Assembly: GCF_030316135.1 (NCBI RefSeq)
Contig: NZ_CP128185.1
Span: forward strand, 992,001 to 1,056,000
Length of the DNA stretch: 64,000 bases
From: Aliiglaciecola sp. LCG003
Lineage (GTDB): Bacteria; Pseudomonadota; Gammaproteobacteria; Enterobacterales; Alteromonadaceae
Direction: 5' to 3'
Shown: piece by piece, positions 1-64,000 of the stretch
Position numbering within the stretch: the first letter of the stretch is position 1
Layout: the number at the start of each line of letters is the position of its first letter
Notes under the pieces: model-generated
The model's input: the letters and a program-made list of their open reading frames with translations, nothing else
Told to the model about the DNA's origin: nothing
Databases searched by the model: none
Program-made: the position numbers and the translations under genes

Positions 1-759
1 TTTGCCTAAAACCGGTAAGGTTTTATGTCGAATGATATGCAAACTGTCAGGCACACTAGAACGGGCTAGGGCGGTGATCCCTAGCCCTTGCTGGATTGCC
101 GCGATCAGTCCGTATAAATCAGCGTTGGTATAACTAATGCGCCACGCAGTAGTTTGTTGCTTGAGCTTTTCAATGACTCGGCTTCGATACACGCAACCAT
201 CGGGGGCCAAAACCAATGACACACTACTAGCGGATAGCGGCCGTAAATTATCTCCCACCCAAACCAATTCATCTTCGAGAACTAAATCTCCTTGGGTTTG
301 TTGATTGGGATCTACAAGTGCCAAGACCAAATCAAAATCCTGACGTTTGTTGTCATCTAGCAGGTTACGACTCAGCGCCGAGGTAACTTCTAACGCCACA
401 TCGGGGTATTGCTTACTAAATTCACCGATAATACTGGGCAACAAAGTTGTGGCAAATTCGCTGGGAATACCTAAGCGTAAGCGGCCTCGTAACGAGGACT
501 GCTCAAACTGGCGAAAAACATCATCATTGATATCTAACATGGATTTAGCTTGTGCTAACAAAATCCTACCGTCTTGATTAACCACCTGCCGTTGTCCAAC
601 TTTTTCAAACAGACGCCGACCTAGTTGTTCTTCTAGCTTCTTAATTTGCAAACTAATAGCTGGTTGGGAACGGCCCAATAGATCGCCCGCTTTAGCAAAC
701 CCACCTTGCTCCACCACAGTAACAAAGGTGCGTAGATTGTCCATCGACAGCTGTTTCAT
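1..759 (-). CDS. LysR-family transcriptional regulator (partial, C-terminus off window)
   Basis: I translated this by hand because the frame stays open to the window edge. The protein starts MKQLSMDNLRTFVTVVEQGG and shows the classical LysR winged HTH in residues 1-60 (AGDLLGRSQPAISLQIKKLE), then an effector-binding domain (RLRLGIPSEFATTLLP; DFDLVLALVD). LysR proteins bind DNA as tetramers and respond to small molecules. About 253 residues are visible of a typical ~290-300. It is divergent from gcvT across 148 bp, so it could regulate itself or the glycine cleavage operon, but nothing in the sequence identifies the ligand. GcvA is the known LysR-type gcv regulator; I do not assign that name because the upstream GcvA sites are not demonstrable here. 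Confidence 0.88.
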   Translation of the reverse strand, partial: MKQLSMDNLRTFVTVVEQGGFAKAGDLLGRSQPAISLQIKKLEEQLGRRLFEKVGQRQVVNQDGRILLAQAKSMLDINDDVFRQFEQSSLRGRLRLGIPSEFATTLLPSIIGEFSKQYPDVALEVTSALSRNLLDDNKRQDFDLVLALVDPNQQTQGDLVLEDELVWVGDNLRPLSASSVSLVLAPDGCVYRSRVIEKLKQQTTAWRISYTNADLYGLIAAIQQGLGITALARSSVPDSLHIIRHKTLPVLGK

Positions 760-788
760 ACGCTTACTTCCGCTAATTCGCATTAATA

Positions 789-803
789 TAGTTAATCTAA
801 CTA
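789..803. promoter_or_regulatory. Palindrome in the lysR-gcvT intergenic region, candidate LysR operator
   Basis: TAGTTA-ATC-TAACTA is a perfect inverted repeat with 6-bp arms. It lies 30 bp upstream of the lysR start and about 46 bp upstream of the proposed gcvT -35 element. Divergent LysR genes usually bind dyad T-N11-A sites in such a position. The operator role is inferred from position and symmetry only. Confidence 0.4.
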
Positions 804-848
804 ATTTAATACATTTGAAAAGTTAATGTAAGCATTTGAATTATCAAT

Positions 849-877
849 TTGTTCCAAACCCAGTGGCTTTCTATACT
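849..877 (+). promoter_or_regulatory. Probable sigma-70 promoter of gcvTHP
   Basis: TTGTTC (849-854) and TATACT (872-877) are separated by 17 bp, which fits a sigma-70 promoter. The transcript would start near 884, giving a leader of only about 24 nt before gcvT. That leaves no room for a glycine riboswitch. The ribosome binding site AAGGTG (895-900) is 7 nt from the ATG. Confidence 0.45.
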
Positions 878-907
878 CTTAGCATCAAAAATTAAGGTGT
901 CTTTGCA

Positions 908-1987
908 ATGACCAATACAACAGTTCTTCACCCTAAGCATATCGAAGCCGGCGCAAAAATGGTTGATTTTCATGGCTGGGAAATGCCAATCAACTATGGT
1001 TCTCAAATCGAAGAGCATCACGCAGTACGCCAAGATGCGGGTATGTTTGATGTGTCGCATATGACCATTGTGGATGTCAAAGGCCCTCAAGCGAAAGGTT
1101 ACTTGCGCACCTTACTGGCCAATGACGTGGCTAAATTAACTGAAAAAGGTAAGGCACTTTATAGCGGCATGTTGAATGACGACGGCGGCGTGGTGGACGA
1201 TTTAATTGTTTACCATTTTGACGATACTGACTACCGCTTGGTGGTTAACTCAGCCACCCGTGAAAAAGACATGAACTGGTTAAATGGGGTTGCCTCCGGA
1301 TTTGATGTAAGCATCACAGAACGTCCAGAGTTCGCCATGATCGCCGTGCAAGGCCCCAATGCTAAAGCCAAAGCGGCTCAATTATTTTCTGACGCGCAAA
1401 AAGAAGCGGTAGCGGGAATGAAACCGTTTTTCGGTGTGCAAGCTGAAGACTTGTTTATCGCCACTACGGGTTATACCGGTGAAGCGGGCTACGAAATCAT
1501 GGTGCCTAACGAAGTAGCTGCTGATTTCTGGCAAAGATTACTGAACGCTGGCGTAGTGCCTTGCGGCCTAGGTGCTCGTGATACTTTGCGTTTAGAAGCT
1601 GGGATGAATTTATACGGGCAAGATATGGATGAAACCGTTTCTCCATTGGCAGCCAACATGGGCTGGACAATCACCTGGGAGCCGCAAGACAGAGTTTTCA
1701 TGGGACGCAGCGCACTCGAAGCCCAAAAAGCAGCCGGTACCGACAAGCTAGTAGGTTTAGTGATGACCGACAAAGGCGTGCTCAGGGCAGGGCAAAAAGT
1801 CAAAGTGTCTGAAGGGGAAGGCGTGATCACATCAGGCACCTTTTCACCGACGTTAGGACACAGCATCGCGATGGCCAGAATTCCAGCCACTCAAGACACA
1901 ACAGCTGAAGTTGAAATGCGCAAGAAGTGGGTTACAGTCAATATTGTAAAACCTAGCTTTGTTAGAAATGGCAAAAGCGTACTTTAA
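908..1987 (+). CDS. gcvT: Aminomethyltransferase, glycine cleavage system T protein
   Basis: The T protein takes the aminomethyl group from lipoylated GcvH and, with tetrahydrofolate, makes 5,10-methylene-THF and ammonia. The 359 residues match the normal family length of about 360. The N-terminus ([20 protein letters not shown]) and the [20 protein letters not shown] and [20 protein letters not shown] blocks are typical of GcvT. It is the first gene of gcvT-gcvH-gcvP, with AAGGTG 7 nt before the ATG. The gene is intact and looks like ordinary core chromosome. Confidence 0.98.
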
Positions 1988-2026
1988 TTCACTACCCAAA
2001 TTCATTAATAATTATTAGGAAAAATT

Positions 2027-2416
2027 ATGAGCACTATTCCATCTGAACTACGCTATGCATCCACCCACGAATGGGTCCGTAATGAAGGTGACGGTACCTT
2101 TACCGTTGGTATTACTGAGCACGCGCAAGAATTGCTAGGGGATATGGTATTTATTGAACTACCTGAAATTGACGACGCAGTAGTTGCGGGTGACGACGTG
2201 GCGGTAGCTGAGTCAGTCAAAGCGGCATCAGACGTGTACGCTCCAATTACCGGGACTATAGTTGCGATCAACGAAGATTTAGAAAACTCGCCAGAATTGG
2301 TTAACTCCGATGCTTTTGGTGAAGGATGGATGTTCCGCATCAAAGCTGACGACGTGACTGAAGTTGAAGGTTTGATGGATGCTGAAGGTTACGAAAACAG
2401 TATCGACGAAGACTAA
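2027..2416 (+). CDS. gcvH: Glycine cleavage system H protein (lipoyl carrier)
   Basis: GcvH carries the aminomethyl intermediate on a lipoyl-lysine arm between the P, T and L proteins. At 129 residues it has the expected size. The lipoylation motif [15 protein letters not shown] places the modified lysine at residue 65, and the N-terminal [11 protein letters not shown] is characteristic of the family. It lies 39 bp after gcvT with a ribosome binding site (TTAGGAAAAATT) just upstream of the ATG, and is clearly co-transcribed with gcvT. A 137-bp gap containing a stem-loop separates it from gcvP. Confidence 0.98.
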
Positions 2417-2432
2417 TACAGCAGGTTTTAAA

Positions 2433-2457
2433 GGGGCCAGCGATTATCGTTTGCCCC
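2433..2457 (+). terminator. Stem-loop between gcvH and gcvP (attenuator or mRNA-processing hairpin)
   Basis: GGGGC at 2433-2437 pairs with GCCCC at 2453-2457. Inside, AGCGA can pair with TCGTT through one G-U pair around a TTA loop. It is followed by TGTTTTAC rather than a strong T-run, so it is more likely a partial terminator or a 3'-end stabiliser that sets gcvTH above gcvP levels than a full stop. Confidence 0.4.
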
Positions 2458-2553
2458 TGTTTTACAAATCAATATATCAATTTTCTCGACGCATATTTCC
2501 AAGTAGCTATTTTTAGCGACGATAAGTGAATCATTAAATTAAGGCAGTTAATC

Positions 2554-5451
2554 ATGTCCAACGTACCATTTTCTCTTGCACAGCTTGAACAAAGCGAAGA
2601 TTTCATCCGCCGTCACATTGGTCCAAGTGACGCTGAAATGAGCGAAATGCTTGAGTTTGTCGGAGCAGAATCATTGGATGATTTGATGAAGCAAACCGTG
2701 CCAGCAGGCATTCGTCTGCCAGAAGCGTTAACCGTGGGCGAAAGCGTTACCGAAGCCCAAGCGCTGGCAGAGCTAAAAACTATCGCGGCGAAGAATCAGA
2801 TTAACCGCTCGTTTATCGGTATGGGTTACACAGATACCATTACACCTAATGTGATTTTGCGTAACGTATTGGAAAACCCAGGTTGGTATACCGCTTATAC
2901 TCCTTATCAGCCAGAGATTGCCCAAGGCCGTCTGCAGGCGTTGTTAAACTTCCAGCAAGCCACTCTTGATTTAACGGGTATGGAGTTGGCGTCCGCTTCT
3001 TTACTCGATGAAGCCACCGCTGCGGCAGAAGCCATGGGCTTGGCCAAGCGTGTATCGAAAAACAAAAAGGCCAATGCCTATTTTGTTGCTGACGACGTGC
3101 ATCCGCAAACTCTAGACGTAGTAAGAACCCGAGCTGAAATGTTTGGTTTTGAAATTATAGTGGGTAAAGATGTTGATGCCGACAAGCACGATATCTTTGG
3201 TGCTTTGTTGCAATACCCTGGCACCACAGGTGAAGTGAAAGACTTGACCGATATCATCGCAGACTTGCACAGCAATAAAGCTATAGTGGCAGTATGCGCC
3301 GATATTATGAGCTTGGTGTTATTGAAATCACCCGGCGAAATGGGCGCTGATGTAGTGCTTGGTTCGGCTCAACGCTTTGGTGTTCCTATGGGCTATGGTG
3401 GTCCTCACGCAGCGTTTTTTGCTACTCGTGAAGCCTACAAACGCTCATTGCCTGGCCGCATTATCGGTGTGTCTAAAGATACCCGTGGGCGTCCTGCTTT
3501 GCGCATGGCGCTGCAAACTCGTGAGCAACATATTCGTCGTGAAAAAGCCAATTCTAACATTTGTACTGCGCAAGTATTACTGGCCAATATGGCTTCATTC
3601 TATGCGGTTTATCATGGTCCTGAAGGGTTAAAAACCATTGCCAGACGAATCAATCGTTTTGCCGATATCACGGCCACAGCCCTGAGCAAAAAAGGCTTCG
3701 TGCTTAAGCACAATAGCTGGTTTGACACCATTACCTTATTAGTTGATAACAAAGCTGCCATCATCGAAGCGGCAAAAGCTGCAGGTTTAAACCTGCGTGC
3801 CGATTTGGACGGTGCGGTAGGCATTACCTTTGATGAAACCACCACTCGTGCCGATGTGATGGCATTGATCGCAGTATTCTGTGGTGATGATCATGGCCTA
3901 AGCTTAGAGATGCTTGACGCAGAAGTGACCACTCAAGGCTCTAACTCACTGCCGAGTGATTTATTAAGAACCCAAGATATTCTGACCCATGAAGTGTTTA
4001 ATTCGTATCATTCCGAAACTGAAATGTTGCGTTATATCAAATCCCTAGAAGACAAAGATTTGGCCCTCAATCACTCTATGATAAGCCTTGGCTCTTGCAC
4101 CATGAAACTAAACGCAACGGCAGAGATGATCCCGGTTACTTGGCCTGAATTTGGTAAATTGCATCCCTTTGCGCCCATCGAACAGGCCCAAGGCTATAAA
4201 GAAATGATCGACGAGCTAAGTGATTGGTTAATCAACATCACCGGTTACGATGCGCTTTCTATGCAGCCTAACTCTGGTGCCCAAGGCGAATACGCAGGCT
4301 TGATCGCCATCAAACGTTACCATGAAAGTCGTGGCGAAGGGCATCGTGATGTATGTCTTATCCCTAGCTCTGCCCACGGGACTAACCCCGCGTCAGCACA
4401 AATGGTTAGCCTAAAAGTAGTGGTGGTAAATTGCGATAAAAACGGCAACGTTGATTTAGCCGATTTACGCAAGAAAGCTGCAGAAGTGGCAGACAACTTG
4501 TCATGCGCCATGATCACTTACCCGTCTACCCACGGCGTATATGAAGAAACCATTCAAGAGATGTGCGAAATAGTCCATGAATTTGGTGGCCAGGTTTATA
4601 TGGATGGCGCCAACATGAACGCGCAGGTAGGCGTTACATCGCCAGGTTTGATTGGCGGTGACGTGTCTCACTTGAACTTGCATAAAACTTTTTGTATTCC
4701 ACACGGTGGTGGCGGCCCAGGTATGGGACCAATCGGTGTAAAAAAACACCTCGAAGCCTTTTTACCCAACCATCAGGTAGTGGATACAGCTAATACCACA
4801 GCAGGTAACGGAGCGGTTTCAGCTGCTCCATGGGGCAGTGCGTCGATTTTGCCAATCAGCTATATGTACATCAAAATGATGGGCAGTGCAGGCCTGAAAA
4901 AAGCCACCGAAATGGCCATGTTAAACGCCAACTATATCGCCAATAAACTAGACGGCCATTTCGAAGTATTGTATCGCGGTCGCAACAACCGTGTTGCTCA
5001 CGAATGCATTATCGACTTGCGTCCATTGAAAGAATCCTCAGGGGTAACTGAGATGGATGTCGCGAAACGCTTAAATGACTACGGATTCCACGCGCCAACC
5101 ATGAGCTTCCCAGTAGCAGGTACGCTGATGATTGAACCAACTGAATCAGAAGCAAAAGCTGAGCTTGATCGCTTCATCGAAGCCATGATCAGTATCCGTC
5201 AAGAAATGGCTAAAGTGGAAAGCGGTGAGTGGGATGCAACAGACAACCCGCTACACAACGCACCACACACCCTTGACGATATTTGTGACAACGACTGGAA
5301 TCGCAGCTACGACAGACAAACCGCCGCTTATCCAGTAGCAGCCGTAGCCAGAAACAAATTTTGGCCAAGCGTAAACCGCATCGACGACGTATACGGCGAC
5401 CGCAACCTGATCTGCTCCTGCCCAAGCTTAGATTCGTATAGAGAGGATTAG
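2554..5451 (+). CDS. gcvP: Glycine dehydrogenase (decarboxylating), P protein
   Basis: This PLP enzyme decarboxylates glycine and passes the aminomethyl group to GcvH. At 965 residues it is the long single-chain form (fused P1 and P2 halves) seen in gammaproteobacteria. The PLP-lysine motif [20 protein letters not shown] puts the Schiff-base lysine near residue 711. The C-terminus ([21 protein letters not shown]) is complete and conserved. A Tn7-like element begins only 5 bp after the TAG codon, so the 3' end of gcvP is the likely DNA landmark read by that element's TnsD; the coding sequence is undamaged. Confidence 0.98.
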
Positions 5452-5464
5452 GGTTTTGTAGTCT

Positions 5465-5506
5465 AGTATTTAAAAATTAGACATTTGTATTTAAAAATAG
5501 ACAAAC
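5465..5506 (+). repeat. Left-end TnsB-type binding repeats (two copies)
   Basis: Two adjacent direct copies: AGTATTTAAAAATTAGACAT (from 5465) and GTATTTAAAAATAGACAAAC (5487-5506). They match, in inverted orientation, two copies near the right end at 35771-35792 and 35849-35870. Repeated ~22-bp sites inside 5'-TGT termini are the signature of Tn7-family ends bound by TnsB. The binding role is inferred from family knowledge. Confidence 0.85.
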
Positions 5507-5526
5507 TTCGGTTTGTCTATTTTTTT
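5493..5526. terminator. Rho-independent terminator after gcvP, built on a transposon end repeat
   Basis: AAATAGACAAAC (5495-5506), loop TTCG, GTTTGTCTATTT (5511-5522), then further T residues. It is a strong stem with a stable UUCG-type loop, A-rich before and T-rich after, so it could work in both directions. The left arm is the same DNA as the second TnsB-type repeat. It therefore probably ends gcvTHP transcription inside the element and shields the cargo. Confidence 0.8.
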
Positions 5527-5584
5527 GCCTAAAATAAAGTGCAGATAATCTTTTAGGAACTAATCTGATAAGTCCTAATGGCGC

Positions 5585-5893
5585 TTAATTACAAACAGCG
5601 GAGTTTAAGTGGCTGATCTGCTCTGGACTGAAGCCGTGGCGAAGTAGTTCGAAGTCTTTCATTTGCACTTGAGCTTTTTGGCCTGTACCTATGACTTGAT
5701 AAATACTACCACTCGCTGTTTTGATTAATTGATTGTGAGCAGAGATTTCTACAATTTTTGATGTACTAATGTAATCGTTGGTAGCGAATCGGTAAGTCAT
5801 GTCATCAACACAGATACCCCATAAAATTTTTCCAATCGGTTTTTCACCGTCAAAAATAGAAACGATGTGCCAGTCTTTTACTATTGTATTCAT
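5585..5893 (-). CDS. Hypothetical protein, 102 aa, first cargo gene at the left end
   Basis: I do not recognise the family. The longer reading begins at 5941, but the ATG at 5893 is preferred: GTGAG sits 6 nt upstream, and the protein then starts MNTIVKDWHIVSIFDGEKPIG, a natural beta-strand opening. The rest looks like a small beta-rich domain (GICVDDMTYRFATNDYISTS; GSIYQVIGTGQKAQV). There is no signal peptide and no membrane segment. It faces the left transposon end and is not in an operon with the next genes. Function unknown. Confidence 0.6.
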   Translation of the reverse strand: MNTIVKDWHIVSIFDGEKPIGKILWGICVDDMTYRFATNDYISTSKIVEISAHNQLIKTASGSIYQVIGTGQKAQVQMKDFELLRHGFSPEQISHLNSAVCN

Positions 5894-6541
5894 TGAAAGC
5901 TCACATGACTTTGAATTGATGAGGTAATGATAGCCGAACAAAATTTAAAACTTTGGCAAAACCGTGGAGGTAATCCTGAGTTTTTATAGTAGTTAACCCT
6001 AAATGTTCATAACTAATTGTTTTAGTTTAAGTTGTTGAAATGAAATTTTTCCTGTCACATGGATTGCCGCTAACATCCGAGCTGTGAGTCAAAATTGAGT
6101 CCATCCAATTTCATTAATAGCAGATTCAAGCAACTCAAATCATATGTCTGATTATGGTTGTGGTAGGCGCTAATTAAACGTAGCCATATAGAAGGAAGCA
6201 AGGACGTCTTGAACGCTCTCTATTTGTATTAGCTACTTTAATTTTTTTCCCTGAAAACTCTGGGGTAAGTAATTCCCATTGACTTTGTTATTACTAAAAA
6301 ATGGCTTAAAACCGCTGTTTTTTCGTAAACAGCTGCCAAGTTTAACTGTTTCGTTACTATGAGGTTAATCATTAAAATTAATGGGTTAGTAATATTGAGA
6401 TTTAATAAATATCAAAATATATATTTATTTTAATGTTTATTAAATTCTAATAAAAACAACTGGTTAGTTAAAATTTTTACTTGATTTTTGTGATTTTAAC
6501 TTCTATCACTTTTAAAGTGATAAAACTAATAGGTGAATAAA
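5894..6541. other. Gene-free AT-rich stretch inside the left end of the element
   Basis: About 650 bp with no convincing reading frame. It holds a small hairpin, GCTGTTT (6314-6320) with AAACAGC (6327-6333), not followed by a T-run, and a very AT-rich segment around 6380-6500. A perfect 19-bp palindrome lies at its right edge (6504-6522). It probably contains promoters for the divergent small genes on either side; I see no RNA gene I can name. Confidence 0.5.
6504..6522. promoter_or_regulatory. Perfect palindrome, candidate operator of the 6542 gene
   Basis: TATCACTTTTAAAGTGATA is a perfect inverted repeat with 9-bp arms around a single central T. It ends 19 bp before the ATG at 6542 and 8 bp before its ribosome binding site. 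This is where a repressor dimer would block transcription or early elongation. No cognate HTH repressor was identified nearby, so the binding protein is unknown. Confidence 0.45.
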
Positions 6542-6880
6542 ATGAAAACACTGAAATTCAAGACTCAATCATTCTCAAGTATCAAACAATTTAGTAAAGA
6601 CGTTCTTACCAACAAGCAATTACAAGTTAACTTGTCCGCTCAGTGTGTTGACCCTGACTTTTTACCTCTTGGGAAATTAGTCGATAAGTTGAGTAAAGTG
6701 CTGACGGTAAATCAGGTTGATACGGTAATTATCCCTAATGAAGCGATTTCTAGCAGATATATTCATGAAATTATGACTTTGCTTACTGAGTTGAAAGTCA
6801 AAATCACGTTTGAAAAGCAACTAAACAAGGCCGAAGCTAGTAAAATTCCATTGTCTATATTACGCCGTATAGAAAACTAG
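6542..6880 (+). CDS. Hypothetical protein, 112 aa
   Basis: Not recognised. I chose ATG 6542 over the upstream in-frame GTG at 6533 because AGGTG (6531-6535) is then a well-spaced ribosome binding site. The sequence is soluble and lysine-rich, with alternating strands and helices (LPLGKLVDKLSKVLTVNQVDTVIIPN; YIHEIMTLLTELKVKITFEKQLNKAEA). It precedes another small gene and then the CARF-sigma54 regulator, all on the plus strand. It may belong to the same regulatory set, but nothing proves a link. It sits behind a perfect palindrome, so it is probably regulated. Confidence 0.65.
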   Translation: MKTLKFKTQSFSSIKQFSKDVLTNKQLQVNLSAQCVDPDFLPLGKLVDKLSKVLTVNQVDTVIIPNEAISSRYIHEIMTLLTELKVKITFEKQLNKAEASKIPLSILRRIEN

Positions 6881-6946
6881 ATATGAGTTCAGGGATGACA
6901 TACTTCTTACCTTAAGATTTTTTGAAAAAAATAAAGAGAGCTTTAT

Positions 6947-7249
6947 ATGATAAAGGTGCGAGATTTAGGGTTAAAAGCTATCGAGCTAATTGAGTTGTAC
7001 GGTGAGAATTTAGTTGTCGAAAACATGCCGGGGGTTGCTCAAACAATGGAAAAAGGAGATTTTTTGATTGTTTATACGACGCCTTTTTCTGGGGCGGAGT
7101 CGTTACCGGGATCTAGAAGCTATATGATTGATATTTGGTATAAAAACAAGAAAGTATTCAGTGAGTACTTCAAAAATTTAGAAGATCTTTACAACTGTCA
7201 TCGCTCAAAAAGATCCGAATGGACAAAACACCTGTTAAGTTTGAGTTAA
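6947..7249 (+). CDS. Hypothetical protein, 100 aa
   Basis: Not recognised. A clear AAAGAGAG ribosome binding site precedes the ATG. The protein has an N-terminal helix (VRDLGLKAIELIELYGENLV), then a strand-rich part (GDFLIVYTTPFSGAESLPG; YMIDIWYKNKKVFSEYF), and ends with a charged helix. There is no signal peptide. It lies 66 bp after the 112-aa gene and 90 bp before the CARF-sigma54 regulator, so co-transcription with the former is plausible. Confidence 0.6.
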   Translation: MIKVRDLGLKAIELIELYGENLVVENMPGVAQTMEKGDFLIVYTTPFSGAESLPGSRSYMIDIWYKNKKVFSEYFKNLEDLYNCHRSKRSEWTKHLLSLS

Positions 7250-7339
7250 ACGAGTTTAAATTAAGGGATCATCGGCTAGGTAAAAATTTTTATTTCATGT
7301 AAGATGATTTACAAATGAATAAGAATAAGCAATTGGACA

Positions 7340-8848
7340 GTGCATACACTTTTTACGTGGCTAGGTAATCGCGATATTGAAAACATGGAACAGGAGCAGA
7401 ACGCTGCTATTGTTTCACTTGCGACAAAATCTGAAATTCCATTCGACAAGATAGTTATTCTTTCCAACAAAGATGAAGATAAGTGGGATTCGTTTGAGCG
7501 CTTTCTGAAAAAGCGGATGGCGATGATAAGCCGACCATCTGAAGATATTAAAATCCACTTAGCGCAAATCCAAAGTCCAATTGACTACCAATCTATTTCA
7601 ATCGAAACAGAAAAGTGGATCACAAAGTTATCTGAAGAGTCTGACATTCTCTCAATTAACCTAACTTCTGGTACGCCCGCAATGACAACGCTTTCTGTGC
7701 TTCATGGAAAGGGAAAGTTCAATACACGTTTTGTGCAATCGTCCCCAAAAAACGTTATTGAAGAAGTCGAAATACCACTGGATTTCGGTAAAGAATACGT
7801 AAAGTCTGCCTCAAAGAACATTGCTCATATAGCGACCTCATTACCTAAGGTACAAAAGGCGTTTTCAGAGTTAACTGCCAAGTCAAAAATAATGACTGGT
7901 GTGGTTGAAAAAGCCAAAAGAATAGCTGCGTCTGAAGTTCCAGCACTTATCTTAGGTGAAACAGGTACTGGTAAAGAGCTAATGGCACATGCTATCCACA
8001 AAGGTAGCCTGAGAGGCAATAAGCCTATAAGAGTCGTAAACTGTGGTGCGCTTGCTGAAAATCTAGTTGATTCAACACTGTTTGGTCATAAAAAAGGGGC
8101 GTTTACTGGCGCAGATAAAGATTTTGCAGGTCTATTTGAGCAAGCTAACGGTGGAACCTTATTTTTAGATGAAGTTGGTGAATTAAAGCCTGATATACAA
8201 GTTAAGCTTCTAAGGGCATTACAGCAAGGTGAAATTACCAGACTTGGTGATACGAAAACCATTAATGTCGATGTGCGCGTTATTGCTGCTACTCACCAAG
8301 ATTTGACCTCCTTGATTGAACAAGGGGATTTTCGTGAAGATCTTTTTTATCGATTAGCAGTGGGCATTATCAATATGCCACCACTTAGAGATCGACTTGA
8401 AGATATTCCAGTCATAGTTGAACAACTAACAGAACAAATTAATGCGTCGGGGGCCAAACACCCAGACTATATAAGTAAAAAAGTTTCCGAAAATGGAATT
8501 AAATTTATTTTATCGCAGTCATGGCTAGGCAATATTCGTGAATTATGGAGCACATTGAACAGGGCTTTTCTCTGGACAGATGCAAAATTGGTAGGTGAAA
8601 AGGAACTGTCTGACGCGATCATAAATAGAAGATTTGGTGAGCAAAGTAATGATGTAAGGCTGTCTTTTAACGACAAAGTAGATATAGTTCAACTGACTGA
8701 AAATTATCAAAAAAAGTATGTTGAAGCAGCATTAAAAGCAAGCGGTAATGTTAAGAAACACGCTACCCAAATGTTGGGCTTAAAAGACCATCAAACGCTA
8801 ACAAATTGGATGAAGCGATTGGGGATTCACAATGAAAAAGAACAATAA
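7340..8848 (+). CDS. RtcR-like sigma-54 activator with CARF-type sensor domain
   Basis: The 502 residues have three parts. Residues 1-~165 are a CARF/RtcR-type Rossmann sensor: it opens LFTWLGNRD and carries NLTSGTPAMTTL (SGTPA at 110-114) and RFVQSSP, which parallel the IHITTGT and RLIQSSP motifs of E. coli RtcR. Residues ~185-420 are the AAA+ sigma-54 domain, with Walker A GETGTGKE (~205-212), the sigma-54 contact loop GAFTGA (253-258) and Walker B LFLDEVGEL. The C-terminus has a Fis-type HTH (KKHATQMLGLKDHQTLTNWMKRL). Family members bind an RNA-derived or cyclic-nucleotide ligand, then remodel RNA polymerase-sigma54 at -24/-12 promoters. The start is GTG 7340; an in-frame stop at 7316 excludes longer forms. 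No rtcBA genes are nearby; it sits directly before a sigma-54 promoter and the hsdR operon. Confidence 0.9.
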   Translation: MHTLFTWLGNRDIENMEQEQNAAIVSLATKSEIPFDKIVILSNKDEDKWDSFERFLKKRMAMISRPSEDIKIHLAQIQSPIDYQSISIETEKWITKLSEESDILSINLTSGTPAMTTLSVLHGKGKFNTRFVQSSPKNVIEEVEIPLDFGKEYVKSASKNIAHIATSLPKVQKAFSELTAKSKIMTGVVEKAKRIAASEVPALILGETGTGKELMAHAIHKGSLRGNKPIRVVNCGALAENLVDSTLFGHKKGAFTGADKDFAGLFEQANGGTLFLDEVGELKPDIQVKLLRALQQGEITRLGDTKTINVDVRVIAATHQDLTSLIEQGDFREDLFYRLAVGIINMPPLRDRLEDIPVIVEQLTEQINASGAKHPDYISKKVSENGIKFILSQSWLGNIRELWSTLNRAFLWTDAKLVGEKELSDAIINRRFGEQSNDVRLSFNDKVDIVQLTENYQKKYVEAALKASGNVKKHATQMLGLKDHQTLTNWMKRLGIHNEKEQ

Positions 8849-8856
8849 TTTCGAAT

Positions 8857-8873
8857 TTGGCATTGCGCTTGCG
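8857..8873 (+). promoter_or_regulatory. Sigma-54 (-24/-12) promoter of the hsdR operon
   Basis: TTGGCATTGCGCTTGCG matches the sigma-54 consensus TTGGCAC-N5-TTGCW: GG (8859-8860) and GC (8871-8872) are exactly 12 bp apart, as required. Transcription would start near 8884, 16 nt before the hsdR ATG at 8900. It lies just after the CARF-sigma54 activator gene, the only enhancer-binding protein gene in the window. Confidence 0.82.
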
Positions 8874-8899
8874 ATATAGGACACAAGGAATAATCAGGA

Positions 8900-11800
8900 A
8901 TGAAGCAATCAATGAATTTTGAACACATCCAAACCAAATGGCCTGAGTTACATCAGCTTGCTGCATTTGCAGAAGACTATGTAATAAGTGACCCACAAAG
9001 TGCTTTAGTAAAACTACGCTGTTTTGCTGAAAAAGTGGTTGGCTATTTGTACAAGGAGCTTCGCCTACCTGTATTCCCCAATTCTAACATCTATGACAAG
9101 TTAACCTCAGACGACTTCACAAGTGTCGTACCTAGTTTAATAACAGATAAACTTCATGCGATCCGTAAAAGCGGTAACCAAGCTGCGCATGAAGGCAAAG
9201 TCGATCAACAGCAAGCTATCTGGATATTAAAAGAAAGTTACTTTGTCGCTAGTTACCTCTTTATGGCTTATGCGGGCGGCCAGCAAGAAGACTGTCCTGA
9301 ATTTACGATCCCAGAACAAACAAAACCTATTGAGCAATCTGGGGCAGAGTTTGTTAAAAAGAACAAACAACTTGAAAAACAGCTAGCTGAAAACGAAGCG
9401 CGTTTAAAGAAAGCACTCGAAGAGTTAGAAGCTTCTGAAAAAGCGCAAAAACTTGCACAAATTGAAGCATCCAAGCTTAAACAAGCAATTGACTCTGAAA
9501 AAGTCAGCCAAGTGCAATCACTGAATAAGAAAATCACATCAAGCTTTAAGTTTGACGAGGCTGAAACTCGCGCCCGTATTATTGATATGGATTTACGTGC
9601 AGCAGGTTGGAATGTTTCACTAGACGAATCTAGCACTGATCAAGTCGGTAAAGAGATAGAAGTCGCTCATCAGCCAACTCCTACAGGCATTGGCTACGTT
9701 GATTACGTACTGTGGGATGATGATGGTAAGCCATTGGCGGTTATTGAAGCAAAGCGTACTCGTGAATCGGTTGAAAAAGGCCGCGAGCAAGCAAAAATCT
9801 ATGCTGATGCACTGGAAAAAGAATATGGTCAGCGCCCTGTAATATTCTATTCAAATGGCTACGACATTCGTATTTTAGACGATGCCCAAGGCTATAACAG
9901 CCGCAAGCTTTATGGTTATTACTCAAAAGACTCGTTGCAATACCTTATTAAGCAACGAACTTTGAAAAAAAATCTCAACCAAACGCCTATTGATACCGAT
10001 GTGGCTGGTCGTATGTATCAAATGGAAACCATATCTCGTGTCTGTGAGCGTTTCACCAACAAACACCGTAAATCTCTTATCGTACAAGCTACGGGTACGG
10101 GAAAAACGCGAGTATCTATCGCGCTGGCAAAACGCCTATTAGATGCTGGTTGGGCGAAGCGTGTGCTATTCCTTTGTGACCGTAAAGAGTTGCGTAAACA
10201 AGCGGGTAATGCCTTTAACGAATTTACCAAAGAGCCACTATATGTGGTTGGCAAAAGTAAAAAAGAAGCTGCAAGCAGCGCTCGTGTTTTTATCGCAACC
10301 TATCCGGGCATGATGCGCATATTCCAAAAGTATGATGTAGGTTATTTTGATCTGATTGTTGCAGATGAATCACATCGCTCCATTTATAATATTTACGGCG
10401 ATATTTTTAAGTACTTTGACGCGCTAGAAGTAGGTTTAACCGCAACTCCTGTTGAAATGGTATCTCGTTCAACCTGTCAGCTATTCGGTTGTGACTTTAA
10501 AATGCCGACGGCGAATTACCCGCTAGAGCAAGCGATAGAAGACGGTAACTTAGTACCCTATAAAATCGTAAGCTTTACCACTAAATTCCTGCGCGAAGGG
10601 ATCAGTAAAGATAATCTCACCGACGAGCAGATCGCGGAACTAGAAGAGCAAGGCATTGATCCTAACGAGTTAGACTTCGACGCCAAACAAATCGATGAAG
10701 CGGTAAAAAACAAAGATACCAACCGTGTGATACTGCGTAACCTGATGGAAAAAGGTTTACGTGATGTTGATGGTCAATTGCCGGGTAAAACAATTGTCTT
10801 TGCGCGTAATATCGCTCACGCCGAGCTTATGGCTAACCTATTTGCAGAAATGTATCCGCAGTTGGGTAATAACTTTTGCAGAGTAATTCACTCCAAATAT
10901 GAACGTGCTGAAGAGCTTATTGACGATTTTAAATCGACAGAAGAAAACAGCATTCGCATTGCCGTATCGGTTGATATGCTCGATACAGGTATTGATGTGC
11001 CTGAATGTGTAAACCTCGTATTTGCCAAGCCAATTAAATCGAAAGTGAAGTTCTGGCAAATGATTGGACGTGGTACGCGTTTGTGTAAAGATCTTTATGG
11101 AGCAGGTAAAGATAAAACTCACTTCTTGATTTTCGATCACTGGGAAAACTTCGAATACTTCGATATGGACCCAGAAGAAGAGGACGTTAAACAGTCAAAA
11201 TCGTTAACTCAAAAGCTATTTGAATCACGCTTGTTATTGGCTGAAACCTCACTTAAAAAAGCCGACGTCGCAACGTTTGATGAAGTGATAAAACTCATTC
11301 ATCAGGACGTATTTTCACTTGATATGAATACCATAGCGGTGCGTGACAATTGGCAGGTAGTTGAAGCGTGCAAAGACGAAAAACACCTCAACCAGTTTGC
11401 CCCAGAAACTAAAGCAAGTCTCTATGAACATATTGCACCTCTGATGCAATGGCGCAATATTATGGGCCAGTCAGAAGCGTATAAATTTGATAATGAAATC
11501 GCCATTATCCAAACTTTGCTATACACCGATCCAAGCCAAATCGACTTAGCTAGGCAAGCACTAATGGTGAAGATAGAAAAACTACAAATGCACTTAAATG
11601 AGGTGCGTGCTAAGGCAAGTTTTATTGCAGATATTCAAAAAGAGGAATACTGGCAGAACCTAACAGCATCAATAGACGGTTTTGAAACACTGGAAACCAG
11701 TCGTAAAGCATTGCGTAGCGTTATTCACTTAAGAGAGAAAGGTATTCAACCGCCTTCACAAGAAGTCATCTTAGACATCAGAGAAGATGAAGCTGACTAT

Positions 11801-12355
11801 CAGGTTACGGAACGTCCTACCAAGATAGTGTCGATTGATTATCAGATCTTCCGTCAAGAGGTGGAAAAAACCTTAGCACCACTATTTGAAACCGATAGCG
11901 TGTTACAAAAAATACGTGCTGGTAACCCAGTAACAGAAGATGACATTGCTCGCTTAAATGCCTTAGTTCACATTCAAAACCCGAATGTCGATTTAAATAC
12001 TTTAAAAGAGTTTTACCCAGATTCAACGGCAGGCTTAGACAAAATTCTTCGTACCATTGTTGGCATGGATAAAGAGGCAATCGAGCAAAGCTTTACTAAA
12101 TTTGTACAGCAAACTCATACCCATATGAATGCCAAACAACAGCGTTTTATTGGTTTATTAAAAAATCACCTAGTGCGCTATGGCGTTATCAAGATTGATC
12201 AGCTTTACGATGCTCCATTTACCCAAGTGCATGACATGGGCTTAGATGGCGTGTTTAGTGAAGCGCAAGCCGATGTGATAGAGCAGTTTATTAAACAGTT
12301 TGATGTGGAGCTTGGACAAAAATCCACATCAGTAGATAAAGAAATTCAGTTGTAG
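8900..12355 (+). CDS. hsdR: Type I restriction enzyme, R (translocase/nuclease) subunit
   Basis: The motor and nuclease subunit of a type I restriction-modification complex: it translocates DNA using ATP and cleaves unmodified DNA far from the site. Of 1151 residues, 1-~110 form a DUF4145-like helical domain, followed by a coiled coil (~150-215). Next comes the HSDR_N nuclease domain (GYVDYVLWDDDGKPLAVIEAKR, a PD-(D/E)XK core). The SF2 helicase follows, with Walker A ATGTGKT near 396, DESHRSIYN, LTATPV and motif VI QMIGRGTRL. The C-terminal EcoEI-type region is intact. ATG 8900 is used; ATG 8912 is an alternative. It is the first gene of a long operon and is preceded by a sigma-54 promoter. 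Confidence 0.95.
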   Translation: MKQSMNFEHIQTKWPELHQLAAFAEDYVISDPQSALVKLRCFAEKVVGYLYKELRLPVFPNSNIYDKLTSDDFTSVVPSLITDKLHAIRKSGNQAAHEGKVDQQQAIWILKESYFVASYLFMAYAGGQQEDCPEFTIPEQTKPIEQSGAEFVKKNKQLEKQLAENEARLKKALEELEASEKAQKLAQIEASKLKQAIDSEKVSQVQSLNKKITSSFKFDEAETRARIIDMDLRAAGWNVSLDESSTDQVGKEIEVAHQPTPTGIGYVDYVLWDDDGKPLAVIEAKRTRESVEKGREQAKIYADALEKEYGQRPVIFYSNGYDIRILDDAQGYNSRKLYGYYSKDSLQYLIKQRTLKKNLNQTPIDTDVAGRMYQMETISRVCERFTNKHRKSLIVQATGTGKTRVSIALAKRLLDAGWAKRVLFLCDRKELRKQAGNAFNEFTKEPLYVVGKSKKEAASSARVFIATYPGMMRIFQKYDVGYFDLIVADESHRSIYNIYGDIFKYFDALEVGLTATPVEMVSRSTCQLFGCDFKMPTANYPLEQAIEDGNLVPYKIVSFTTKFLREGISKDNLTDEQIAELEEQGIDPNELDFDAKQIDEAVKNKDTNRVILRNLMEKGLRDVDGQLPGKTIVFARNIAHAELMANLFAEMYPQLGNNFCRVIHSKYERAEELIDDFKSTEENSIRIAVSVDMLDTGIDVPECVNLVFAKPIKSKVKFWQMIGRGTRLCKDLYGAGKDKTHFLIFDHWENFEYFDMDPEEEDVKQSKSLTQKLFESRLLLAETSLKKADVATFDEVIKLIHQDVFSLDMNTIAVRDNWQVVEACKDEKHLNQFAPETKASLYEHIAPLMQWRNIMGQSEAYKFDNEIAIIQTLLYTDPSQIDLARQALMVKIEKLQMHLNEVRAKASFIADIQKEEYWQNLTASIDGFETLETSRKALRSVIHLREKGIQPPSQEVILDIREDEADYQVTERPTKIVSIDYQIFRQEVEKTLAPLFETDSVLQKIRAGNPVTEDDIARLNALVHIQNPNVDLNTLKEFYPDSTAGLDKILRTIVGMDKEAIEQSFTKFVQQTHTHMNAKQQRFIGLLKNHLVRYGVIKIDQLYDAPFTQVHDMGLDGVFSEAQADVIEQFIKQFDVELGQKSTSVDKEIQL

Positions 12356-12398
12356 GTCGAGCGTTTAATTAAACCGTTCGACAAGAGGAAAAGAGAAA

Positions 12399-13979
12399 AT
12401 GATCACAGGTCAGCTTAAAAGCAAAATAGACAAACTTTGGGAAGAATTTTGGACGGGCGGTATTACTAACCCGCTAACGGTAATCGAGCAAATTACCTTT
12501 TTAATGTACGCCCGTATGCTTGATATGAATGAGCAAGCCGATGAAAAGCGTTTCGCCAGAACGAAAAAGCCGTTTACCCGACGTTTTAATGACAACGAGC
12601 AGCATTTGCGTTGGCAAAACTTGCGTCATTTAGGCGCTGAAGAGCTTTATAAAGTGGTTAAGGACGAGCTATTCCCATATTTCTCTAAAGCCAATGACGA
12701 TGAATCAACCGAAGGCGCTATTTTTAACGAGTTTATGAAAGACGCACAGTTGATGATCCAAAAACAATCGCTATTAGTGAAAGCGGTAGAGATGGTTAAC
12801 GACTTACCATTAGAAAACTCTGATACCAAAGGTGACTTATACGAATATCTATTAAGTAAGTTAACCACGGCAGGTATTAACGGCCAGTTTAGAACGCCAC
12901 GTCACATTATTCGTGCAATGGTGGAAATGATGGACCCTGATAAAAACAGCCGTATTTGCGACCCATCAACGGGCACAGGTGGCTTCTTATCAGTGTCTTA
13001 CGAATATTTACTTGAAAAATACACCTCACCAGAAGGTATAGAACGCGAGCCGCTATTTGATATCGATGGCAAGCCGCTGCTCGACATCAACGGTAAACAG
13101 CTTGAAAACGTCTTGTATTCAGGCGATTTAATTGGTGAAGACGCTCGCAAGCACATCGATACCGATATGTTCCACGGCTTTGATTTTGATGCCACCATGT
13201 TACGTGTTGCTGCAATGAACCTAGTGATGCATGGTATTAAACAGCCCGATATTCACTACCAAGATACCTTAAGCCAATCTTTCTTAGAGAAGTTTCCAAA
13301 TGAAGCAAAATCCGGCATGGAAATTATTCTCGCCAATCCGCCGTTCAAAGGCTCACTAGATGAAGAAGACGTTTGCCCAGAGTTACTGCGTAAAGTAAAA
13401 ACAAAAAAAACCGAACTTCTGTTTGTTGCGCTAATTGAGCGTATGTTACGTGTGGGTGGTCGCTCAGCGACTATCGTGCCAGATGGCGTATTATTTGGCT
13501 CGTCTAATGCGCACCAACAATTGCGACAATTGCTGGTGGATAATAACCAGCTTGAGGCGGTAATTTCACTGCCAAGCGGGGTATTTAAACCTTATGCGGG
13601 TGTATCAACCGCAATTTTAATCTTCACCAAAGGCGGTACTACCGACCATGTATGGTTTTATGACGTACAAGCCGATGGCTTCTCGCTAGACGACAAACGC
13701 ACACCAATCAAAGACAACGACCTGCCTGATTTAGTTGCCCAGTTTAAAGCGCGTGATAAAGCTGAAGCAGAAACCGAAGCAAACAATAAAACCCAAAAGG
13801 CGTTTTGGGTGAGTAAAGACGATATCACCTCAAATAAATATGACCTTTCAATTAACCGCTATAAGGAAGTGGTTTATGAGGAAGAGCAATACGATCCGCC
13901 AGCAGATATTCTTAAAAAACTCGTAAAGCTTGAAAATGATATTCTAAAAGATTTGAAAGAGCTGGAGGGGATGCTGTGA
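12399..13979 (+). CDS. hsdM: Type I restriction-modification, adenine-N6 methyltransferase (M) subunit
   Basis: Transfers methyl from SAM to adenine in the bipartite site read by HsdS. The 526 residues carry an N-terminal HsdM_N helical domain, the SAM motif [10 protein letters not shown] (~188) and the catalytic motif [10 protein letters not shown] (NPPF near 313). The core then continues [19 protein letters not shown] and [19 protein letters not shown]. All catalytic motifs are intact, unlike the second HsdM homologue at 26779-28152. It follows hsdR by 43 bp and overlaps hsdS by 4 bp (GTGA). Modification by this enzyme would protect the host from the HsdR above. Confidence 0.96.
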
Positions 13980-15145
13980 GTTGGCCTTTAGTTAAACTTG
14001 GTGATTTAGTTGTTATCAAAGGTGGCGGAACACCCAGCAAAAAAGTCGAGGAATATTGGAATGGTGATATTCCTTGGGCTTCAGTTAAAGACTTAAAGAG
14101 TAATGAGATTAGTATTACTGCTGATACTATTACAGAGCTAGGTGTTAAAAATTCGGCTACTAATCTAATACCTGCTGGGACTATTCTTACTGCTACACGA
14201 ATGGCTTTAGGTAAGTTTGTAATCAATTCTGTGGATATGGCTATTAACCAAGACTTGAAAGCATTGTTTATTAAAGATGTGTCCAAGGTTGAGCGAAATT
14301 ATCTAGTTAGGTATTTGTCTTCCAAAGCTAAGTACATTGAAGGTGAAGGAAAGGGAGCTACTGTTAAGGGAATTACTTTGGATTTTTTAAAAGAATTAAA
14401 AATCCCACTCCCACCACTCGAAGAGCAAAAAAGAATCGCTGCGATTTTAGATAAAGCCGACAGTGTACGCCGCAAACGCCAACAAGCCATCGACCTCGCC
14501 GACGACTTCCTCCGCAGCGTCTTCCTAGATATGTTCGGCGACCCTGTAACCAACCCTAAAGGGTGGGAAGTAAAAAGCTTGAAGGACATAGCTAGAATTC
14601 AAATAGGGCCATTCGGTACGCAGCTTCATAAAGAAGACTATATAGAAAATGGTATACCACTAATTAACCCTACCCACATTGTAAAAGGGGAAATTATTCC
14701 AAAAGCGAACTTAACCATTTCAGATGAGAAACATGCTTCTCTATCAGAATATCATTTGAAAACGGGTGATATAGTTATGGGCCGCAGAGGTGAAATGGGG
14801 CGTTGTGCAATAGTAAATAGCAAAGAAGAAGGTTGGATGTGCGGAACAGGAAGTTTGTTCATTAGGCCGAAACAAACAGGCGTTTTTTCAGAGTACTTAA
14901 ACAAGTTACTTTCTAGTCAAGCAATCAAAAATCATTTGGAGTCAGAATCGCAAGGCGCAACTATGCCCAACTTAAATAAAACTATAGTTGGCAATATTAA
15001 GATACCTGTACCTAGTGATGAAGTATTGGAGCAATTTACAGTAATAAAAGAGACTTTTTTGAAAACCAAAAGCTCTGTAATAGATTCTCTGAATGAGCCT
15101 TTATTTGAGTCTCTAAGCCAAAAAGCTTTCGCTGGCGAATTATAG
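13976..15145 (+). CDS. hsdS: Type I restriction-modification, specificity (S) subunit
   Basis: HsdS sets the DNA target for the HsdM/HsdR complex. It has 389 residues with two target-recognition domains: TRD1 about 1-140 ([20 protein letters not shown]) and TRD2 about 190-340 ([22 protein letters not shown]). They are joined by the conserved helical spacer [20 protein letters not shown] and [16 protein letters not shown]. Translation starts at GTG 13976, overlapping the hsdM stop, with GGAGGGG just upstream. Two different TRDs predict an asymmetric bipartite site; the sequence it reads cannot be deduced here. Confidence 0.94.
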
Positions 15146-15181
15146 CTCTTACTTTAAAACAAGAATAACAAGGACGTTGAT

Positions 15182-16414
15182 ATGTCAGAAGAAATTGAAC
15201 AAGAAGCAACGAAATTAAAGCGTATTACCATTAAAACCGAAACAGGCAGTAAGTGGTTTGATGACCCGGATAAGTTGTTGGCTTGGGTTCAACAACAACG
15301 TCAGCTATATGGTTTTCACGGTAATGTTAGTCAGCGTTATCAGATGGCTCAACTATTTAACACATTTGACAACAGTTGGAATAATCTACAACAGCAAATA
15401 ACTGATGGCTTGCGCCGTTTTAAAAATGACCCAGATAACTATAACAAACGAGTTGAGCAATTTAGTAATAGCTTTTCATCTTACTTAACCAATAAGCAGC
15501 TTTTTACGGAGGAAGCACCATTTGCACCGTTTGTGCAACGCCAAGCTAAAAAAAGTGTGGAATTGGGTCTCGCTGCCTTAGCGGTAGCTTTTGATGCTAA
15601 TGTCTCACCTGTTGATCGCAAAATGTATCAAGGCTTGCAGCAAGCTGATAATTATTTTGCAGGTAGTGAGGACCGAATTAAAGACGAGGCAGATTCATTA
15701 CAGCAATTAAAAGAGCGCTGGGATGAAGAGCAAACTAATCAGCGAGATAACTGGGTTAACGAGTATCAATTAAAAATTGATGAAGCGACACGTCAAAACT
15801 CAAAAGTTGATGGGTTAATCAGTGATTGGCAAGAACAAACTGAAACGCAAACAGCAGACTTAGAAACGCATAAAGAAGAATTTAAGAAAAAGTTCAAAGA
15901 TGAACTCGCAAATGCCAAAACTGATTTAGAAAACCTGACTAAAACCTATGACGACAAATTAGCACTGCACGCAGCGGTTAAGTATTGGGGTATCCAACAA
16001 GATAGCCATAATGACAAAGCTAAGTTATACGCTAAGGCTTTAGGCGCAACGACAGTTGTTGTTCTGCTGACTATTATATTATTTGCAATTTTTGGCTTGG
16101 ATAAGCCATTCAAGGAAGTAGCTGTTAGCCGCTTAGTAACCGCAGCAGCGATAACAACGTTTGGCATTTGGATTATTAAAATAGTCGGTAACATCTTTAT
16201 GTCTCATCTTCATTTAGCGACAGACGCTCAAGAGCGCAGAACCATGATTCATACTTATTTAGCGCTCACTCGTAAAGGCCAAGGGCCAAAAGAAGAAGAT
16301 CGACAACTTATTCTCCAAACCCTATTTAGGCCGAGCACAACCGACATGGTTAAAAATGACCAAGGCCCAACTCAACTTGTTGATTTAATTAACCGCCTAT
16401 CACCAAAGCAGTAA
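15182..16414 (+). CDS. Coiled-coil two-helix membrane protein (DUF6161-like) in the restriction operon
   Basis: The 410 residues have a soluble N-terminal half, a long coiled coil (~160-270; QQLKERWDEEQTNQRDNWVNE, EFKKKFKDELANAKTDLENLT) and two membrane helices (~283-305 TTVVVLLTIILFAIFGL; ~315-335). The cytosolic tail includes ERRTMIHTYLALTRKG and a FRPSTTDMV motif. I associate this tail with DUF6161; that family name is from memory. Function unknown. Placement between hsdS (36 bp) and mcrB (10 bp) suggests a membrane-tethered sensor or effector of the same operon. It is not a known subunit of type I or McrBC enzymes. Confidence 0.75.
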   Translation: MSEEIEQEATKLKRITIKTETGSKWFDDPDKLLAWVQQQRQLYGFHGNVSQRYQMAQLFNTFDNSWNNLQQQITDGLRRFKNDPDNYNKRVEQFSNSFSSYLTNKQLFTEEAPFAPFVQRQAKKSVELGLAALAVAFDANVSPVDRKMYQGLQQADNYFAGSEDRIKDEADSLQQLKERWDEEQTNQRDNWVNEYQLKIDEATRQNSKVDGLISDWQEQTETQTADLETHKEEFKKKFKDELANAKTDLENLTKTYDDKLALHAAVKYWGIQQDSHNDKAKLYAKALGATTVVVLLTIILFAIFGLDKPFKEVAVSRLVTAAAITTFGIWIIKIVGNIFMSHLHLATDAQERRTMIHTYLALTRKGQGPKEEDRQLILQTLFRPSTTDMVKNDQGPTQLVDLINRLSPKQ

Positions 16415-16424
16415 GGAAACCTTA

Positions 16425-18665
16425 ATGGCAAGAGACTATTCAAAATATCAATTTAATGGACAAGAATTAGGTAAAAATAGGTTAGTTCTTGAGGTTGTAA
16501 AACAATACGTTGTCGATCAAAACCCTACTTATAAGGAGCTTTTGGATACATTTCCTGCTGACATACAAGGTTCGCGAGGGCTTTTTATTGAGAAGTCTAA
16601 GTATGACGCATTACCTGAAGAGGCAGATGACAAAAAGAATAATCGCTATTTTACAAAAGTTGACGAGGTTATTACTCTTGCAGATCGAGAAGTTTTAGTA
16701 ACGACTCAATGGGGAGTTGATAACATTGCTCGATTTATAAAAAAAGCAAAGAGCCTTGATTTTGAAATTGGTGAGCCTGCCAATAGTTATGATGATGTGT
16801 ACTGGTTTTTAGGCGCGTCATATGGTGGTGACGACGATCAAACGGAAAGATTTCTAAGAGATGGAATTTGGCAGAACGGAACCGATGGAAAGTACACCGA
16901 CAAAGTTCGGGAAATTAATAAAGGCGATAAAATTGCCATTAAATCTGCCTATACACAAACTCACGGTTTGCCTTTCGATAACAAAGGTAAGATGTCATCT
17001 GTGATGGATATTAAAGCTATAGGTGTTGTCACAGAAAATTTGAATGATGGCAAGACCCTAAAAGTTGATTGGCAAACCGACTTTAAAAAACTTACTTGGT
17101 ACATGTACACATATCAGCCTCGAATTTGGAAAGTTGTTCCTAATAACAAAGAAAGAAGAGCTTTGGTTGATTTTACATTTAACGGCGCGAAACAAGATTT
17201 CTCAATATTTGTAAATACTGATGAAGAATTTAATGATGTATCTATAACTTCGTCTTCTGACGATTCTTCATTAAACACTATTTTGTATGGGCCACCGGGA
17301 ACCGGAAAAACTTATCATTCAATTCATGCTGCTGTAAAAGCGGCGGAGCCTGAAATGTTTAATGCTCTTGGTATTGATGAAAGCTTTGGTACAACACCTG
17401 AACAGCGATCCGAGTTAACTCGCCTTTACAAGGAACTTTATAATTCAGGGCGCATAAGGTTTGTTACTTTCCATCAAAGTTATGGCTATGAGGAGTTTGT
17501 AGAGGGGCTTAAAGCATCTTCTGATGATGGAAATATATCTTACGATGTGGAAGATGGCGTTTTTAAGAAGATTTCTGTTCAAGCTGAAAAATTTTTAAAA
17601 CCTAAAGAAGCTGAGTCAAATTATAGCTTTGAAAAAGCATGGCAAGTATTTACTGAGCAGTTGTCAGAAGAAGAGTTTGTTGAAGTTCAAATGTCTAAAA
17701 CATCCTTTAAGGTTTTAGACTTTAACGATAGTCGGATCTTTTTTGAGAAAAAAAGCGGAAGCCAAGATCACACTTTAAGCATTTCTACGTTGAGGGCTAT
17801 CTTTGAGGAACGGCGTGAGTATACCTCAGGGTTAGGTGTTTACTATCGTCCATTAGTTAAGTACTTAAAAGAACTTAGCGAACCAGAGCAAATGTCTGCT
17901 ATAGAACGCCAAAACTTTGTACTGATTATCGATGAAATCAATAGAGGCAATATTTCAAAGATTTTTGGTGAGCTAATTACATTGATTGAGCCATCAAAGC
18001 GTTTGGGTCAATCGGAAGCTATCGAAGTCACCTTACCATATTCCGGCGATAAATTTTCAGTGCCGGATAATCTTTACATTATTGGCACGATGAATACCGC
18101 TGATAGATCTTTGGCACTGATGGATACAGCCCTTCGCCGCCGTTTTGACTTTGTTGAGATGATGCCAGATTACAATGTTCTACATGACGAAGAAGGTTTG
18201 CCATTCAAAGTTGAAAGTGAGGGTTTTAAAATAGATTTAGTAATGCTATTGCAAACACTGAACAAACGAATATCTGCACTTTATGACAGGGAACATCAGC
18301 TAGGGCATGCGTTTTTAATGCCTGTTGTGAAAGCCGTTGCTGCTGGTGACGATGAGAAAGCGCTTCATGAATTGAAGAGCTGTTTTCAGAACAAGATAAT
18401 TCCATTACTCGCTGAATACTTTTTTGAAGATTGGCAAAAGATTCGTTTAGTGCTTGGTGACAACCAAAAGCCAAAAGCTTATCAACTTATTAATCAGTTA
18501 GATGTCGATTACGAGGTGCTCTTTGGTGATACTGAGGATGTTGGTGACATCACCGATGGCGTTCAAGATTATAAGTTGATTAAAGCTGACTCTGAGCTTT
18601 GGACTGCTCCTTTGACCTATATAGGCATATATAGCGTTGGCAGTTTACCAAAGGGTGAAGGTTAA
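16425..18665 (+). CDS. mcrB: McrB-type GTP-dependent restriction motor, EVE-like N-terminal domain
   Basis: McrB is the AAA+ GTPase of the type IV McrBC system, which cuts DNA carrying modified cytosines. It has 746 residues. The N-terminal part (about 115-265) contains YWFLGASYGGD, FLRDGIW, INKGDKIAIKS and PRIWKVVP, which look like an EVE/PUA-type modified-base reader rather than the E. coli McrB domain. The AAA+ domain has Walker A GPPGTGKT (289-296), Walker B VLIIDEINRG and the McrB signature GTMNTADRSLALMDTALRRR. The gene lies 10 bp before mcrC. The EVE assignment is inference from motif pattern. Confidence 0.9.
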   Translation: MARDYSKYQFNGQELGKNRLVLEVVKQYVVDQNPTYKELLDTFPADIQGSRGLFIEKSKYDALPEEADDKKNNRYFTKVDEVITLADREVLVTTQWGVDNIARFIKKAKSLDFEIGEPANSYDDVYWFLGASYGGDDDQTERFLRDGIWQNGTDGKYTDKVREINKGDKIAIKSAYTQTHGLPFDNKGKMSSVMDIKAIGVVTENLNDGKTLKVDWQTDFKKLTWYMYTYQPRIWKVVPNNKERRALVDFTFNGAKQDFSIFVNTDEEFNDVSITSSSDDSSLNTILYGPPGTGKTYHSIHAAVKAAEPEMFNALGIDESFGTTPEQRSELTRLYKELYNSGRIRFVTFHQSYGYEEFVEGLKASSDDGNISYDVEDGVFKKISVQAEKFLKPKEAESNYSFEKAWQVFTEQLSEEEFVEVQMSKTSFKVLDFNDSRIFFEKKSGSQDHTLSISTLRAIFEERREYTSGLGVYYRPLVKYLKELSEPEQMSAIERQNFVLIIDEINRGNISKIFGELITLIEPSKRLGQSEAIEVTLPYSGDKFSVPDNLYIIGTMNTADRSLALMDTALRRRFDFVEMMPDYNVLHDEEGLPFKVESEGFKIDLVMLLQTLNKRISALYDREHQLGHAFLMPVVKAVAAGDDEKALHELKSCFQNKIIPLLAEYFFEDWQKIRLVLGDNQKPKAYQLINQLDVDYEVLFGDTEDVGDITDGVQDYKLIKADSELWTAPLTYIGIYSVGSLPKGEG

Positions 18666-18675
18666 CTAACTCAGC

Positions 18676-20022
18676 ATGATTAAGGGATTAAAGCGACAAA
18701 AAACGACAAACATTACCGTATTTGAGTATGGACTCTTAAGTGCTAGTTCTAAAGCGGCTGAAAAAGATAATGTTGAAGCAATATCGGAAGATGCTTTTGA
18801 ATATCTTAAAAAGTGCTGTTTATGTGATGAGTCGGAATCACGTTTTTTAAAGCTGAAAATTGCGCATGGCATGGAAGTGCTGCAAGTGCAGAATTACGCT
18901 GGTGTAGTTCTTTGCCCTGATGGAACACAAATAGAAATACTCCCCAAAATCGCTAAAGCAAATAATCAAGAACGTGCAGCTACAGAAGCGCAAAAGTCCT
19001 TGTTAATGATGCTTAAATCATTAAAGCAGTTTCGCCACATTGAGACTGAGGTTGCGAGCATTAACAAGCAAAAAATGCCATTGATGGAAATTTTTATCGC
19101 GCAGTTTTTAAATGCGGTAAATGTTCTCGTTAAGAAGGGCGTAAGAAGTGATTATGTTCGAGAGCAAACTAATAGCGTTTATCTAAAAGGCAAGCTTCTA
19201 CACAGCCAACAACTTAAACATAATTTTATTAATCGCCACAAGTTTTATGTTGAATACGATGCTTATTTGATGGATAGAGCGGAAAATCGACTTATTCATT
19301 CAGCACTAAAATCTGTCGCCTCATATACCAATGTGAATAAGAGTAAAAAACTATCTCAGGAGCTGCTGTTTGCTTTTGATGAGGTGCCTCGCAGTTCAAA
19401 CTACAAGAACGACTTTTCTAGTGTAAAACTGCAACGAGGCATGCAGCACTACGATGTGCCTTTAAGTTGGACAAGGCTTATATTGGAGGGCTACTCACCT
19501 CAGTCAATGTTAGGTGATAACAATGCTTACTCGTTGTTGTTTCCAATGGAAGCTGTATTTGAAAACTTTGTCGCTAAATACCTAAAGCAACGAGTGACAA
19601 ACCCTCAAAAGCTATCTTCTCAAGTACAAAGTAAATCACTGGTAACTTATGGTGATAAGAGCTATTTCCGACTCAAACCTGATTTATATCTTAAAGATTT
19701 CATAGGTATGGATACGGTATTAGATACCAAGTGGAAGTTAATCAATCAAAATAAAAAGTCTGGCAAAGATAAGTTTGGTTTATCTCAAGATGACTTCTAT
19801 CAAATGCTGGGTTACGGCTACAAGTACCTTAACGGTGAAGGTGACCTCGTTTTGATTTACCCTAAAACAGATAGTTTCGATGAACCTCTTGAGCATAGCT
19901 TCAATTACGACTATGAAAATAGACTGAAATTAAGGGTACTACCTTTTGACGTTAGTCCTTACCGAGGAAGTAATGGCAATGAACGAATTGATTTAAGTTT
20001 ATTAGGCATTAGCAATAAATAA
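18676..20022 (+). CDS. mcrC: McrC-type endonuclease subunit
   Basis: McrC supplies the nuclease of McrBC and stimulates McrB GTP hydrolysis. In the 448 residues, the N-terminal McrC domain contains GVVLCPDGTQIEILPKIAK. The C-terminal PD-(D/E)XK nuclease shows FRLKPDLYL (~332) and VLDTKWKLI (D-x-K near 350), followed by DDFYQMLGYGYKYL and LIYPKT. These residues are intact. It follows mcrB by 10 bp and precedes the SMC-like ATPase by 37 bp, all on one strand with no terminator visible. Confidence 0.93.
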   Translation: MIKGLKRQKTTNITVFEYGLLSASSKAAEKDNVEAISEDAFEYLKKCCLCDESESRFLKLKIAHGMEVLQVQNYAGVVLCPDGTQIEILPKIAKANNQERAATEAQKSLLMMLKSLKQFRHIETEVASINKQKMPLMEIFIAQFLNAVNVLVKKGVRSDYVREQTNSVYLKGKLLHSQQLKHNFINRHKFYVEYDAYLMDRAENRLIHSALKSVASYTNVNKSKKLSQELLFAFDEVPRSSNYKNDFSSVKLQRGMQHYDVPLSWTRLILEGYSPQSMLGDNNAYSLLFPMEAVFENFVAKYLKQRVTNPQKLSSQVQSKSLVTYGDKSYFRLKPDLYLKDFIGMDTVLDTKWKLINQNKKSGKDKFGLSQDDFYQMLGYGYKYLNGEGDLVLIYPKTDSFDEPLEHSFNYDYENRLKLRVLPFDVSPYRGSNGNERIDLSLLGISNK

Positions 20023-20059
20023 GGCGAAGTATGAGCCACAGGATACTAAAAGGAACACA

Positions 20060-21526
20060 ATGAAAATTAAATCGCTGAGTATTCAGAATTTTAAAGGAAT
20101 AAAGGAAAAGGCTGTATTACCAGTAGCTCCTATTACCTTATTCTTTGGAGCAAATAGCACAGGGAAGAGTGCTGTGTTACACGCGTTTTTATATCTTTAT
20201 GAAGTTATTGCAAAAGGAAATTACGACCCCTTGGTTAGTAGTATTGCAGGTGAACAGTTGTATTTTGGTGGATTTAAAAACCTTGTTCATGGAAAAGACC
20301 TTAATCAAGTAGTTACTCTTGGCGTATCGTTAGATTTTAGCCAAAGTGATAGTGATGTGTGGGATGACTATTTATCAGACTCTGAAAGGTGGCTGCTGGA
20401 AACAAATCTAGGTTTTTATCCTGACTCTGACGCGCCTGAAGTTAGCTTTGAACTTGACTTGAAATGGGACAACTTAAAAAAAAGAGTATTTATCAGTCGC
20501 TATGAATGCAAAAGTAATGGGACTTGTTATTTTAAAATTCAGTCTCAAGAAGGGAAGCCTGATAGCCAAATAACCCATTATCAACCCCTGCCGCACTGGC
20601 AAATTGATGATGCCTTTCAACTTGAGAGTGTTTTTGAATCAGGTGAATGGCAAGATGTTTCACTTAGTGGTCAGAACTCTTTGCCAGATATATATAAGCG
20701 ACTTGATTTATCAGGAGCTTCTGTAGATTGGTCAAGCATATATGAAGAACACCCTTTAATTGCCAAGTTATTTGCAGAAGGAGCATTATCCCAAGCTACT
20801 TTAGCACCAATGAAACTGTTGGTTAAGAAGCTCGAAAATATGTTTCATATCGGGCCACTGCGTGTTGTGCCATCTCGTTCACTTGCCCTCTCGGCAAAAA
20901 CCAATACAAACAGATGGTATGATGGCAAAGCAGGATGGGATCTCTTTGCATATAGCGGCAACAGTTTCCAAGATATCGTTAATGAAAAGTTTAATGCACC
21001 TTCTTATTTTAATTCAGGCTATAAATTTACAACTGAATCATTTGGTGACTCAACAAACTTAGACAAAAGAGTCGTAGTACAGGAGGTTTCTTCGGGTGTT
21101 TCGTTATTACCTTCGAGTGTTGGAGTTGGCTTATCTCAGGTATTTCCGTTTGTTGTAGCGACTAGTCTAGATAAGGACTTACTTATTGCATGCGAGCAAC
21201 CGGAATTACATATCCATCCCAAGTGGCAGTTGGCGTTGGCTGATATGATGCTATCTGCTATTAATCAAAACCCGGACCGAATATTCTTTATTGAAACGCA
21301 TAGTGAGCATATTCTGCTGCGTTTGCTCAAGAGAAGACGGCTTACTGCTGAAGGTGAACTTGATGAGCGAAGTTTTCAGTGTTTAAAAGCAGATGTTCAA
21401 ATAATTTTTTGTGAACAAGAGAACGGCAAAACAAAGCTAATACCGATTAAAACAACCGATGAGGGAGACTTTGACGCGCCGTGGCCTAATGGCTTCTTTG
21501 AGGAAAGAAGGGAGGAACTTTTCTAA
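20060..21526 (+). CDS. SMC-like AAA ATPase (DUF3696 type), candidate defence sensor
   Basis: The 488 residues start LSIQNFKGIKEKAVLPVAPI, followed by Walker A FFGANSTGKSAVL (~29-41). The long insert lacks a coiled coil. The C-terminal lobe carries the signature and Walker B region (VGVGLSQVFPFVVATSL; ACEQPELHIHPKWQLALAD) and the switch FIETHSEHILLRLLKR. The tail (IPIKTTDEGDFDAPWPNGFFEERREELF) is typical of DUF3696 ATPases. Such OLD/SMC-like ATPases pair with a toxic effector in several phage-defence systems. The stop codon overlaps the next ATG by 1 nt, so this and the PLD-like protein form a translationally coupled pair. Confidence 0.85.
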   Translation: MKIKSLSIQNFKGIKEKAVLPVAPITLFFGANSTGKSAVLHAFLYLYEVIAKGNYDPLVSSIAGEQLYFGGFKNLVHGKDLNQVVTLGVSLDFSQSDSDVWDDYLSDSERWLLETNLGFYPDSDAPEVSFELDLKWDNLKKRVFISRYECKSNGTCYFKIQSQEGKPDSQITHYQPLPHWQIDDAFQLESVFESGEWQDVSLSGQNSLPDIYKRLDLSGASVDWSSIYEEHPLIAKLFAEGALSQATLAPMKLLVKKLENMFHIGPLRVVPSRSLALSAKTNTNRWYDGKAGWDLFAYSGNSFQDIVNEKFNAPSYFNSGYKFTTESFGDSTNLDKRVVVQEVSSGVSLLPSSVGVGLSQVFPFVVATSLDKDLLIACEQPELHIHPKWQLALADMMLSAINQNPDRIFFIETHSEHILLRLLKRRRLTAEGELDERSFQCLKADVQIIFCEQENGKTKLIPIKTTDEGDFDAPWPNGFFEERREELF

Positions 21527-22413
21527 TGCTTCATTTAGAGTTTGCTGTTGCTCCACACGAAGTTACTTCTTTACATCATTTATCGATAATTGAGGCCAGA
21601 ATGGGCTTTGAAAAAGGTGCCCTTTTATCTAGGTTTCCTAATGGATGGTTTCGAGAAGTTTCTGAACACCTGCGCCGAAATGTTGCTGCAAATAGAATTG
21701 ACCGTACTACAGAAAAACTTCGGCAGATTAAAAATAATAAATTAGTAGCTTTTCAACGGGATTATGTTGGTGATGACTGGGCGCATGCAGCTCAAAATAG
21801 CCATGTTCAATCTCCATTTCATAGGGTGATCGAAGAGTCATTGAATGCACCTCCTCATTTAATATCTTCCATTGAAGATTTAGAGGAAGGTGATTTCGTT
21901 TTTGCTACACAATACCAGCGAAATGCTCAATCAATCGCAAGTGCAGCGCAAGCTTTGCTTAACGGAGCAGAAAAAGTAACGTTATATGACCCTTACTTTT
22001 GCCCAACAAAAGTAGGTTTTCTAAACACTTTAAAAGAATGCATGAATCTATGTAGAAAAGCTGATGTTGAATTTCATATTTTCTCTGAAGAAGACCGAAA
22101 ACCAGATTGGCAACTTAGGCTAGGTTCTTTATTGGCATTAAAGGAAGATCTTCCCGCGAACATTCGTTTATTCTGGTACTGTGTCGATGATAATGGCTCA
22201 GGGTTCTTGCACTCTAGAGGACTATTTACTTCTAAAGGTGGACTCGTTTATGACCGTGGTTTTGAAGAGCCTAGTGACTTAGCACAAAGAGTTGAATTAA
22301 CCGATGTTACGCCTATGCCAATCGGATTATTGACTGAAAAGGCAAGAGCATTCAATACAGCACAACAGTATGAGCAATTTACGTTAGTCAGAGACGTTTG
22401 GTCATCAAATTAA
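21526..22413 (+). CDS. PLD-like partner of the AAA ATPase, putative effector
   Basis: The 295-residue protein has no confident family match. Its C-terminal half resembles one phospholipase D/nuclease half: the strand VTLYDPYF (~152) and later FLHSRGLFTSKGGLVYDRGFE (His ~228). This follows the H-x-(K/R)..GG....GF pattern of PLD-like defence proteins, with arginine where PLD normally has lysine. The N-terminal ~130 residues are helical and basic and may be partner-binding. Translation is coupled to the ATPase by TAATG. I infer an ATPase-controlled nuclease-like effector; catalytic activity is uncertain because the canonical HKD is not complete. Confidence 0.65.
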   Translation: MLHLEFAVAPHEVTSLHHLSIIEARMGFEKGALLSRFPNGWFREVSEHLRRNVAANRIDRTTEKLRQIKNNKLVAFQRDYVGDDWAHAAQNSHVQSPFHRVIEESLNAPPHLISSIEDLEEGDFVFATQYQRNAQSIASAAQALLNGAEKVTLYDPYFCPTKVGFLNTLKECMNLCRKADVEFHIFSEEDRKPDWQLRLGSLLALKEDLPANIRLFWYCVDDNGSGFLHSRGLFTSKGGLVYDRGFEEPSDLAQRVELTDVTPMPIGLLTEKARAFNTAQQYEQFTLVRDVWSSN

Positions 22414-22444
22414 TAAGCGATGTACTGCTACTAGGTGTAAAAAG

Positions 22445-22458
22445 GTAATAAATATTAC
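22445..22458. promoter_or_regulatory. Palindrome upstream of the second sigma-54 promoter, candidate enhancer site
   Basis: GTAATA-AA-TATTAC is a perfect inverted repeat centred near 22451, about 105 bp upstream of the predicted start at 22557. Sigma-54 activators bind dyads roughly 80-150 bp upstream, so the position suits a site for the CARF-sigma54 regulator. I did not find an equally good copy upstream of 8857, so the assignment is tentative. Confidence 0.35.
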
Positions 22459-22530
22459 TTTTAAGTATTTTATATTATCGTGTGTGTGCATTTGGTTAAG
22501 CTAAGTTGCTGAAAATTAAGTTATTTTATT

Positions 22531-22547
22531 TTGGCATCTATTGTGCA
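22531..22547 (+). promoter_or_regulatory. Second sigma-54 (-24/-12) promoter, upstream of the helicase-nuclease gene
   Basis: TTGGCATCTATTGTGCA has GG (22533-22534) and GC (22545-22546) exactly 12 bp apart, with TTGGCA and TGCA matching the consensus. The start would be near 22557, 28 nt before the ATG, which is preceded by GGAAGTGA. It has the same TTGGCAT -24 box as the 8857 promoter, which suggests joint control. Confidence 0.68.
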
Positions 22548-22584
22548 TTTATAGGTAAATTCAAATTATAAGGAAGTGAAGTAA

Positions 22585-25500
22585 ATGCCTGAAATACAAA
22601 AAGTTAGTTTGAAAATTCCTACTGTTTGGAATTGTGATGTTAAAGTCGATGGGAATAAAGTTGAAAGGTTGCTTTATCCAGAAATAAATACTGAGATTCA
22701 CCTAGCTAATACAAATAATGCAGGGGTATTGCTCGCTACTTCTAATGCTGGTGCTTACCTTGAGCGTTTTCTGGTAGTTAAAAGTAGTAAATGTGATATT
22801 GACGCATATCCTGATTTACCTGTTTTGAAAGTTAAAAATTCAGCCGCTTTTAACGCTATTTCTTCTGAGACGGAAGTGATCTGGTTAAGGTCACCAGCTT
22901 GCTTTATCCAAGGAGTAACTCCAATTGATATCGCTAAATCATGGATTAATAAATTCAGTTTTAAGGAAGAAGATCTGGAGTTAGGTGTACATGGCCTCAG
23001 AACGCCCCAAGTGGGAGCGTTGCATGCCATTTCTGCTGAGTTTTCTAAGAGTAACATTGGACCTAGCACCGTAGTTTTACCAACAGGTACGGGTAAAACC
23101 GAAACTATGCTATCTACTGCTATTTATCATCGGTGTAGAAAGGTACTGGTATTGGTTCCGTCAAATTCACTTAGAGATCAAATAGGTGAAAAATTCAAAA
23201 CGCTAGGATGCCTAAAAGAGCTGGGAGTTATTGAGAAGGATACTCTTTATCCAGCAGTGACAAAGATTAAACATGGTATCAAGTCTAGCGATGACGCTAA
23301 ACAGATTGTAGAAAATTCGAATGTCATTATCGCCACACCTCAAATTCTTAATTCCAAGTTCTCTAAAGCTGGTGTTTTAGATGTTTTATGTGAGGGCTGT
23401 GATTATTTGTTTGTCGATGAGGCTCATCACATCTCAGCTAAAAAATGGAATGAAATTAAAGAAAAGTTTGCTGGGAAACGTGTTTTGCAATTTACTGCAA
23501 CGCCATTTCGAAATGATACTGAGAGTCTTGGTGCCAAGATTATTTATAACTACACAATGGGTGAAGCGCAGAGAGCTGGCTATTTCACAAGTGTCCAATT
23601 AGAACCTGTAGAAGAGTACTTTCAGGAGCAGATGGATGAATCTATTGCTGATAAAGCTTTAGCTTTGCTTAAGAAGGATATTGGTGACGGTTTTGATCAT
23701 TTGATGATGGCTAGGGTTCGCACTAAATCACGAGCGGAGGAAGTATATAAACTTTATAAACGCCTTGCTCCCGAATTGAACCCCATACTTGTTCACTCTG
23801 ACTTGACAAAAACAGAACAAAACAAACGTTTAGACTTGTTAAAGGCTAAAACTTCAAAGCTTGTAGTATGTGTTGATATGCTTGGGGAAGGTTATGACCT
23901 TCCTAATTTAAAAGTAGCTGCAATTCATGATCACCATAAAAGTCTTGCTATCACATTACAGTTTATAGGTCGCTTTACGCGAGTGTCGAGCAAGGAAAAA
24001 TTAGACGTTGCAAAGGTTGTCGTTAACATCGCTGATCCCGGTGTAGAGGGCGCACTTCAAAAACTTTATGCTTTAGGTGCTGACTGGGATGTAGTGCTTA
24101 GGCGATTATCGGAGAATCAAATAGAGAGGGAAGTCCGCTTACAGGAAGTAGTTGATTCGTTAAAAGGTGAAGGTGATTTACATGATCAGTTATCACTTTG
24201 GAATTTACGACCATCTCATTCCGCTATGTTATTTAAAACCGATTGCAACAACTGGCAGCCAGAGAAATTTAAAGAGATAGATTTTGCTTGTAATGAACAT
24301 TGGCATTCAATCTCAGTAGAAGAAAATATATTGGTGCTCCTCGCTGTCAAAAGTACGGCAGTAAAGTGGGGGCATTTCAAAGACATCAATGACATTAACT
24401 ACAAAATATTAATCGCTCATTGGGATAGTGGTAGAGATGCGCTGTTCGTTTATTCTAATGACTACAAGAGCTTTAAGGTTGAAAAATTAGTTGAAAAGCT
24501 TTGTGGCGAATCATCATTCGTTATGTCTGGAAAGCAGATATTTAATGTTCTCAATAATATTGAATACCCTTTGGTTACCAATCTTGGCTCTGCACAGAAT
24601 GGAGCTATTAGCTTCACACAGTTTTTCGGTCCAAACGTAACAGAGGGGCTGAGTGCAGTTGAAAAGTCTGCTTCTACTTTAAGTAATATAGCGGCTTTGG
24701 GATATGAGAATGGAGACAAAGTTTTGTGGGGATGCTCGGAGAGAAAAGGAAAAGTATGGTCTCCGCAAGCAGGAACGATTGCTGATTGGTTAGATTGGGT
24801 AAAAGATGCTTGGGATAAAGTAGCTAATGGAAGTACCGATGAAGCGAACATTACACGAGACTTCTTGCGTCCGACTAAGATAGAAAAGCCTCATAACTCT
24901 AAACCTATTTCTATTCAGTGGGGTGAACAACTTCAGCAGAGGTTTGAGGATGGAGTTAGGATCTATTTTGGTACTGTATTCCAATATTTGTATGAGATTG
25001 ATTTAAAGGTAGATTGGGACGAATCAAACAATAATCCAAAACTAGTTTTCCAATCTGAACTATATTGCTCTGTTTACGAATTGATAATTGATGGAGATTT
25101 ACCGAAAGGCTACGAATATAAGTTAATTGAAGGCGATGAAATAAAGATCCAAATTGGCAATTCAGAAGAAATGCCTCTGATGGAAGAAATGTTGAAAGAC
25201 CCAATATTTATTTATTACGCAGATGGATCGTTTTCATATAATTGCTATTGGGTAGAGGTAAAAAATAACATTGGTGAGTTTGATAGAGAACATCTAACTC
25301 CCGTTAAGTGGACAGTAGATATTACAAATGAATCGATGGGGGCAAGTCAAAAAGCAGACAGTGTGCAGTATCAAACTTGGAAAACAATTGAGGATGAATT
25401 CGATATCATCATCAATGACGATGATAGTGGTGAGGCTGCTGATTTAGTTGCGCTTAGATCTCTACCAGACAAAATCATTTTAAGTTTGTATCACTGTAAA

Positions 25501-25860
25501 TATTCGCACGGAGCAACCCCCGGAAGGCGTTTGAGTGATTTATATGAAGTATGTGGACAGGCTCAGCGCTCAGTCCGTTGGAAGCATGTTGGATTACCTT
25601 ACGTTTATAAGCATATTAAAAAGCGGGAATCTGCTTGGAGAGGGAAAGGAAACAGTAGGTTTTTAAAAGGTAACATTGCAGCATTAGAAAACCTGAAAAA
25701 TAGATCAAGAACAACACCCGTTGAGTTTCAGGTGACTATTGTGCAGCCCGGCGTACTTAAATCATCAGTAACTGAAGAAATGTTGAAGTTACTGGGCACT
25801 ACGGAACTATTTATTAAAAAGACAACTATGGCAGAACTGCAAGTTTGGTGCTCTGGATAG
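22585..25860 (+). CDS. SF2 helicase with C-terminal PD-(D/E)XK-like nuclease, candidate defence protein
   Basis: The 1091 residues contain a DEAD/DEAH helicase core at about 150-520: Walker A VLPTGTGKTETM (~166), VDEAHHISAKKW, LQFTATPFRND, then VCVDMLGEGYDLP and motif VI TLQFIGRFTRVS. The C-terminal third (~945-1040) has EAADLVALRSLPDKIILSLYHCKYS followed by GRRLSDLYEVCGQAQRSVRW. This is a D...(x)-x-K arrangement that looks like a PD-(D/E)XK nuclease. It is followed 27 bp later by an unknown 300-aa gene. Single-chain helicase-nucleases with a partner occur in several defence systems; I cannot assign it to a named one. Confidence 0.8.
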   Translation: MPEIQKVSLKIPTVWNCDVKVDGNKVERLLYPEINTEIHLANTNNAGVLLATSNAGAYLERFLVVKSSKCDIDAYPDLPVLKVKNSAAFNAISSETEVIWLRSPACFIQGVTPIDIAKSWINKFSFKEEDLELGVHGLRTPQVGALHAISAEFSKSNIGPSTVVLPTGTGKTETMLSTAIYHRCRKVLVLVPSNSLRDQIGEKFKTLGCLKELGVIEKDTLYPAVTKIKHGIKSSDDAKQIVENSNVIIATPQILNSKFSKAGVLDVLCEGCDYLFVDEAHHISAKKWNEIKEKFAGKRVLQFTATPFRNDTESLGAKIIYNYTMGEAQRAGYFTSVQLEPVEEYFQEQMDESIADKALALLKKDIGDGFDHLMMARVRTKSRAEEVYKLYKRLAPELNPILVHSDLTKTEQNKRLDLLKAKTSKLVVCVDMLGEGYDLPNLKVAAIHDHHKSLAITLQFIGRFTRVSSKEKLDVAKVVVNIADPGVEGALQKLYALGADWDVVLRRLSENQIEREVRLQEVVDSLKGEGDLHDQLSLWNLRPSHSAMLFKTDCNNWQPEKFKEIDFACNEHWHSISVEENILVLLAVKSTAVKWGHFKDINDINYKILIAHWDSGRDALFVYSNDYKSFKVEKLVEKLCGESSFVMSGKQIFNVLNNIEYPLVTNLGSAQNGAISFTQFFGPNVTEGLSAVEKSASTLSNIAALGYENGDKVLWGCSERKGKVWSPQAGTIADWLDWVKDAWDKVANGSTDEANITRDFLRPTKIEKPHNSKPISIQWGEQLQQRFEDGVRIYFGTVFQYLYEIDLKVDWDESNNNPKLVFQSELYCSVYELIIDGDLPKGYEYKLIEGDEIKIQIGNSEEMPLMEEMLKDPIFIYYADGSFSYNCYWVEVKNNIGEFDREHLTPVKWTVDITNESMGASQKADSVQYQTWKTIEDEFDIIINDDDSGEAADLVALRSLPDKIILSLYHCKYSHGATPGRRLSDLYEVCGQAQRSVRWKHVGLPYVYKHIKKRESAWRGKGNSRFLKGNIAALENLKNRSRTTPVEFQVTIVQPGVLKSSVTEEMLKLLGTTELFIKKTTMAELQVWCSG

Positions 25861-25887
25861 CTTGATAACACAAAATAAGGATTATTT

Positions 25888-26790
25888 ATGGAACTGACAA
25901 GACAATCTAAAATTTGGGGTTATCACTATGATCGGTTTAAGCATAAAGAGCAAAGTTATGTAATTCAAAATCAAATATTAGCGGATTGTATTGGTATTGG
26001 AGCTGGTAGTTCTCGATCTAAAGAAAGACCGATAGTAGGCTTTAACTATGGAAAAGATAACGGATATCAACTCTTAACGTACTTAACGGAATTGGCTCTA
26101 GGTTTTAGGAGATTACCGTGGTGCCAAGATAGGAATTACCGTAGAGGAGTATACAATGAAGAAAAATATATCTATGAGATTTTAAAGCAACTCGATCCGA
26201 ACACAATTGAACAGTTGGTGAGCGAGGTAAAAACGATTTATGAACATACTCAAGCTGAATTAAGTAAAGTGGGTTTGAGTAAAGTAAAACTTGTTCGCCA
26301 TATTGCAGCTAAAGACAACAGCTATGCTCAAACAATTATGGGAATCAGAAGTTGCGCAGAATTACTAGGTAAAAACGACATAGAATTTGAAATGGATATA
26401 TTAAACTCCTTTTCCTGTGAGGATGGAGCATATGGTCATTTATCGGATGTTCAAATCTATCATGAATTTGATGCCTCAGACGTTCTGTATTGTAGTAGCC
26501 TCCTCCACAGTGGTGAAAAAGACCGTATATTCATGGAAAGTGGTGAGTGGGTGGTAATCAATCGGTCAGCAAATGGGATCGTTAGTTTGCCAACTGACTC
26601 GGTGACATATGATAAAACTAAATGGTCAGATGGGCTTGAGCTAGAGTCGAACAAACGTAAGGCTCAGGAAATCCTTGAAGAACGCACGCCATTTCATATT
26701 AGGCAGGAGAGGGAGTTTGACATGAGATATGCATCTCTTGGAAAACACCCTAAATGGAAAAGAAAACTAGCTGAAATTTTACTTAAATGA
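25888..26790 (+). CDS. Unknown 300-aa partner of the helicase-nuclease
   Basis: Not recognised. An AAGGATTATTT ribosome binding site precedes the ATG. The sequence has no membrane segment. From about 135 it shows KVKLVRHIAA, then DILNSFSCEDGAYGH, then DRIFMESGEWVVINR. The order R ... SFS ... E-x-x-E recalls the R-S-E layout of ADP-ribosyltransferase folds, but the match is by eye and weak. It is expressed from the same promoter as the helicase-nuclease. Its 3' end overlaps by 12 bp the end of the convergent dead-methyltransferase gene. Confidence 0.6.
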   Translation: MELTRQSKIWGYHYDRFKHKEQSYVIQNQILADCIGIGAGSSRSKERPIVGFNYGKDNGYQLLTYLTELALGFRRLPWCQDRNYRRGVYNEEKYIYEILKQLDPNTIEQLVSEVKTIYEHTQAELSKVGLSKVKLVRHIAAKDNSYAQTIMGIRSCAELLGKNDIEFEMDILNSFSCEDGAYGHLSDVQIYHEFDASDVLYCSSLLHSGEKDRIFMESGEWVVINRSANGIVSLPTDSVTYDKTKWSDGLELESNKRKAQEILEERTPFHIRQEREFDMRYASLGKHPKWKRKLAEILLK

Positions 26791-28152
26791 AAAAGTAGAG
26801 TTTAGTTTTCGGATGATCAGATCGGTATGTCGCTGTTGTTTCAACAGCGCTTCCTGCACAGCGTCAACATCAATATCTTCATAATCACGTCTGTCATGAG
26901 CTATATAGGTATCAACGTTTAGAGAATAACCATGTTTGATAACTTTATTTGGTGTCACTAATTCAAGTTTTATTGATTGACTGTTCTGGTTTCGATAGGC
27001 TTCGGCGATGTCGTCAATGGACGTTAGAATGTTTATCCCTGCATCTGGGGTATAGCAATTTCTAGCGTCAATGAAGGTAATTTTGTCCTTGTTAGACCTT
27101 TTTTTATTAAGGACAATAGCGAATAAAGGAACTGTTCGAGCATCAAGCAGTTTAGGTGGAAGTTGAATAACAGCATCAATTTGATTGTTATCGACTAATT
27201 GTTTTCTGGAATGAAAGTCAGAGTGCCTGCTAAGCGGTCCTTTGGCAGTAATAATAACGGCCTTACCAGAGTCATTTAGCGAATAAAGCATGTGATGAAT
27301 TAACGCGTGCTCCCAAAAGCGAGACTTCAAAACAGCTTTAGGAATTCGGTTTTCTTCATAGTCTCCTTTTAGTTTTTTGCTGCTATCACCAGTAATGTCC
27401 TCTATTTCAGAATATATGCTTGGTTGAAGCAAAGTTATCGCATAATCAAATTCACCCTTTTTGACGTTGGCTACAGGAGTAAGTGCAAACGAGTTTATGG
27501 TGTTTAGTTTTTGAACTCCCGCTATAAGCAGTTGATGCCTGATATAGCGTGAGGATTGATTAACGCTTTCAGTGGTTATAGATAAATTCTGGTTTTGTAG
27601 AGCAAAATCAACTATGGATTCTCCTGCTATTGCGTATGGATCATAAACACGGCTTTTGGGTTTTGGTTGCAATAGTTTTGTATATATCTTGGCGAAATTA
27701 AAAGGCAGTGCTTGATATGAAAATTCCGCTGCAAATTGATCTGGTAAGTTCATTGCCTGAAGGCGCTGTAAAACCCTATCGTAAAGCGTGACACGATCCT
27801 GCCGAGATAACTTTTGGATGTCTGAATTATCACTTAATTGAAAAACTTCGTGAAATACAAGTGCTCCATCGCTGTTATTGGTTAACTCTACAAGTTCATT
27901 TAAAAAAGCTCTTAGAGCAGGAGTTAGTAACTCATTGGTTGAATACTTTCTAACTGTTGCCAAAAACTCATGGTTCGACTTTTTCTGCTTGCATTCGGTT
28001 ATTAAGTTATCCAAGTTTGGAGATTTTACTAATACACAAGTAAGAAGAGTAAGATAAAGATCTCGTTCATGGATTGTATCGTTGGTAAACCCAACATACT
28101 TGTAGGACTGAATGACGGTAGATACAAGGCTTTCGATTACATCATTATTCAT
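26779..28152 (-). CDS. HsdM-like protein with degenerate catalytic motif (dead methyltransferase)
   Basis: 457 residues colinear with HsdM: N-terminal helical region, then motif I as VYDPYAIAGESIVDFAL (171-184), a middle GKAVIITAKGPLSRHSDFHSRKQLVDNNQ, then AVIQLPPKLLDARTVPLFAIVLNKK. The last two align well with [19 protein letters not shown] and [19 protein letters not shown] of the active HsdM in this window. Motif IV, however, reads FDYAITLLQPSIYS (NPPF replaced by QPSI, ~243-246), and motif I has lost two of the three glycines. Catalysis is therefore unlikely. It follows the half-HsdS gene with a 4-bp ATGA overlap, S before M, the reverse of the usual order. I infer a DNA-binding, non-methylating role. 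Confidence 0.82.
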   Translation of the reverse strand: MNNDVIESLVSTVIQSYKYVGFTNDTIHERDLYLTLLTCVLVKSPNLDNLITECKQKKSNHEFLATVRKYSTNELLTPALRAFLNELVELTNNSDGALVFHEVFQLSDNSDIQKLSRQDRVTLYDRVLQRLQAMNLPDQFAAEFSYQALPFNFAKIYTKLLQPKPKSRVYDPYAIAGESIVDFALQNQNLSITTESVNQSSRYIRHQLLIAGVQKLNTINSFALTPVANVKKGEFDYAITLLQPSIYSEIEDITGDSSKKLKGDYEENRIPKAVLKSRFWEHALIHHMLYSLNDSGKAVIITAKGPLSRHSDFHSRKQLVDNNQIDAVIQLPPKLLDARTVPLFAIVLNKKRSNKDKITFIDARNCYTPDAGINILTSIDDIAEAYRNQNSQSIKLELVTPNKVIKHGYSLNVDTYIAHDRRDYEDIDVDAVQEALLKQQRHTDLIIRKLNSTFSFK

Positions 28153-28736
28153 TTTAGTGAACTCCAGATAGCTTCTGAAAATTTCTCCAGCTCTTGTTCT
28201 CTTTGTTTTATCAGTAACTGTTGTAAATGCTTTTCTTTCTTAATACTGGTGTCTAAATCAACTAGCATCTGCTGGTGCTCAATTGGCAGTTCAGTTGGCA
28301 ATTTTAGTTCGAGAAGCCTTTTTTTGGAAAGCGTACTCTGATAACTCCCGCTGCTATTGACCGTAAACCAGTTTTGAACAGACGCACTGTTTAAAAATAC
28401 TTCTAAATACTCAGGCGACAGTTTTGAAGAGTCATTAACTGTAATAATCAAAAAGTGCTGATTTGCTACAACATTGTCGGGTAAGTTTTTCAACAGAAGT
28501 GCAGTTTTGGTGTGGCCTTTGGCAACAAGTAAAATCTCATTCTCTTGCAATGTTTTTATTGTGCGACTTGAATCGATATTGGTTCTAGTAATATTTGCCC
28601 AGTCTAATCCCGCAAGCGTAAGATCTTGAACATCTCTAAGCTGTATGACTTGATATTCACCCTTGTCACTACTCTCTATTGCCTTGCTAAAAGTCCAACC
28701 CGTTCTAACTTTTATTATTGATTTTTCTTCAGTCAT
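28149..28736 (-). CDS. Half-HsdS, single target-recognition domain
   Basis: 195 residues (ATG 28736, chosen over GTG 28742 because AAGG is correctly spaced only for the ATG). It holds one TRD (~1-140; VIQLRDVQDLTLAGLDW, EILLVAKGHTKTALLLKN, NQHFLIITVNDSSKLSPEYLE). One conserved dimer helix follows (LPIEHQQMLVDLDTSIKKEKHLQQLLIKQ...). Normal HsdS has two TRDs; half-size S subunits are known to dimerise and read palindromic bipartite sites. The gene starts the S-M pair divergent from tnsA, with two CTCAC-N7-GTGAG elements in between. It probably forms an (MS)2 complex with the dead HsdM. Confidence 0.85.
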   Translation of the reverse strand: MTEEKSIIKVRTGWTFSKAIESSDKGEYQVIQLRDVQDLTLAGLDWANITRTNIDSSRTIKTLQENEILLVAKGHTKTALLLKNLPDNVVANQHFLIITVNDSSKLSPEYLEVFLNSASVQNWFTVNSSGSYQSTLSKKRLLELKLPTELPIEHQQMLVDLDTSIKKEKHLQQLLIKQREQELEKFSEAIWSSLK

Positions 28737-28779
28737 CGACACGCACCTTTGATTAATATCTATATGCTACCACCTTAAA

Positions 28780-28796
28780 CTCACTTTTGCAGTGAG
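28780..28796. promoter_or_regulatory. Operator-like palindrome copy A: CTCAC-N7-GTGAG
   Basis: CTCACTTTTGCAGTGAG, arms CTCAC (28780-28784) and GTGAG (28792-28796), spacer 7 bp. It sits 44 bp upstream of the half-HsdS ATG. Together with copy B (28843-28859) it has the bipartite palindromic form of a type I recognition site read by a half-S dimer, with an adenine in each half-site. The role is inferred. Confidence 0.65.
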
Positions 28797-28818
28797 AATT
28801 TGACAGGGCATCGAAATT

Positions 28819-28833
28819 GATCAACAATTGATC
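28819..28833. promoter_or_regulatory. Additional palindrome between the two operator copies
   Basis: GATCAA-CAA-TTGATC is a perfect inverted repeat with 6-bp arms, lying between copies A and B of the CTCAC-N7-GTGAG element. It could be a second regulator site or part of the divergent promoters; no binding protein can be named. Confidence 0.35.
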
Positions 28834-28842
28834 TTGCATTAA

Positions 28843-28859
28843 CTCACTGTGGGGGTGAG
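28843..28859. promoter_or_regulatory. Operator-like palindrome copy B: CTCAC-N7-GTGAG
   Basis: CTCACTGTGGGGGTGAG, arms CTCAC (28843-28847) and GTGAG (28855-28859), again with exactly 7 bp between. The shared context AACTCAC...GTGAGAA also matches copy A. The centres are 63 bp apart, about six helical turns, so bound complexes would face the same side of the DNA. It lies 53 bp upstream of the tnsA ATG. Confidence 0.65.
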
Positions 28860-28873
28860 AAGTGTCAAATGGC

Positions 28874-28893
28874 GAAAACTGTACGCAGTTTTC
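28874..28893. promoter_or_regulatory. Hairpin in the tnsA leader
   Basis: GAAAACTG-TACG-CAGTTTTC is a perfect 8-bp stem with a 4-nt loop, ending 19 bp before the tnsA ATG. No T-run follows. It may be an RNA structure limiting tnsA translation or a further operator. The role is not established. Confidence 0.4.
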
Positions 28894-28912
28894 ATTTATA
28901 TGGTTTATTAAT

Positions 28913-29755
28913 ATGGCACGAGGAAAATCCACCAAAAACATTACTGTTGCAAAGCGCAATAAAAGAATTAAGGAATGGGAAGCAGCCAACGCAAAAGGCT
29001 CAAAGTATATTCCCTTTATTGATCCCAGAGATATCAGGTCGGACGGGAGTAAAGGTCGAGTCCCTGACTATGAAAATAAAGGTCAAGACAAACGTGTTCT
29101 CTCAACCAATGAGAGGTTATATGCTTATATTTTAATGTTTGATGACCGAATCTTATGGTCAAAAGAGCAATATCCGCTTCTACCTATTGAAAGGTCCATT
29201 GCGATTGCTAAGCGGTTGAAGATCAGACATCCCAAATATCCCGGTACAAATGTAGATGCCGTTATGACATCTGATTTTTACTGTGGAAAATTTGATGGCT
29301 ATGAAGTTGTTTACTCGATTAAAGATGATGAGAAAATTAAATCATTAACTGACCGTCAAAAAAAGAATCTAGAAAATAAAGAAAAGATCCAGAGAGCTTT
29401 CTGGGAATCGCTAGGGATTAAATATCACTTAATTCACAGCTCAACTTACAAAAAGTCTATCTTTGCAAGAAATTTGGTAAAGCTTGCCAAGAGTTTAAAA
29501 ATTTCATTTGAGCTAGAGCTAATTCGAAAACGCTGGCTGAAATCATTTTCAATTAACCTAAGAAATACTCGTGAAAGACGACTAAGCTTTTTGCTCAACG
29601 CAACCTCAGAATCTATGGGGATTGAGTACCATCAAAGTGTTTCGTTATTCAATCATTGTCTTTGGCATAAATTGATAAAAGCAAATTTAAATATCCCGCT
29701 TAGATTTGAGAACTTGGTGTCTGACTTTGACATTCAGGTGGTTGCTCATGACTGA
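28913..29755 (+). CDS. tnsA: Tn7-like transposition protein TnsA (5'-strand endonuclease)
   Basis: TnsA nicks the 5' ends of the transposon so that, with TnsB, the element is cut out rather than copied. An upstream extension to 28862 is possible, but MARGKSTKNITVAKRNKRIKE at 28913 is the natural start (280 aa). The nuclease core is visible: STNERLYAYIL, then MTSDFYCGKFDGYEVVYSIKDDEKI (TSDF and SIK; Tn7 has TDF and QVK), followed by the basic C-terminal domain that contacts TnsC. The first gene of tnsABC, it overlaps tnsB by 8 bp. Its promoter region is shared with the divergent dead-methyltransferase pair. Confidence 0.9.
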   Translation: MARGKSTKNITVAKRNKRIKEWEAANAKGSKYIPFIDPRDIRSDGSKGRVPDYENKGQDKRVLSTNERLYAYILMFDDRILWSKEQYPLLPIERSIAIAKRLKIRHPKYPGTNVDAVMTSDFYCGKFDGYEVVYSIKDDEKIKSLTDRQKKNLENKEKIQRAFWESLGIKYHLIHSSTYKKSIFARNLVKLAKSLKISFELELIRKRWLKSFSINLRNTRERRLSFLLNATSESMGIEYHQSVSLFNHCLWHKLIKANLNIPLRFENLVSDFDIQVVAHD

Positions 29756-31985
29756 ACTTACTCAAAATATAATGGTTAAAGATTTGCTTGTGCCTGAGCA
29801 AGGTTCTGAATTAAGAGATGCTTCTATCGTTATCTTGATTGATTCCAAGGAAGATAAAGTATTTGTCATTGGCCTAAGTGACAATACTAAACCAAAAGCA
29901 ATGCCTTATAGACTGCTGTTAGAAGAGCTAATTCAAGGGACGATTAGAAAGGGATCTTTTGAAAAAACAGAGTATTGGAAAAAAGTTGAGGAGTCACTTG
30001 ATGATAAAGCTCGTACCAAGAGAGATTTAAAATTTGAGGTGATCAAACCGTTGGTTGAAAACTTAGACTTGTTTTTACGTAAGGGGAGTTATGGAAAAGG
30101 TTTGGTCAACAATTGTCTGGAGTTAGCGAAAGAAAATGGTTTAAAACAAACGACTAGATATCAAGTATATCAGTGGCTCTATCGTTATTTAAAGTGCAGA
30201 AGTAATAAAAACTGTTTTCTTAGAAAACCGGGAACAGGAAAAGGTAAGGATAAAAAGTACTCGAAAAAAACAGGGCCTAAGCGTGAAGAGGGGAATGTCT
30301 GTAACGGCAGGATGAGAGAGGAACTAGACAATAAACACATCAAGTCTATTATCCGAGAATTTTACGAATGTGATTCACCCATTCCTATCACCGAATGTTG
30401 GACTGAATATCACAATAAGTATCAATGTGACCCCGTATATGACCAGTTTACGGGGGAGTTTTTGAAATATGAGGAAAGAAAAGGTGAGCTATTTATAGGT
30501 AAATTTCAGTTCCTTGAATATGCATATAGTTTGACCAGTGATAATCGTCACCGAGTAATGAAAGCACAAGGTCTTTTTGATGAATATAACAAAAATATTA
30601 AAGGACTGAGTGGTGAAATTCACGAAATATTTGGTGATGCGCCGGGGGATTATCAGGTTGATGAAACTCCTTTAGCTATAGAGCTTGTTGATGAGTTTGA
30701 CAGAAATAGAAGGTTAGGTAGACCTACTTGTTACTCTGTAATTGATATGTTCTCTAGGGCGTGGGTGGGTTTGTTACTGACATTTGCGAAGCCATCGGCT
30801 CACACTGCAAGAGAAATAATTTTCATATCTTGTAGAAACAAAGAAGTATTCTGCAAAGAAATTGGTGTAAAGCTAAATGAACCTTGGTTGCCTGAGGGCA
30901 AGCCTGCAAGGATCATAGTAGATAATGCCGAGTTTGCTTCTTCTTTAACTGATGCTTTTAGCGCAGATGCAAATATCGAAGTGTTGTTTAACAAAGAAGG
31001 TAATTCACAGGAAAAAGGGCTAGTAGAGCGCAGACACAAAACCTTGGAAGAGTTTTTATTTGGGCGAATTCCGGGGGCGATTAGTAAAAAGTATGTAAAG
31101 AATTATCTAGCAAGAAGAGTCAGACGCAACGCTGTTCTCAACATAAGAGAGCTATATCAAATACTAATCGATTTTATAACGCGCTTTAATAAATTTTACC
31201 CGCTAAGTACGTTGCCTCTAAGTAAAGAGATGAAAGAAGACGGGGTAAAGAATATCCCTAATGAAAAATGGCTTTGGGGCTTAGTTCATAGGGCTGGTGA
31301 CTTACAATCAGTGGATGAAGATGAACTATTTATGCAATTACTTGAAAGTGCTCAAGTAACGGTTAAGCGAGACGGTCTATTCCTACAGGGGCGATACATC
31401 AGAACCTTTAAAAAGCGCAGAACATCTCAGGGGTTGCAATACTCCTGCGACTGGGCCTTGAAGAACTTCTTATATGAGAAGGAAGTAGGTAAGACATACG
31501 ACTGTAAGTTTATGCGTTATTCAATGAGTCGGATATGGATTGTTACTGACTTTGGTTTTCAGGAAGCCGTTTTACACCCCAATGATGCGAGTTTTGAATG
31601 GTGGAGTGCTGAGTGTATTCAAGACAAAAAGATCGAAGAAGCGATAGAAAAAGAAGTGCAAATGGATCAGTACCATCAAGAGCAGAGTAAAACAGTGGTA
31701 AATGCAAAGGCCAAAGTTAAAGATGCAAAAAAAGAACAAGCCCAAATAACTGTTAATGCGGCAAATAGCCAAGACGTGTCATCTAATCGTTTACAGGCAA
31801 TTGACAGAGAGATTGTAGGGTCGAAAGAACAGTTAAATAAATTCACTAACCAGAACTATCAAGAGGATAAAGATATAGAAGACAACTCTTCTTCGAAGCA
31901 AGTTCAGAACAATGAAAGTTTAACGAATGAAACGGCAAGTTTATTTGCTGATAAAACAAAAATGAGTAAACGGAGAAGAGGATAA
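29748..31985 (+). CDS. tnsB: Tn7-like transposase TnsB (DDE integrase)
   Basis: TnsB binds the end repeats and cuts and joins 3' strands. From ATG 29748 it has 745 residues. The DDE triad is intact: D305 (YQVDETPLAIE), D392 (IIVDNAEFAS) and E427 (GLVERRHK), with the last two 35 residues apart as in retroviral-type integrases. An N-terminal HTH region and a C-terminal charged tail (~640-745; rich in K, E, Q and N, ending KMSKRRRG) flank the core; the tail is where TnsB contacts TnsC. The start overlaps the tnsA stop; tnsC begins 5 bp after this gene. ATG 29748 is preferred over 29706, which would intrude into tnsA. Confidence 0.95.
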   Translation: MTELTQNIMVKDLLVPEQGSELRDASIVILIDSKEDKVFVIGLSDNTKPKAMPYRLLLEELIQGTIRKGSFEKTEYWKKVEESLDDKARTKRDLKFEVIKPLVENLDLFLRKGSYGKGLVNNCLELAKENGLKQTTRYQVYQWLYRYLKCRSNKNCFLRKPGTGKGKDKKYSKKTGPKREEGNVCNGRMREELDNKHIKSIIREFYECDSPIPITECWTEYHNKYQCDPVYDQFTGEFLKYEERKGELFIGKFQFLEYAYSLTSDNRHRVMKAQGLFDEYNKNIKGLSGEIHEIFGDAPGDYQVDETPLAIELVDEFDRNRRLGRPTCYSVIDMFSRAWVGLLLTFAKPSAHTAREIIFISCRNKEVFCKEIGVKLNEPWLPEGKPARIIVDNAEFASSLTDAFSADANIEVLFNKEGNSQEKGLVERRHKTLEEFLFGRIPGAISKKYVKNYLARRVRRNAVLNIRELYQILIDFITRFNKFYPLSTLPLSKEMKEDGVKNIPNEKWLWGLVHRAGDLQSVDEDELFMQLLESAQVTVKRDGLFLQGRYIRTFKKRRTSQGLQYSCDWALKNFLYEKEVGKTYDCKFMRYSMSRIWIVTDFGFQEAVLHPNDASFEWWSAECIQDKKIEEAIEKEVQMDQYHQEQSKTVVNAKAKVKDAKKEQAQITVNAANSQDVSSNRLQAIDREIVGSKEQLNKFTNQNYQEDKDIEDNSSSKQVQNNESLTNETASLFADKTKMSKRRRG

Positions 31986-31989
31986 AGAT

Positions 31990-33396
31990 ATGACATACAA
32001 AATCGCAAAATATACACCATCGGACAATCCAGACTATAAAGGTAACCCATATATTGAGAGTTTGCCGTTAAGGCTTAACCCTGATGATTTTTGGGAAAGA
32101 GTCCAAGACGAAGCTTATGCACCTGAAGATTTATCTAAATTTAGTACAGAGACACTAGAGGGTATGGCGTCAAATATCATGGAGTCCGTTTGTACTACGT
32201 CCATTTATTATGACGTGTACTGTGATTTATTGGGGACCATTAAGGTCGGTTACAAAAACAGAAACCCTTTAAATGAAGATGTTAAAAAGTGGCAACAAAA
32301 GATAGCTACGACAACATATAAAAGAACTCGCACTACCGCACCATCGCTAAAATTTACAGGTTATTCAGGCTTAGGAAAAACGACCCTTGTAGACTCGGTT
32401 CTAGGTTTAATCGAGCCAGTTCTAATCCATCCATCTGATGGTCCGCTGAATGAAGAAAGAGTTCAAATTGTATATCTTAAGGTCAATATTCCCGGTGATT
32501 CTAATACCAAAGATATTTGTTTGGATTTGTTTGAGCAAATTGATGGGATTTTAGGGTTGAAAGGGAAAGACAGCTACCACTCCATGTATTGTGACAAAAG
32601 CCGCTCTGATTGCATCAAAGGGTTGGTTAAAATTTGCACAACTCTTTTGGTTGGGATGATCATTTTTGATGAAATGCAAAATATATGTACCGCCGTTGCA
32701 AATGAGAAAAACCTAATTTTTAAGTTTTTCGACAAACTGACTAACGAAGCCAAAGTTCCTACGTTAAAAATTGGTACTTCAAAAGCAAATAAACTTACTG
32801 ACAGCGAGTTTTCAAACGCTAGACGTTTAGGCATTCCTTACGATTGGAAGAATTATACAATAAATGATACTGATTGGACTACATTGGTGGAATATGCATG
32901 GAGTTATCAACTTTTGCCAGAGTTCGAACCTTTAACAGTTCGATATAAAAAGAAAATTTATGAATTGACGAGAGGAATACCGCATTGCTTATTTTTCCTC
33001 ATAGAACAGGCTAATGTTTTAGGGTTGAGAAGTGGTGAAGCTAAATTTTCTTTGGACCTTTTAGATATCGTGTTTGAAAAGCGCTTTTCAATTATGAAAA
33101 CAGGAATAATAGCGTTGAGGCATGGGAATGTTGCCGCATTCGATGATTTGATGAGTGCAGGTCAATATATTGATAAAGAAGTAGAAAAACTGGTTAAAAA
33201 GCTTATTAAAATTGGCGACAACATAAATTTAAGTAAGGCTGAAGCAAAGTCTCTTTATGAACACGTAGAAAAGTACTTGCCAGAATATAAACCTACCAAG
33301 GCAGAAGAAAAAATTCTGGATAAGCTATTCAAGAAAGCTGAGTTAGAAGCAACTGATTTAATCGAAGAGGATGGATACTTGAGGGTGCCAATGTGA
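31990..33396 (+). CDS. tnsC: Tn7-like AAA+ regulator TnsC
   Basis: TnsC is the ATP-dependent matchmaker between the TnsAB transposase and the target selector TnsD/TniQ. The 468 residues contain Walker A GYSGLGKTT (~124-132), Walker B MIIFDEMQNI (D227, E228) and sensor-like KIGTSKANKLTDSEFSNARR. The N-terminus (YTPSDNPDYKGNPYIESLP) resembles the TnsB-interaction region. The gene overlaps the following tniQ start by 4 bp (GTGA). It looks fully functional. Confidence 0.92.
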   Translation: MTYKIAKYTPSDNPDYKGNPYIESLPLRLNPDDFWERVQDEAYAPEDLSKFSTETLEGMASNIMESVCTTSIYYDVYCDLLGTIKVGYKNRNPLNEDVKKWQQKIATTTYKRTRTTAPSLKFTGYSGLGKTTLVDSVLGLIEPVLIHPSDGPLNEERVQIVYLKVNIPGDSNTKDICLDLFEQIDGILGLKGKDSYHSMYCDKSRSDCIKGLVKICTTLLVGMIIFDEMQNICTAVANEKNLIFKFFDKLTNEAKVPTLKIGTSKANKLTDSEFSNARRLGIPYDWKNYTINDTDWTTLVEYAWSYQLLPEFEPLTVRYKKKIYELTRGIPHCLFFLIEQANVLGLRSGEAKFSLDLLDIVFEKRFSIMKTGIIALRHGNVAAFDDLMSAGQYIDKEVEKLVKKLIKIGDNINLSKAEAKSLYEHVEKYLPEYKPTKAEEKILDKLFKKAELEATDLIEEDGYLRVPM

Positions 33397-34292
33397 GTTT
33401 GGCCTCGTTAAATATCTTACCAAATGAACACTATATGTCATGGTTTGTAAGGAATTCACAATTTCGTGCTTACCCTGAATTTAAGCATTACTTAACTAGC
33501 AATCAGATAAACTCTGAAACATTTAAAGCATATGAAGTTATCCATCCTTCGGTTAAGCATTTTTTACAGTGTTTTGGTCAAAGCGATAGCCTGTTAAGAG
33601 AGCATACTTTATTTCCTTTATGGCAAATATCTGTAGCTCATGAGCTTGATCATAAAGTGCTACTAAAAAATAGTTTTCTTGATTTACACAACAGTAATGG
33701 AGAAAAAACGTTATTTCAGTTTGACCGAAGTTGACATAGTTGTCCGACATGTAGAAAGGAGGATATAGATAGTTTTGGTACTAGCTATTGGCATACACAG
33801 CATCAAATCCCAAGCGTGTATTCGTGTTACAAGCACAACACAATGTTAGAAAAGGCAAAGTATCCAGTTGTAGATTTGAAAACAGGGGTTCTGCCGCACC
33901 AAGTGAAAAAGTGGTGTAAGTTGCTAGAGGCGGAAACACCAGAGCTAGGTAAATGGCAAAACTTTTTATATTCCGTTCAAGAAAAATTGATGGAAAACTC
34001 GTTACCTTTTATTGAAATTAAAAATCGAATTACGACTGCTTTGGGCATGGATAGCATTTCGAATCATCAATGTAGTAAACACACTGATGAATTAACTCTT
34101 AAGTTTGAACGTGAGTTAAATATGGAATTGCTGGCCTATTTGTACACCGATTATACGAGAGCTTCAAACAAAGGCACTCCCAAGGTAATAGGAAACTTGT
34201 ATAGAGGGATCAACAATCCATACAAAATTAGATCTCCGATACACTGGATATTGCTTGGTTATTGGCTTTTTCCTGATGAACTAACAACTTAA
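33393..34292 (+). pseudogene. TniQ-family target selector interrupted by an in-frame TGA
   Basis: Residues 1-113 (GTG start 33393, MSLASLNILPNEHYMSWFVR) are a TniQ N-terminus. After a single TGA at 33732-33734 the same frame continues HSCPTCRKEDIDSFGTSYWH and YSCYKHN, the TniQ zinc-finger block, then runs to a stop at 34290-34292. No other stop or frameshift exists, so the full gene would be 299 residues, a short TniQ. The zinc block aligns with YCPLCAEKDAQQFGTSYWH of the downstream TnsD. Either this is a recent nonsense mutation or the protein is made by rare readthrough. The C-terminal part (34292 end) carries no extra HTH. Confidence 0.8.
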
Positions 34293-34307
34293 CAGGCGTA
34301 ACCTCAA

Positions 34308-35747
34308 ATGACGAACCAGCTATTTCCTGCTCCATTTCCAGATGAGACTGTTTATAGCTGGGTTTGTCGCTTCCATTTTTTTGCAGCCCATGCTGACTTT
34401 AAAAGAGATACATTAAGAAAATTAGGTATCAGGGACAATCGCCCCGCTAACGAATTTCCCCCTTACTTAAAAAAGTTATCCGAGCTATCTGGGGTGAATT
34501 TGGATCAACTTATTTTTTGTTTCACTAACGCTCATTACTTTCAACCATTCATGGATCAAATCATGTACGGTGAGATTTGTGAAAAGCTTAAGAGAGGCGA
34601 TACTTCAAGTTTACAGAGCCGCATTGGCGCTGTTGCCAACAGAATAACTCCCGGTCAATTACTAAAATATTGTCCACTTTGTGCCGAAAAGGATGCTCAA
34701 CAGTTTGGGACTTCATACTGGCACAGAAGTCATCAGCTTGTGGGTGTTACCGCATGTGAAACACACGGTATACATTTACTAAGTGTTAAACGTAATACTA
34801 AAACACCACAATTGCCGCCTTTATCTGGATGCATTCATCCATCCTCCTTGCTTGAAATAAGGCTATGCAAGTTAATAAAAAGCGAGATATTTGATAATGA
34901 TGCACAGTGGTCCAAAGTTGATACTTACCAAGCTTATTTTAATAGACTCGGTGAGATGGAATTATTAACTCAATCAGGGAGAATAAAGCAAAAGCAACTG
35001 AAGGAATATTTAATACAACACTTGGATGGTATGTCTGAATTTGACTATCCATACCCTCAGGTTTTCGATGCTGCATTGGATGGAAAACTGTCTGAAAGTA
35101 TGTTCTACAGAGCAGCTTGCAACCATCAACCAATAAAACACTTTGTTTTTATCTCTGCACTTTTTGATTCATGGGATGACTTTAAGCAAAGTGCAAATAT
35201 TGAAGAAATTAAAGAAGACTCTCCAGTTACCGAACAACAACACCATCTACAAAGTGTTAATTGGTACGAAGGGCTAAAAATGATTTCAGAAGGAAAAAGT
35301 TTAAGAACTACTGCCCTTTTTCTAGGAACAACAGTAAGCACCATAAAGATAAAAGCTCAGCAGAATAACTTAGCCATTGATTTAAGGCCATCAAAAATCA
35401 CTGAACTCATTGAGAGAGCCATTTGGCGCAAGTTAGTTGTTGGTGTAAAAACACAGGATATAGCCGATGAGTTCAATGTGTCAGTAGGAGCAGTTGAGAA
35501 AGTTTTAACTAAACATGTTTGGCTTCCAGAGCTAAGAAAGCGCATCTGGTATTTTGAAAAGCAAAAGTTTCATGCGAAACGAATCTCGGATTTTATAGAT
35601 GAACACCCAGACGCTACTCGTAATGATATTAGAAAAAAAGTCAAATCGAGCTATTATTGGCTGTATAAGCATGAAAAAGAGTTGTTGTACCAGCTACTTC
35701 CTGAACGAGTAAAAGCCATTTATTGGCCTAGAAAATCCAAGAAATAA
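34308..35747 (+). CDS. tnsD: TnsD/TniQ-family attachment-site selector
   Basis: TnsD proteins bind a fixed chromosomal site and recruit TnsC. It is 479 residues long. The N-terminal TniQ domain (FPDETVYSWVCRFHFFAAHADF) is followed by zinc-finger residues CPLCAEKDAQQFGTSYWHRSHQ...CETHG. The C-terminal half has two HTH-like repeats (GKSLRTTALFLGTTVSTIKIKA; VGVKTQDIADEFNVSVGAVEKVL) fit for sequence-specific binding. It is intact and is the last gene before the right transposon end. Because the element lies 5 bp past gcvP, I infer that this protein reads the gcvP 3' end, as Tn7 TnsD reads glmS. Confidence 0.88.
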   Translation: MTNQLFPAPFPDETVYSWVCRFHFFAAHADFKRDTLRKLGIRDNRPANEFPPYLKKLSELSGVNLDQLIFCFTNAHYFQPFMDQIMYGEICEKLKRGDTSSLQSRIGAVANRITPGQLLKYCPLCAEKDAQQFGTSYWHRSHQLVGVTACETHGIHLLSVKRNTKTPQLPPLSGCIHPSSLLEIRLCKLIKSEIFDNDAQWSKVDTYQAYFNRLGEMELLTQSGRIKQKQLKEYLIQHLDGMSEFDYPYPQVFDAALDGKLSESMFYRAACNHQPIKHFVFISALFDSWDDFKQSANIEEIKEDSPVTEQQHHLQSVNWYEGLKMISEGKSLRTTALFLGTTVSTIKIKAQQNNLAIDLRPSKITELIERAIWRKLVVGVKTQDIADEFNVSVGAVEKVLTKHVWLPELRKRIWYFEKQKFHAKRISDFIDEHPDATRNDIRKKVKSSYYWLYKHEKELLYQLLPERVKAIYWPRKSKK

Positions 35748-35770
35748 TTTTCTTATTTTTCAATTAGTTA

Positions 35771-35870
35771 AAATGTCTAAATTTTAAATACTATCTCGCT
35801 TAGAATAGGTTTTTAAAAAATATATAAAAATCAGTTGGTTAATTTTTTAAATGTCTATTTTTAAAATACT
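35771..35870 (-). repeat. Right-end TnsB-type binding repeats
   Basis: Two clear copies of the end repeat on the minus strand: 35771-35792 (core ATGTCTAAATTTTAAATACT) and 35849-35870 (core ATGTCTATTTTTAAAATACT). They are inverted relative to the left-end copies. The segment between them is AT-rich and may hold one degenerate copy around 35803-35824. The outer copy is followed by the 8-bp terminus TAATCACA (35871-35878). Confidence 0.85.
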
Positions 35871-35974
35871 TAATCACAGTTTTTGATCACGACAGATCTG
35901 AATGGAAACTAACCCAATGTACTTGGAAACCGTAAATGTATATGGAAACTAACTAGGTTGTCGAAGGTGTATAA

Positions 35975-36004
35975 AAAGGTGAGCAAATTTGCTCACCTTT
36001 TTTT
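35975..36004. terminator. Bidirectional rho-independent terminator, probably the original gcv terminator
   Basis: AAAGGTGAGCAAA (35975-35987) pairs with TTTGCTCACCTTT (35988-36000), with A residues before and TTTT after. It lies 97 bp beyond the transposon right end and before copA. In the empty site it would sit about 0.1 kb after gcvP, so it is probably the ancestral gcvTHP terminator, displaced by the insertion. Two copies of ATGGAAACTAAC (35902-35913, 35942-35953) lie just before it. Confidence 0.8.
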
Positions 36005-36042
36005 ATGTAAATAAATAATAGAACATGTAAGATTATTTACAT
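36005..36042. promoter_or_regulatory. Inverted repeat upstream of the copper ATPase gene
   Basis: ATGTAAATAA (36005-36014) and TTATTTACAT (36033-36042) are perfect 10-bp inverted arms 18 bp apart, ending 22 bp before the GTG start. This is a candidate operator or promoter-overlapping site for copper control. It does not look like a CueR/MerR box. Confidence 0.4.
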
Positions 36043-36064
36043 TAACAGCATAGGAGGACAAAGG

Positions 36065-38398
36065 GTGACTACTAACTCAAATATAGAGACTGAATCAGGC
36101 TGTTGCTGTCAGTCAAAAAGCCAATCCTCTTCGTGCAAAAGTAAGGAGAACACGTTGGAAAAAACATCACAAAGCCAACAACTCATCATTGAAGGTGCTG
36201 GATGTGCCAGTTGTGTTGGCAAAATTGAAGGCGCTTTAAAATCAACGCTTGGCGTAGACAATGCAGAAATGAATTTTGCCGATAGGACGGTGTTAGTAAC
36301 AGGAATAGCTAAAACAGATGAGTTAATTAAAGCCGTGGAATCGGTCGGATACAATGCTAAACCAGTTAAAGATAACGCGACAATAGATGCACTTGACGAG
36401 AAAGAGGCGGCTGATTGGGCCTATTACAAAAAGCTAATGCGCGACACATTGATCGCTCTTTCGTTAGGTGTTCCTCTGATGATCTACAGTATTGTTGTTG
36501 GAGAAATGACGGTTGAAACAAACCTTAAGCGAATATCTTGGCTGATTGTGGGTATTTTAACCTTAGGCGTTATGTACTTTTCAGGTAAGCATTTTTATGT
36601 GGGGGCTTGGAAAAGTTTTAAAAATCACTCTGCCAATATGGACACTCTGATTGCGTTAGGAACAGGCACAGCGTGGCTTTATTCGATGGTGGTGGTTTTT
36701 GTACCCGATGCCGTTCCTTTAATGGCGCGGCATGTTTACTTTGAAGCCACTGCAATGATCATAGGCTTAATCGATCTAGGCTTGGCTTTGGAGCTTAAAG
36801 CCAGAGGTAAAACTTCTGAAGCTATCAAGCGACTTATCGGACTGCAAGCCAAGACTGCAACAGTCGTTCGAGACAACAAAGAGGTTCAAATAGGTATTGA
36901 ACAGGTTTTACTTAATGATGTAGTGAAAGTAAAACCGGGCGAAAAAATCCCTGTCGATGGCGTTGTTATTGAAGGACACACTTCTATTGACGAATCAATG
37001 CTAACAGGCGAACCCATGCCTGTTGAAAAAGCTGAGGAAGATGAGGTTGTCGCAGGTACGTTAAATAAATCCGGCATGATTTTATTTAAAGCGACACGTG
37101 TCGGTAAAGACACCGCACTTGCGCAAATCATCAATATGGTAAAACGAGCACAAAACTCTAAACCACCTATTGGCCGTTTAGCGGATGTGATTTCAGCTTA
37201 TTTTGTTCCAGTTGTCATGATCATCTCGGTATTGAGCGCCCTTGTATGGCTTAATTTGGGTCCTGAGCCTACTGTTGCATTTGCCATTGTATCTGCAACG
37301 ACAGTACTGATCATAGCGTGTCCATGCGCGCTGGGCTTAGCAACACCAATGTCTGTCATGGTCGGAGTAGGAAAAGCAGCAGAAGCTGGAGTGCTGATTC
37401 GTAACGGTGAAGCACTACAAACCGCCTCTAAAATCACTGCCATGATTTTAGATAAAACGGGCACAATTACAGAAGGTTCGCCTAAGGTAACAGATATTGT
37501 TTTAGCAAAAGCGACTGACGAAAAAGAAGTGTTACAGCTTGCTGCAAGTTTAGAAAGTGGCTCCGAGCATCCTTTGGCGCAAGCGATTGTAGAAAGTGCG
37601 TTAGCGCAAGATATTGAGTTACTAAAAATAGAATCCTTTAACGCTATTACTGGCTTTGGTGTGGAAGCAAACTGCAACAATAAAGCTTTGCTTTTCGGTA
37701 ACGATAAGTTAATGAAAACAAAAGGTATCAACCTTTCAGGCTTTGTTGAACAAGCCCAGTCTTTAGCAAAAGAAGCCAAAACACCTATGTACTTTGCTGT
37801 AGATGGTGATTTAGCAGCAATTATTGCAGTAGCTGATCCGATTAAATCCGATTCAATCTCTGCTATTAAAAGGCTTCAAGCTAATGGTATACGTGTCATC
37901 ATGTTAACTGGCGACAACAAGGAAACTGCTGCCGCCGTAGCTAAAAAAGCAGGTATTAGCGAATTTCTTGCTGAAGTTCTTCCTGAAGACAAAGCTAACA
38001 AAGTTAAAGAGCTACAAGGCAGTGGCGAAATTGTTGGTATGACAGGCGATGGTATTAACGATGCTCCAGCGCTCGCGCTAGCCGATGTCGGTTTTGCTAT
38101 CGGTACAGGAACAGACGTAGCCATTGAAAGTGCTGACATAACGCTCATGCGTGGTTCTCTTCATGGCCTTGCTGATGCCATCGCTGTGAGCAAAGCAACG
38201 TTACGAAATATTAAACAAAACTTGTTTGGTGCGTTCGTCTATAACGTGGCAGGAATCCCATTTGCAGCAGGGATTCTTTATCCCTTCTTTGGAATCTTAC
38301 TTAGTCCTGTAATAGCGGGTGCGGCAATGGCGTTTTCGTCATTGACAGTGGTGTCAAATGCAAACCGACTTCGCTTATTTAAAGCAAAAGAGCATTAA
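36065..38398 (+). CDS. copA: Copper-exporting P1B-type ATPase
   Basis: Pumps Cu(I) out of the cytoplasm using ATP. The 777 residues show a cysteine-rich N-terminus ([16 protein letters not shown]) and one heavy-metal domain with [13 protein letters not shown]. The core has TGEPMPVEK, the transport motif [13 protein letters not shown], the phosphorylation motif [13 protein letters not shown] and the hinge [18 protein letters not shown]. The start is GTG, with AGGAGG 6 nt upstream. It leads a small copper cluster with a cupredoxin and a truncated DUF2933 gene. It lies outside the transposon ends, so it is not cargo of the present element. Confidence 0.95.
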
Positions 38399-38409
38399 GG
38401 AGAATCACT

Positions 38410-38763
38410 ATGATGACTATCAACTTACTTGGTGTTGGGCTGATAGCACTGATTGTTTGGTGGTTTTGGCTATATAAACCTCAAAAAACTATCATTGAAA
38501 GTGATGAAGTGCTGATTGAAGTGAAAGATGGTGTGTATTCTCCATCATTTATTCAAGTGTCAGCAAGCCATCCCGTCATTCTTAAGTTTAAACGCTCGGA
38601 TCAAACGCCATGTGCGGAAACAATGCTTATTCCGTCGTTAGACATTAGTGAACAGCTTAAATTAAATGAAATCACACAAATTACCTTAGCGAATTTATCA
38701 CCGGGAGAACATGAATTCCATTGTCAAATGCAAATGTATCGTGGTGTCTTAAAGGTTGTTTAG
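38410..38763 (+). CDS. Membrane-anchored cupredoxin-like protein
   Basis: 117 residues: one N-terminal membrane helix (INLLGVGLIALIVWWFWLY), then a cupredoxin domain (EVKDGVYSPSFIQVSASHPVILKFKRSD) with likely copper ligands in TPCAETM and HEFHCQMQMYRG. Cupredoxin_1-type proteins bind copper in the periplasm and may hand it over or buffer it. The gene starts 11 bp after copA with AGGAGAATC as ribosome binding site, so both are one transcript. Confidence 0.85.
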   Translation: MMTINLLGVGLIALIVWWFWLYKPQKTIIESDEVLIEVKDGVYSPSFIQVSASHPVILKFKRSDQTPCAETMLIPSLDISEQLKLNEITQITLANLSPGEHEFHCQMQMYRGVLKVV

Positions 38764-38772
38764 GAGAGTGTT

Positions 38773-38895
38773 ATGAAAAATGGGCACCCTAAATTTTGGT
38801 CTACACCGACAGGTTGGGCAGCACTTGCTCTCATTGCCTCAGCAACTGACTTCTTAGTTTTTGAGCATGGGGTGTTAATTTTCCTCCAAAAGTAA
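38773..38895 (+). pseudogene. Truncated DUF2933-type small membrane protein
   Basis: 40 residues, MKNGHPKFWSTPTGWAALAL then a hydrophobic helix ending FLVFEHGVLIFLQK. The opening (FWxxPxGWAALALIA...FLxxEH) is that of DUF2933 proteins, which usually accompany copper ATPase and cupredoxin genes. Those normally continue with a second helix and an H/M-rich tail, which are missing here. The break falls after FEH, near 38868. Translation could still give a one-helix remnant. TAGGAGAG precedes the ATG. Confidence 0.6.
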
Positions 38896-39081
38896 TCCAT
38901 TTAGGATTGCATATTTGCACAGACAATTAACCCATATTGAAAGATAGCTTTAAATTGTATTTCAAAGCCTTGCACAGTAATTACTGGATCAACTATTTAT
39001 GCAAATGGTGGATTAAAACAAGATGCAATTTAACACAGAGGAAATCTGATATATCTCAACTTGTCCGCCTACCCATCAAGG

Positions 39082-40824
39082 TTATGACATAACCAAACTT
39101 TCTACGCCTAATTTCGCTGTTTGGTTACATGCCTGTAACCCGTATGAATAAGGGCGCAGTCCTAAGGTGTGAGTAAACGAGACATCGCGAATGTGGTTGT
39201 TTGCGGCTTCTGGTTTGCTTTCTGATTTTCCCAGCGACGAGACATCGCGAATGTGGTTGTTTGCTTGACCGTCTTTAGCATAAACACGGTATCCAGGGTC
39301 CACATCAATTCCCTTCAGAAAATAGAATGGTTGCTTTTCATCTACAGGTTTTGAGAACTTGACACGAGCGGCCTGCACGGAGCCGTCTTTAACTAAGCTA
39401 GTAAAGGGATAGTCGTCAATTTCTAAGGCGCTTTGTCCTCCACAACTTACAAATACAGGGTAGTGGCACTCTTTTTTATTGCCACTAGGATCTGTGAAGC
39501 GAACAATCGTCTTGTTGTTTTCAAAGGAAATATCGTCAATATTCCCGGCCTTTAAGTCAAGCTTGCCTGCCGCGTGCAGGGCTAGCATTATTTTAGCTGA
39601 GGATAAGGGCAGGGCCGCAATAACGTTCATTAAAAAAGGCATCACTATGTCGTTGAAGGTAATATGGTCCTCGGCTGGCATTAGTTCTGCGTGGTAGTTC
39701 AGGGTATACATTAAGTCATCGGTGACCTCTTTCCAGTGAATAGGTCGGTCGTTTTCAACACTATTTTTTGCCGCCGGAAGTTCTTGCTGCATGCCTGAAA
39801 AAGGATCATCATAACTATGGCGAACAGACATCGCTTCAACAAAATCCATCAGCGTGAACGTAGGATCTTGCAGTTTCGCTATCATGTCGGGTTTAAAGTC
39901 TTCTCGAAATGCCTGGCCTAAAGCAGGGCGACATACCTTGTCAAAATACACGGCTAATCTTAAATGCCCCTGCTTATCTAATAATGACAATAAGGTTTGC
40001 CTATCTACATGTCGATACAGCGCGCGCATCGGCTCCTTTTGTTCGTACTGTAAATGGGGCAGCCAGCCATTAGCATCATGTAGTGTAATTTTGAAGTTTT
40101 CGGCGCCATTGTGGGCGGTGTAAACTAGCTTATCCCCTTGTTCGGTAAAGGTTCCATGGCGATGAAACAAAGAAGATATCACGTCAAAAGCACTTAGCGA
40201 CGCGCCCAATGTCCCCATGTTAAAGTCGAAGTACTTTCCACTGCTCGGCAAAATTTTACGAATAGGCCAGGGGGAACCGTAATAGCCAAACTCGGGTTTA
40301 TCATCGTTGGGAAAAGCGTGACCAGTGGCAATGAATAAATAATCCGTGCTGTAATCATTACCCTCAACATCTTTTAGTTTAACGCTATCGCCTTGCTGCG
40401 CTATATCAACTATTTCCGTCGCACTATACTCATTGATAATAAAGCCCGCAGCGCGCAAATTGTTGGTAAGTAATTTATATTGAGCACAAAGGTATTGCCC
40501 AAGAGCACGCCTATTATAAACTTCTGAATCTGAGATTTCTTTATCATCAAGATTAAGATCCTGTAATGTTGCTTGATCTTGTTCACGCAACCAGTCCGCA
40601 AAGGATATTTGTAGGGCTGGAATTTCCTCTGAAGCAATATTAGCCATACTGTATATATCAGTGGCGTAAACATCGTAAGGCATTCCGCAACCAAGCACCT
40701 TACTTTTGTCGAAGATACTAATACGTTTCAGCAATCGTTTGATGCTATCTTGGTTATTTTACATGTGTTTAAGTAAGTAAAGACCAGTTGCACCACTACC
40801 AATAATAGCTAGGCATTTATTCAT
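39082..40824 (-). pseudogene. FAD/NAD(P)-binding protein with an in-frame ochre stop near the N-terminus
   Basis: The body (from a TTG at 40734) is 550 residues of a flavoprotein of the NAD_binding_9 type (FDKSKVLGCGMPYDVYATDIYS; DYLFIATGHAFPN; PVFVSCGGQSALEI). It lacks the expected N-terminal dinucleotide-binding loop. That loop lies just upstream in the same frame: ATG 40824 gives MNKCLAIIGSGATGLYLLKHM (GSGATG), then TAA at 40761-40759, then the body continues without frameshift. So a single stop splits the gene. Near the C-terminus ANNHIRDVS occurs twice, from a 28-bp direct repeat at 39177-39204 and 39237-39264. Probably non-functional. Confidence 0.75.
39177..39264. repeat. 28-bp direct repeat, period 60 bp, inside the broken flavoprotein gene
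   Basis: ACGAGACATCGCGAATGTGG and its next 8 bases occur at 39177-39204 and again at 39237-39264, exactly 60 bp apart. The result is an in-frame 20-residue insertion that doubles ANNHIRDVS in the protein. It looks like a recent tandem duplication. Confidence 0.75.
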
Positions 40825-40992
40825 ATCTAAAGATTTCCTTATTTCCAACGGTGCAGTTTAAGCTTGAGGTATTCATGAAGTGAATTATTATACCCATATT
40901 GCGTATTTATCAATTAAAACAATATCATTCCTATAGCTTTAACCATTTTAATAAATTGAATTTAGCCCCGTGTTAATACAGGATAACCAACA

Positions 40993-41517
40993 ATGTTTGT
41001 ATCAGATGCTATGCTCGACGCCCTACTAAGAGGTTCAATTTTAACTGTTATCGCAATGCTTTGGGTAATTGTGCTGGTGCGTATAAATGGCTTGCGGTCA
41101 TTCTCAAAAATGACCAATTTCGATTTTGTGATGACAGTAGCAATTGGTTCGTCACTGGCCGGTGCAAGCCAATCATCTACGTGGCCTGCTTTTGTACAGA
41201 TTCTAATGGCAATGGCAGCGTTATTTATAGTGCAATACACTGCGGCTCGCCTTCGTAGAGCCTCAGATAGTATCGATACCTTGATACAAAACAAACCCGT
41301 GTTGCTAATGCACAACGGCATCATATTATATGACGCCTTAAAGTCTACGCGTGTGGCGAAAGATGACTTAATCGCCAAGCTTCGCGAAGCGAATGCTTTA
41401 GACTTCTCGCAAGTTCGGGCGGTGGTTTTAGAAACCACAGGAGATATCTCAGTATTGCATGGTGATAAGTGCGCCGAGGAATTGTTAGAAGGGACGCGGA
41501 AGTTGCAGGGTAGCTGA
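40993..41517 (+). CDS. DUF421 (YetF-family) membrane protein
   Basis: 174 residues with about three N-terminal membrane helices (SILTVIAMLWVIVLVRING; FVMTVAIGSSLAGA; ILMAMAALFIVQYT). A small cytosolic DUF421 domain follows (LLMHNGIILYDALKSTRVAKDDLIAKLREANA; VRAVVLETTGDISVL). The conserved FDFVMTVAIGSS motif identifies the family. The biochemical role is not established. It is a single gene, divergent from the broken flavoprotein gene and on the other strand. Confidence 0.85.
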   Translation: MFVSDAMLDALLRGSILTVIAMLWVIVLVRINGLRSFSKMTNFDFVMTVAIGSSLAGASQSSTWPAFVQILMAMAALFIVQYTAARLRRASDSIDTLIQNKPVLLMHNGIILYDALKSTRVAKDDLIAKLREANALDFSQVRAVVLETTGDISVLHGDKCAEELLEGTRKLQGS

Positions 41518-41895
41518 GTCAGCTATAGTGGCAAGCTCTGTGGTGTAAATTAAAAATAGTGTGCCGGAATTGAATTTTAATCCTTGCTTAGACTATTGGG
41601 AACGTGACATGGGCCCATATAATGGTCGACTGCATGCTTGTTACAATGAGCATAAGTAGAGTGAATTTTTACTATTCCTTTCGCCGTAACTGTTGTGTTA
41701 CCAGATGGGGTTCTCGGTTTCTATTACGCTAAAGCTGGCGCTTTAAAATTATTAACTTTCCGCAGCATAATTTATATATTGGCTAAAGTTCCAAAAGATT
41801 TTTGATAGTGGTCACCAAGCAGGGAGTATTATATTTTTTGATTTGTATAGCATTCTGACTATCATAGAAATACTAATAATAATTATAAGTCTAGA
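41518..41895. other. Intergenic, no recognisable feature
   Basis: 378 bp between the DUF421 gene and the solute-binding protein gene. I see no open frame with a ribosome binding site, no strong terminator and no repeat here. Confidence 0.5.
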
Positions 41896-41907
41896 ATGAG
41901 TGTGTAT

Positions 41908-42726
41908 ATGTCCTACAAATTGTCACTCTTAGTAAAGTTAAACATTGTCGGGCTTGCCTTCGTTTTTATGTTTAGTAATCAAGTTCAAGCTGAAAACAGT
42001 TTAGAGATTATTTACCTGCAGCGCTTACCTTTTAGTGGTGATATTAGTCATCAAAAAAGCGGAATTTTGCTCGATTTAAGTGAAGAAATCATGTCCAGCG
42101 CTAAGCTCACGTCAAACTACAAAGCGATTACTACATGGGTGGATGCCACCAGGTATCTAAAAGCGGAGGTCAATGGGTGTTTTTTAGGAAGTTATAAAAC
42201 GGCAGAAAGAGCCAAACTGTATAAATTTTCTCAACCAATTTATCAAGAGCAGCCATACATAGTTGCCGCCAATTCAGCACTCAAAGATAGATTCAATGAA
42301 GAAGTGTTGATTGAGGATTTATTTGATTCAAACTTCCTCATGGGTTTCTATGAAAATTTTTCCTACGGTGAGGCTATTGATTCAAAGATGCGTACATCGA
42401 GTAACCCCAAAATTAATTTGCATTACCTTACCAATATGCAGGAAGATAATTTTGAAACCCGTAATATTTTTTCACTGATTGATAAAGGACGAGTTGACTA
42501 TTATTTGATCAATGAAACCGAATACGATTGGAATATGCATAACAGTGGAGAAACATTAAATATAACTAAAATAAAATTGAAACCGACTCCTATAGGAAAT
42601 TTTCGATATTACATGTGCAGTAACGCTGTCCCTGATGAAATTATTGAGCGACTAAATAAAGCTATTTTACAGGTTAAAAAATCCCCCCAGTACCGACAAA
42701 TTATTAAAAGCTATAATAAGCCGTAA
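41908..42726 (+). CDS. Periplasmic solute-binding protein, family 3-like
   Basis: I chose the ATG at 41908 (MSYKLSLLVKLNIVGLAFVF), which gives a typical signal peptide ending NQVQA; an ATG at 41896 would add four residues. The mature part looks like a bacterial extracellular solute-binding protein type 3: LEIIYLQRLPFSG, GILLDLSEEIM, GCFLGSYKTAERAKLYKFSQPIYQEQPYIVA, and a C-terminal LNKAILQVKKSPQYRQIIKSY. No permease gene is adjacent, so it may be a stand-alone sensor-like binding protein. Ligand unknown. Confidence 0.75.
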   Translation: MSYKLSLLVKLNIVGLAFVFMFSNQVQAENSLEIIYLQRLPFSGDISHQKSGILLDLSEEIMSSAKLTSNYKAITTWVDATRYLKAEVNGCFLGSYKTAERAKLYKFSQPIYQEQPYIVAANSALKDRFNEEVLIEDLFDSNFLMGFYENFSYGEAIDSKMRTSSNPKINLHYLTNMQEDNFETRNIFSLIDKGRVDYYLINETEYDWNMHNSGETLNITKIKLKPTPIGNFRYYMCSNAVPDEIIERLNKAILQVKKSPQYRQIIKSYNKP

Positions 42727-43013
42727 TGGAAATGCTTTAGATAATAGCTTCAATCAAGAGCATCAGAACAGGTTGAAAACGTATGGCATACACAACTGTT
42801 AAATTTTCCTGTTTGTATTCCCTTTAATTTATAATCCCTGTAGCTGTCATTCTTTAGGCAATCTAAGCCCGTAAGCTTTATGTTACGTGCTTATAGCCCT
42901 CATATTTAACGTGTTGTTAGATCTAGGGGCTGCTCCTCAGCAATGAATAGCTCTAACTTTGGCCGCAACAAGCCCAAAGAATGAATATTAATCAATCCAA
43001 GGAATGCTTATCT

Positions 43014-44282
43014 ATGTCTTTTCGATCGTTAGGCTTGTGTAATGCGCTATTGAAAGCGGTTGCAGAACAAGGTTATGCAACGCCATCACCGATACAGGTT
43101 GAAGCTATTCCGGCGGTGCTTAGTGGTCGTGATCTTATGGCGGTGGCTCACACCGGCACAGGTAAAACGGCCGCTTTTTGTTTGCCGGTGATGCAGCTAC
43201 TGTCTGAAGGCTCAAGTCCACAAGCGAAAAAAGTCCGTGGGTTAATCATTACGCCGACCCGAGAGCTTGCTGCTCAGGTATCCGCAAGCCTTGAACGCTA
43301 CAGCCGTCATATGAATATTCGCTCAGCGGTCGTGTTTGGTGGTGTGAGGATTGAGCCGCAGATATCCTTACTGCAAGAGGGTTTAGATATGCTGGTCGCT
43401 ACGCCCGGTCGTTTGATTGATCTGTATAATCAGCAGGCTTTTAACTTTGATCAGCTTGAGATATTGGTCTTGGATGAGGCTGATCGCATGTTGGATATGG
43501 GCTTTGTCGACGACATCCGTCATATCCAAAGTCTGTTGCCTAGCAACCGTCAAACTTTAATGTTTTCAGCGACATTTTCTAAACAGATAAAATCTCTTGC
43601 CACAGGCATGTTAGATAATCCACTTTTGCTTGAAGTGACCGCCGCCAACAGTACGGTCGATACGGTTAAACAGCTTATATATTCTGTAGACAAAGCTCGC
43701 AAAAGTGAGGCGCTGATCCAGCTGATTAAGAACAATGATTGGCATCAAATTCTGGTGTTTAGTCGCACCAAGCGTGGCGCAGATAATTTGGTAACCCAGC
43801 TGAAAAACGCCGCTATCAGCGCCGACTCAATCCATGCAAACAGAACCCAGCATGCGCGCACACTTGCTTTAGATGGGTTTAGAAACGGTAGTATTAAGGT
43901 TTTGGTCGCCACTGATATTGCCTCTCGGGGCATTGATGTAGACCAACTGCCTTGTGTGATTAACTTTGATCTGCCCTATGTACCTGAAGATTATGTACAT
44001 CGCATAGGTCGTACCGGTCGTGTTGGCAGCACAGGCTTAGCGATATCCTTATTCAGTGAGGATGAATCCAAACAGTTACAGACAATTGAACGAGTGATTG
44101 GCCGTAAGTTAGAGCGTCAAATCATCCCAGGTTTTGCGCCTAGCCAAAAAGCGCCAGTAGACTCATCAGATGATGACCTATATGGTAATTTTGAGCCAGA
44201 TCCTAAACCTAGACGTCGAGACCAACCTCAGGGGTGGGCAGGCCATGGCAGAAAGTCGACCAATAAAAAGCGTAAAAGGTAG
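43014..44282 (+). CDS. rhlE: DEAD-box ATP-dependent RNA helicase, RhlE type
   Basis: Unwinds RNA during ribosome assembly and RNA decay. I start at ATG 43014 (MSFRSLGLCNALLKAVAEQG), with AAGGA upstream, rather than 42981. The Q motif YATPSPIQVEAIP, Walker A AHTGTGKTAAF, PTRELAAQV, DEADRMLDMGF, SATFSKQI and HRIGRTGRVG are all present. The basic tail (KPRRRDQPQGWAGHG..NKKRKR) is typical of RhlE. It is a complete, ordinary core gene of 422 residues. Confidence 0.95.
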   Translation: MSFRSLGLCNALLKAVAEQGYATPSPIQVEAIPAVLSGRDLMAVAHTGTGKTAAFCLPVMQLLSEGSSPQAKKVRGLIITPTRELAAQVSASLERYSRHMNIRSAVVFGGVRIEPQISLLQEGLDMLVATPGRLIDLYNQQAFNFDQLEILVLDEADRMLDMGFVDDIRHIQSLLPSNRQTLMFSATFSKQIKSLATGMLDNPLLLEVTAANSTVDTVKQLIYSVDKARKSEALIQLIKNNDWHQILVFSRTKRGADNLVTQLKNAAISADSIHANRTQHARTLALDGFRNGSIKVLVATDIASRGIDVDQLPCVINFDLPYVPEDYVHRIGRTGRVGSTGLAISLFSEDESKQLQTIERVIGRKLERQIIPGFAPSQKAPVDSSDDDLYGNFEPDPKPRRRDQPQGWAGHGRKSTNKKRKR

Positions 44283-44331
44283 AATCTGCTGATTGGGGCT
44301 GTAAACTTAACCTGAGCCTAGTTATATATTG

Positions 44332-44748
44332 ATGAATATCTTTTCAAGTACTCTGACCCTCTTGAATTCTGCTCAATTGCATAGTGAACTACAGCTACCC
44401 GCTATGCCGTTAGTTATCGAGAAACTCGAAGATTTTGTTGAACAGCTTTATCAAAGTTTTGAGGCGCAGCCTAGGTTAGTCCACTTACTGTTGGATGCTC
44501 AGTTGTTACCACGGATAGTGAATACGGCGTCGAAAATGCGCTATGAAGCACTAATAGTTTTATTAAAAAAACATTATCCCCACTGTGACGAGACATTGAT
44601 CACCCAGACAGCGGCTAATCTGCGTTATATTATGAGTGCTTCAACATGGCGTTATTATCGACAGATGTTTGATTTTAATATGGTTGCTAGCGTTCAATGC
44701 GCCCGCATGGTCATTCGTCAGGCAATTGCCTATTTAAATTCAAAATGA
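44332..44748 (+). pseudogene. Possible TetR-family C-terminal fragment
   Basis: 138 residues, all helical, with no HTH. The tail (RYIMSASTWRYYRQMFDFNMVASVQCARMVIRQAIAYL) resembles the ligand-binding domain end of TetR regulators, so the N-terminal DNA-binding part may have been lost. The 5' end carries ACTCTGACCCTCTTGA (44350-44365), a 16-mer that also appears inverted at the broken 5' end of the PEP-CTERM gene (46188-46203). A stand-alone small protein is the alternative. Confidence 0.4.
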
Positions 44749-44915
44749 ATTCATTTGCTTCGCCGTCCAATAAAAGGGTGGTAATTTGTTTATATACTTA
44801 GGTTAATCTAGTGGCGCATTGCAAATACCGACTTGCAGGGATAACTTGATATGAACGGCGATAACGACAAGCCAGAGCTTGACTCAAGTATCTGAAACAC
44901 TATCAGCGTCCTTGC

Positions 44916-45182
44916 TTAGCGAAGCTGGCTGTCTTTACTGCCTCGTCGATTGATAGAAGAGGTGAACACGGCTTTTTTCTCTTTCATGCTCTGACATTGA
45001 ATACATAGCTGTACACCCGGCACCGCGTCTCTGCGAGCCTGTGGTATAGGTTTGTCGCATAGTTCGCAAAACTCGGCACTTTCGCCTTGTGGTAAGTTAC
45101 TTTTTGCCATGGCAACCGCATCTTCTACACTCGCGTCAATTTGGTCTTGTACGGCTCCATCTTTTGCCCATCCTCCAGCCAT
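44916..45182 (-). CDS. ybiI: DksA/TraR-type zinc finger protein, YbiI family
   Basis: 88 residues starting MAGGWAKDGAVQDQIDASVE at ATG 45182, supported by GGAGG 8 nt upstream; the longer reading from 45233 lacks a site. Four zinc cysteines lie in CELCDKPIPQARRDAVPGVQLCIQC, and the tail INRRGSKDSQLR matches YbiI closely. The family is related to DksA/TraR but its cellular role is not settled. Confidence 0.9.
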   Translation of the reverse strand: MAGGWAKDGAVQDQIDASVEDAVAMAKSNLPQGESAEFCELCDKPIPQARRDAVPGVQLCIQCQSMKEKKAVFTSSINRRGSKDSQLR

Positions 45183-45367
45183 ATTTGCCTCCAGCAATTT
45201 AATAGTAAGTTGTTTAAACGCTTGGTAGCGCACTTTAGATCATTTCTATACGACCAGACGCGGACAAATTTGACAGGGCTAAAGGTAAAAAGAAATTATT
45301 GGAAAAGGTGAAGTGAAATAGCATTAAACAGGATACTGAGGAGGTGAGAGCTATAAAAATCAAGATA

Positions 45368-45420
45368 TGGGCCCTTAAAAGGACCCAAATCAAATTAACT
45401 TGGACTCTTACTTAGAGTCC
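45368..45420 (-). terminator. Two stem-loops downstream of the PEP-CTERM gene
   Basis: GGACTCT-TACTT-AGAGTCC (45402-45420) is a perfect stem 30 bp past the stop codon of the minus-strand gene. A second imperfect stem TGGGCCCTT/AAGGACCCA lies at 45368-45387. Neither has a strong T-run, so termination would be moderate. Confidence 0.5.
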
Positions 45421-45449
45421 TGTTTGACTAAAAGTGTATTGCAGGATAA

Positions 45450-46178
45450 TTAAGCTCGGGTTTTGCGTGATCTTAAACCAAGCAAACCGGCTAAAAATAC
45501 CATTAATGTGGCAGGCTCAGGTACATCAATACTATTGCCTTCAACGATAGCCAACGAACAGTGATCGCCTGGTGCACATAGTGGAGAATCAGCAAGTCTT
45601 GTGAAGGTATTTGAAGCAATATCATAAACCTCAAATATAGTTTGAGTACCGCTATAACCATTTACATAAATTAGGCCGTCACTGCTAACGTCCATAGATG
45701 CATGGGTAACGGACATGGCTGCGCCTGTGTCTACTTGTTGGCATGTGCTTGTATTGGTGGCAAGCAGATTACCGCCTGTAAACACACTCGCATAAAAATT
45801 GCCATCATAATACCCGCCAACACGGCCATTTTCGCCGACACTTGTTGCAGAGCTACATACAGTCCCAAAAGACTGCGCATCTATATCATAGGTAAAAAAT
45901 CCAGCTTGTCCATATGTACGTATGAGCAGTTGGTTGTTGACCATATCAATGTCAGATCCTGAAGATATTACCTCGGGTGTGCTTATAGAATTCCAATTGC
46001 CACCTATGGTGTAATATAGTTGTGAGGTACCATCATTCCCCCAATAAAATTCACCATCGGCATCTATATCAAACATCGATATTGCATTTCGGCCAGACGA
46101 AGCTGCAGGTCCAGCTAAGTGAAACATCCATTGATCCAGGCTATCGTCATATCTATATATGTTTGCATCTTGTATCAA
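45450..46178 (-). pseudogene. PEP-CTERM exported protein missing its signal peptide
   Basis: The 242-residue open frame ends with a PEP-CTERM sorting signal (VPEPATLMVFLAGLLGLRSRKTRA), for exosortase-dependent anchoring. It contains repeated beta-propeller-like strands (YRYDDSLDQWMFHLAG; EVYDIASNTFTRLADSP). PEP-CTERM proteins need an N-terminal signal peptide; here the frame starts at a TTG with none. An exact 13-bp tandem duplication TATCAAGAGGGTC (46173-46185 and 46186-46198) sits at the break, and an in-frame TAG lies just upstream. I infer loss of the 5' end. Confidence 0.65.
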
Positions 46179-46552
46179 GAGGGTCTATCAAGAGGGTCAG
46201 AGTCATTGAAGGCCGACTGAGAAGTTCACTTTTTGGTAAAGCCAAGTTCAGGGGAAGGACATAACCATCTATAGGTGTAAAAAGCAGACAGCACAGCAGG
46301 TAGCCTGATTTCTGGCAAGAATATTAGAGCATCGTTTATGGCTTATTAAGACGATCATTCAGATTAGGTTTTGACCAAAGGGCGTGACGCCAAGGATTAA
46401 ATAACAAGATTGCAGTTACCTAATCCTTGGCTAAGCTGTGTGTTGTACAGATTCGGATTTGAATGTCTGATAAGCTGGTTCAAGTTTAAATAGAAGGGCT
46501 TGATCGTCAGCCATACAATACTCCAACTTTTATACTTAAAGAGTCACAGACT
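46179..46552. other. Intergenic with the damaged 5' flank of the PEP-CTERM gene
   Basis: 374 bp. The left part holds the second copy of the 13-bp duplication and the 16-mer shared with 44350-44365. The rest contains no recognisable gene. The promoter of the cytochrome gene probably lies near 46480-46540 but is not distinctive. Confidence 0.45.
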
Positions 46553-47665
46553 ATGCGAATTATTACCAAAACATTTGCTATAGCACTAAGCTGTTTGGCT
46601 TTCGCCAGCCTAGCGAGTGCTCCTCGGGTGTATGAAAAGCAAGATCCCCCAAGGGAGCTTACCCAAGAGCAGGCAGCTCGTGCCCAGGCTAATTACCAAA
46701 AGTACTGCAGTTTGTGTCATGGCGCAGACCGAGAAGGGCATGCTAATGATCACGCACCCTCATTGCGGGCTAAGAGTTTATTTGAATCCGGAGTACCTCA
46801 TGCTATTTTACGGCCAATGTCTTATGGACGCATAGGCACAGCAATGGCAGGCTATCTCGATGAGATGGGTGGCCCAATGACCCTTGATGAAACTTGGGAT
46901 CTAACTTATTGGCTGTTTTGGCAATCAGGCGCTGAGCGAGTCAAGTTAAGTGAAAATCCAGTGATGGGAGATGCTGAAAAAGGTGCGCTTATTTATCAGC
47001 AGAATTGTGCAACATGCCATGGCAAAGATGGGGAAGGGATCAATGCCCCTGCGCTGGGGAATCAATCTGCGCTGACTCATAATAAAGACGAGTTTATTCG
47101 TTATGCAATTGAGAAAGGCCGTGAAGGCACGCCGATGGTTTCATTTGCTAACAAACTGACAGCAGCAGAAATCGATAACGTCACAGCTTTTATTCGTAGT
47201 CGCGCCAAGGGAGTGGAAATGGAACAGACCGTACTACACGCCATGCCCACACCAGATCAGTATATTCTAAACCCAAATAATGGCGATCCCGAGTTCACTT
47301 TAACAGATGATATCTATGTTTCTTCAGACGACTTATATGCTGCGATAAAAGCTAAAAAGAAAATGATCCTACTTGATACGCGGGTTCCTTCTGTTTGGCA
47401 GCGTGGACATATTGAAGGTTCAGTGCCTTTCCCGTACTACACCGACTTAGATGACAAGATTACAGATTTGCCTAAAGACGTATACTTAGTCGGGTATTGT
47501 TCCTGCCCAAGGGCGGCAACAGAGCACATCTTCAATCAGCTCAGAGAGCGGGGCTATGAAAAAACCGCCGTGTTGTATGAAGGCATTTTTGGTTGGATGA
47601 ATCTTGGCTATCCGGTGATGACCGCAGAGGGGCAGTTTGATTTACCCGATATTGAGGAGCATTAA
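46553..47665 (+). CDS. Exported dihaem cytochrome c fused to a rhodanese domain
   Basis: 370 residues. A signal peptide (MRIITKTFAIALSCLAFASL..) is followed by two cytochrome c domains with haem motifs CSLCHGAD and CATCHGKDGEG, then a C-terminal rhodanese domain (LLDTRVPSVWQRGHIEGSVPFPYY; VYLVGYCSCPRAA with the active-site Cys). It should act in the periplasm in electron transfer, perhaps linked to sulfur-compound oxidation. The fusion is unusual; substrate unknown. It stands alone and converges on katG. Confidence 0.88.
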   Translation: MRIITKTFAIALSCLAFASLASAPRVYEKQDPPRELTQEQAARAQANYQKYCSLCHGADREGHANDHAPSLRAKSLFESGVPHAILRPMSYGRIGTAMAGYLDEMGGPMTLDETWDLTYWLFWQSGAERVKLSENPVMGDAEKGALIYQQNCATCHGKDGEGINAPALGNQSALTHNKDEFIRYAIEKGREGTPMVSFANKLTAAEIDNVTAFIRSRAKGVEMEQTVLHAMPTPDQYILNPNNGDPEFTLTDDIYVSSDDLYAAIKAKKKMILLDTRVPSVWQRGHIEGSVPFPYYTDLDDKITDLPKDVYLVGYCSCPRAATEHIFNQLRERGYEKTAVLYEGIFGWMNLGYPVMTAEGQFDLPDIEEH

Positions 47666-47704
47666 TACTGACTTCGCTCAGATACGGACATATTCAGAGC
47701 ACAA

Positions 47705-47738
47705 AAAAGCGCTGTAGCTAATAAAGCCACAGCGCTTT
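47705..47738. terminator. Shared bidirectional terminator between the cytochrome gene and katG
   Basis: AAAGCGCTGT (47705-47714) pairs with ACAGCGCTTT (47729-47738), with A residues on the left and GGTT on the right. It lies between two convergent genes and would end the minus-strand katG transcript best (T-run from the A-tract). Confidence 0.75.
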
Positions 47739-47757
47739 GGTTAGACTAGTCTAAGAC

Positions 47758-50031
47758 TTAGCGGTCTAGGTTCATAACCTTAGTCCAAGCGTTAACAAAA
47801 TCGTCAACAAACTTTTGCTTAGAGGTGTCAAAAGCATAGACTTCAGACACGGCACGCAGCTCAGAGTTTGAACCAAAAACCAAATCTACCGAGGTGGCGG
47901 TCCACTTCTGCTTACCTGATTTACGATCTAAACCTTCATACACACCATCAGTAGCTGACTTTTTCCAAACTGTGGACATGTCCAACAAGTTAACAAAGAA
48001 GTCATTATTGAGGGTACCAGGCTTGCTGGTCAGTACGCCGTGTTTAGCGCCACTGTGATTGGCACCTAATACGCGCAACCCACCTACCAATACGGTCATC
48101 TCTGGTACACTCAAATTTAATTGATCCGCTTTATCAACCAACATTTCAGTTGGTGATTTGTAGGCTGCTTCGCTATTGAAATAGTTTCTAAAACCATCGG
48201 CGCTGAGTTCAAGCAAGCTGAATGCATTTACATCAGTTTGTTGTTGAGTTGCATCACCACGACCTGATTTGAACGGAACAGTTACGCTATAGCCGGCATC
48301 TTTTGCTGCCTTTTCAATTGCTGCAGACCCGCCTAGTACTATAAGGTCAGCCAATGACACTTTGCTGCTATTGAAGAAACCGTCATTAAAATCTTTTTGA
48401 ATTGATTTCAATTTGTTCAACACTTTTTCAGTTTCAGCTGGGTTATTCACCGCCCAATCTTTTTGAGGCGAAAGTGCAATGCGTGCACCGTTCGCACCAC
48501 CACGCATATCGGTACCCCGATAGCTAGCAGCAGATGCCCAAGCGACTCGAACTAGTTCTGACACCGACAAACCTGAATCTAAAATTTTAGCCTTCAGCTT
48601 TTTAATATCACCATCATCGATTTTTGATATAGATTTTGGATCAACAGGATCTTGCCAAATCAACTCATCTTTAGGTACTTCTTTACCTAAAAAGTTGCGA
48701 GATGGTCCCATGTCTCTGTGGGTCAACTTGTACCAGGCTTTAGCAAACGCTAAACGATATTCTTCTGGATCTGCTAAGAATCGTTCCGCTATCTTACGAT
48801 ACTCAGGGTCAAACTTAAGCGCTAAGTCGGCCGTGGTCATCACAGGAGCGTTAAATTTACCTTTAACGTGAGCATCAGGTACCGCGTTGTGCAATGACTC
48901 ATCTGTTGGTATCCACTGAATTGCGCCTGCTGGACTGCGCGTTTGCTTCCATTCAAAGTTCAACAAGTTGCTTAGATAAAGCGACGTCCACATAGTAGGT
49001 GCTTGGGTCCAAGCACCTTCCAAGCCACTGGTAATAGTGTCTTCAGAATGGCCTTTACCACACTTATTTTTCCAACCCAAACCTTGTTCTTCAATACCCG
49101 CGCCAGCAGGCTCTGAATCTAAACAATCTTGAGGTTTGTGTGCGCCGTGCATTTTACCGAAGGTGTGACCACCTGCAATGAGTGCCAACGTTTCTTCGTC
49201 ATTCATGGCCATACGGCTAAATGCAACGCGAATATTCTTGGCTGAACCTAGCGGATCTGGTACGCCTTTTGGCCCTTCGGGATTGACGTAGATAAGACCC
49301 ATGTGAGTAGCGCCTAAAGGACGTTCTAGTTTACCATCCTTGTCTTCGCGGTCACTGGCCAGCATTTCTACTTCCGGACCCCAATACACCATGTCTGGTT
49401 CCCAGTCATCATTACGGCCACCGGCAAATCCAAAGGTTTTAAAGCCCATATTTTCAAGTGCAACATTGCCCGCCAGAACGATTAGGTCAGACCAAGATAT
49501 GGCCTCTCCATACTTTTGTTTGATTGGCCAAAGTAATCGACGTGCTTTATCTAAACTAGCATTATCTGGCCAGCTGTTTAGCGGCTCAAAACGTTGCTGT
49601 CCACCGCCAGCTCCGCCACGACCGTCTAGTGTGCGATAGGTACCTGCACTATGCCAAGTCATACGAATAAAGAATGGTCCATAGTTGCCAAAATCAGCAG
49701 GCCACCAATCTTGAGAGGTGGTTAATAGGGCATTGATGTCCTGTTTAACTGAATCTAGGTCTAGGCCTTCAAATGCTGCTTTATAATCGAAATCTGGGCC
49801 ATAGGGGTTTGAGCGTGAATCATGATCACGCAGAGCAAATAAATCCAGTTGGTCAGGCCACCAAAATTGATTATTTCTAACCTGAGCTCCTTTTGGCACA
49901 CCCACGACAGCTGGGCCTTTAGGTTTTGTCATTTCGGCTTTTTTATTATCATCTGCAAGTGCAGCACCGGACATCAGCACCATGCTGACTACCCCTGCAA
50001 GAGTCGTTTTGTAAAATCGTAATTTTTTCAT
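47758..50031 (-). CDS. katG: Catalase-peroxidase with signal peptide (periplasmic KatG)
   Basis: Destroys hydrogen peroxide and some organic peroxides using haem. The 757 residues begin with a clear signal peptide ([25 protein letters not shown]), so it is exported, unlike E. coli KatG and like KatP/secreted KatG forms. The active-site block [21 protein letters not shown] (the Tyr of the Met-Tyr-Trp crosslink) and the proximal [12 protein letters not shown] are intact. Both the N- and C-terminal peroxidase halves are present. Confidence 0.96.
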
Positions 50032-50860
50032 TGTTAACTTCCTTAAAAGTGACGAATCTGGGTAGCCTCAGCAGCACTAAGACTCACCGTATCGCTCAGT
50101 ACACTCTATTATTGAGGCACTGAGCTGCAGACCTTTCCCCAAGCAGCTTGATTATTATGTTGCTGCCTGAAATACAAAATCATAGAAATGTTAGCTGAAA
50201 TACTTGTTAAATGAGTGTTAAATAAAGCGATTACACTAATAGAAAAACTTGATGCTAGAAATAGCCGGTGCAGAGATAACCTCAAAATATACAGACACCC
50301 ATCATGAAATAATCCCACTTGGTTATTGCAAAATGGTAACAACCACCAATGCACCTAATCCCTTTTTCCCACTTACCATCTCAATATTAAGGGTAATTAA
50401 GCTTAGTGTTTTGACTCAGATCAAGTTACTAACATTGGTATTTTTTCAGGAGTCATTACATGGAAGGATAATCACATCAATTTCTAGAGTGCTTATTAAA
50501 TATCTTGGAACCCTAAATATTGTAAAGTCTAAAATCTTACTCTAATGTTATTGAGGGGCTTAATATTTAATCTACTTTAGGATTTGGTAAATAAAGGGCA
50601 CTCATAGTATGTCTATATATAAAAAAGCACCGTTAATAAAGAGCTAAGAAACGTCAGATATGATCGAGATCAGGTTAAGAGCATAAAGTGGACCAAATTA
50701 TTATTTGCATTTAAATCAACTGGTTAGGTTAATTTTGTGTGATTTTTTTGATGGGGTGTTAAATAATTGGACAGAAATAAAAGACAGCGTGGTGATTATT
50801 TTTATCGCAACGGTAGAGTTTAAATATAGCTATTAAAGTGGCAGGCAACAGCTCGGTTGT
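50032..50860. other. 829-bp intergenic region upstream of katG
   Basis: AT-rich. Short open frames here lack ribosome binding sites and family resemblance, so I do not call genes. It must hold the katG promoter on the minus strand; I could not pick a convincing OxyR site. Confidence 0.45.
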
Positions 50861-52114
50861 TTATTTTACAGAACCAAAAATGGCATCCCACTGTTTATCT
50901 AATTGTATGTGTGCAGCCGCAAGTGATACTGCTTTATACAGGCTGTTTTCTTTGATCACCATGCCAAATCGAAGCAGTTTTTCTAAGGCATCTTCTATTT
51001 CAAAATCCATTTCAAAATTAAATTTTGTAGCGATCCATTGTTCAATGTGCTGATCTAATTGCTCGCGACTAATGGGCTGATGACTAGTCAGTAAGAAGTA
51101 ATAAGCCAGAATCGCTTCTTTGCACTCCTCTTCTTCGGCAGCGTCAATCAGGTGATGAAAAACACCTGCATTGTTGTCGAGGTTTTTAAAATAGAGATTA
51201 TCCGCTAGGGCTTTCATAAATTTTAACTTGCGGTTTTTGAATTTACTCCATTCCTTGAAAATAAATCCACCTAACACTCCCGCACCTGCGCACAATGCGA
51301 TGAGTTCTTGGGTACCAATAGTCACAGCTTTATCAGACAAGCCAATCCAGTAACTGATAATACCCGCAAGTAACAGCATCGAAGCGCCCAGTTTGGTGAC
51401 TAACACTACTGTACCGCCTACTAAAGCCGAGCCGCCAATTATGGCCTTGTCTAGGGTGCGCATGCGAATTTCACTATTGGGAAATAGCATTTCAAGATCC
51501 GCTTTAGGGACATTTTGGAACAATTTAATAATGGTGGAATCAGGTTCGAAATTGAGATTTTTATGTTTCTTGGCGGTAAAATACTCTGCACTTTTGAACT
51601 TGATGTAAACAGCAACTTTGTCGTAATTTGTAAAGCTCACTATCTGTTTTCTTAGCCCCCAAAACTTACTTAAGGTCTCGGTTTTTTGATATTCCCCGCG
51701 GCGATAGAACACCACTTCAGCGAAGTCTTCAAATTCAACTTCCAATCTTACTTTAAACAACGACTCTTCATTCAACGCCTCTAGTAAGTCTTGCTCGGTG
51801 ACTTTTTCAAAGTTTGCGGCGTTTAATACTTGCGCGAATGTTTGTGCAAAGACCTGTTGTTGGTTGTTTAAATCTTGTGTGTTTGAGCGATAAACAGACA
51901 AGGTGTCGGAATTGGGAGCAAAGGGCGCATAATTGTCTTTTAGCACCTCAAGGGTCTGATGATATTCAAAATGGATTGTACTGACTAATATCTTACACAA
52001 GTCTAGAAAAGCCGTTTTATCCCCTTCGTTTAACTCTCCGTGCTCTACGCAAGCCTTGATTAAGTCGGCCTTGCGCAAGGGGATAAAGCGCTCTTTGCTG
52101 ATACTTTGCTGCAT
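50861..52114 (-). CDS. DUF3754-type membrane protein
   Basis: 417 residues with a soluble N-terminal half (KERFIPLRKADLIKAC; FEDFAEVVFYRRGEYQKTETLSKFWGLRK, TNYDKVAVYIKFKSAEYF) and two membrane helices around 235-290 (GGSALVGGTVVLVTKLGASMLLLAG; AGAGVLGGFIF). A helical tail with a winged-helix-like end follows. The layout fits DUF3754 (TMEM143-like) proteins. Function unknown. It follows the FAD dehydrogenase gene on the same strand by 33 bp, so they may be co-transcribed. Confidence 0.75.
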   Translation of the reverse strand: MQQSISKERFIPLRKADLIKACVEHGELNEGDKTAFLDLCKILVSTIHFEYHQTLEVLKDNYAPFAPNSDTLSVYRSNTQDLNNQQQVFAQTFAQVLNAANFEKVTEQDLLEALNEESLFKVRLEVEFEDFAEVVFYRRGEYQKTETLSKFWGLRKQIVSFTNYDKVAVYIKFKSAEYFTAKKHKNLNFEPDSTIIKLFQNVPKADLEMLFPNSEIRMRTLDKAIIGGSALVGGTVVLVTKLGASMLLLAGIISYWIGLSDKAVTIGTQELIALCAGAGVLGGFIFKEWSKFKNRKLKFMKALADNLYFKNLDNNAGVFHHLIDAAEEEECKEAILAYYFLLTSHQPISREQLDQHIEQWIATKFNFEMDFEIEDALEKLLRFGMVIKENSLYKAVSLAAAHIQLDKQWDAIFGSVK

Positions 52115-52147
52115 CTGAGTGACTAGCCTATTGCCAATTGGATTGGG

Positions 52148-53767
52148 TTAATCTTGATTAACTATGGCCAAGGCCACGGCCTCTGCGACACGAATGCCAT
52201 CGATGCCTGCTGACCATATGCCGCCAGCATAGCCTGCTCCTTCTCCGGCTGGATACAAACCTTGCACATTAACACTTTGATAGTCTTCACCGCGCTTGAT
52301 GCAAATAGGTGAAGAGGTGCGGGTTTCAACTCCGGTCAATAACCCGTCGGCTTTAGCAAATCCCTTTATTTGACGATCAAAAGCAGGTATCGCCTCACGA
52401 ATCGCCTGAGACACAAAATCGGGCACTACTTTGTTTAAATCAGTTAAGGACACCCCCGGCGTATAAGAGGGGGTCACCTCGCCTAGTTCAGCACTGGGTT
52501 TGCCGGCTAAAAAGTCGCCAATTAATTGCGCTGGCGCATGGTAGTTTTCGCCTCCAACTTTAAAGGCTAATGCTTCTAAACGGCGCTGCAATTCAATTCC
52601 CGCCAAAGGATGGCCGGGATAATCCTGTTCAGGGGTAATGCCGACGACTATGGCACTGTTAGCATTACGTTCGTGACGAGAATATTGACTCATCCCATTG
52701 GTGACGACCCTGCCAGGCTCAGATGCGGCCGCGACCACAGTGCCGCCAGGACACATACAAAAACTATACACCGTGCGCCCGTTTTTACAGTGATGGACTA
52801 GTTTGTAGTCTGCGGCACCCAAAATTGGATTCCCAGCGTTATCGCCAAAACGGCAGCGGTCGATCATGCTTTGCTCATGTTCAATTCGAAACCCCACCGA
52901 AAACGGTTTGGCTTCAATATAAACACCTTGCTCATAGAGTGCGGTAAAGGTATCGCGGGCGCTGTGGCCGATGGCCAACACAACCTGTTCACAGCTTAGG
53001 TAGTCGCCTCCGGATAGATGCAACCCTTTGATTTTATAGCCTTCATTGAGAGGGTCTAAATCCAACTTTTTAACTCGGGTACTAAAGCGAAATTCACCGC
53101 CAAGATCAATGATGTTCTGACGCATTTTTTCGACCATATTGACTAACTTGAAAGTACCAATATGGGGTTTACTCACATACATTATTTCTTCAGGCGCGCC
53201 TGCGGCTACAAATTCATGCAGTACCTTGCGACCATAGTGTTTTCTGTCCTTCACCTGACTATATAGTTTGCCATCCGAAAAGGTGCCTGCGCCACCCTCA
53301 CCAAACTGTACATTTGATTCTGGATTGAGTGGCTTTTTACGCCAAAATCCAAAGGTGTCTTTGGTGCGTTCACGGACTTCTTTGCCGCGCTCCAGCACTA
53401 TAGGTCTGAAGCCCATTTGAGCTAATACTAAGGCCGCAAATAAACCGCAAGGACCAAGGCCAATAACCACTGGTCTGTGCTTAAGCTCAGCAGGTGCTTG
53501 GGCGACAAATTTGTAGCGCATATCAGGCGTGATACGAACGCGGGGATCATCAGCAAATTGCTCTAATAGTTCAGCTTGATTTCCCACTTCGACGTCGAGG
53601 GTGTAAATGAGCTGAATATCTCTATTGTTACGTGCATCATAACCGCGCTTGAACATATTGAATGATAGTAATTGGCTTTTACTAATATTGAGTTTGCTTA
53701 AAATAGCATGCTCAAGGGCCTGTTCATCATGATCCAGGGGTAATTTAACATCGGTTAAACGTAACAT
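52148..53767 (-). CDS. FAD-dependent dehydrogenase of the COG2509 type
   Basis: 539 residues. An N-terminal ~90-residue domain precedes the FAD fold (PVVIGLGPCGLFAALVLAQMGFRPIVLERG), then NVQFGEGGAGTFSDGKLYSQ, a conserved FCMCPGGTVVAAASE and the C-terminal GLYPAGEGAGYAGGIWSAGIDGIRVAEA. All are hallmarks of this uncharacterised NAD(P)/FAD oxidoreductase family. No substrate can be assigned. It is a complete, common gammaproteobacterial gene. Confidence 0.9.
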   Translation of the reverse strand: MLRLTDVKLPLDHDEQALEHAILSKLNISKSQLLSFNMFKRGYDARNNRDIQLIYTLDVEVGNQAELLEQFADDPRVRITPDMRYKFVAQAPAELKHRPVVIGLGPCGLFAALVLAQMGFRPIVLERGKEVRERTKDTFGFWRKKPLNPESNVQFGEGGAGTFSDGKLYSQVKDRKHYGRKVLHEFVAAGAPEEIMYVSKPHIGTFKLVNMVEKMRQNIIDLGGEFRFSTRVKKLDLDPLNEGYKIKGLHLSGGDYLSCEQVVLAIGHSARDTFTALYEQGVYIEAKPFSVGFRIEHEQSMIDRCRFGDNAGNPILGAADYKLVHHCKNGRTVYSFCMCPGGTVVAAASEPGRVVTNGMSQYSRHERNANSAIVVGITPEQDYPGHPLAGIELQRRLEALAFKVGGENYHAPAQLIGDFLAGKPSAELGEVTPSYTPGVSLTDLNKVVPDFVSQAIREAIPAFDRQIKGFAKADGLLTGVETRTSSPICIKRGEDYQSVNVQGLYPAGEGAGYAGGIWSAGIDGIRVAEAVALAIVNQD

Positions 53768-53980
53768 ATTAGATTTACTCTTTAAAACGCCGGACAGCCT
53801 TTCTGCCAGGGCACGATATTTTAAATCAGATGCACCGGTTTAGATAGCCTTGTTTAGCCAGTGTGGCTCAGTTGTGTGAGCTATCAGTTTGAGGCAGACA
53901 AAGTGGCAAAGAAACTTGTTTTTTGACGGGGCTACTTTAAACTTGGGACCGATATTGAATCATGAAATTTTTATCCCACA

Positions 53981-54304
53981 ATGACCTTTGTAGTGACCGA
54001 CAATTGCATAAAATGCAAATATACAGATTGTGTTGCCGTTTGCCCCGTTGACGCTTTTTTTGAGGGACCAAATTTTTTGGTGATCGATCCTATAATTTGT
54101 ATCGACTGCGCGTTGTGCGTACCAGAGTGCCCAGCAGATGCGATTTTTCAAGACACTGAGTTGCCAGCAGAGCAAATAGAGTTTTTGGAAATCAATGCAC
54201 AATTGTGTCAGCAGTGGCCGAATATTACTGAAATAAAAGCCCCGCCCGAAGATGCCGATAAATGGAACGGAGTCCCTGACAAACTGGCGTTACTTGAGCC
54301 TTAG
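53981..54304 (+). CDS. fdxA: Ferredoxin with [3Fe-4S] and [4Fe-4S] clusters
   Basis: 107 residues. The first cluster region reads [18 protein letters not shown] and the second [16 protein letters not shown], the seven-iron ferredoxin pattern, followed by the typical FdxA tail ([20 protein letters not shown]). It carries low-potential electrons in the cytoplasm. It stands alone and converges on rlmE. Confidence 0.95.
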
Positions 54305-54315
54305 ATGATTTGGTA

Positions 54316-54936
54316 TTATCCTTTAAATCCTTTGGCCACAAGATAAACTTCACGAGAGCGGGGACGAGAGGCAGCTGGCTTGCGTACTAGTACCTTATCG
54401 AAAGAGCTGCGTACGTCTTTGCTATATTCTTCATAGCCCACACCTTGGAACACTTTTGCACAAAAGCTACCTCCTGGTTTTAGCACGTTGCGGGCCATAT
54501 CTAGGGCTAACTCTACAAGATAAATAGAGGCGTACTGATCGGTTGCGTTTACACCACTGAGGTTTGGCGCCATGTCAGAAATCACTAGGTCGACCTTTTT
54601 GTTATCTAAGCTGCTGAGTATTTCATCGTAAACAGCTTCTTCGGTAAAATCACCTTGGATAAAGGTCACGCCTGCGATCCCATCCATTGGCAGAATATCA
54701 GATGCGATAACGGTACCGCTGTCACCAACTAACGGGGCGACAATTTGTGACCAACCGCCAGGCGCAGAACCCAAGTCCATCACTATGCTGCCGGGACGGA
54801 TCAACTTATCTTTTTCGTTGATTTCGATCAGTTTATAACTGGCACGAGAGCGATAACCGTCTATTTGGGCCTTCTTCACATAAGGATCGTTGACGTGTTC
54901 GTCCATCCATTTTTTACTGGTTTTTGATCGGGCCAT
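54316..54936 (-). CDS. rlmE: 23S rRNA 2'-O-methyltransferase (U2552), FtsJ/RrmJ
   Basis: Methylates the ribose of U2552 in 23S rRNA late in 50S assembly. The 206 residues contain [15 protein letters not shown] (catalytic Lys), the SAM motif [29 protein letters not shown] and [11 protein letters not shown], giving the K-D-K-E tetrad of the family. It is complete. In many relatives ftsH follows rlmE; here it does not. Confidence 0.96.
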
Positions 54937-55217
54937 AATGTGGGTCTACTTTTAGTATCGCGAAAACGGCACGTATTGTAAGCCTGCAGGTCGGATTTGC
55001 CAATTCCTTAGGCTTTTAAACAGCTCATTTATTTCGGATCTAGAATATTTAGCTGCTTTTCACCTGACTTAGATAGTTCAAAGCGCTACAATTGACCTCA
55101 TCGAAAGCCTATTATTTACCTTTTGCCGCCGGCACTGGCTAGAAACTTGATGATTCATATTCCGGTATTCTTGTTGCGCTTCGACTATCTCAAACAGCCA
55201 TTTAAAGACACGTAAAT

Positions 55218-55961
55218 ATGAAACTAGACGATATCAAGAAACTACATCAAAAAAAATACCGCTCACAATTAGGCTATTATTTAGTGGAGGGTGAACATCT
55301 TGTTCTTGAGTTACTAAAAGCGGCAAAAACCCATTCTAATTTAATTGACATAAAATTGTATGTTACTGAAGAGTATCAACAATGGACGAGTCAGTTGAAT
55401 ACGGATTTCAGCATTATCGTTATTAACAAAAAACAAATGGCCCATATCAGCGATACTAAAACGCCCCAAGGGATCCTAGCCTGTGTGCCGTTACCCCAAT
55501 TAAAAGATAATACAGCGATAAGCAAGCAAGGTGAGCGTTTTATTTATCTGCACGAAGTGCAAGATCCTGGCAATCTGGGCACCATATTAAGAACCTTGGC
55601 GTGGTTCGGCAACTTCCGTTTATTGCTGAGTCCGAACAGCGTTGATCCATTCAACCCAAAAGTTGTCCGAGCCAGTATGGGCGCGATTTTCCATGTGCCA
55701 ATTGAATTAGATGTGGAATTAGAAGACTTACAATCGCGTTTTAAAAAGTTCGCCTATTTAGATATGCAAGGATGCAAAGTAAACACACCTAAGTTTGCAA
55801 ATTATGATTGTTATTTATTTGGTAACGAAGCCCGTGGCGTGCCCCTTAACGCTCTGCAAGCGTTTAATGCCGATGCCTTTACTATCGAAGGGAGCGGAAA
55901 TATCGATTCACTCAATTTAGCCAGTGCAGTCAATATATGTGTGTATCAGTTGTCGGTGTGA
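55218..55961 (+). CDS. SpoU/TrmH-family RNA 2'-O-methyltransferase
   Basis: 247 residues. An N-terminal substrate-binding part (KKYRSQLGYYLVEGEHLVLEL) precedes the SPOUT knot with its three motifs: VQDPGNLGTILRTLAWFG, NPKVVRASMGAIFHVP and FGNEARGVPL...DSLNLASAVNICVYQL. It methylates a ribose in tRNA or rRNA; the exact target is not deducible. It is complete and a single gene. Confidence 0.9.
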   Translation: MKLDDIKKLHQKKYRSQLGYYLVEGEHLVLELLKAAKTHSNLIDIKLYVTEEYQQWTSQLNTDFSIIVINKKQMAHISDTKTPQGILACVPLPQLKDNTAISKQGERFIYLHEVQDPGNLGTILRTLAWFGNFRLLLSPNSVDPFNPKVVRASMGAIFHVPIELDVELEDLQSRFKKFAYLDMQGCKVNTPKFANYDCYLFGNEARGVPLNALQAFNADAFTIEGSGNIDSLNLASAVNICVYQLSV

Positions 55962-56002
55962 TCAGAGTATCTAGGTGCTTGGATTTATTGCAGGCGCATA
56001 GT

Positions 56003-56029
56003 AAAAAGCCCCAGTAAATACATGGGGCT
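56003..56029 (-). terminator. Rho-independent terminator of the PEP-CTERM gene
   Basis: On the minus strand, AGCCCCA (56029-56023) pairs with TGGGGCT (56013-56007) and is followed by TTTTA. It is a clean terminator 24 bp after the stop codon. Confidence 0.75.
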
Positions 56030-56052
56030 ACAAAACTCTGGTAAAGAAATAC

Positions 56053-56518
56053 TTATCCAATGATGGTTTTTCTGTTTCTGCGATTAAGACCAACACCCAT
56101 AATACCAAGAGCTAATAAGGCAAGAGTCGCAGGCTCTGGTATCGAAGGAGGCTCTTCATCGATAAAGAATTCATCCATGCCGAAGCCTTCTGCACCGGAT
56201 CCGTAAGTGATCGAAAAGGCCATAATGCCATCAAACTCTGCTCCCAGAAATAGTTCAGAATTGGGTCCAGCAAAGCCCCAATCATCCGACGGTAATAACA
56301 TGGTAAAAGAGATGTTAGTGCCATCCATTAAGGCATTGAGATAGACCTCTTCGCTACCACTAGCAGCACAGCCACCGCAGTCTGTATTGGTGGTGATTTT
56401 GAAATAATTTAAATCAAAGGCGGTTCCATCAATTTTGTTTACTTGGATCTGTTCCATATCACCATAAGATCCATCGGCCCAATGTCCATGTATGACATCG
56501 TTGCCGACACCATAATAG
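56053..56518 (-). pseudogene. PEP-CTERM protein gene, 5' end removed by the IS3-family element
   Basis: The open frame runs unbroken from the IS junction at 56518 (VGNDVIHGHWADGSYGDM...) through an internal ATG at 56457 to the sorting signal IPEPATLALLALGIMGVGLNRRNR. The amino end and signal peptide are missing because the IS begins at 56519. The middle contains DCGGCAASGSEEVYLN. The matching 5' part is not on the other side of the IS, which instead abuts an IS110 remnant, so sequence was also deleted or rearranged. Confidence 0.8.
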
Positions 56519-56526
56519 TGTAGTGG

Positions 56527-57692
<1,166 letters not shown>

Positions 57693-57759
57693 TGAACACC
57701 TCGTTTATCAGTGTAATGTTACCACTTAAAACGATATTCGGGTTTAGTCTGCCACTACA

Positions 57760-58271
57760 GTTACTGCGTTGTTCGCTATCAATTACTTGGGCTAATCCTG
57801 CACACAAGGCCACGTGGCCACAAGGAAATATTACCCCAAATTCACTTAACAACCCGCGTATCTGGTTACTCAGGGCCGTTTTGTTTCTAATTAAGCGCTC
57901 TCGAATTCGATGCAAGCAATTAATTTCTTGCTGTTGCTCAGATTTAACGGGGACAAAGCGGATATGTGAGCGCTGGCTTCTGCTATGGCAAAAGCGTCGT
58001 TATGGTCATTCTTGTTGCCTCGCACAAAAGGCGTGACATGTTGGGCTGGTATAAGCTTGGTATCATGACCTAATTTAGCAATTTCACGCCCCCAGTAATG
58101 CGATGAATAACAGGCTTCCATCACCACCAACGTAGGTGGTTGTTGGCGCATAAAATCAAGTAGCTCAGTCCGTTTTAATTTCTTATTAAATTGCGGTTTA
58201 ATATGTTCATTTACTCCGCACACTTGAAATACAGTCTTTGCCAAATCGATGGTAATTGTTTTAAGCTTCAT
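57760..58271 (-). pseudogene. IS110-family transposase remnant, frameshifted and truncated
   Basis: The N-terminal part (58271 down; MKLKTITIDLAKTVFQVCGV, LVVMEACYSSHYWGREI, GNKNDHNDAFAIAEA) is the DEDD domain of an IS110-family (serine-tyrosine type) transposase. Around 57960-57975 the frame shifts: the proper continuation FVPVKSEQQQEINCLHRIRE lies in another frame. It then reads RNKTALSNQIRGLLSEFGVI until the IS3 end at 57759/57760 cuts it. The catalytic C-terminal serine domain is lost. The left flank up to about 58345 may hold the element's non-coding end. Confidence 0.85.
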
Positions 58272-58345
58272 ATTGGACGTTCCCTATGTAAATAGTCTTG
58301 TTTAAGAACTACTATTTTGGCGCATTGACGCCGTATTGGGGAGCG
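58272..58345 (-). other. Possible left non-coding end of the IS110 remnant
   Basis: Upstream of the transposase start, GGACGTTCCC (from 58274) and GGGGAGCGTCC (58335-58345) form an imperfect inverted pair. IS110 relatives carry their guide-like (bridge) RNA in the non-coding end before the transposase. The remnant is broken, so any RNA here would be without its enzyme; I claim only position and symmetry. Confidence 0.3.
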
Positions 58346-58413
58346 TCCATCTCATCACCCACTCATAAATCGCTAAGCAGCTAAAAAACTAGGCTATATG
58401 CATTACAACTAAA

Positions 58414-59391
58414 CTAGCTGCAGTGATGCTGTCTGTATTGGCGAAATCCCATGCCAGTCCAGCGCTTGAAAGCTTTGGCAAAAGCGCTTTCGTCATGGTA
58501 ACCAAGATAATCAGCCAGCCCTGCTTGAGTGGTGCCAGGTTTTGTTACTTGCTCTAGCGCATGTTGTTTTCTTATGTCATGTGAAATCGACTGGTAACTC
58601 AACCCTTCGGCCAATAGTTTTCGTGAGAGTGTACGTTCACTTATGGCCAAGCTGGTAGCTAATTGCGAACGTGATAACCAGGGTTGTCGGATTAACAACG
58701 CCTGGACCTTGGCTGGGAAATTTTGCGGCTTAAGTTGCGCGAGTTGTTGTCTTGCTAAATCCAGCATTTGCGCTTGAACAACTGGATTCACCTCTCGTTG
58801 CTTGAAGTTCCAATCGTCATCGGCATACACGATAGCATTCTGTTTTTGTCCAAAATGTACCTTAGCGTTATTAAACACACGATTATACAAAGCTAAGTCT
58901 GTCTGTCTTGCATGTTTGAAATAGACTGCGACTGGCGCGATATCTTTACCTGAAACCCAGCGGGCTCCGGCCACAATGCTAGCCATAATAGCTTCTATGC
59001 GCAGTGAAACCGCGGCGCTAAACCTTGCCTCGTAGCTCAGCTTCCAGCCTTGCTTTCCGTGGGATTTGCTAAAGCTTCCTCCTTCGCCAACTAAAGATGA
59101 GTAGTTAACCAAACTATCAACTGCGACACCTAATGAAGGACTACTGAGAAGTAAAAATCCCATAGTATCGAGACTTTGCGGAAGCATAGACAAACCAATA
59201 GTGAGACCAAGACTAGGATCATTTTCGGCCGCTAAACTTTGCCACAACTCATCCTGCAAAGCCATGGGTAGACGGAGTGCTCCATCATATTGGTTGATTT
59301 GCTGCTTGAGTTGAGAAGTGATTGGAATATCCAATTGCTCTATGTGGCGCATGATTGCCCAGGTAAAACTTTGAGTAACACTGGCATCCAT
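58414..59391 (-). CDS. AraC-family regulator with Arabinose_bd-type sensor domain
   Basis: 325 residues. The N-terminal domain (ITSQLKQQINQYDGALRLPMALQDELWQSL; DTMGFLLLSSPSLGVAVDSLVNYSSLV) is the type found in OruR/AraC regulators of small-molecule catabolism. The C-terminal double HTH (LATSLAISERTLSRKLLAEGLSYQ; AGLADYLGYHDESAFAKAFKRWTGMGFRQYR) is complete. It is divergent from the flavin monooxygenase operon across about 145 bp and is the obvious candidate regulator of it. Confidence 0.9.
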   Translation of the reverse strand: MDASVTQSFTWAIMRHIEQLDIPITSQLKQQINQYDGALRLPMALQDELWQSLAAENDPSLGLTIGLSMLPQSLDTMGFLLLSSPSLGVAVDSLVNYSSLVGEGGSFSKSHGKQGWKLSYEARFSAAVSLRIEAIMASIVAGARWVSGKDIAPVAVYFKHARQTDLALYNRVFNNAKVHFGQKQNAIVYADDDWNFKQREVNPVVQAQMLDLARQQLAQLKPQNFPAKVQALLIRQPWLSRSQLATSLAISERTLSRKLLAEGLSYQSISHDIRKQHALEQVTKPGTTQAGLADYLGYHDESAFAKAFKRWTGMGFRQYRQHHCS

Positions 59392-59535
59392 AGATGTTCT
59401 CCGCCGTCCTATTACAAATACAGCTAGTTTCTTTTGGCTGTCTCGAATTAACTAGTAAGTTGTCCTATCTTACCAGTGTCAGAATGTAAATGTCTTGTTA
59501 ATATGATGGGCATATTAATTGTAGAGTGGTTCCTT

Positions 59536-60831
59536 ATGAATCCTTATGTTGTCATCGGCGCAGGCCCGATGGGTTTGTGTACTGTCCGCCGTCTTAAAGA
59601 GCAAGGCATCGAGGTAATTGGGCTAGAAGCCAATAGTGATGTTGGCGGATTATGGGATATTGACAGTCCGACTAGTACTATGTATGACTCAGCTCATCTT
59701 ATCTCTTCAAAAAAAATGACTGAGTTTGATGACTTTCCTATGGCTGAAAATGTGGCAACCTATCCCCGGCATGATCAGCTAAAAAAGTACTTCCAAGAGT
59801 ATGCCAAGCATTTCGGACTCAATCCTCACTATCGATTTGGCTGCTGGGTAGAAAAAGTCGAACCTGAAGGCAGTAACTGGCGTATTGTCTATCGTCAAAA
59901 TGACCAACGTCATGAACTACTAGCCAGTGGATTACTGCTTGCCAACGGCACCCTTCATCATCCCAATGTGGTTAAGTTTGAAGGCCAGTTCGCAGGGCAA
60001 ATGTTACATAGTTGCGATTACCGCAGTACTGATATTTTCGCCGATAAGCGGGTATTGATTATTGGTTGCGGAAATAGTGGCTGTGATATAGCAGTCGATG
60101 CTGTGCATCGAGCCAAATCGGTGGATATGGTTGTGCGCCGAGGTTACTACTTTTTGCCTAAGTTTGTGGCGGGCCGACCGACTGATACCCTAGGAGGGAA
60201 GATTCGCTTACCCAATCGTTTAAAACAAGCACTTGACGGCCTGTTAGTAAAATTGATTTCTGGTAAACCCAGTAGTTATGGCTTACCTGATCCAGATTAC
60301 CGTATGTATGAATCCCACCCTGTGATCAATTCTTTGTTCTTACATCATATAGGACATGGTGATATTAACGTTCGTTCGGGCATTGACCGTTTAACTGAAA
60401 GGGGAGTAACCTTTTCAGATGCTAGCCAAGGTGAGTATGACCTGATTCTTCAGGCAACCGGCTATAAGCTGCATTATCCATTTATCGAACAAAAGCATCT
60501 CAACTGGCATAAAGATGCGCCACAGTTGTATTTAAATGTTTTTAACCCATTGCACAGCAACTTATTTGTTATGGGAATGGTGGAAGCGGCTGGGCTTGGC
60601 TGGCAAGGACGTGATGAGCAAGCCAAACTAGTTGCGCAGGTGATTCGACTGCAACAAGACAACCCACAAGCGGCAGAGGTGTTTTTCGACAAAGTTAAAG
60701 CTAAGGCTAATATTCGTATTGATGGTGGTATGCGATACTTGGAACTAGAACGGATGGCCTACTATGTGCACAAAGCTAAATACCTCAAAACCATCGCCAG
60801 TGAAATGCATCAATTGAGCGCTGAGTTGTAG
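59536..60831 (+). CDS. Flavin-containing / Baeyer-Villiger-type monooxygenase
   Basis: 431 residues from ATG 59536 (MNPYVVIGAGPMGLCTVRRL); the upstream start at 59476 would add 20 poorly supported residues. The FAD loop is GAGPMG and the NADPH loop GCGNSGCDIAVD. Between them lies YPRHDQLKKYFQEYAKHFGL, matching the family's FxGxxxHxxxY/F region in form (FEGQFAGQMLHSCDY). It would oxygenate a small or lipophilic substrate. It is the first gene of a tight five-gene operon (0-bp and overlapping junctions). Confidence 0.9.
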   Translation: MNPYVVIGAGPMGLCTVRRLKEQGIEVIGLEANSDVGGLWDIDSPTSTMYDSAHLISSKKMTEFDDFPMAENVATYPRHDQLKKYFQEYAKHFGLNPHYRFGCWVEKVEPEGSNWRIVYRQNDQRHELLASGLLLANGTLHHPNVVKFEGQFAGQMLHSCDYRSTDIFADKRVLIIGCGNSGCDIAVDAVHRAKSVDMVVRRGYYFLPKFVAGRPTDTLGGKIRLPNRLKQALDGLLVKLISGKPSSYGLPDPDYRMYESHPVINSLFLHHIGHGDINVRSGIDRLTERGVTFSDASQGEYDLILQATGYKLHYPFIEQKHLNWHKDAPQLYLNVFNPLHSNLFVMGMVEAAGLGWQGRDEQAKLVAQVIRLQQDNPQAAEVFFDKVKAKANIRIDGGMRYLELERMAYYVHKAKYLKTIASEMHQLSAEL

Positions 60832-61746
60832 ATGTCTGCCCTGACTCTGTTTGTCCTAAATGCAGTGCTGGCCATGATGATGTTCGGCATTGCACTTAGT
60901 CTGACGACTGCTGATTTTAAGCGTATTGTCAGTAAACCAAAGGGCCCTATGGTCGGCTTAGCTGCACAGTTTATTCTGTTACCTGCTTTGACCTGTGGGC
61001 TCACTTGGCTGATACCAATGCCCAGTGAGGTAGCCCTAGGACTGATTTTGGTAAGTTGTTGTCCTGGTGGCAGTTTTTCTAACCTCATGACCTATTTGTC
61101 TAACGGTAATACTGCAATGTCAGTGAGTATGACTGGGGTGGCCAGTCTGCTGGCTTGCGTACTCACACCCTTTAATTTCATGCTTTACGCTGAGCTTAAT
61201 CCGCACACTCAACAATTGATGCAAACTATCTCCGTTTCGGCCACAGATATGCTGGTCATTGTGGCGCTGGTGTTAGCACTACCCTTAGCTGCTGGGCTGT
61301 TTTGTGCCAATCATTTTCCGCATTTTGCTCGTCGCAGCGAGCCTTTTTTCCGCATAGTTTCCCTTATTACCCTGTTTGGTTTTGTCGCTATAGCCTTGAC
61401 TATGAACTGGCAGCGTTTTATTGGCGGCGCCAGTATCTTCCTGTTGGCGGTGGTATTCCATAATGCGCTGGCCCTGATGATAGGTTGGGGATCAGCGCGA
61501 GCCTTAGGGCTGAACAAGGCAGACCGGCGGGCCATTACCTTGGAGGTTGGCTTGCAAAATTCTGGCCTGGGGCTTGGCATTATCTTTACTTTTTTTGCAG
61601 ACCAAACCGCTATGGCGATCATCGCCGCGGCTTGGGGGATTTGGCATCTAATTTCAGGCATGGGACTGAGTCTTACTTGGCAATATCTAGATCGCCGTCA
61701 CGCTCGTCAGAACAAACATAAAAAGCAGTTTATATATGAATCTTAA
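60832..61746 (+). CDS. Bile acid:sodium symporter (BASS) family transporter
   Basis: 304 residues with about nine to ten membrane helices (LFVLNAVLAMMMFGIALSL; FILLPALTCGLTWLIPM; LVIVALVLALPLAAGLFC). The BASS motifs are present: GLILVSCCPGGSFSNLMTYLSNGN and TLEVGLQNSGLGLGIIF. It likely carries an organic acid or sterol-like solute with sodium. The ATG directly follows the stop of the monooxygenase; the next gene overlaps by 11 bp. Confidence 0.9.
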   Translation: MSALTLFVLNAVLAMMMFGIALSLTTADFKRIVSKPKGPMVGLAAQFILLPALTCGLTWLIPMPSEVALGLILVSCCPGGSFSNLMTYLSNGNTAMSVSMTGVASLLACVLTPFNFMLYAELNPHTQQLMQTISVSATDMLVIVALVLALPLAAGLFCANHFPHFARRSEPFFRIVSLITLFGFVAIALTMNWQRFIGGASIFLLAVVFHNALALMIGWGSARALGLNKADRRAITLEVGLQNSGLGLGIIFTFFADQTAMAIIAAAWGIWHLISGMGLSLTWQYLDRRHARQNKHKKQFIYES

Positions 61747-62668
61747 CATTTTGATTACCGGTAGCGAGGGCTATCTCGGCCAACGTTTGATCAGTCGTCT
61801 CGCTGAACAGCACAATATTCTTGGTATAGATATTCGAGTGGCCAACCCATCGCACTATCATTATCAACAAATGGATATTCGTGAACCGGCCCTGCGTGAA
61901 CTGATAAATGAGCATAGCATCACCCATGTAGTCCATTTAGCCAGTGTTATGCAAGCTAGTGCAGATCGTCAATGGGATTTTGACATCGATGTTAACGGCA
62001 CCCGCAATGTGCTTGATGCGTGCGTGGCGGGTGGAGTGAGACACCTTACTGTCACGAGCAGCGGCGCGGCGTATGGTTATCATGAAGATAACCCTGCTTG
62101 GCTCAGTGAACATGATCCTCTGCGCGGTAATGATAGCTTTGCCTATAGTTGTCACAAACGCTTAATTGAAGAGATGTTGGCGCGATACCGCAGCCGTTAT
62201 TCCGCCCTTAAACAATTGGTATTGCGGCCTGGCACGGTGCTAGGTCAAACCACTCAAAATCAAATCACCAATTTGTTTGATCAGAAACGCATTATGGCTG
62301 TCAAAGGCTCTCCCTCTCCCTTTGTGTTTATTTGGGATGAAGATGTGGTCGAAATAATACGTATGGGAGTTTGTGAAAGTAAATGTGGCCAATTTAATCT
62401 GGCGGGTGACGGTGCGATGACCCTGGTGGAAATTGCTGAAGCATTAAACAAGCCCCTAGTTGAGTTACCCCCTTGGCTACTCAAATTTGCTCTGACCCTC
62501 GGCCACTCCCTTGGCCTTACTCAATATAGTGCAGAGCAACTGGAATTTTTGCGATATCGTCCCGTGCTGGATAACCGAGCGCTTAAGCAAGATTTTGGCT
62601 ATACGCCAATTAAGTCCAGCCGAGAAGTATTTGATTTTTACCTTAAACACAATAGGGAGCAGCGCTGA
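61736..62668 (+). CDS. NAD-dependent epimerase/dehydratase family protein
   Basis: 310 residues. The N-terminal Rossmann loop is TGSEGYLGQRLISRL and the catalytic region includes the Y-x-x-x-K motif as YSCHKRLIE, with TVTSSGAAYGYHEDNP upstream. A SDR-extended fold is likely, acting on a sugar-nucleotide or steroid-like alcohol. The start overlaps the BASS gene by 11 bp and the stop overlaps the next ATG by 1 bp, which indicates a single transcript. Confidence 0.88.
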   Translation: MNLNILITGSEGYLGQRLISRLAEQHNILGIDIRVANPSHYHYQQMDIREPALRELINEHSITHVVHLASVMQASADRQWDFDIDVNGTRNVLDACVAGGVRHLTVTSSGAAYGYHEDNPAWLSEHDPLRGNDSFAYSCHKRLIEEMLARYRSRYSALKQLVLRPGTVLGQTTQNQITNLFDQKRIMAVKGSPSPFVFIWDEDVVEIIRMGVCESKCGQFNLAGDGAMTLVEIAEALNKPLVELPPWLLKFALTLGHSLGLTQYSAEQLEFLRYRPVLDNRALKQDFGYTPIKSSREVFDFYLKHNREQR

Positions 62669-63477
62669 TGGCCCAATCAAAGCTTTCGAATTCACTACCT
62701 GTGGCAGTGATCACGGGTGCAGCTTCTGGTTTAGGGTTGGATTTGGCGCAACAACTTCATTCAAGCTATCAGTTGGTGTTGATTGATATCGACATGGAGC
62801 GTTTGTTGGCAAAAACTCAGAATTTAGTTGGCGTGTTACATTATAGTTGTGACTTAGCCGATTCAACCGCTATCGAACAACTGACGTTAACTCTTAACGG
62901 GCAACTCTTGCGAGTTGATTTGTTAATTAACAATGCTGGTATCACCCACCGTTCATTGGCTATGAAAACTGACCATGAGGTTATTCGCAAGGTGATGGCT
63001 GTTGATTACTTAGCACCAGTGCAACTAACCCAGGGCTTGCTGTCATTGTTAACCCAAGCAAAGGGTAAAGTTATCAATATTGGCTCTATGGCTGGTTGGA
63101 TGCCTGTGCTGGGACGAGCTGGTTATTGTGCCGCAAAGTCTGCATTACACCAATATTTTGAAACGTTACGCGCTGAGTTGCAGGATGAAGGTGTTACAGT
63201 ATTAATGGTTTATCCAAGCTTTTTAGATACGCCAATAGAGCAAAATGCGTTGAACGGACTTGGACATAAAGCTACTCATAAACGTTCAATGGTGGGCAAG
63301 ATGCGTACAAGTGACTGGATGGCTAGTGCGATTGTCACTGCAATTCAACAGGGGAGGGGCCGGCTATTCCCTGATGTATTTACCAATCTTTCAAGTATTT
63401 TGTATCGACTCTTTCCTAGTCTTTATATGCGCTTAATGCGTAGAAAATTAGCATCTGAATTGGAGGTGCAGCAATGA
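62668..63477 (+). CDS. Short-chain dehydrogenase/reductase
   Basis: 269 residues of the classical SDR type: cofactor loop TGAASGLGLDLAQQ, NNAGITHRSL, catalytic IGSMAGWMPVLGRAGYCAAKSAL (S-Y-K). The C-terminal basic tail (LYRLFPSLYMRLMRRKLASEL) could bind membranes. It reduces or oxidises an alcohol or ketone in the same pathway as its operon neighbours. It overlaps the TauE gene by 4 bp (ATGA). Confidence 0.92.
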   Translation: MAQSKLSNSLPVAVITGAASGLGLDLAQQLHSSYQLVLIDIDMERLLAKTQNLVGVLHYSCDLADSTAIEQLTLTLNGQLLRVDLLINNAGITHRSLAMKTDHEVIRKVMAVDYLAPVQLTQGLLSLLTQAKGKVINIGSMAGWMPVLGRAGYCAAKSALHQYFETLRAELQDEGVTVLMVYPSFLDTPIEQNALNGLGHKATHKRSMVGKMRTSDWMASAIVTAIQQGRGRLFPDVFTNLSSILYRLFPSLYMRLMRRKLASELEVQQ

Positions 63478-64000
63478 CCTTTCTAGTGGTAGCGATAGGA
63501 GTATTTGTTGCGTTTACTATAGAAGCTATGACCGGCTTTGGCAGTATAGTTATCGCCTTGTCGATTGGTGCTTTAGTGATGGATATTCCAGTATTGGTGC
63601 AATGGTTAGTGCCACTAAATATCCTGATGACAGCTCCTCTGGTGTGGCGCTTACGCAATCATATTGCCCGTAATTTTTTGCTCACTCAGATACTGCCATT
63701 TATGGCCTTGGGTACCCTGATTGGCGTTTTGTTGACAGGCCAATTGCCTGAGTTGTATGGCAAAGGACTTTTTGCCTTACTGATATGTTGGTTTGCTGGG
63801 CGCTCACTAGCACAAATGCAGGCGGCTAATCATGGTTCAATATTACGTAAAATTTTGATTTTTAGCGCTGGTATTACCCATGGACTATTTGCTTCAGGGG
63901 GGCCGCTACTTGTATATGCCAGTGCCAAAAGCGGGTTGGATAAAACCCAATTTCGTGCCACTTTGCTCAGCGTTTGGCTAAGCCTCAATGGTGCACTAAC
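63474..64000 (+). CDS. TauE/SafE-family permease (partial, runs off window)
   Basis: The frame is open to the window end: MTFLVVAIGVFVAFTIEAMT, then GFGSIVIALSIGALV, and later AGITHGLFASGGPLLVYASAK, the TauE/SafE (DUF81) pattern with many membrane helices. About 175 of an expected ~245 residues are visible. It is fused to the preceding operon through the ATGA overlap and may export a sulfonate-like or organic anion product. Confidence 0.88.
   Translation, partial: MTFLVVAIGVFVAFTIEAMTGFGSIVIALSIGALVMDIPVLVQWLVPLNILMTAPLVWRLRNHIARNFLLTQILPFMALGTLIGVLLTGQLPELYGKGLFALLICWFAGRSLAQMQAANHGSILRKILIFSAGITHGLFASGGPLLVYASAKSGLDKTQFRATLLSVWLSLNGAL

Follow-up and report, generated by a model that had tools for sequence, protein, structure and literature searches.

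The gene pair divergent from tnsA in a Tn7-like element of Aliiglaciecola sp. LCG003 probably encodes a dead 'Type 1 1/2' methyltransferase that serves as an operator-binding repressor of tnsABC and of its own operon. The pair consists of a single-TRD HsdS (here denoted hS) and an HsdM homologue that has lost its catalytic motifs (here denoted dM), and it lies within the 64,000-nucleotide stretch of DNA that we analysed (the window). A DNA-binding repressor acting on itself and on tnsABC had been proposed from the letters of the window; the survey of pairs and dyads in related loci, together with a promoter found between the dyads, supports that proposal, short of proof.

The element carries its transposition genes in one operon on the plus strand. 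These are tnsA (28913..29755, start codon ATG 28913; Pfam TnsA N, 2.2e-08), tnsB (29751..31985, with a presumed start in an ORF that opens at 29706), tnsC (31990..33396; Pfam AAA_22 and TniB) and a TniQ/TnsD-family gene (34308..35747; Pfam TniQ, 2.2e-19, and TnsD, 1.6e-15). The assignment of TnsB comes from weak transposase matches and from alignment, at 24-26% identity to TnsB of relatives. Like repeats lie in inverted orientation at both ends of the element: probable TnsB-type repeats at the left end (5465..5503, minus strand) are inverted copies of the AAATGTCTA-type repeat, and a repeat search placed two copies at the probable right end (35771..35870, plus strand). AAATGTCTAWWTTTWAAATACT occurs three times, a number reached in 0 of 100 shuffles. 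Inspection by eye around the end repeats gave no clear 5-bp target duplication. Type I RM genes are carried in the same element as hS-dM.

The hS gene (28149..28736, minus strand) starts at ATG 28736 or at GTG 28742, to which its ORF reaches. Pfam detects one Methylase_S domain (4e-08) in its 197 amino acids, and this, together with the structural model, agrees with the earlier description of an S gene encoding one TRD. The AlphaFold2 model (pLDDT 88.8) has a long C-terminal helix (residues 154-196), and its best PDB matches are Esub1, the S subunit of BsaXI and that of PacII. The top match, Esub1 (PDB 8vsq, 8vsr), is likewise a single-TRD chain (TM 0.70-0.71, 20% identity), whereas the titles of its PDB entries place it with the phage protein Prx. 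S precedes M in the pair, and the two ORFs overlap by 4 nt. This order was at first regarded as reversed; S does come first here, but the order is not peculiar to the locus, as pairs that precede type I RM operons have it too. No hsdR lies next to the pair, and the R-M-S set of the window, ~11 kb off, has its own M and S. In a test for MADS, hS reached 27.5 bits against a curated cut-off of 400 for MAD5, dM gave no match to MAD2 in NCBIfam at E 0.01, and the PADLOC matches were weak only.

The dM gene (26779..28152, minus strand; Pfam N6_Mtase, 2.5e-24) encodes LLQPS at the position of NPPF in active HsdM (motif IV) and DPYAIAG at the glycine-rich SAM motif (motif I), so that the predicted loss of NPPF and degradation of the SAM motif are borne out. 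The rest of the fold had been said to align with the active HsdM of the same window. This holds for the structural model (pLDDT 84), which matches the M subunits of PacII and EcoR124I and has type I M subunits as its top Foldseek matches (E 1.3e-17), but not for BLASTP, in which similarity to that HsdM is significant only over residues 283-416 (28%, E 7e-9).

The gap between the S start (ATG 28736) and the tnsA start (ATG 28913), 28737-28912, measures 176 bp, exactly as first reported. It contains two copies of CTCAC-N7-GTGAG, both proposed operators: dyad 1, CTCACTTTTGCAGTGAG, at 28780..28796 and dyad 2, CTCACTGTGGGGGTGAG, at 28843..28859. The dyads have identical arms and lie 63 bp apart, start to start, as described in the original prediction; the spacers, which it took to be identical, share their length of 7 bp and differ in sequence. 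The exact CTCAC-N7-GTGAG sequence has two copies in the whole 4.41-Mb genome, both inside this gap. Dinucleotide shuffling of the 210-bp region produced an identical dyad pair of any kind once in 2000 trials, and 500 shuffles of the 176-bp gap produced none.

A consensus scan (10/12) placed a putative sigma-70-like promoter of tnsA, TTGACA-17-AACAAT (28800..28828, plus strand), between the two dyads; the scan is weak on its own, as shuffles average 1.4 sites. Dyad 1 ends 3 bp before the -35 hexamer and dyad 2 comes after the inferred start site of tnsA, so that the palindromes bracket the promoter, as would be expected of the operators of a repressor. TTGACA is invariant across five aligned loci, and the -10 hexamers are poor. 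That hS-dM represses rather than activates is inferred from this geometry: a promoter with a dyad on either side suits a repressed tnsA. An activator, or a protein toggling between activation and repression, could also make use of the layout, with dyad 1 just upstream of the -35 and poor -10 hexamers; we consider this unlikely, since the -35 is a perfect TTGACA and the second dyad, which sits just past the inferred start site in each of the five aligned loci, suits a block. Because dyad 1 is on the side of the divergent hS-dM genes, repression of that operon too is probable; the scan yielded no minus-strand promoter for hS, and self-control is thus deduced from position only. The original wording allowed for a repressor or an architectural factor. 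The former is supported and the latter less so, given that the dyads lie away from the ends of the transposon.

A search for similar arrangements in Tn7-like elements, suggested along with the original prediction, found an S-M pair divergent from a tnsA-like gene in 10/10 distinct intact loci. L125 repeats L032 (its dM is identical) and was counted with it once, and L130 (G908), which has only a 152-aa C-terminal fragment of dM, stands outside the ten. Exact paired dyads are present in six of the pair loci (0-4 of 2000 shuffles each) and in none of four related tns operons without the pair, for which whole gaps were examined. Conservation of the paired dyads is therefore partial, as the remaining four pair loci (L032, L033, L034 and L129) have no pair supported by shuffle tests. 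Repeating the test for L032 and L033 over the whole gap with later S starts again gave no dyad pair; a near-pair in L129 was dropped because 41 of 100 shuffles matched it, and lone dyad-like elements in L032/L034 and in L033 were left out of the pair count. The pair of L127 was counted since its dyad 1, as an alignment shows, precedes the probable hS start while lying inside the longest ORF; cut at the longest ORFs, the gap is 84 bp and lacks dyad 1. The L031 pair is weaker by other statistics (4/100 shuffles; 6/500 for its 629-bp gap). Elsewhere, 1861 plasmid records match dM, none with 80% cover at one place, and 15 phage records match, none with 80% cover. Viral contigs gave 19 loci, of which the seven inspected had type I RM-like genes and no tns among the reference matches, and a second search gave none. 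A search of plasmids with TnsB found relatives below 60% identity.

Motifs I and IV are lost in all ten pair loci, motif IV reading QPS, QPT, QPK, EPT or KLP and motif I being degraded throughout; both are kept in the HsdM of the window and in two HsdM controls. An active type I or 'Type 1 1/2' methyltransferase was rejected on these motifs. It is accordingly extremely improbable that hS-dM marks the dyads and regulates by methylation, even though each half of CTCAC-N7-GTGAG retains an adenine, the two being separated by 9 bp as in some type I sites (as described in PMC3874165), and both DPPY and a glycine-rich motif I survive in distant pairs from plasmids of lactobacilli. In CATTC-N8-GAATG the methylatable adenines are not at type I spacing, which counts against our preferred explanation of a dead enzyme turned repressor.

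The arms of the dyads read CTCAC in the window and in L126, and CCCAC in L127, L128 and L134, with the changes mirrored in all four half-sites. L126 separates the two possible ancestries: its TnsB is 48% identical to that of L127 and 26% to that of the window, whereas its hS is 42% identical to that of L127 and 56% to that of the window, and its dyad arms are the CTCAC of the window. The arms track hS rather than the transposase, in line with the covariation of TRD and dyad that had been put forward as a check. In addition, L128 and L134 share ~90% DNA identity through dM, hS, the dyads and the promoter, and ~55% from the tnsA start. The split between hS and tns ancestry comes mainly from L126 and this breakpoint. 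A cassette swapped as a unit from one transposase to another, with its breakpoint at the tnsA start codon, is a natural experiment that ties regulator to operator. The exact CTCAC-N7-GTGAG is confined to the locus in both CTCAC hosts (2/2 each); CCCAC-N7-GTGGG occurs away from the locus too in two of the three CCCAC hosts (2/4 and 3/5 sites).

These data also bear on whether the dyads are bound by something other than hS-dM, be it TnsB, a further protein of the transposon or a regulator of the host, with hS-dM a decaying restriction remnant that is there by chance. Two points favour this reading: hS-dM is only predicted to bind the dyads, and four of the ten pair loci are without a supported dyad pair. 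We nevertheless regard it as quite unlikely, because the dyads are missing in 4/4 pairless relatives, the arms track hS, the L128/L134 breakpoint leaves the dyads with hS-dM, and dN/dS is low (0.17 for dM and 0.18 for hS in the single comparison of L128 with L134, a sign of purifying selection). For the window, TnsB sites were rejected: its AAATGTCTA-type end repeats are unlike the dyads, which are found nowhere else in the genome.

In the repressor model, hS and dM would form an M2S2 complex of 'Type 1 1/2' layout, in which two single-TRD S subunits are presumably joined via their long helices and each is kept on DNA by one M subunit. Half-S enzymes are described as homodimers on interrupted palindromes, and S and M as each failing to bind DNA on their own (PMC3874165); the dependence of type I S subunits on M for DNA binding may explain why the dead M is retained. 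No longer methylating, the complex would have become a sequence-specific transcription factor that binds both palindromes in the hS-tnsA gap. Occupancy just upstream of the -35 and just downstream of the promoter start would repress tnsABC, and dyad 1 would probably serve to repress hS-dM. In a resident element the transposase would thus probably be off, and a newly entered cell would see a burst of expression until enough repressor had accumulated (zygotic induction). Half-S subunits can pair with other S and M subunits (as described in PMC3874165) and type I RM genes reside in the same element, and hS or dM might instead join host type I complexes or capture HsdR, for anti-restriction or a change of specificity that would protect the element on entry, the dyads being merely their own operator. 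This is very improbable, as it leaves the fixed position divergent from tnsA and the bracketed tnsA promoter unexplained. If the repressor model is true, a restriction-modification enzyme without its chemistry now controls transposition as a transcription factor, which would explain why M outlived its active site. Tn7-like elements would gain a regulator that is of neither the HTH nor the MerR kind, built on a DNA-binding scaffold in which one exchangeable domain sets both half-sites.

The arrangement of a separate M and a single-TRD S resembles the 'Type 1 1/2' methyltransferases M.AhdI, M.BsaBI and M.PshAI and the half-S type I enzymes NgoAV, EcoR124I-delta50/EcoR124INT and EcoDXXI-deltaC, for which interrupted palindromes such as GCA-N8-TGC and GAA-N7-TTC are described as sites (PMC3874165, PMC3320862). 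Those enzymes are active, whereas hS-dM has lost motifs I and IV in 10/10 loci and its candidate sites are proposed operators by tnsA instead of a mark spread over the genome. As proposed for hS-dM, CvkR, from type V-K CRISPR-associated transposons, is encoded by the element, represses a Tn7-like transposase operon and recognises a palindrome, but it is described as having a MerR fold and a 15-bp continuous motif, and the proteins are unrelated (PMC9938897). RtaC and RtbC, Xre-family proteins of I-F3 CRISPR-associated transposons, are likewise described as regulators co-opted by Tn7-like elements to control their transposition, zygotic induction included (PMC11406308), but they are HTH proteins and not S-M complexes. 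RptR, a repressor of type I RM defence islands, regulates by binding operators and is linked to type I RM genes; unlike hS-dM, it is described as a small homodimer on TAGCTA repeats, with no S-M pair (PMC12255303).

The half-S/M pairs that precede type I RM operons (L035, L037, L171 and L172) share with hS-dM the S-then-M order, similar sizes and dyads near the S gene. They differ in not facing tnsA and in motif IV, which is EPPM or EPPF, or DPPY in lactobacilli, where a 184-aa partner has no Pfam match. We tentatively propose, at somewhat less than even confidence, that a class of transcription factors descends from type I S-M complexes, its members being half-S/M pairs that read paired interrupted palindromes at their own promoter. 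At one end would stand autoregulators in front of type I RM operons, perhaps still active (DPPY, on plasmids of lactobacilli), followed by degenerate forms (EPPM/EPPF, Gammaproteobacteria), and at the other end wholly dead ones that control Tn7-like transposases, with operator specificity reset by TRD change. The dyads near the S gene are TTCGT-N9-ACGAA, present twice, in L035 and L037, and GTAATT-N6-AATTAC with a near copy in L172.

The minus-strand genes hS (28149-28736), encoding a single-TRD HsdS (half-S), and dM (26779-28152), encoding an HsdM homologue, are divergent from tnsA, which starts at 28913 and runs in the opposite direction. Motif comparison bore out the original prediction of a dead type I methyltransferase paired with a half-S: in dM, LLQPS replaces NPPF and the SAM motif is degraded, and hS carries one TRD. 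The predicted structure of dM (pLDDT 84) matches type I M subunits (PacII, EcoR124I), and that of hS (pLDDT 88.8) matches S subunits, Esub1 best. Between two related loci, L128 (a Colwellia MAG whose contig stops within tnsB) and L134 (Pseudoalteromonas aurantia), dN/dS was 0.17 for dM and 0.18 for hS, the former value indicating that in this comparison the dead M is maintained.

The 176-bp gap between hS and tnsA holds CTCAC-N7-GTGAG twice (dyad 1, 28780-28796; dyad 2, 28843-28859). The two sites share their arms and the N7 length and lie 63 bp apart, as first described, but the spacer sequences, originally given as identical, are not the same. They are the only exact copies in the 4,411,932-bp genome, and when the 210-bp region was shuffled 2000 times with dinucleotides preserved, any pair of identical 5-bp-arm dyads arose once. 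A consensus scan of 28600-29000 found a single sigma-70-like site, the putative tnsA promoter TTGACA-17-AACAAT (28800-28828) between the dyads, and none for hS; the scan by itself is weak, because shuffles average 1.4 sites. TTGACA is unchanged in all five loci aligned. Dyad 1 stops 3 bp short of the -35, and dyad 2 would occupy about +8 to +24 of the tnsA transcript, counted from an inferred start site. A GATC (Dam-type) site at 28819-28822 adjoins the -10 hexamer; the same is seen in five called promoters (the window, L127, L128, L134 and L033) and, by eye, in L126. It is possible that tnsA is under Dam control; of four control operons without the pair, one has GATC within the 300 bp preceding tnsA. 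Further along the tnsA leader, past dyad 2, a perfect 8-bp-arm hairpin (28874-28893) precedes the tnsA start; it is terminator-like by scan and not visible in the aligned relatives.

Most likely, an inactive M2S2 complex of dM and hS binds the dyads and, once bound, would repress both tnsABC and hS-dM itself. The review PMC3874165 describes half-S enzymes as homodimers on interrupted palindromes and M.AhdI as 2M+2S, and states that DNA is bound by neither subunit, S or M, on its own, which would explain why the dead M is retained. CYCAC-N7-GTGRG places two adenines 9 bp apart, inside the intervals tabulated there; CATTC-N8-GAATG, found at one related locus, falls outside them. Such repression would allow a burst of transposase on entry into a new cell; PMC11406308 states zygotic induction for I-F3 elements whose regulators are Xre proteins. 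Regulators already known from Tn7-like elements include the MerR-type CvkR (PMC9938897) and Xre proteins (PMC11406308). Searches of an open-access library, with few subscription journals, listed no regulator of the S-M type.

Of 395 genomes sampled from the host's family, 9 matched a dM profile at E<=1e-45, G908 with a fragment only; three genus searches gave matches in 2/108, 2/22 and 2/39 genomes. At E<=1e-25, 97 of 394 genomes in the order sample and 30 of 369 in the class sample matched, and matches other than known members were mostly limited to the C-terminal HsdM region. A species-genome scan gave six loci, the new one being P. aurantia. Ten distinct intact loci were compared: the window, L126 (Rheinheimera soli), L127 (Rheinheimera sp. 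1928-s), L128, L134, L031 and L033 (both in G070), L032 (= L125) and L034 (both in G048) and L129 (G1026). The predicted arrangement, with hS-dM divergent from a tnsA-like gene, is present in all ten; the Pfam TnsA model scores above cut-off in six of the nine non-window loci and below it in L032, L033 and L034. In L031, L032, L034 and L129 the hS-tnsA gap is ~410-680 bp. By eye, each of these gaps has a purine-rich stretch resembling a ribosome-binding site and, after it, a start codon that lies far ahead of tnsA, which would fit the production of a short leader peptide.

Exact dyad pairs occur in six of the ten loci: CTCAC-N7-GTGAG in the window (1/2000 shuffles) and L126 (0/2000), CCCAC-N7-GTGGG in L127 (0/2000), L128 (4/2000) and L134 (0/2000), and CATTC-N8-GAATG in L031 (2/2000, although equalled by 4/100 shuffles under a looser 6-bp score). 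Shuffle tests supported no dyad pair in L032, L033, L034 or L129. No exact pair lies in the whole gap upstream of tnsA in four operons without hS-dM: L160 (TnsA/TnsB 66/70% identical to L127), L168 (54/54% to L034), and L169 and L170 (TnsB 40% to L032), which are every pairless operon among the 3/295 and 5/162 genomes matched by two TnsB profiles. Genome-wide, CTCAC-N7-GTGAG is confined to the locus in G000 and G1016 (2/2 each); CCCAC-N7-GTGGG is at the locus in 2/2 copies in G1106, 2/4 in G1124 and 2/5 in G971, so dyad uniqueness is not general.

Where arms of the CYCAC branch differ by T or C, A/G mirrors the difference, and this is so in each half of each dyad, as a symmetric reader would require. 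The dyads track hS. The discriminating locus is L126, whose transposase groups with L127 (hS 42, dM 35, TnsB 48% identity) and whose hS and CTCAC arms group with the window (hS 56, dM 48, TnsB 26%). L127 and L134 share 62% in hS and 68% in TnsB, and L128 and L134 share 88% in hS, 90% in dM, 48% in TnsA and 42% in TnsB. L128/L134 DNA is mostly ~90% identical across dM, hS, both dyads and the tnsA promoter (one 60-bp stretch within hS is 57%) and drops to ~55% at the tnsA start, a breakpoint that, judged from the alignment, is a cassette exchange. A near-identical hS-dM transposon of ~22 kb is present in two genera, in Colwellia chukchiensis and a genome of another genus (L144-L149; G1019 contig 13 and G048 contig 1; 99.7% identity over 19.2 kb, with two further segments of 2.1 and 1.1 kb), pointing to recent horizontal transfer.

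Pairs of a half-S and a 424-457-aa N6_Mtase also stand immediately ahead of type I RM genes in Gammaproteobacteria (L035, 6998-8874; L037, 7171-9041; L171, a Moellerella plasmid, 8438-10308) and on lactobacillus plasmids (L172, 1673-3603; L173, L174 and L176); on a further lactobacillus plasmid, L175, the pair lacks an RM operon. The lactobacillus pairs count as one lineage because their M proteins are 98-100% identical. Several of the pairs have paired dyads upstream of S: TTCGT-N9-ACGAA twice in L035 (4/2000 shuffles) and L037 (3/2000), GTAATT-N6-AATTAC with a second, nearly matching copy in L172 (0/100), and weaker dyads in L171 (3/100). Motif IV reads EPPM/EPPF in L035, L037 and L171 and DPPY in the lactobacilli. 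Half-S/M pairs may serve generally to control type I RM operons. These similar pairs and dyads, together with L033, where hS-dM lies between tnsA and M-S genes of the same direction, suggest as a lead that the transposon regulator originated from such a controller.

End repeats at 5465-5503 and 35771-35870 suggest a window element of ~30 kb with hS-dM inside; its cargo comprises type I RM, McrBC-like and other defence-like genes. Its first TniQ gene looks split, with two short ORFs (33393-33734 and 33816-34292) where L134 has one 298-aa TniQ-like ORF. A sigma-54 activator protein (7340-8848), encoded just ahead of the type I RM genes, has an N-terminal, sub-threshold Csm6-type CARF match; it may sense nucleotides and regulate that operon.
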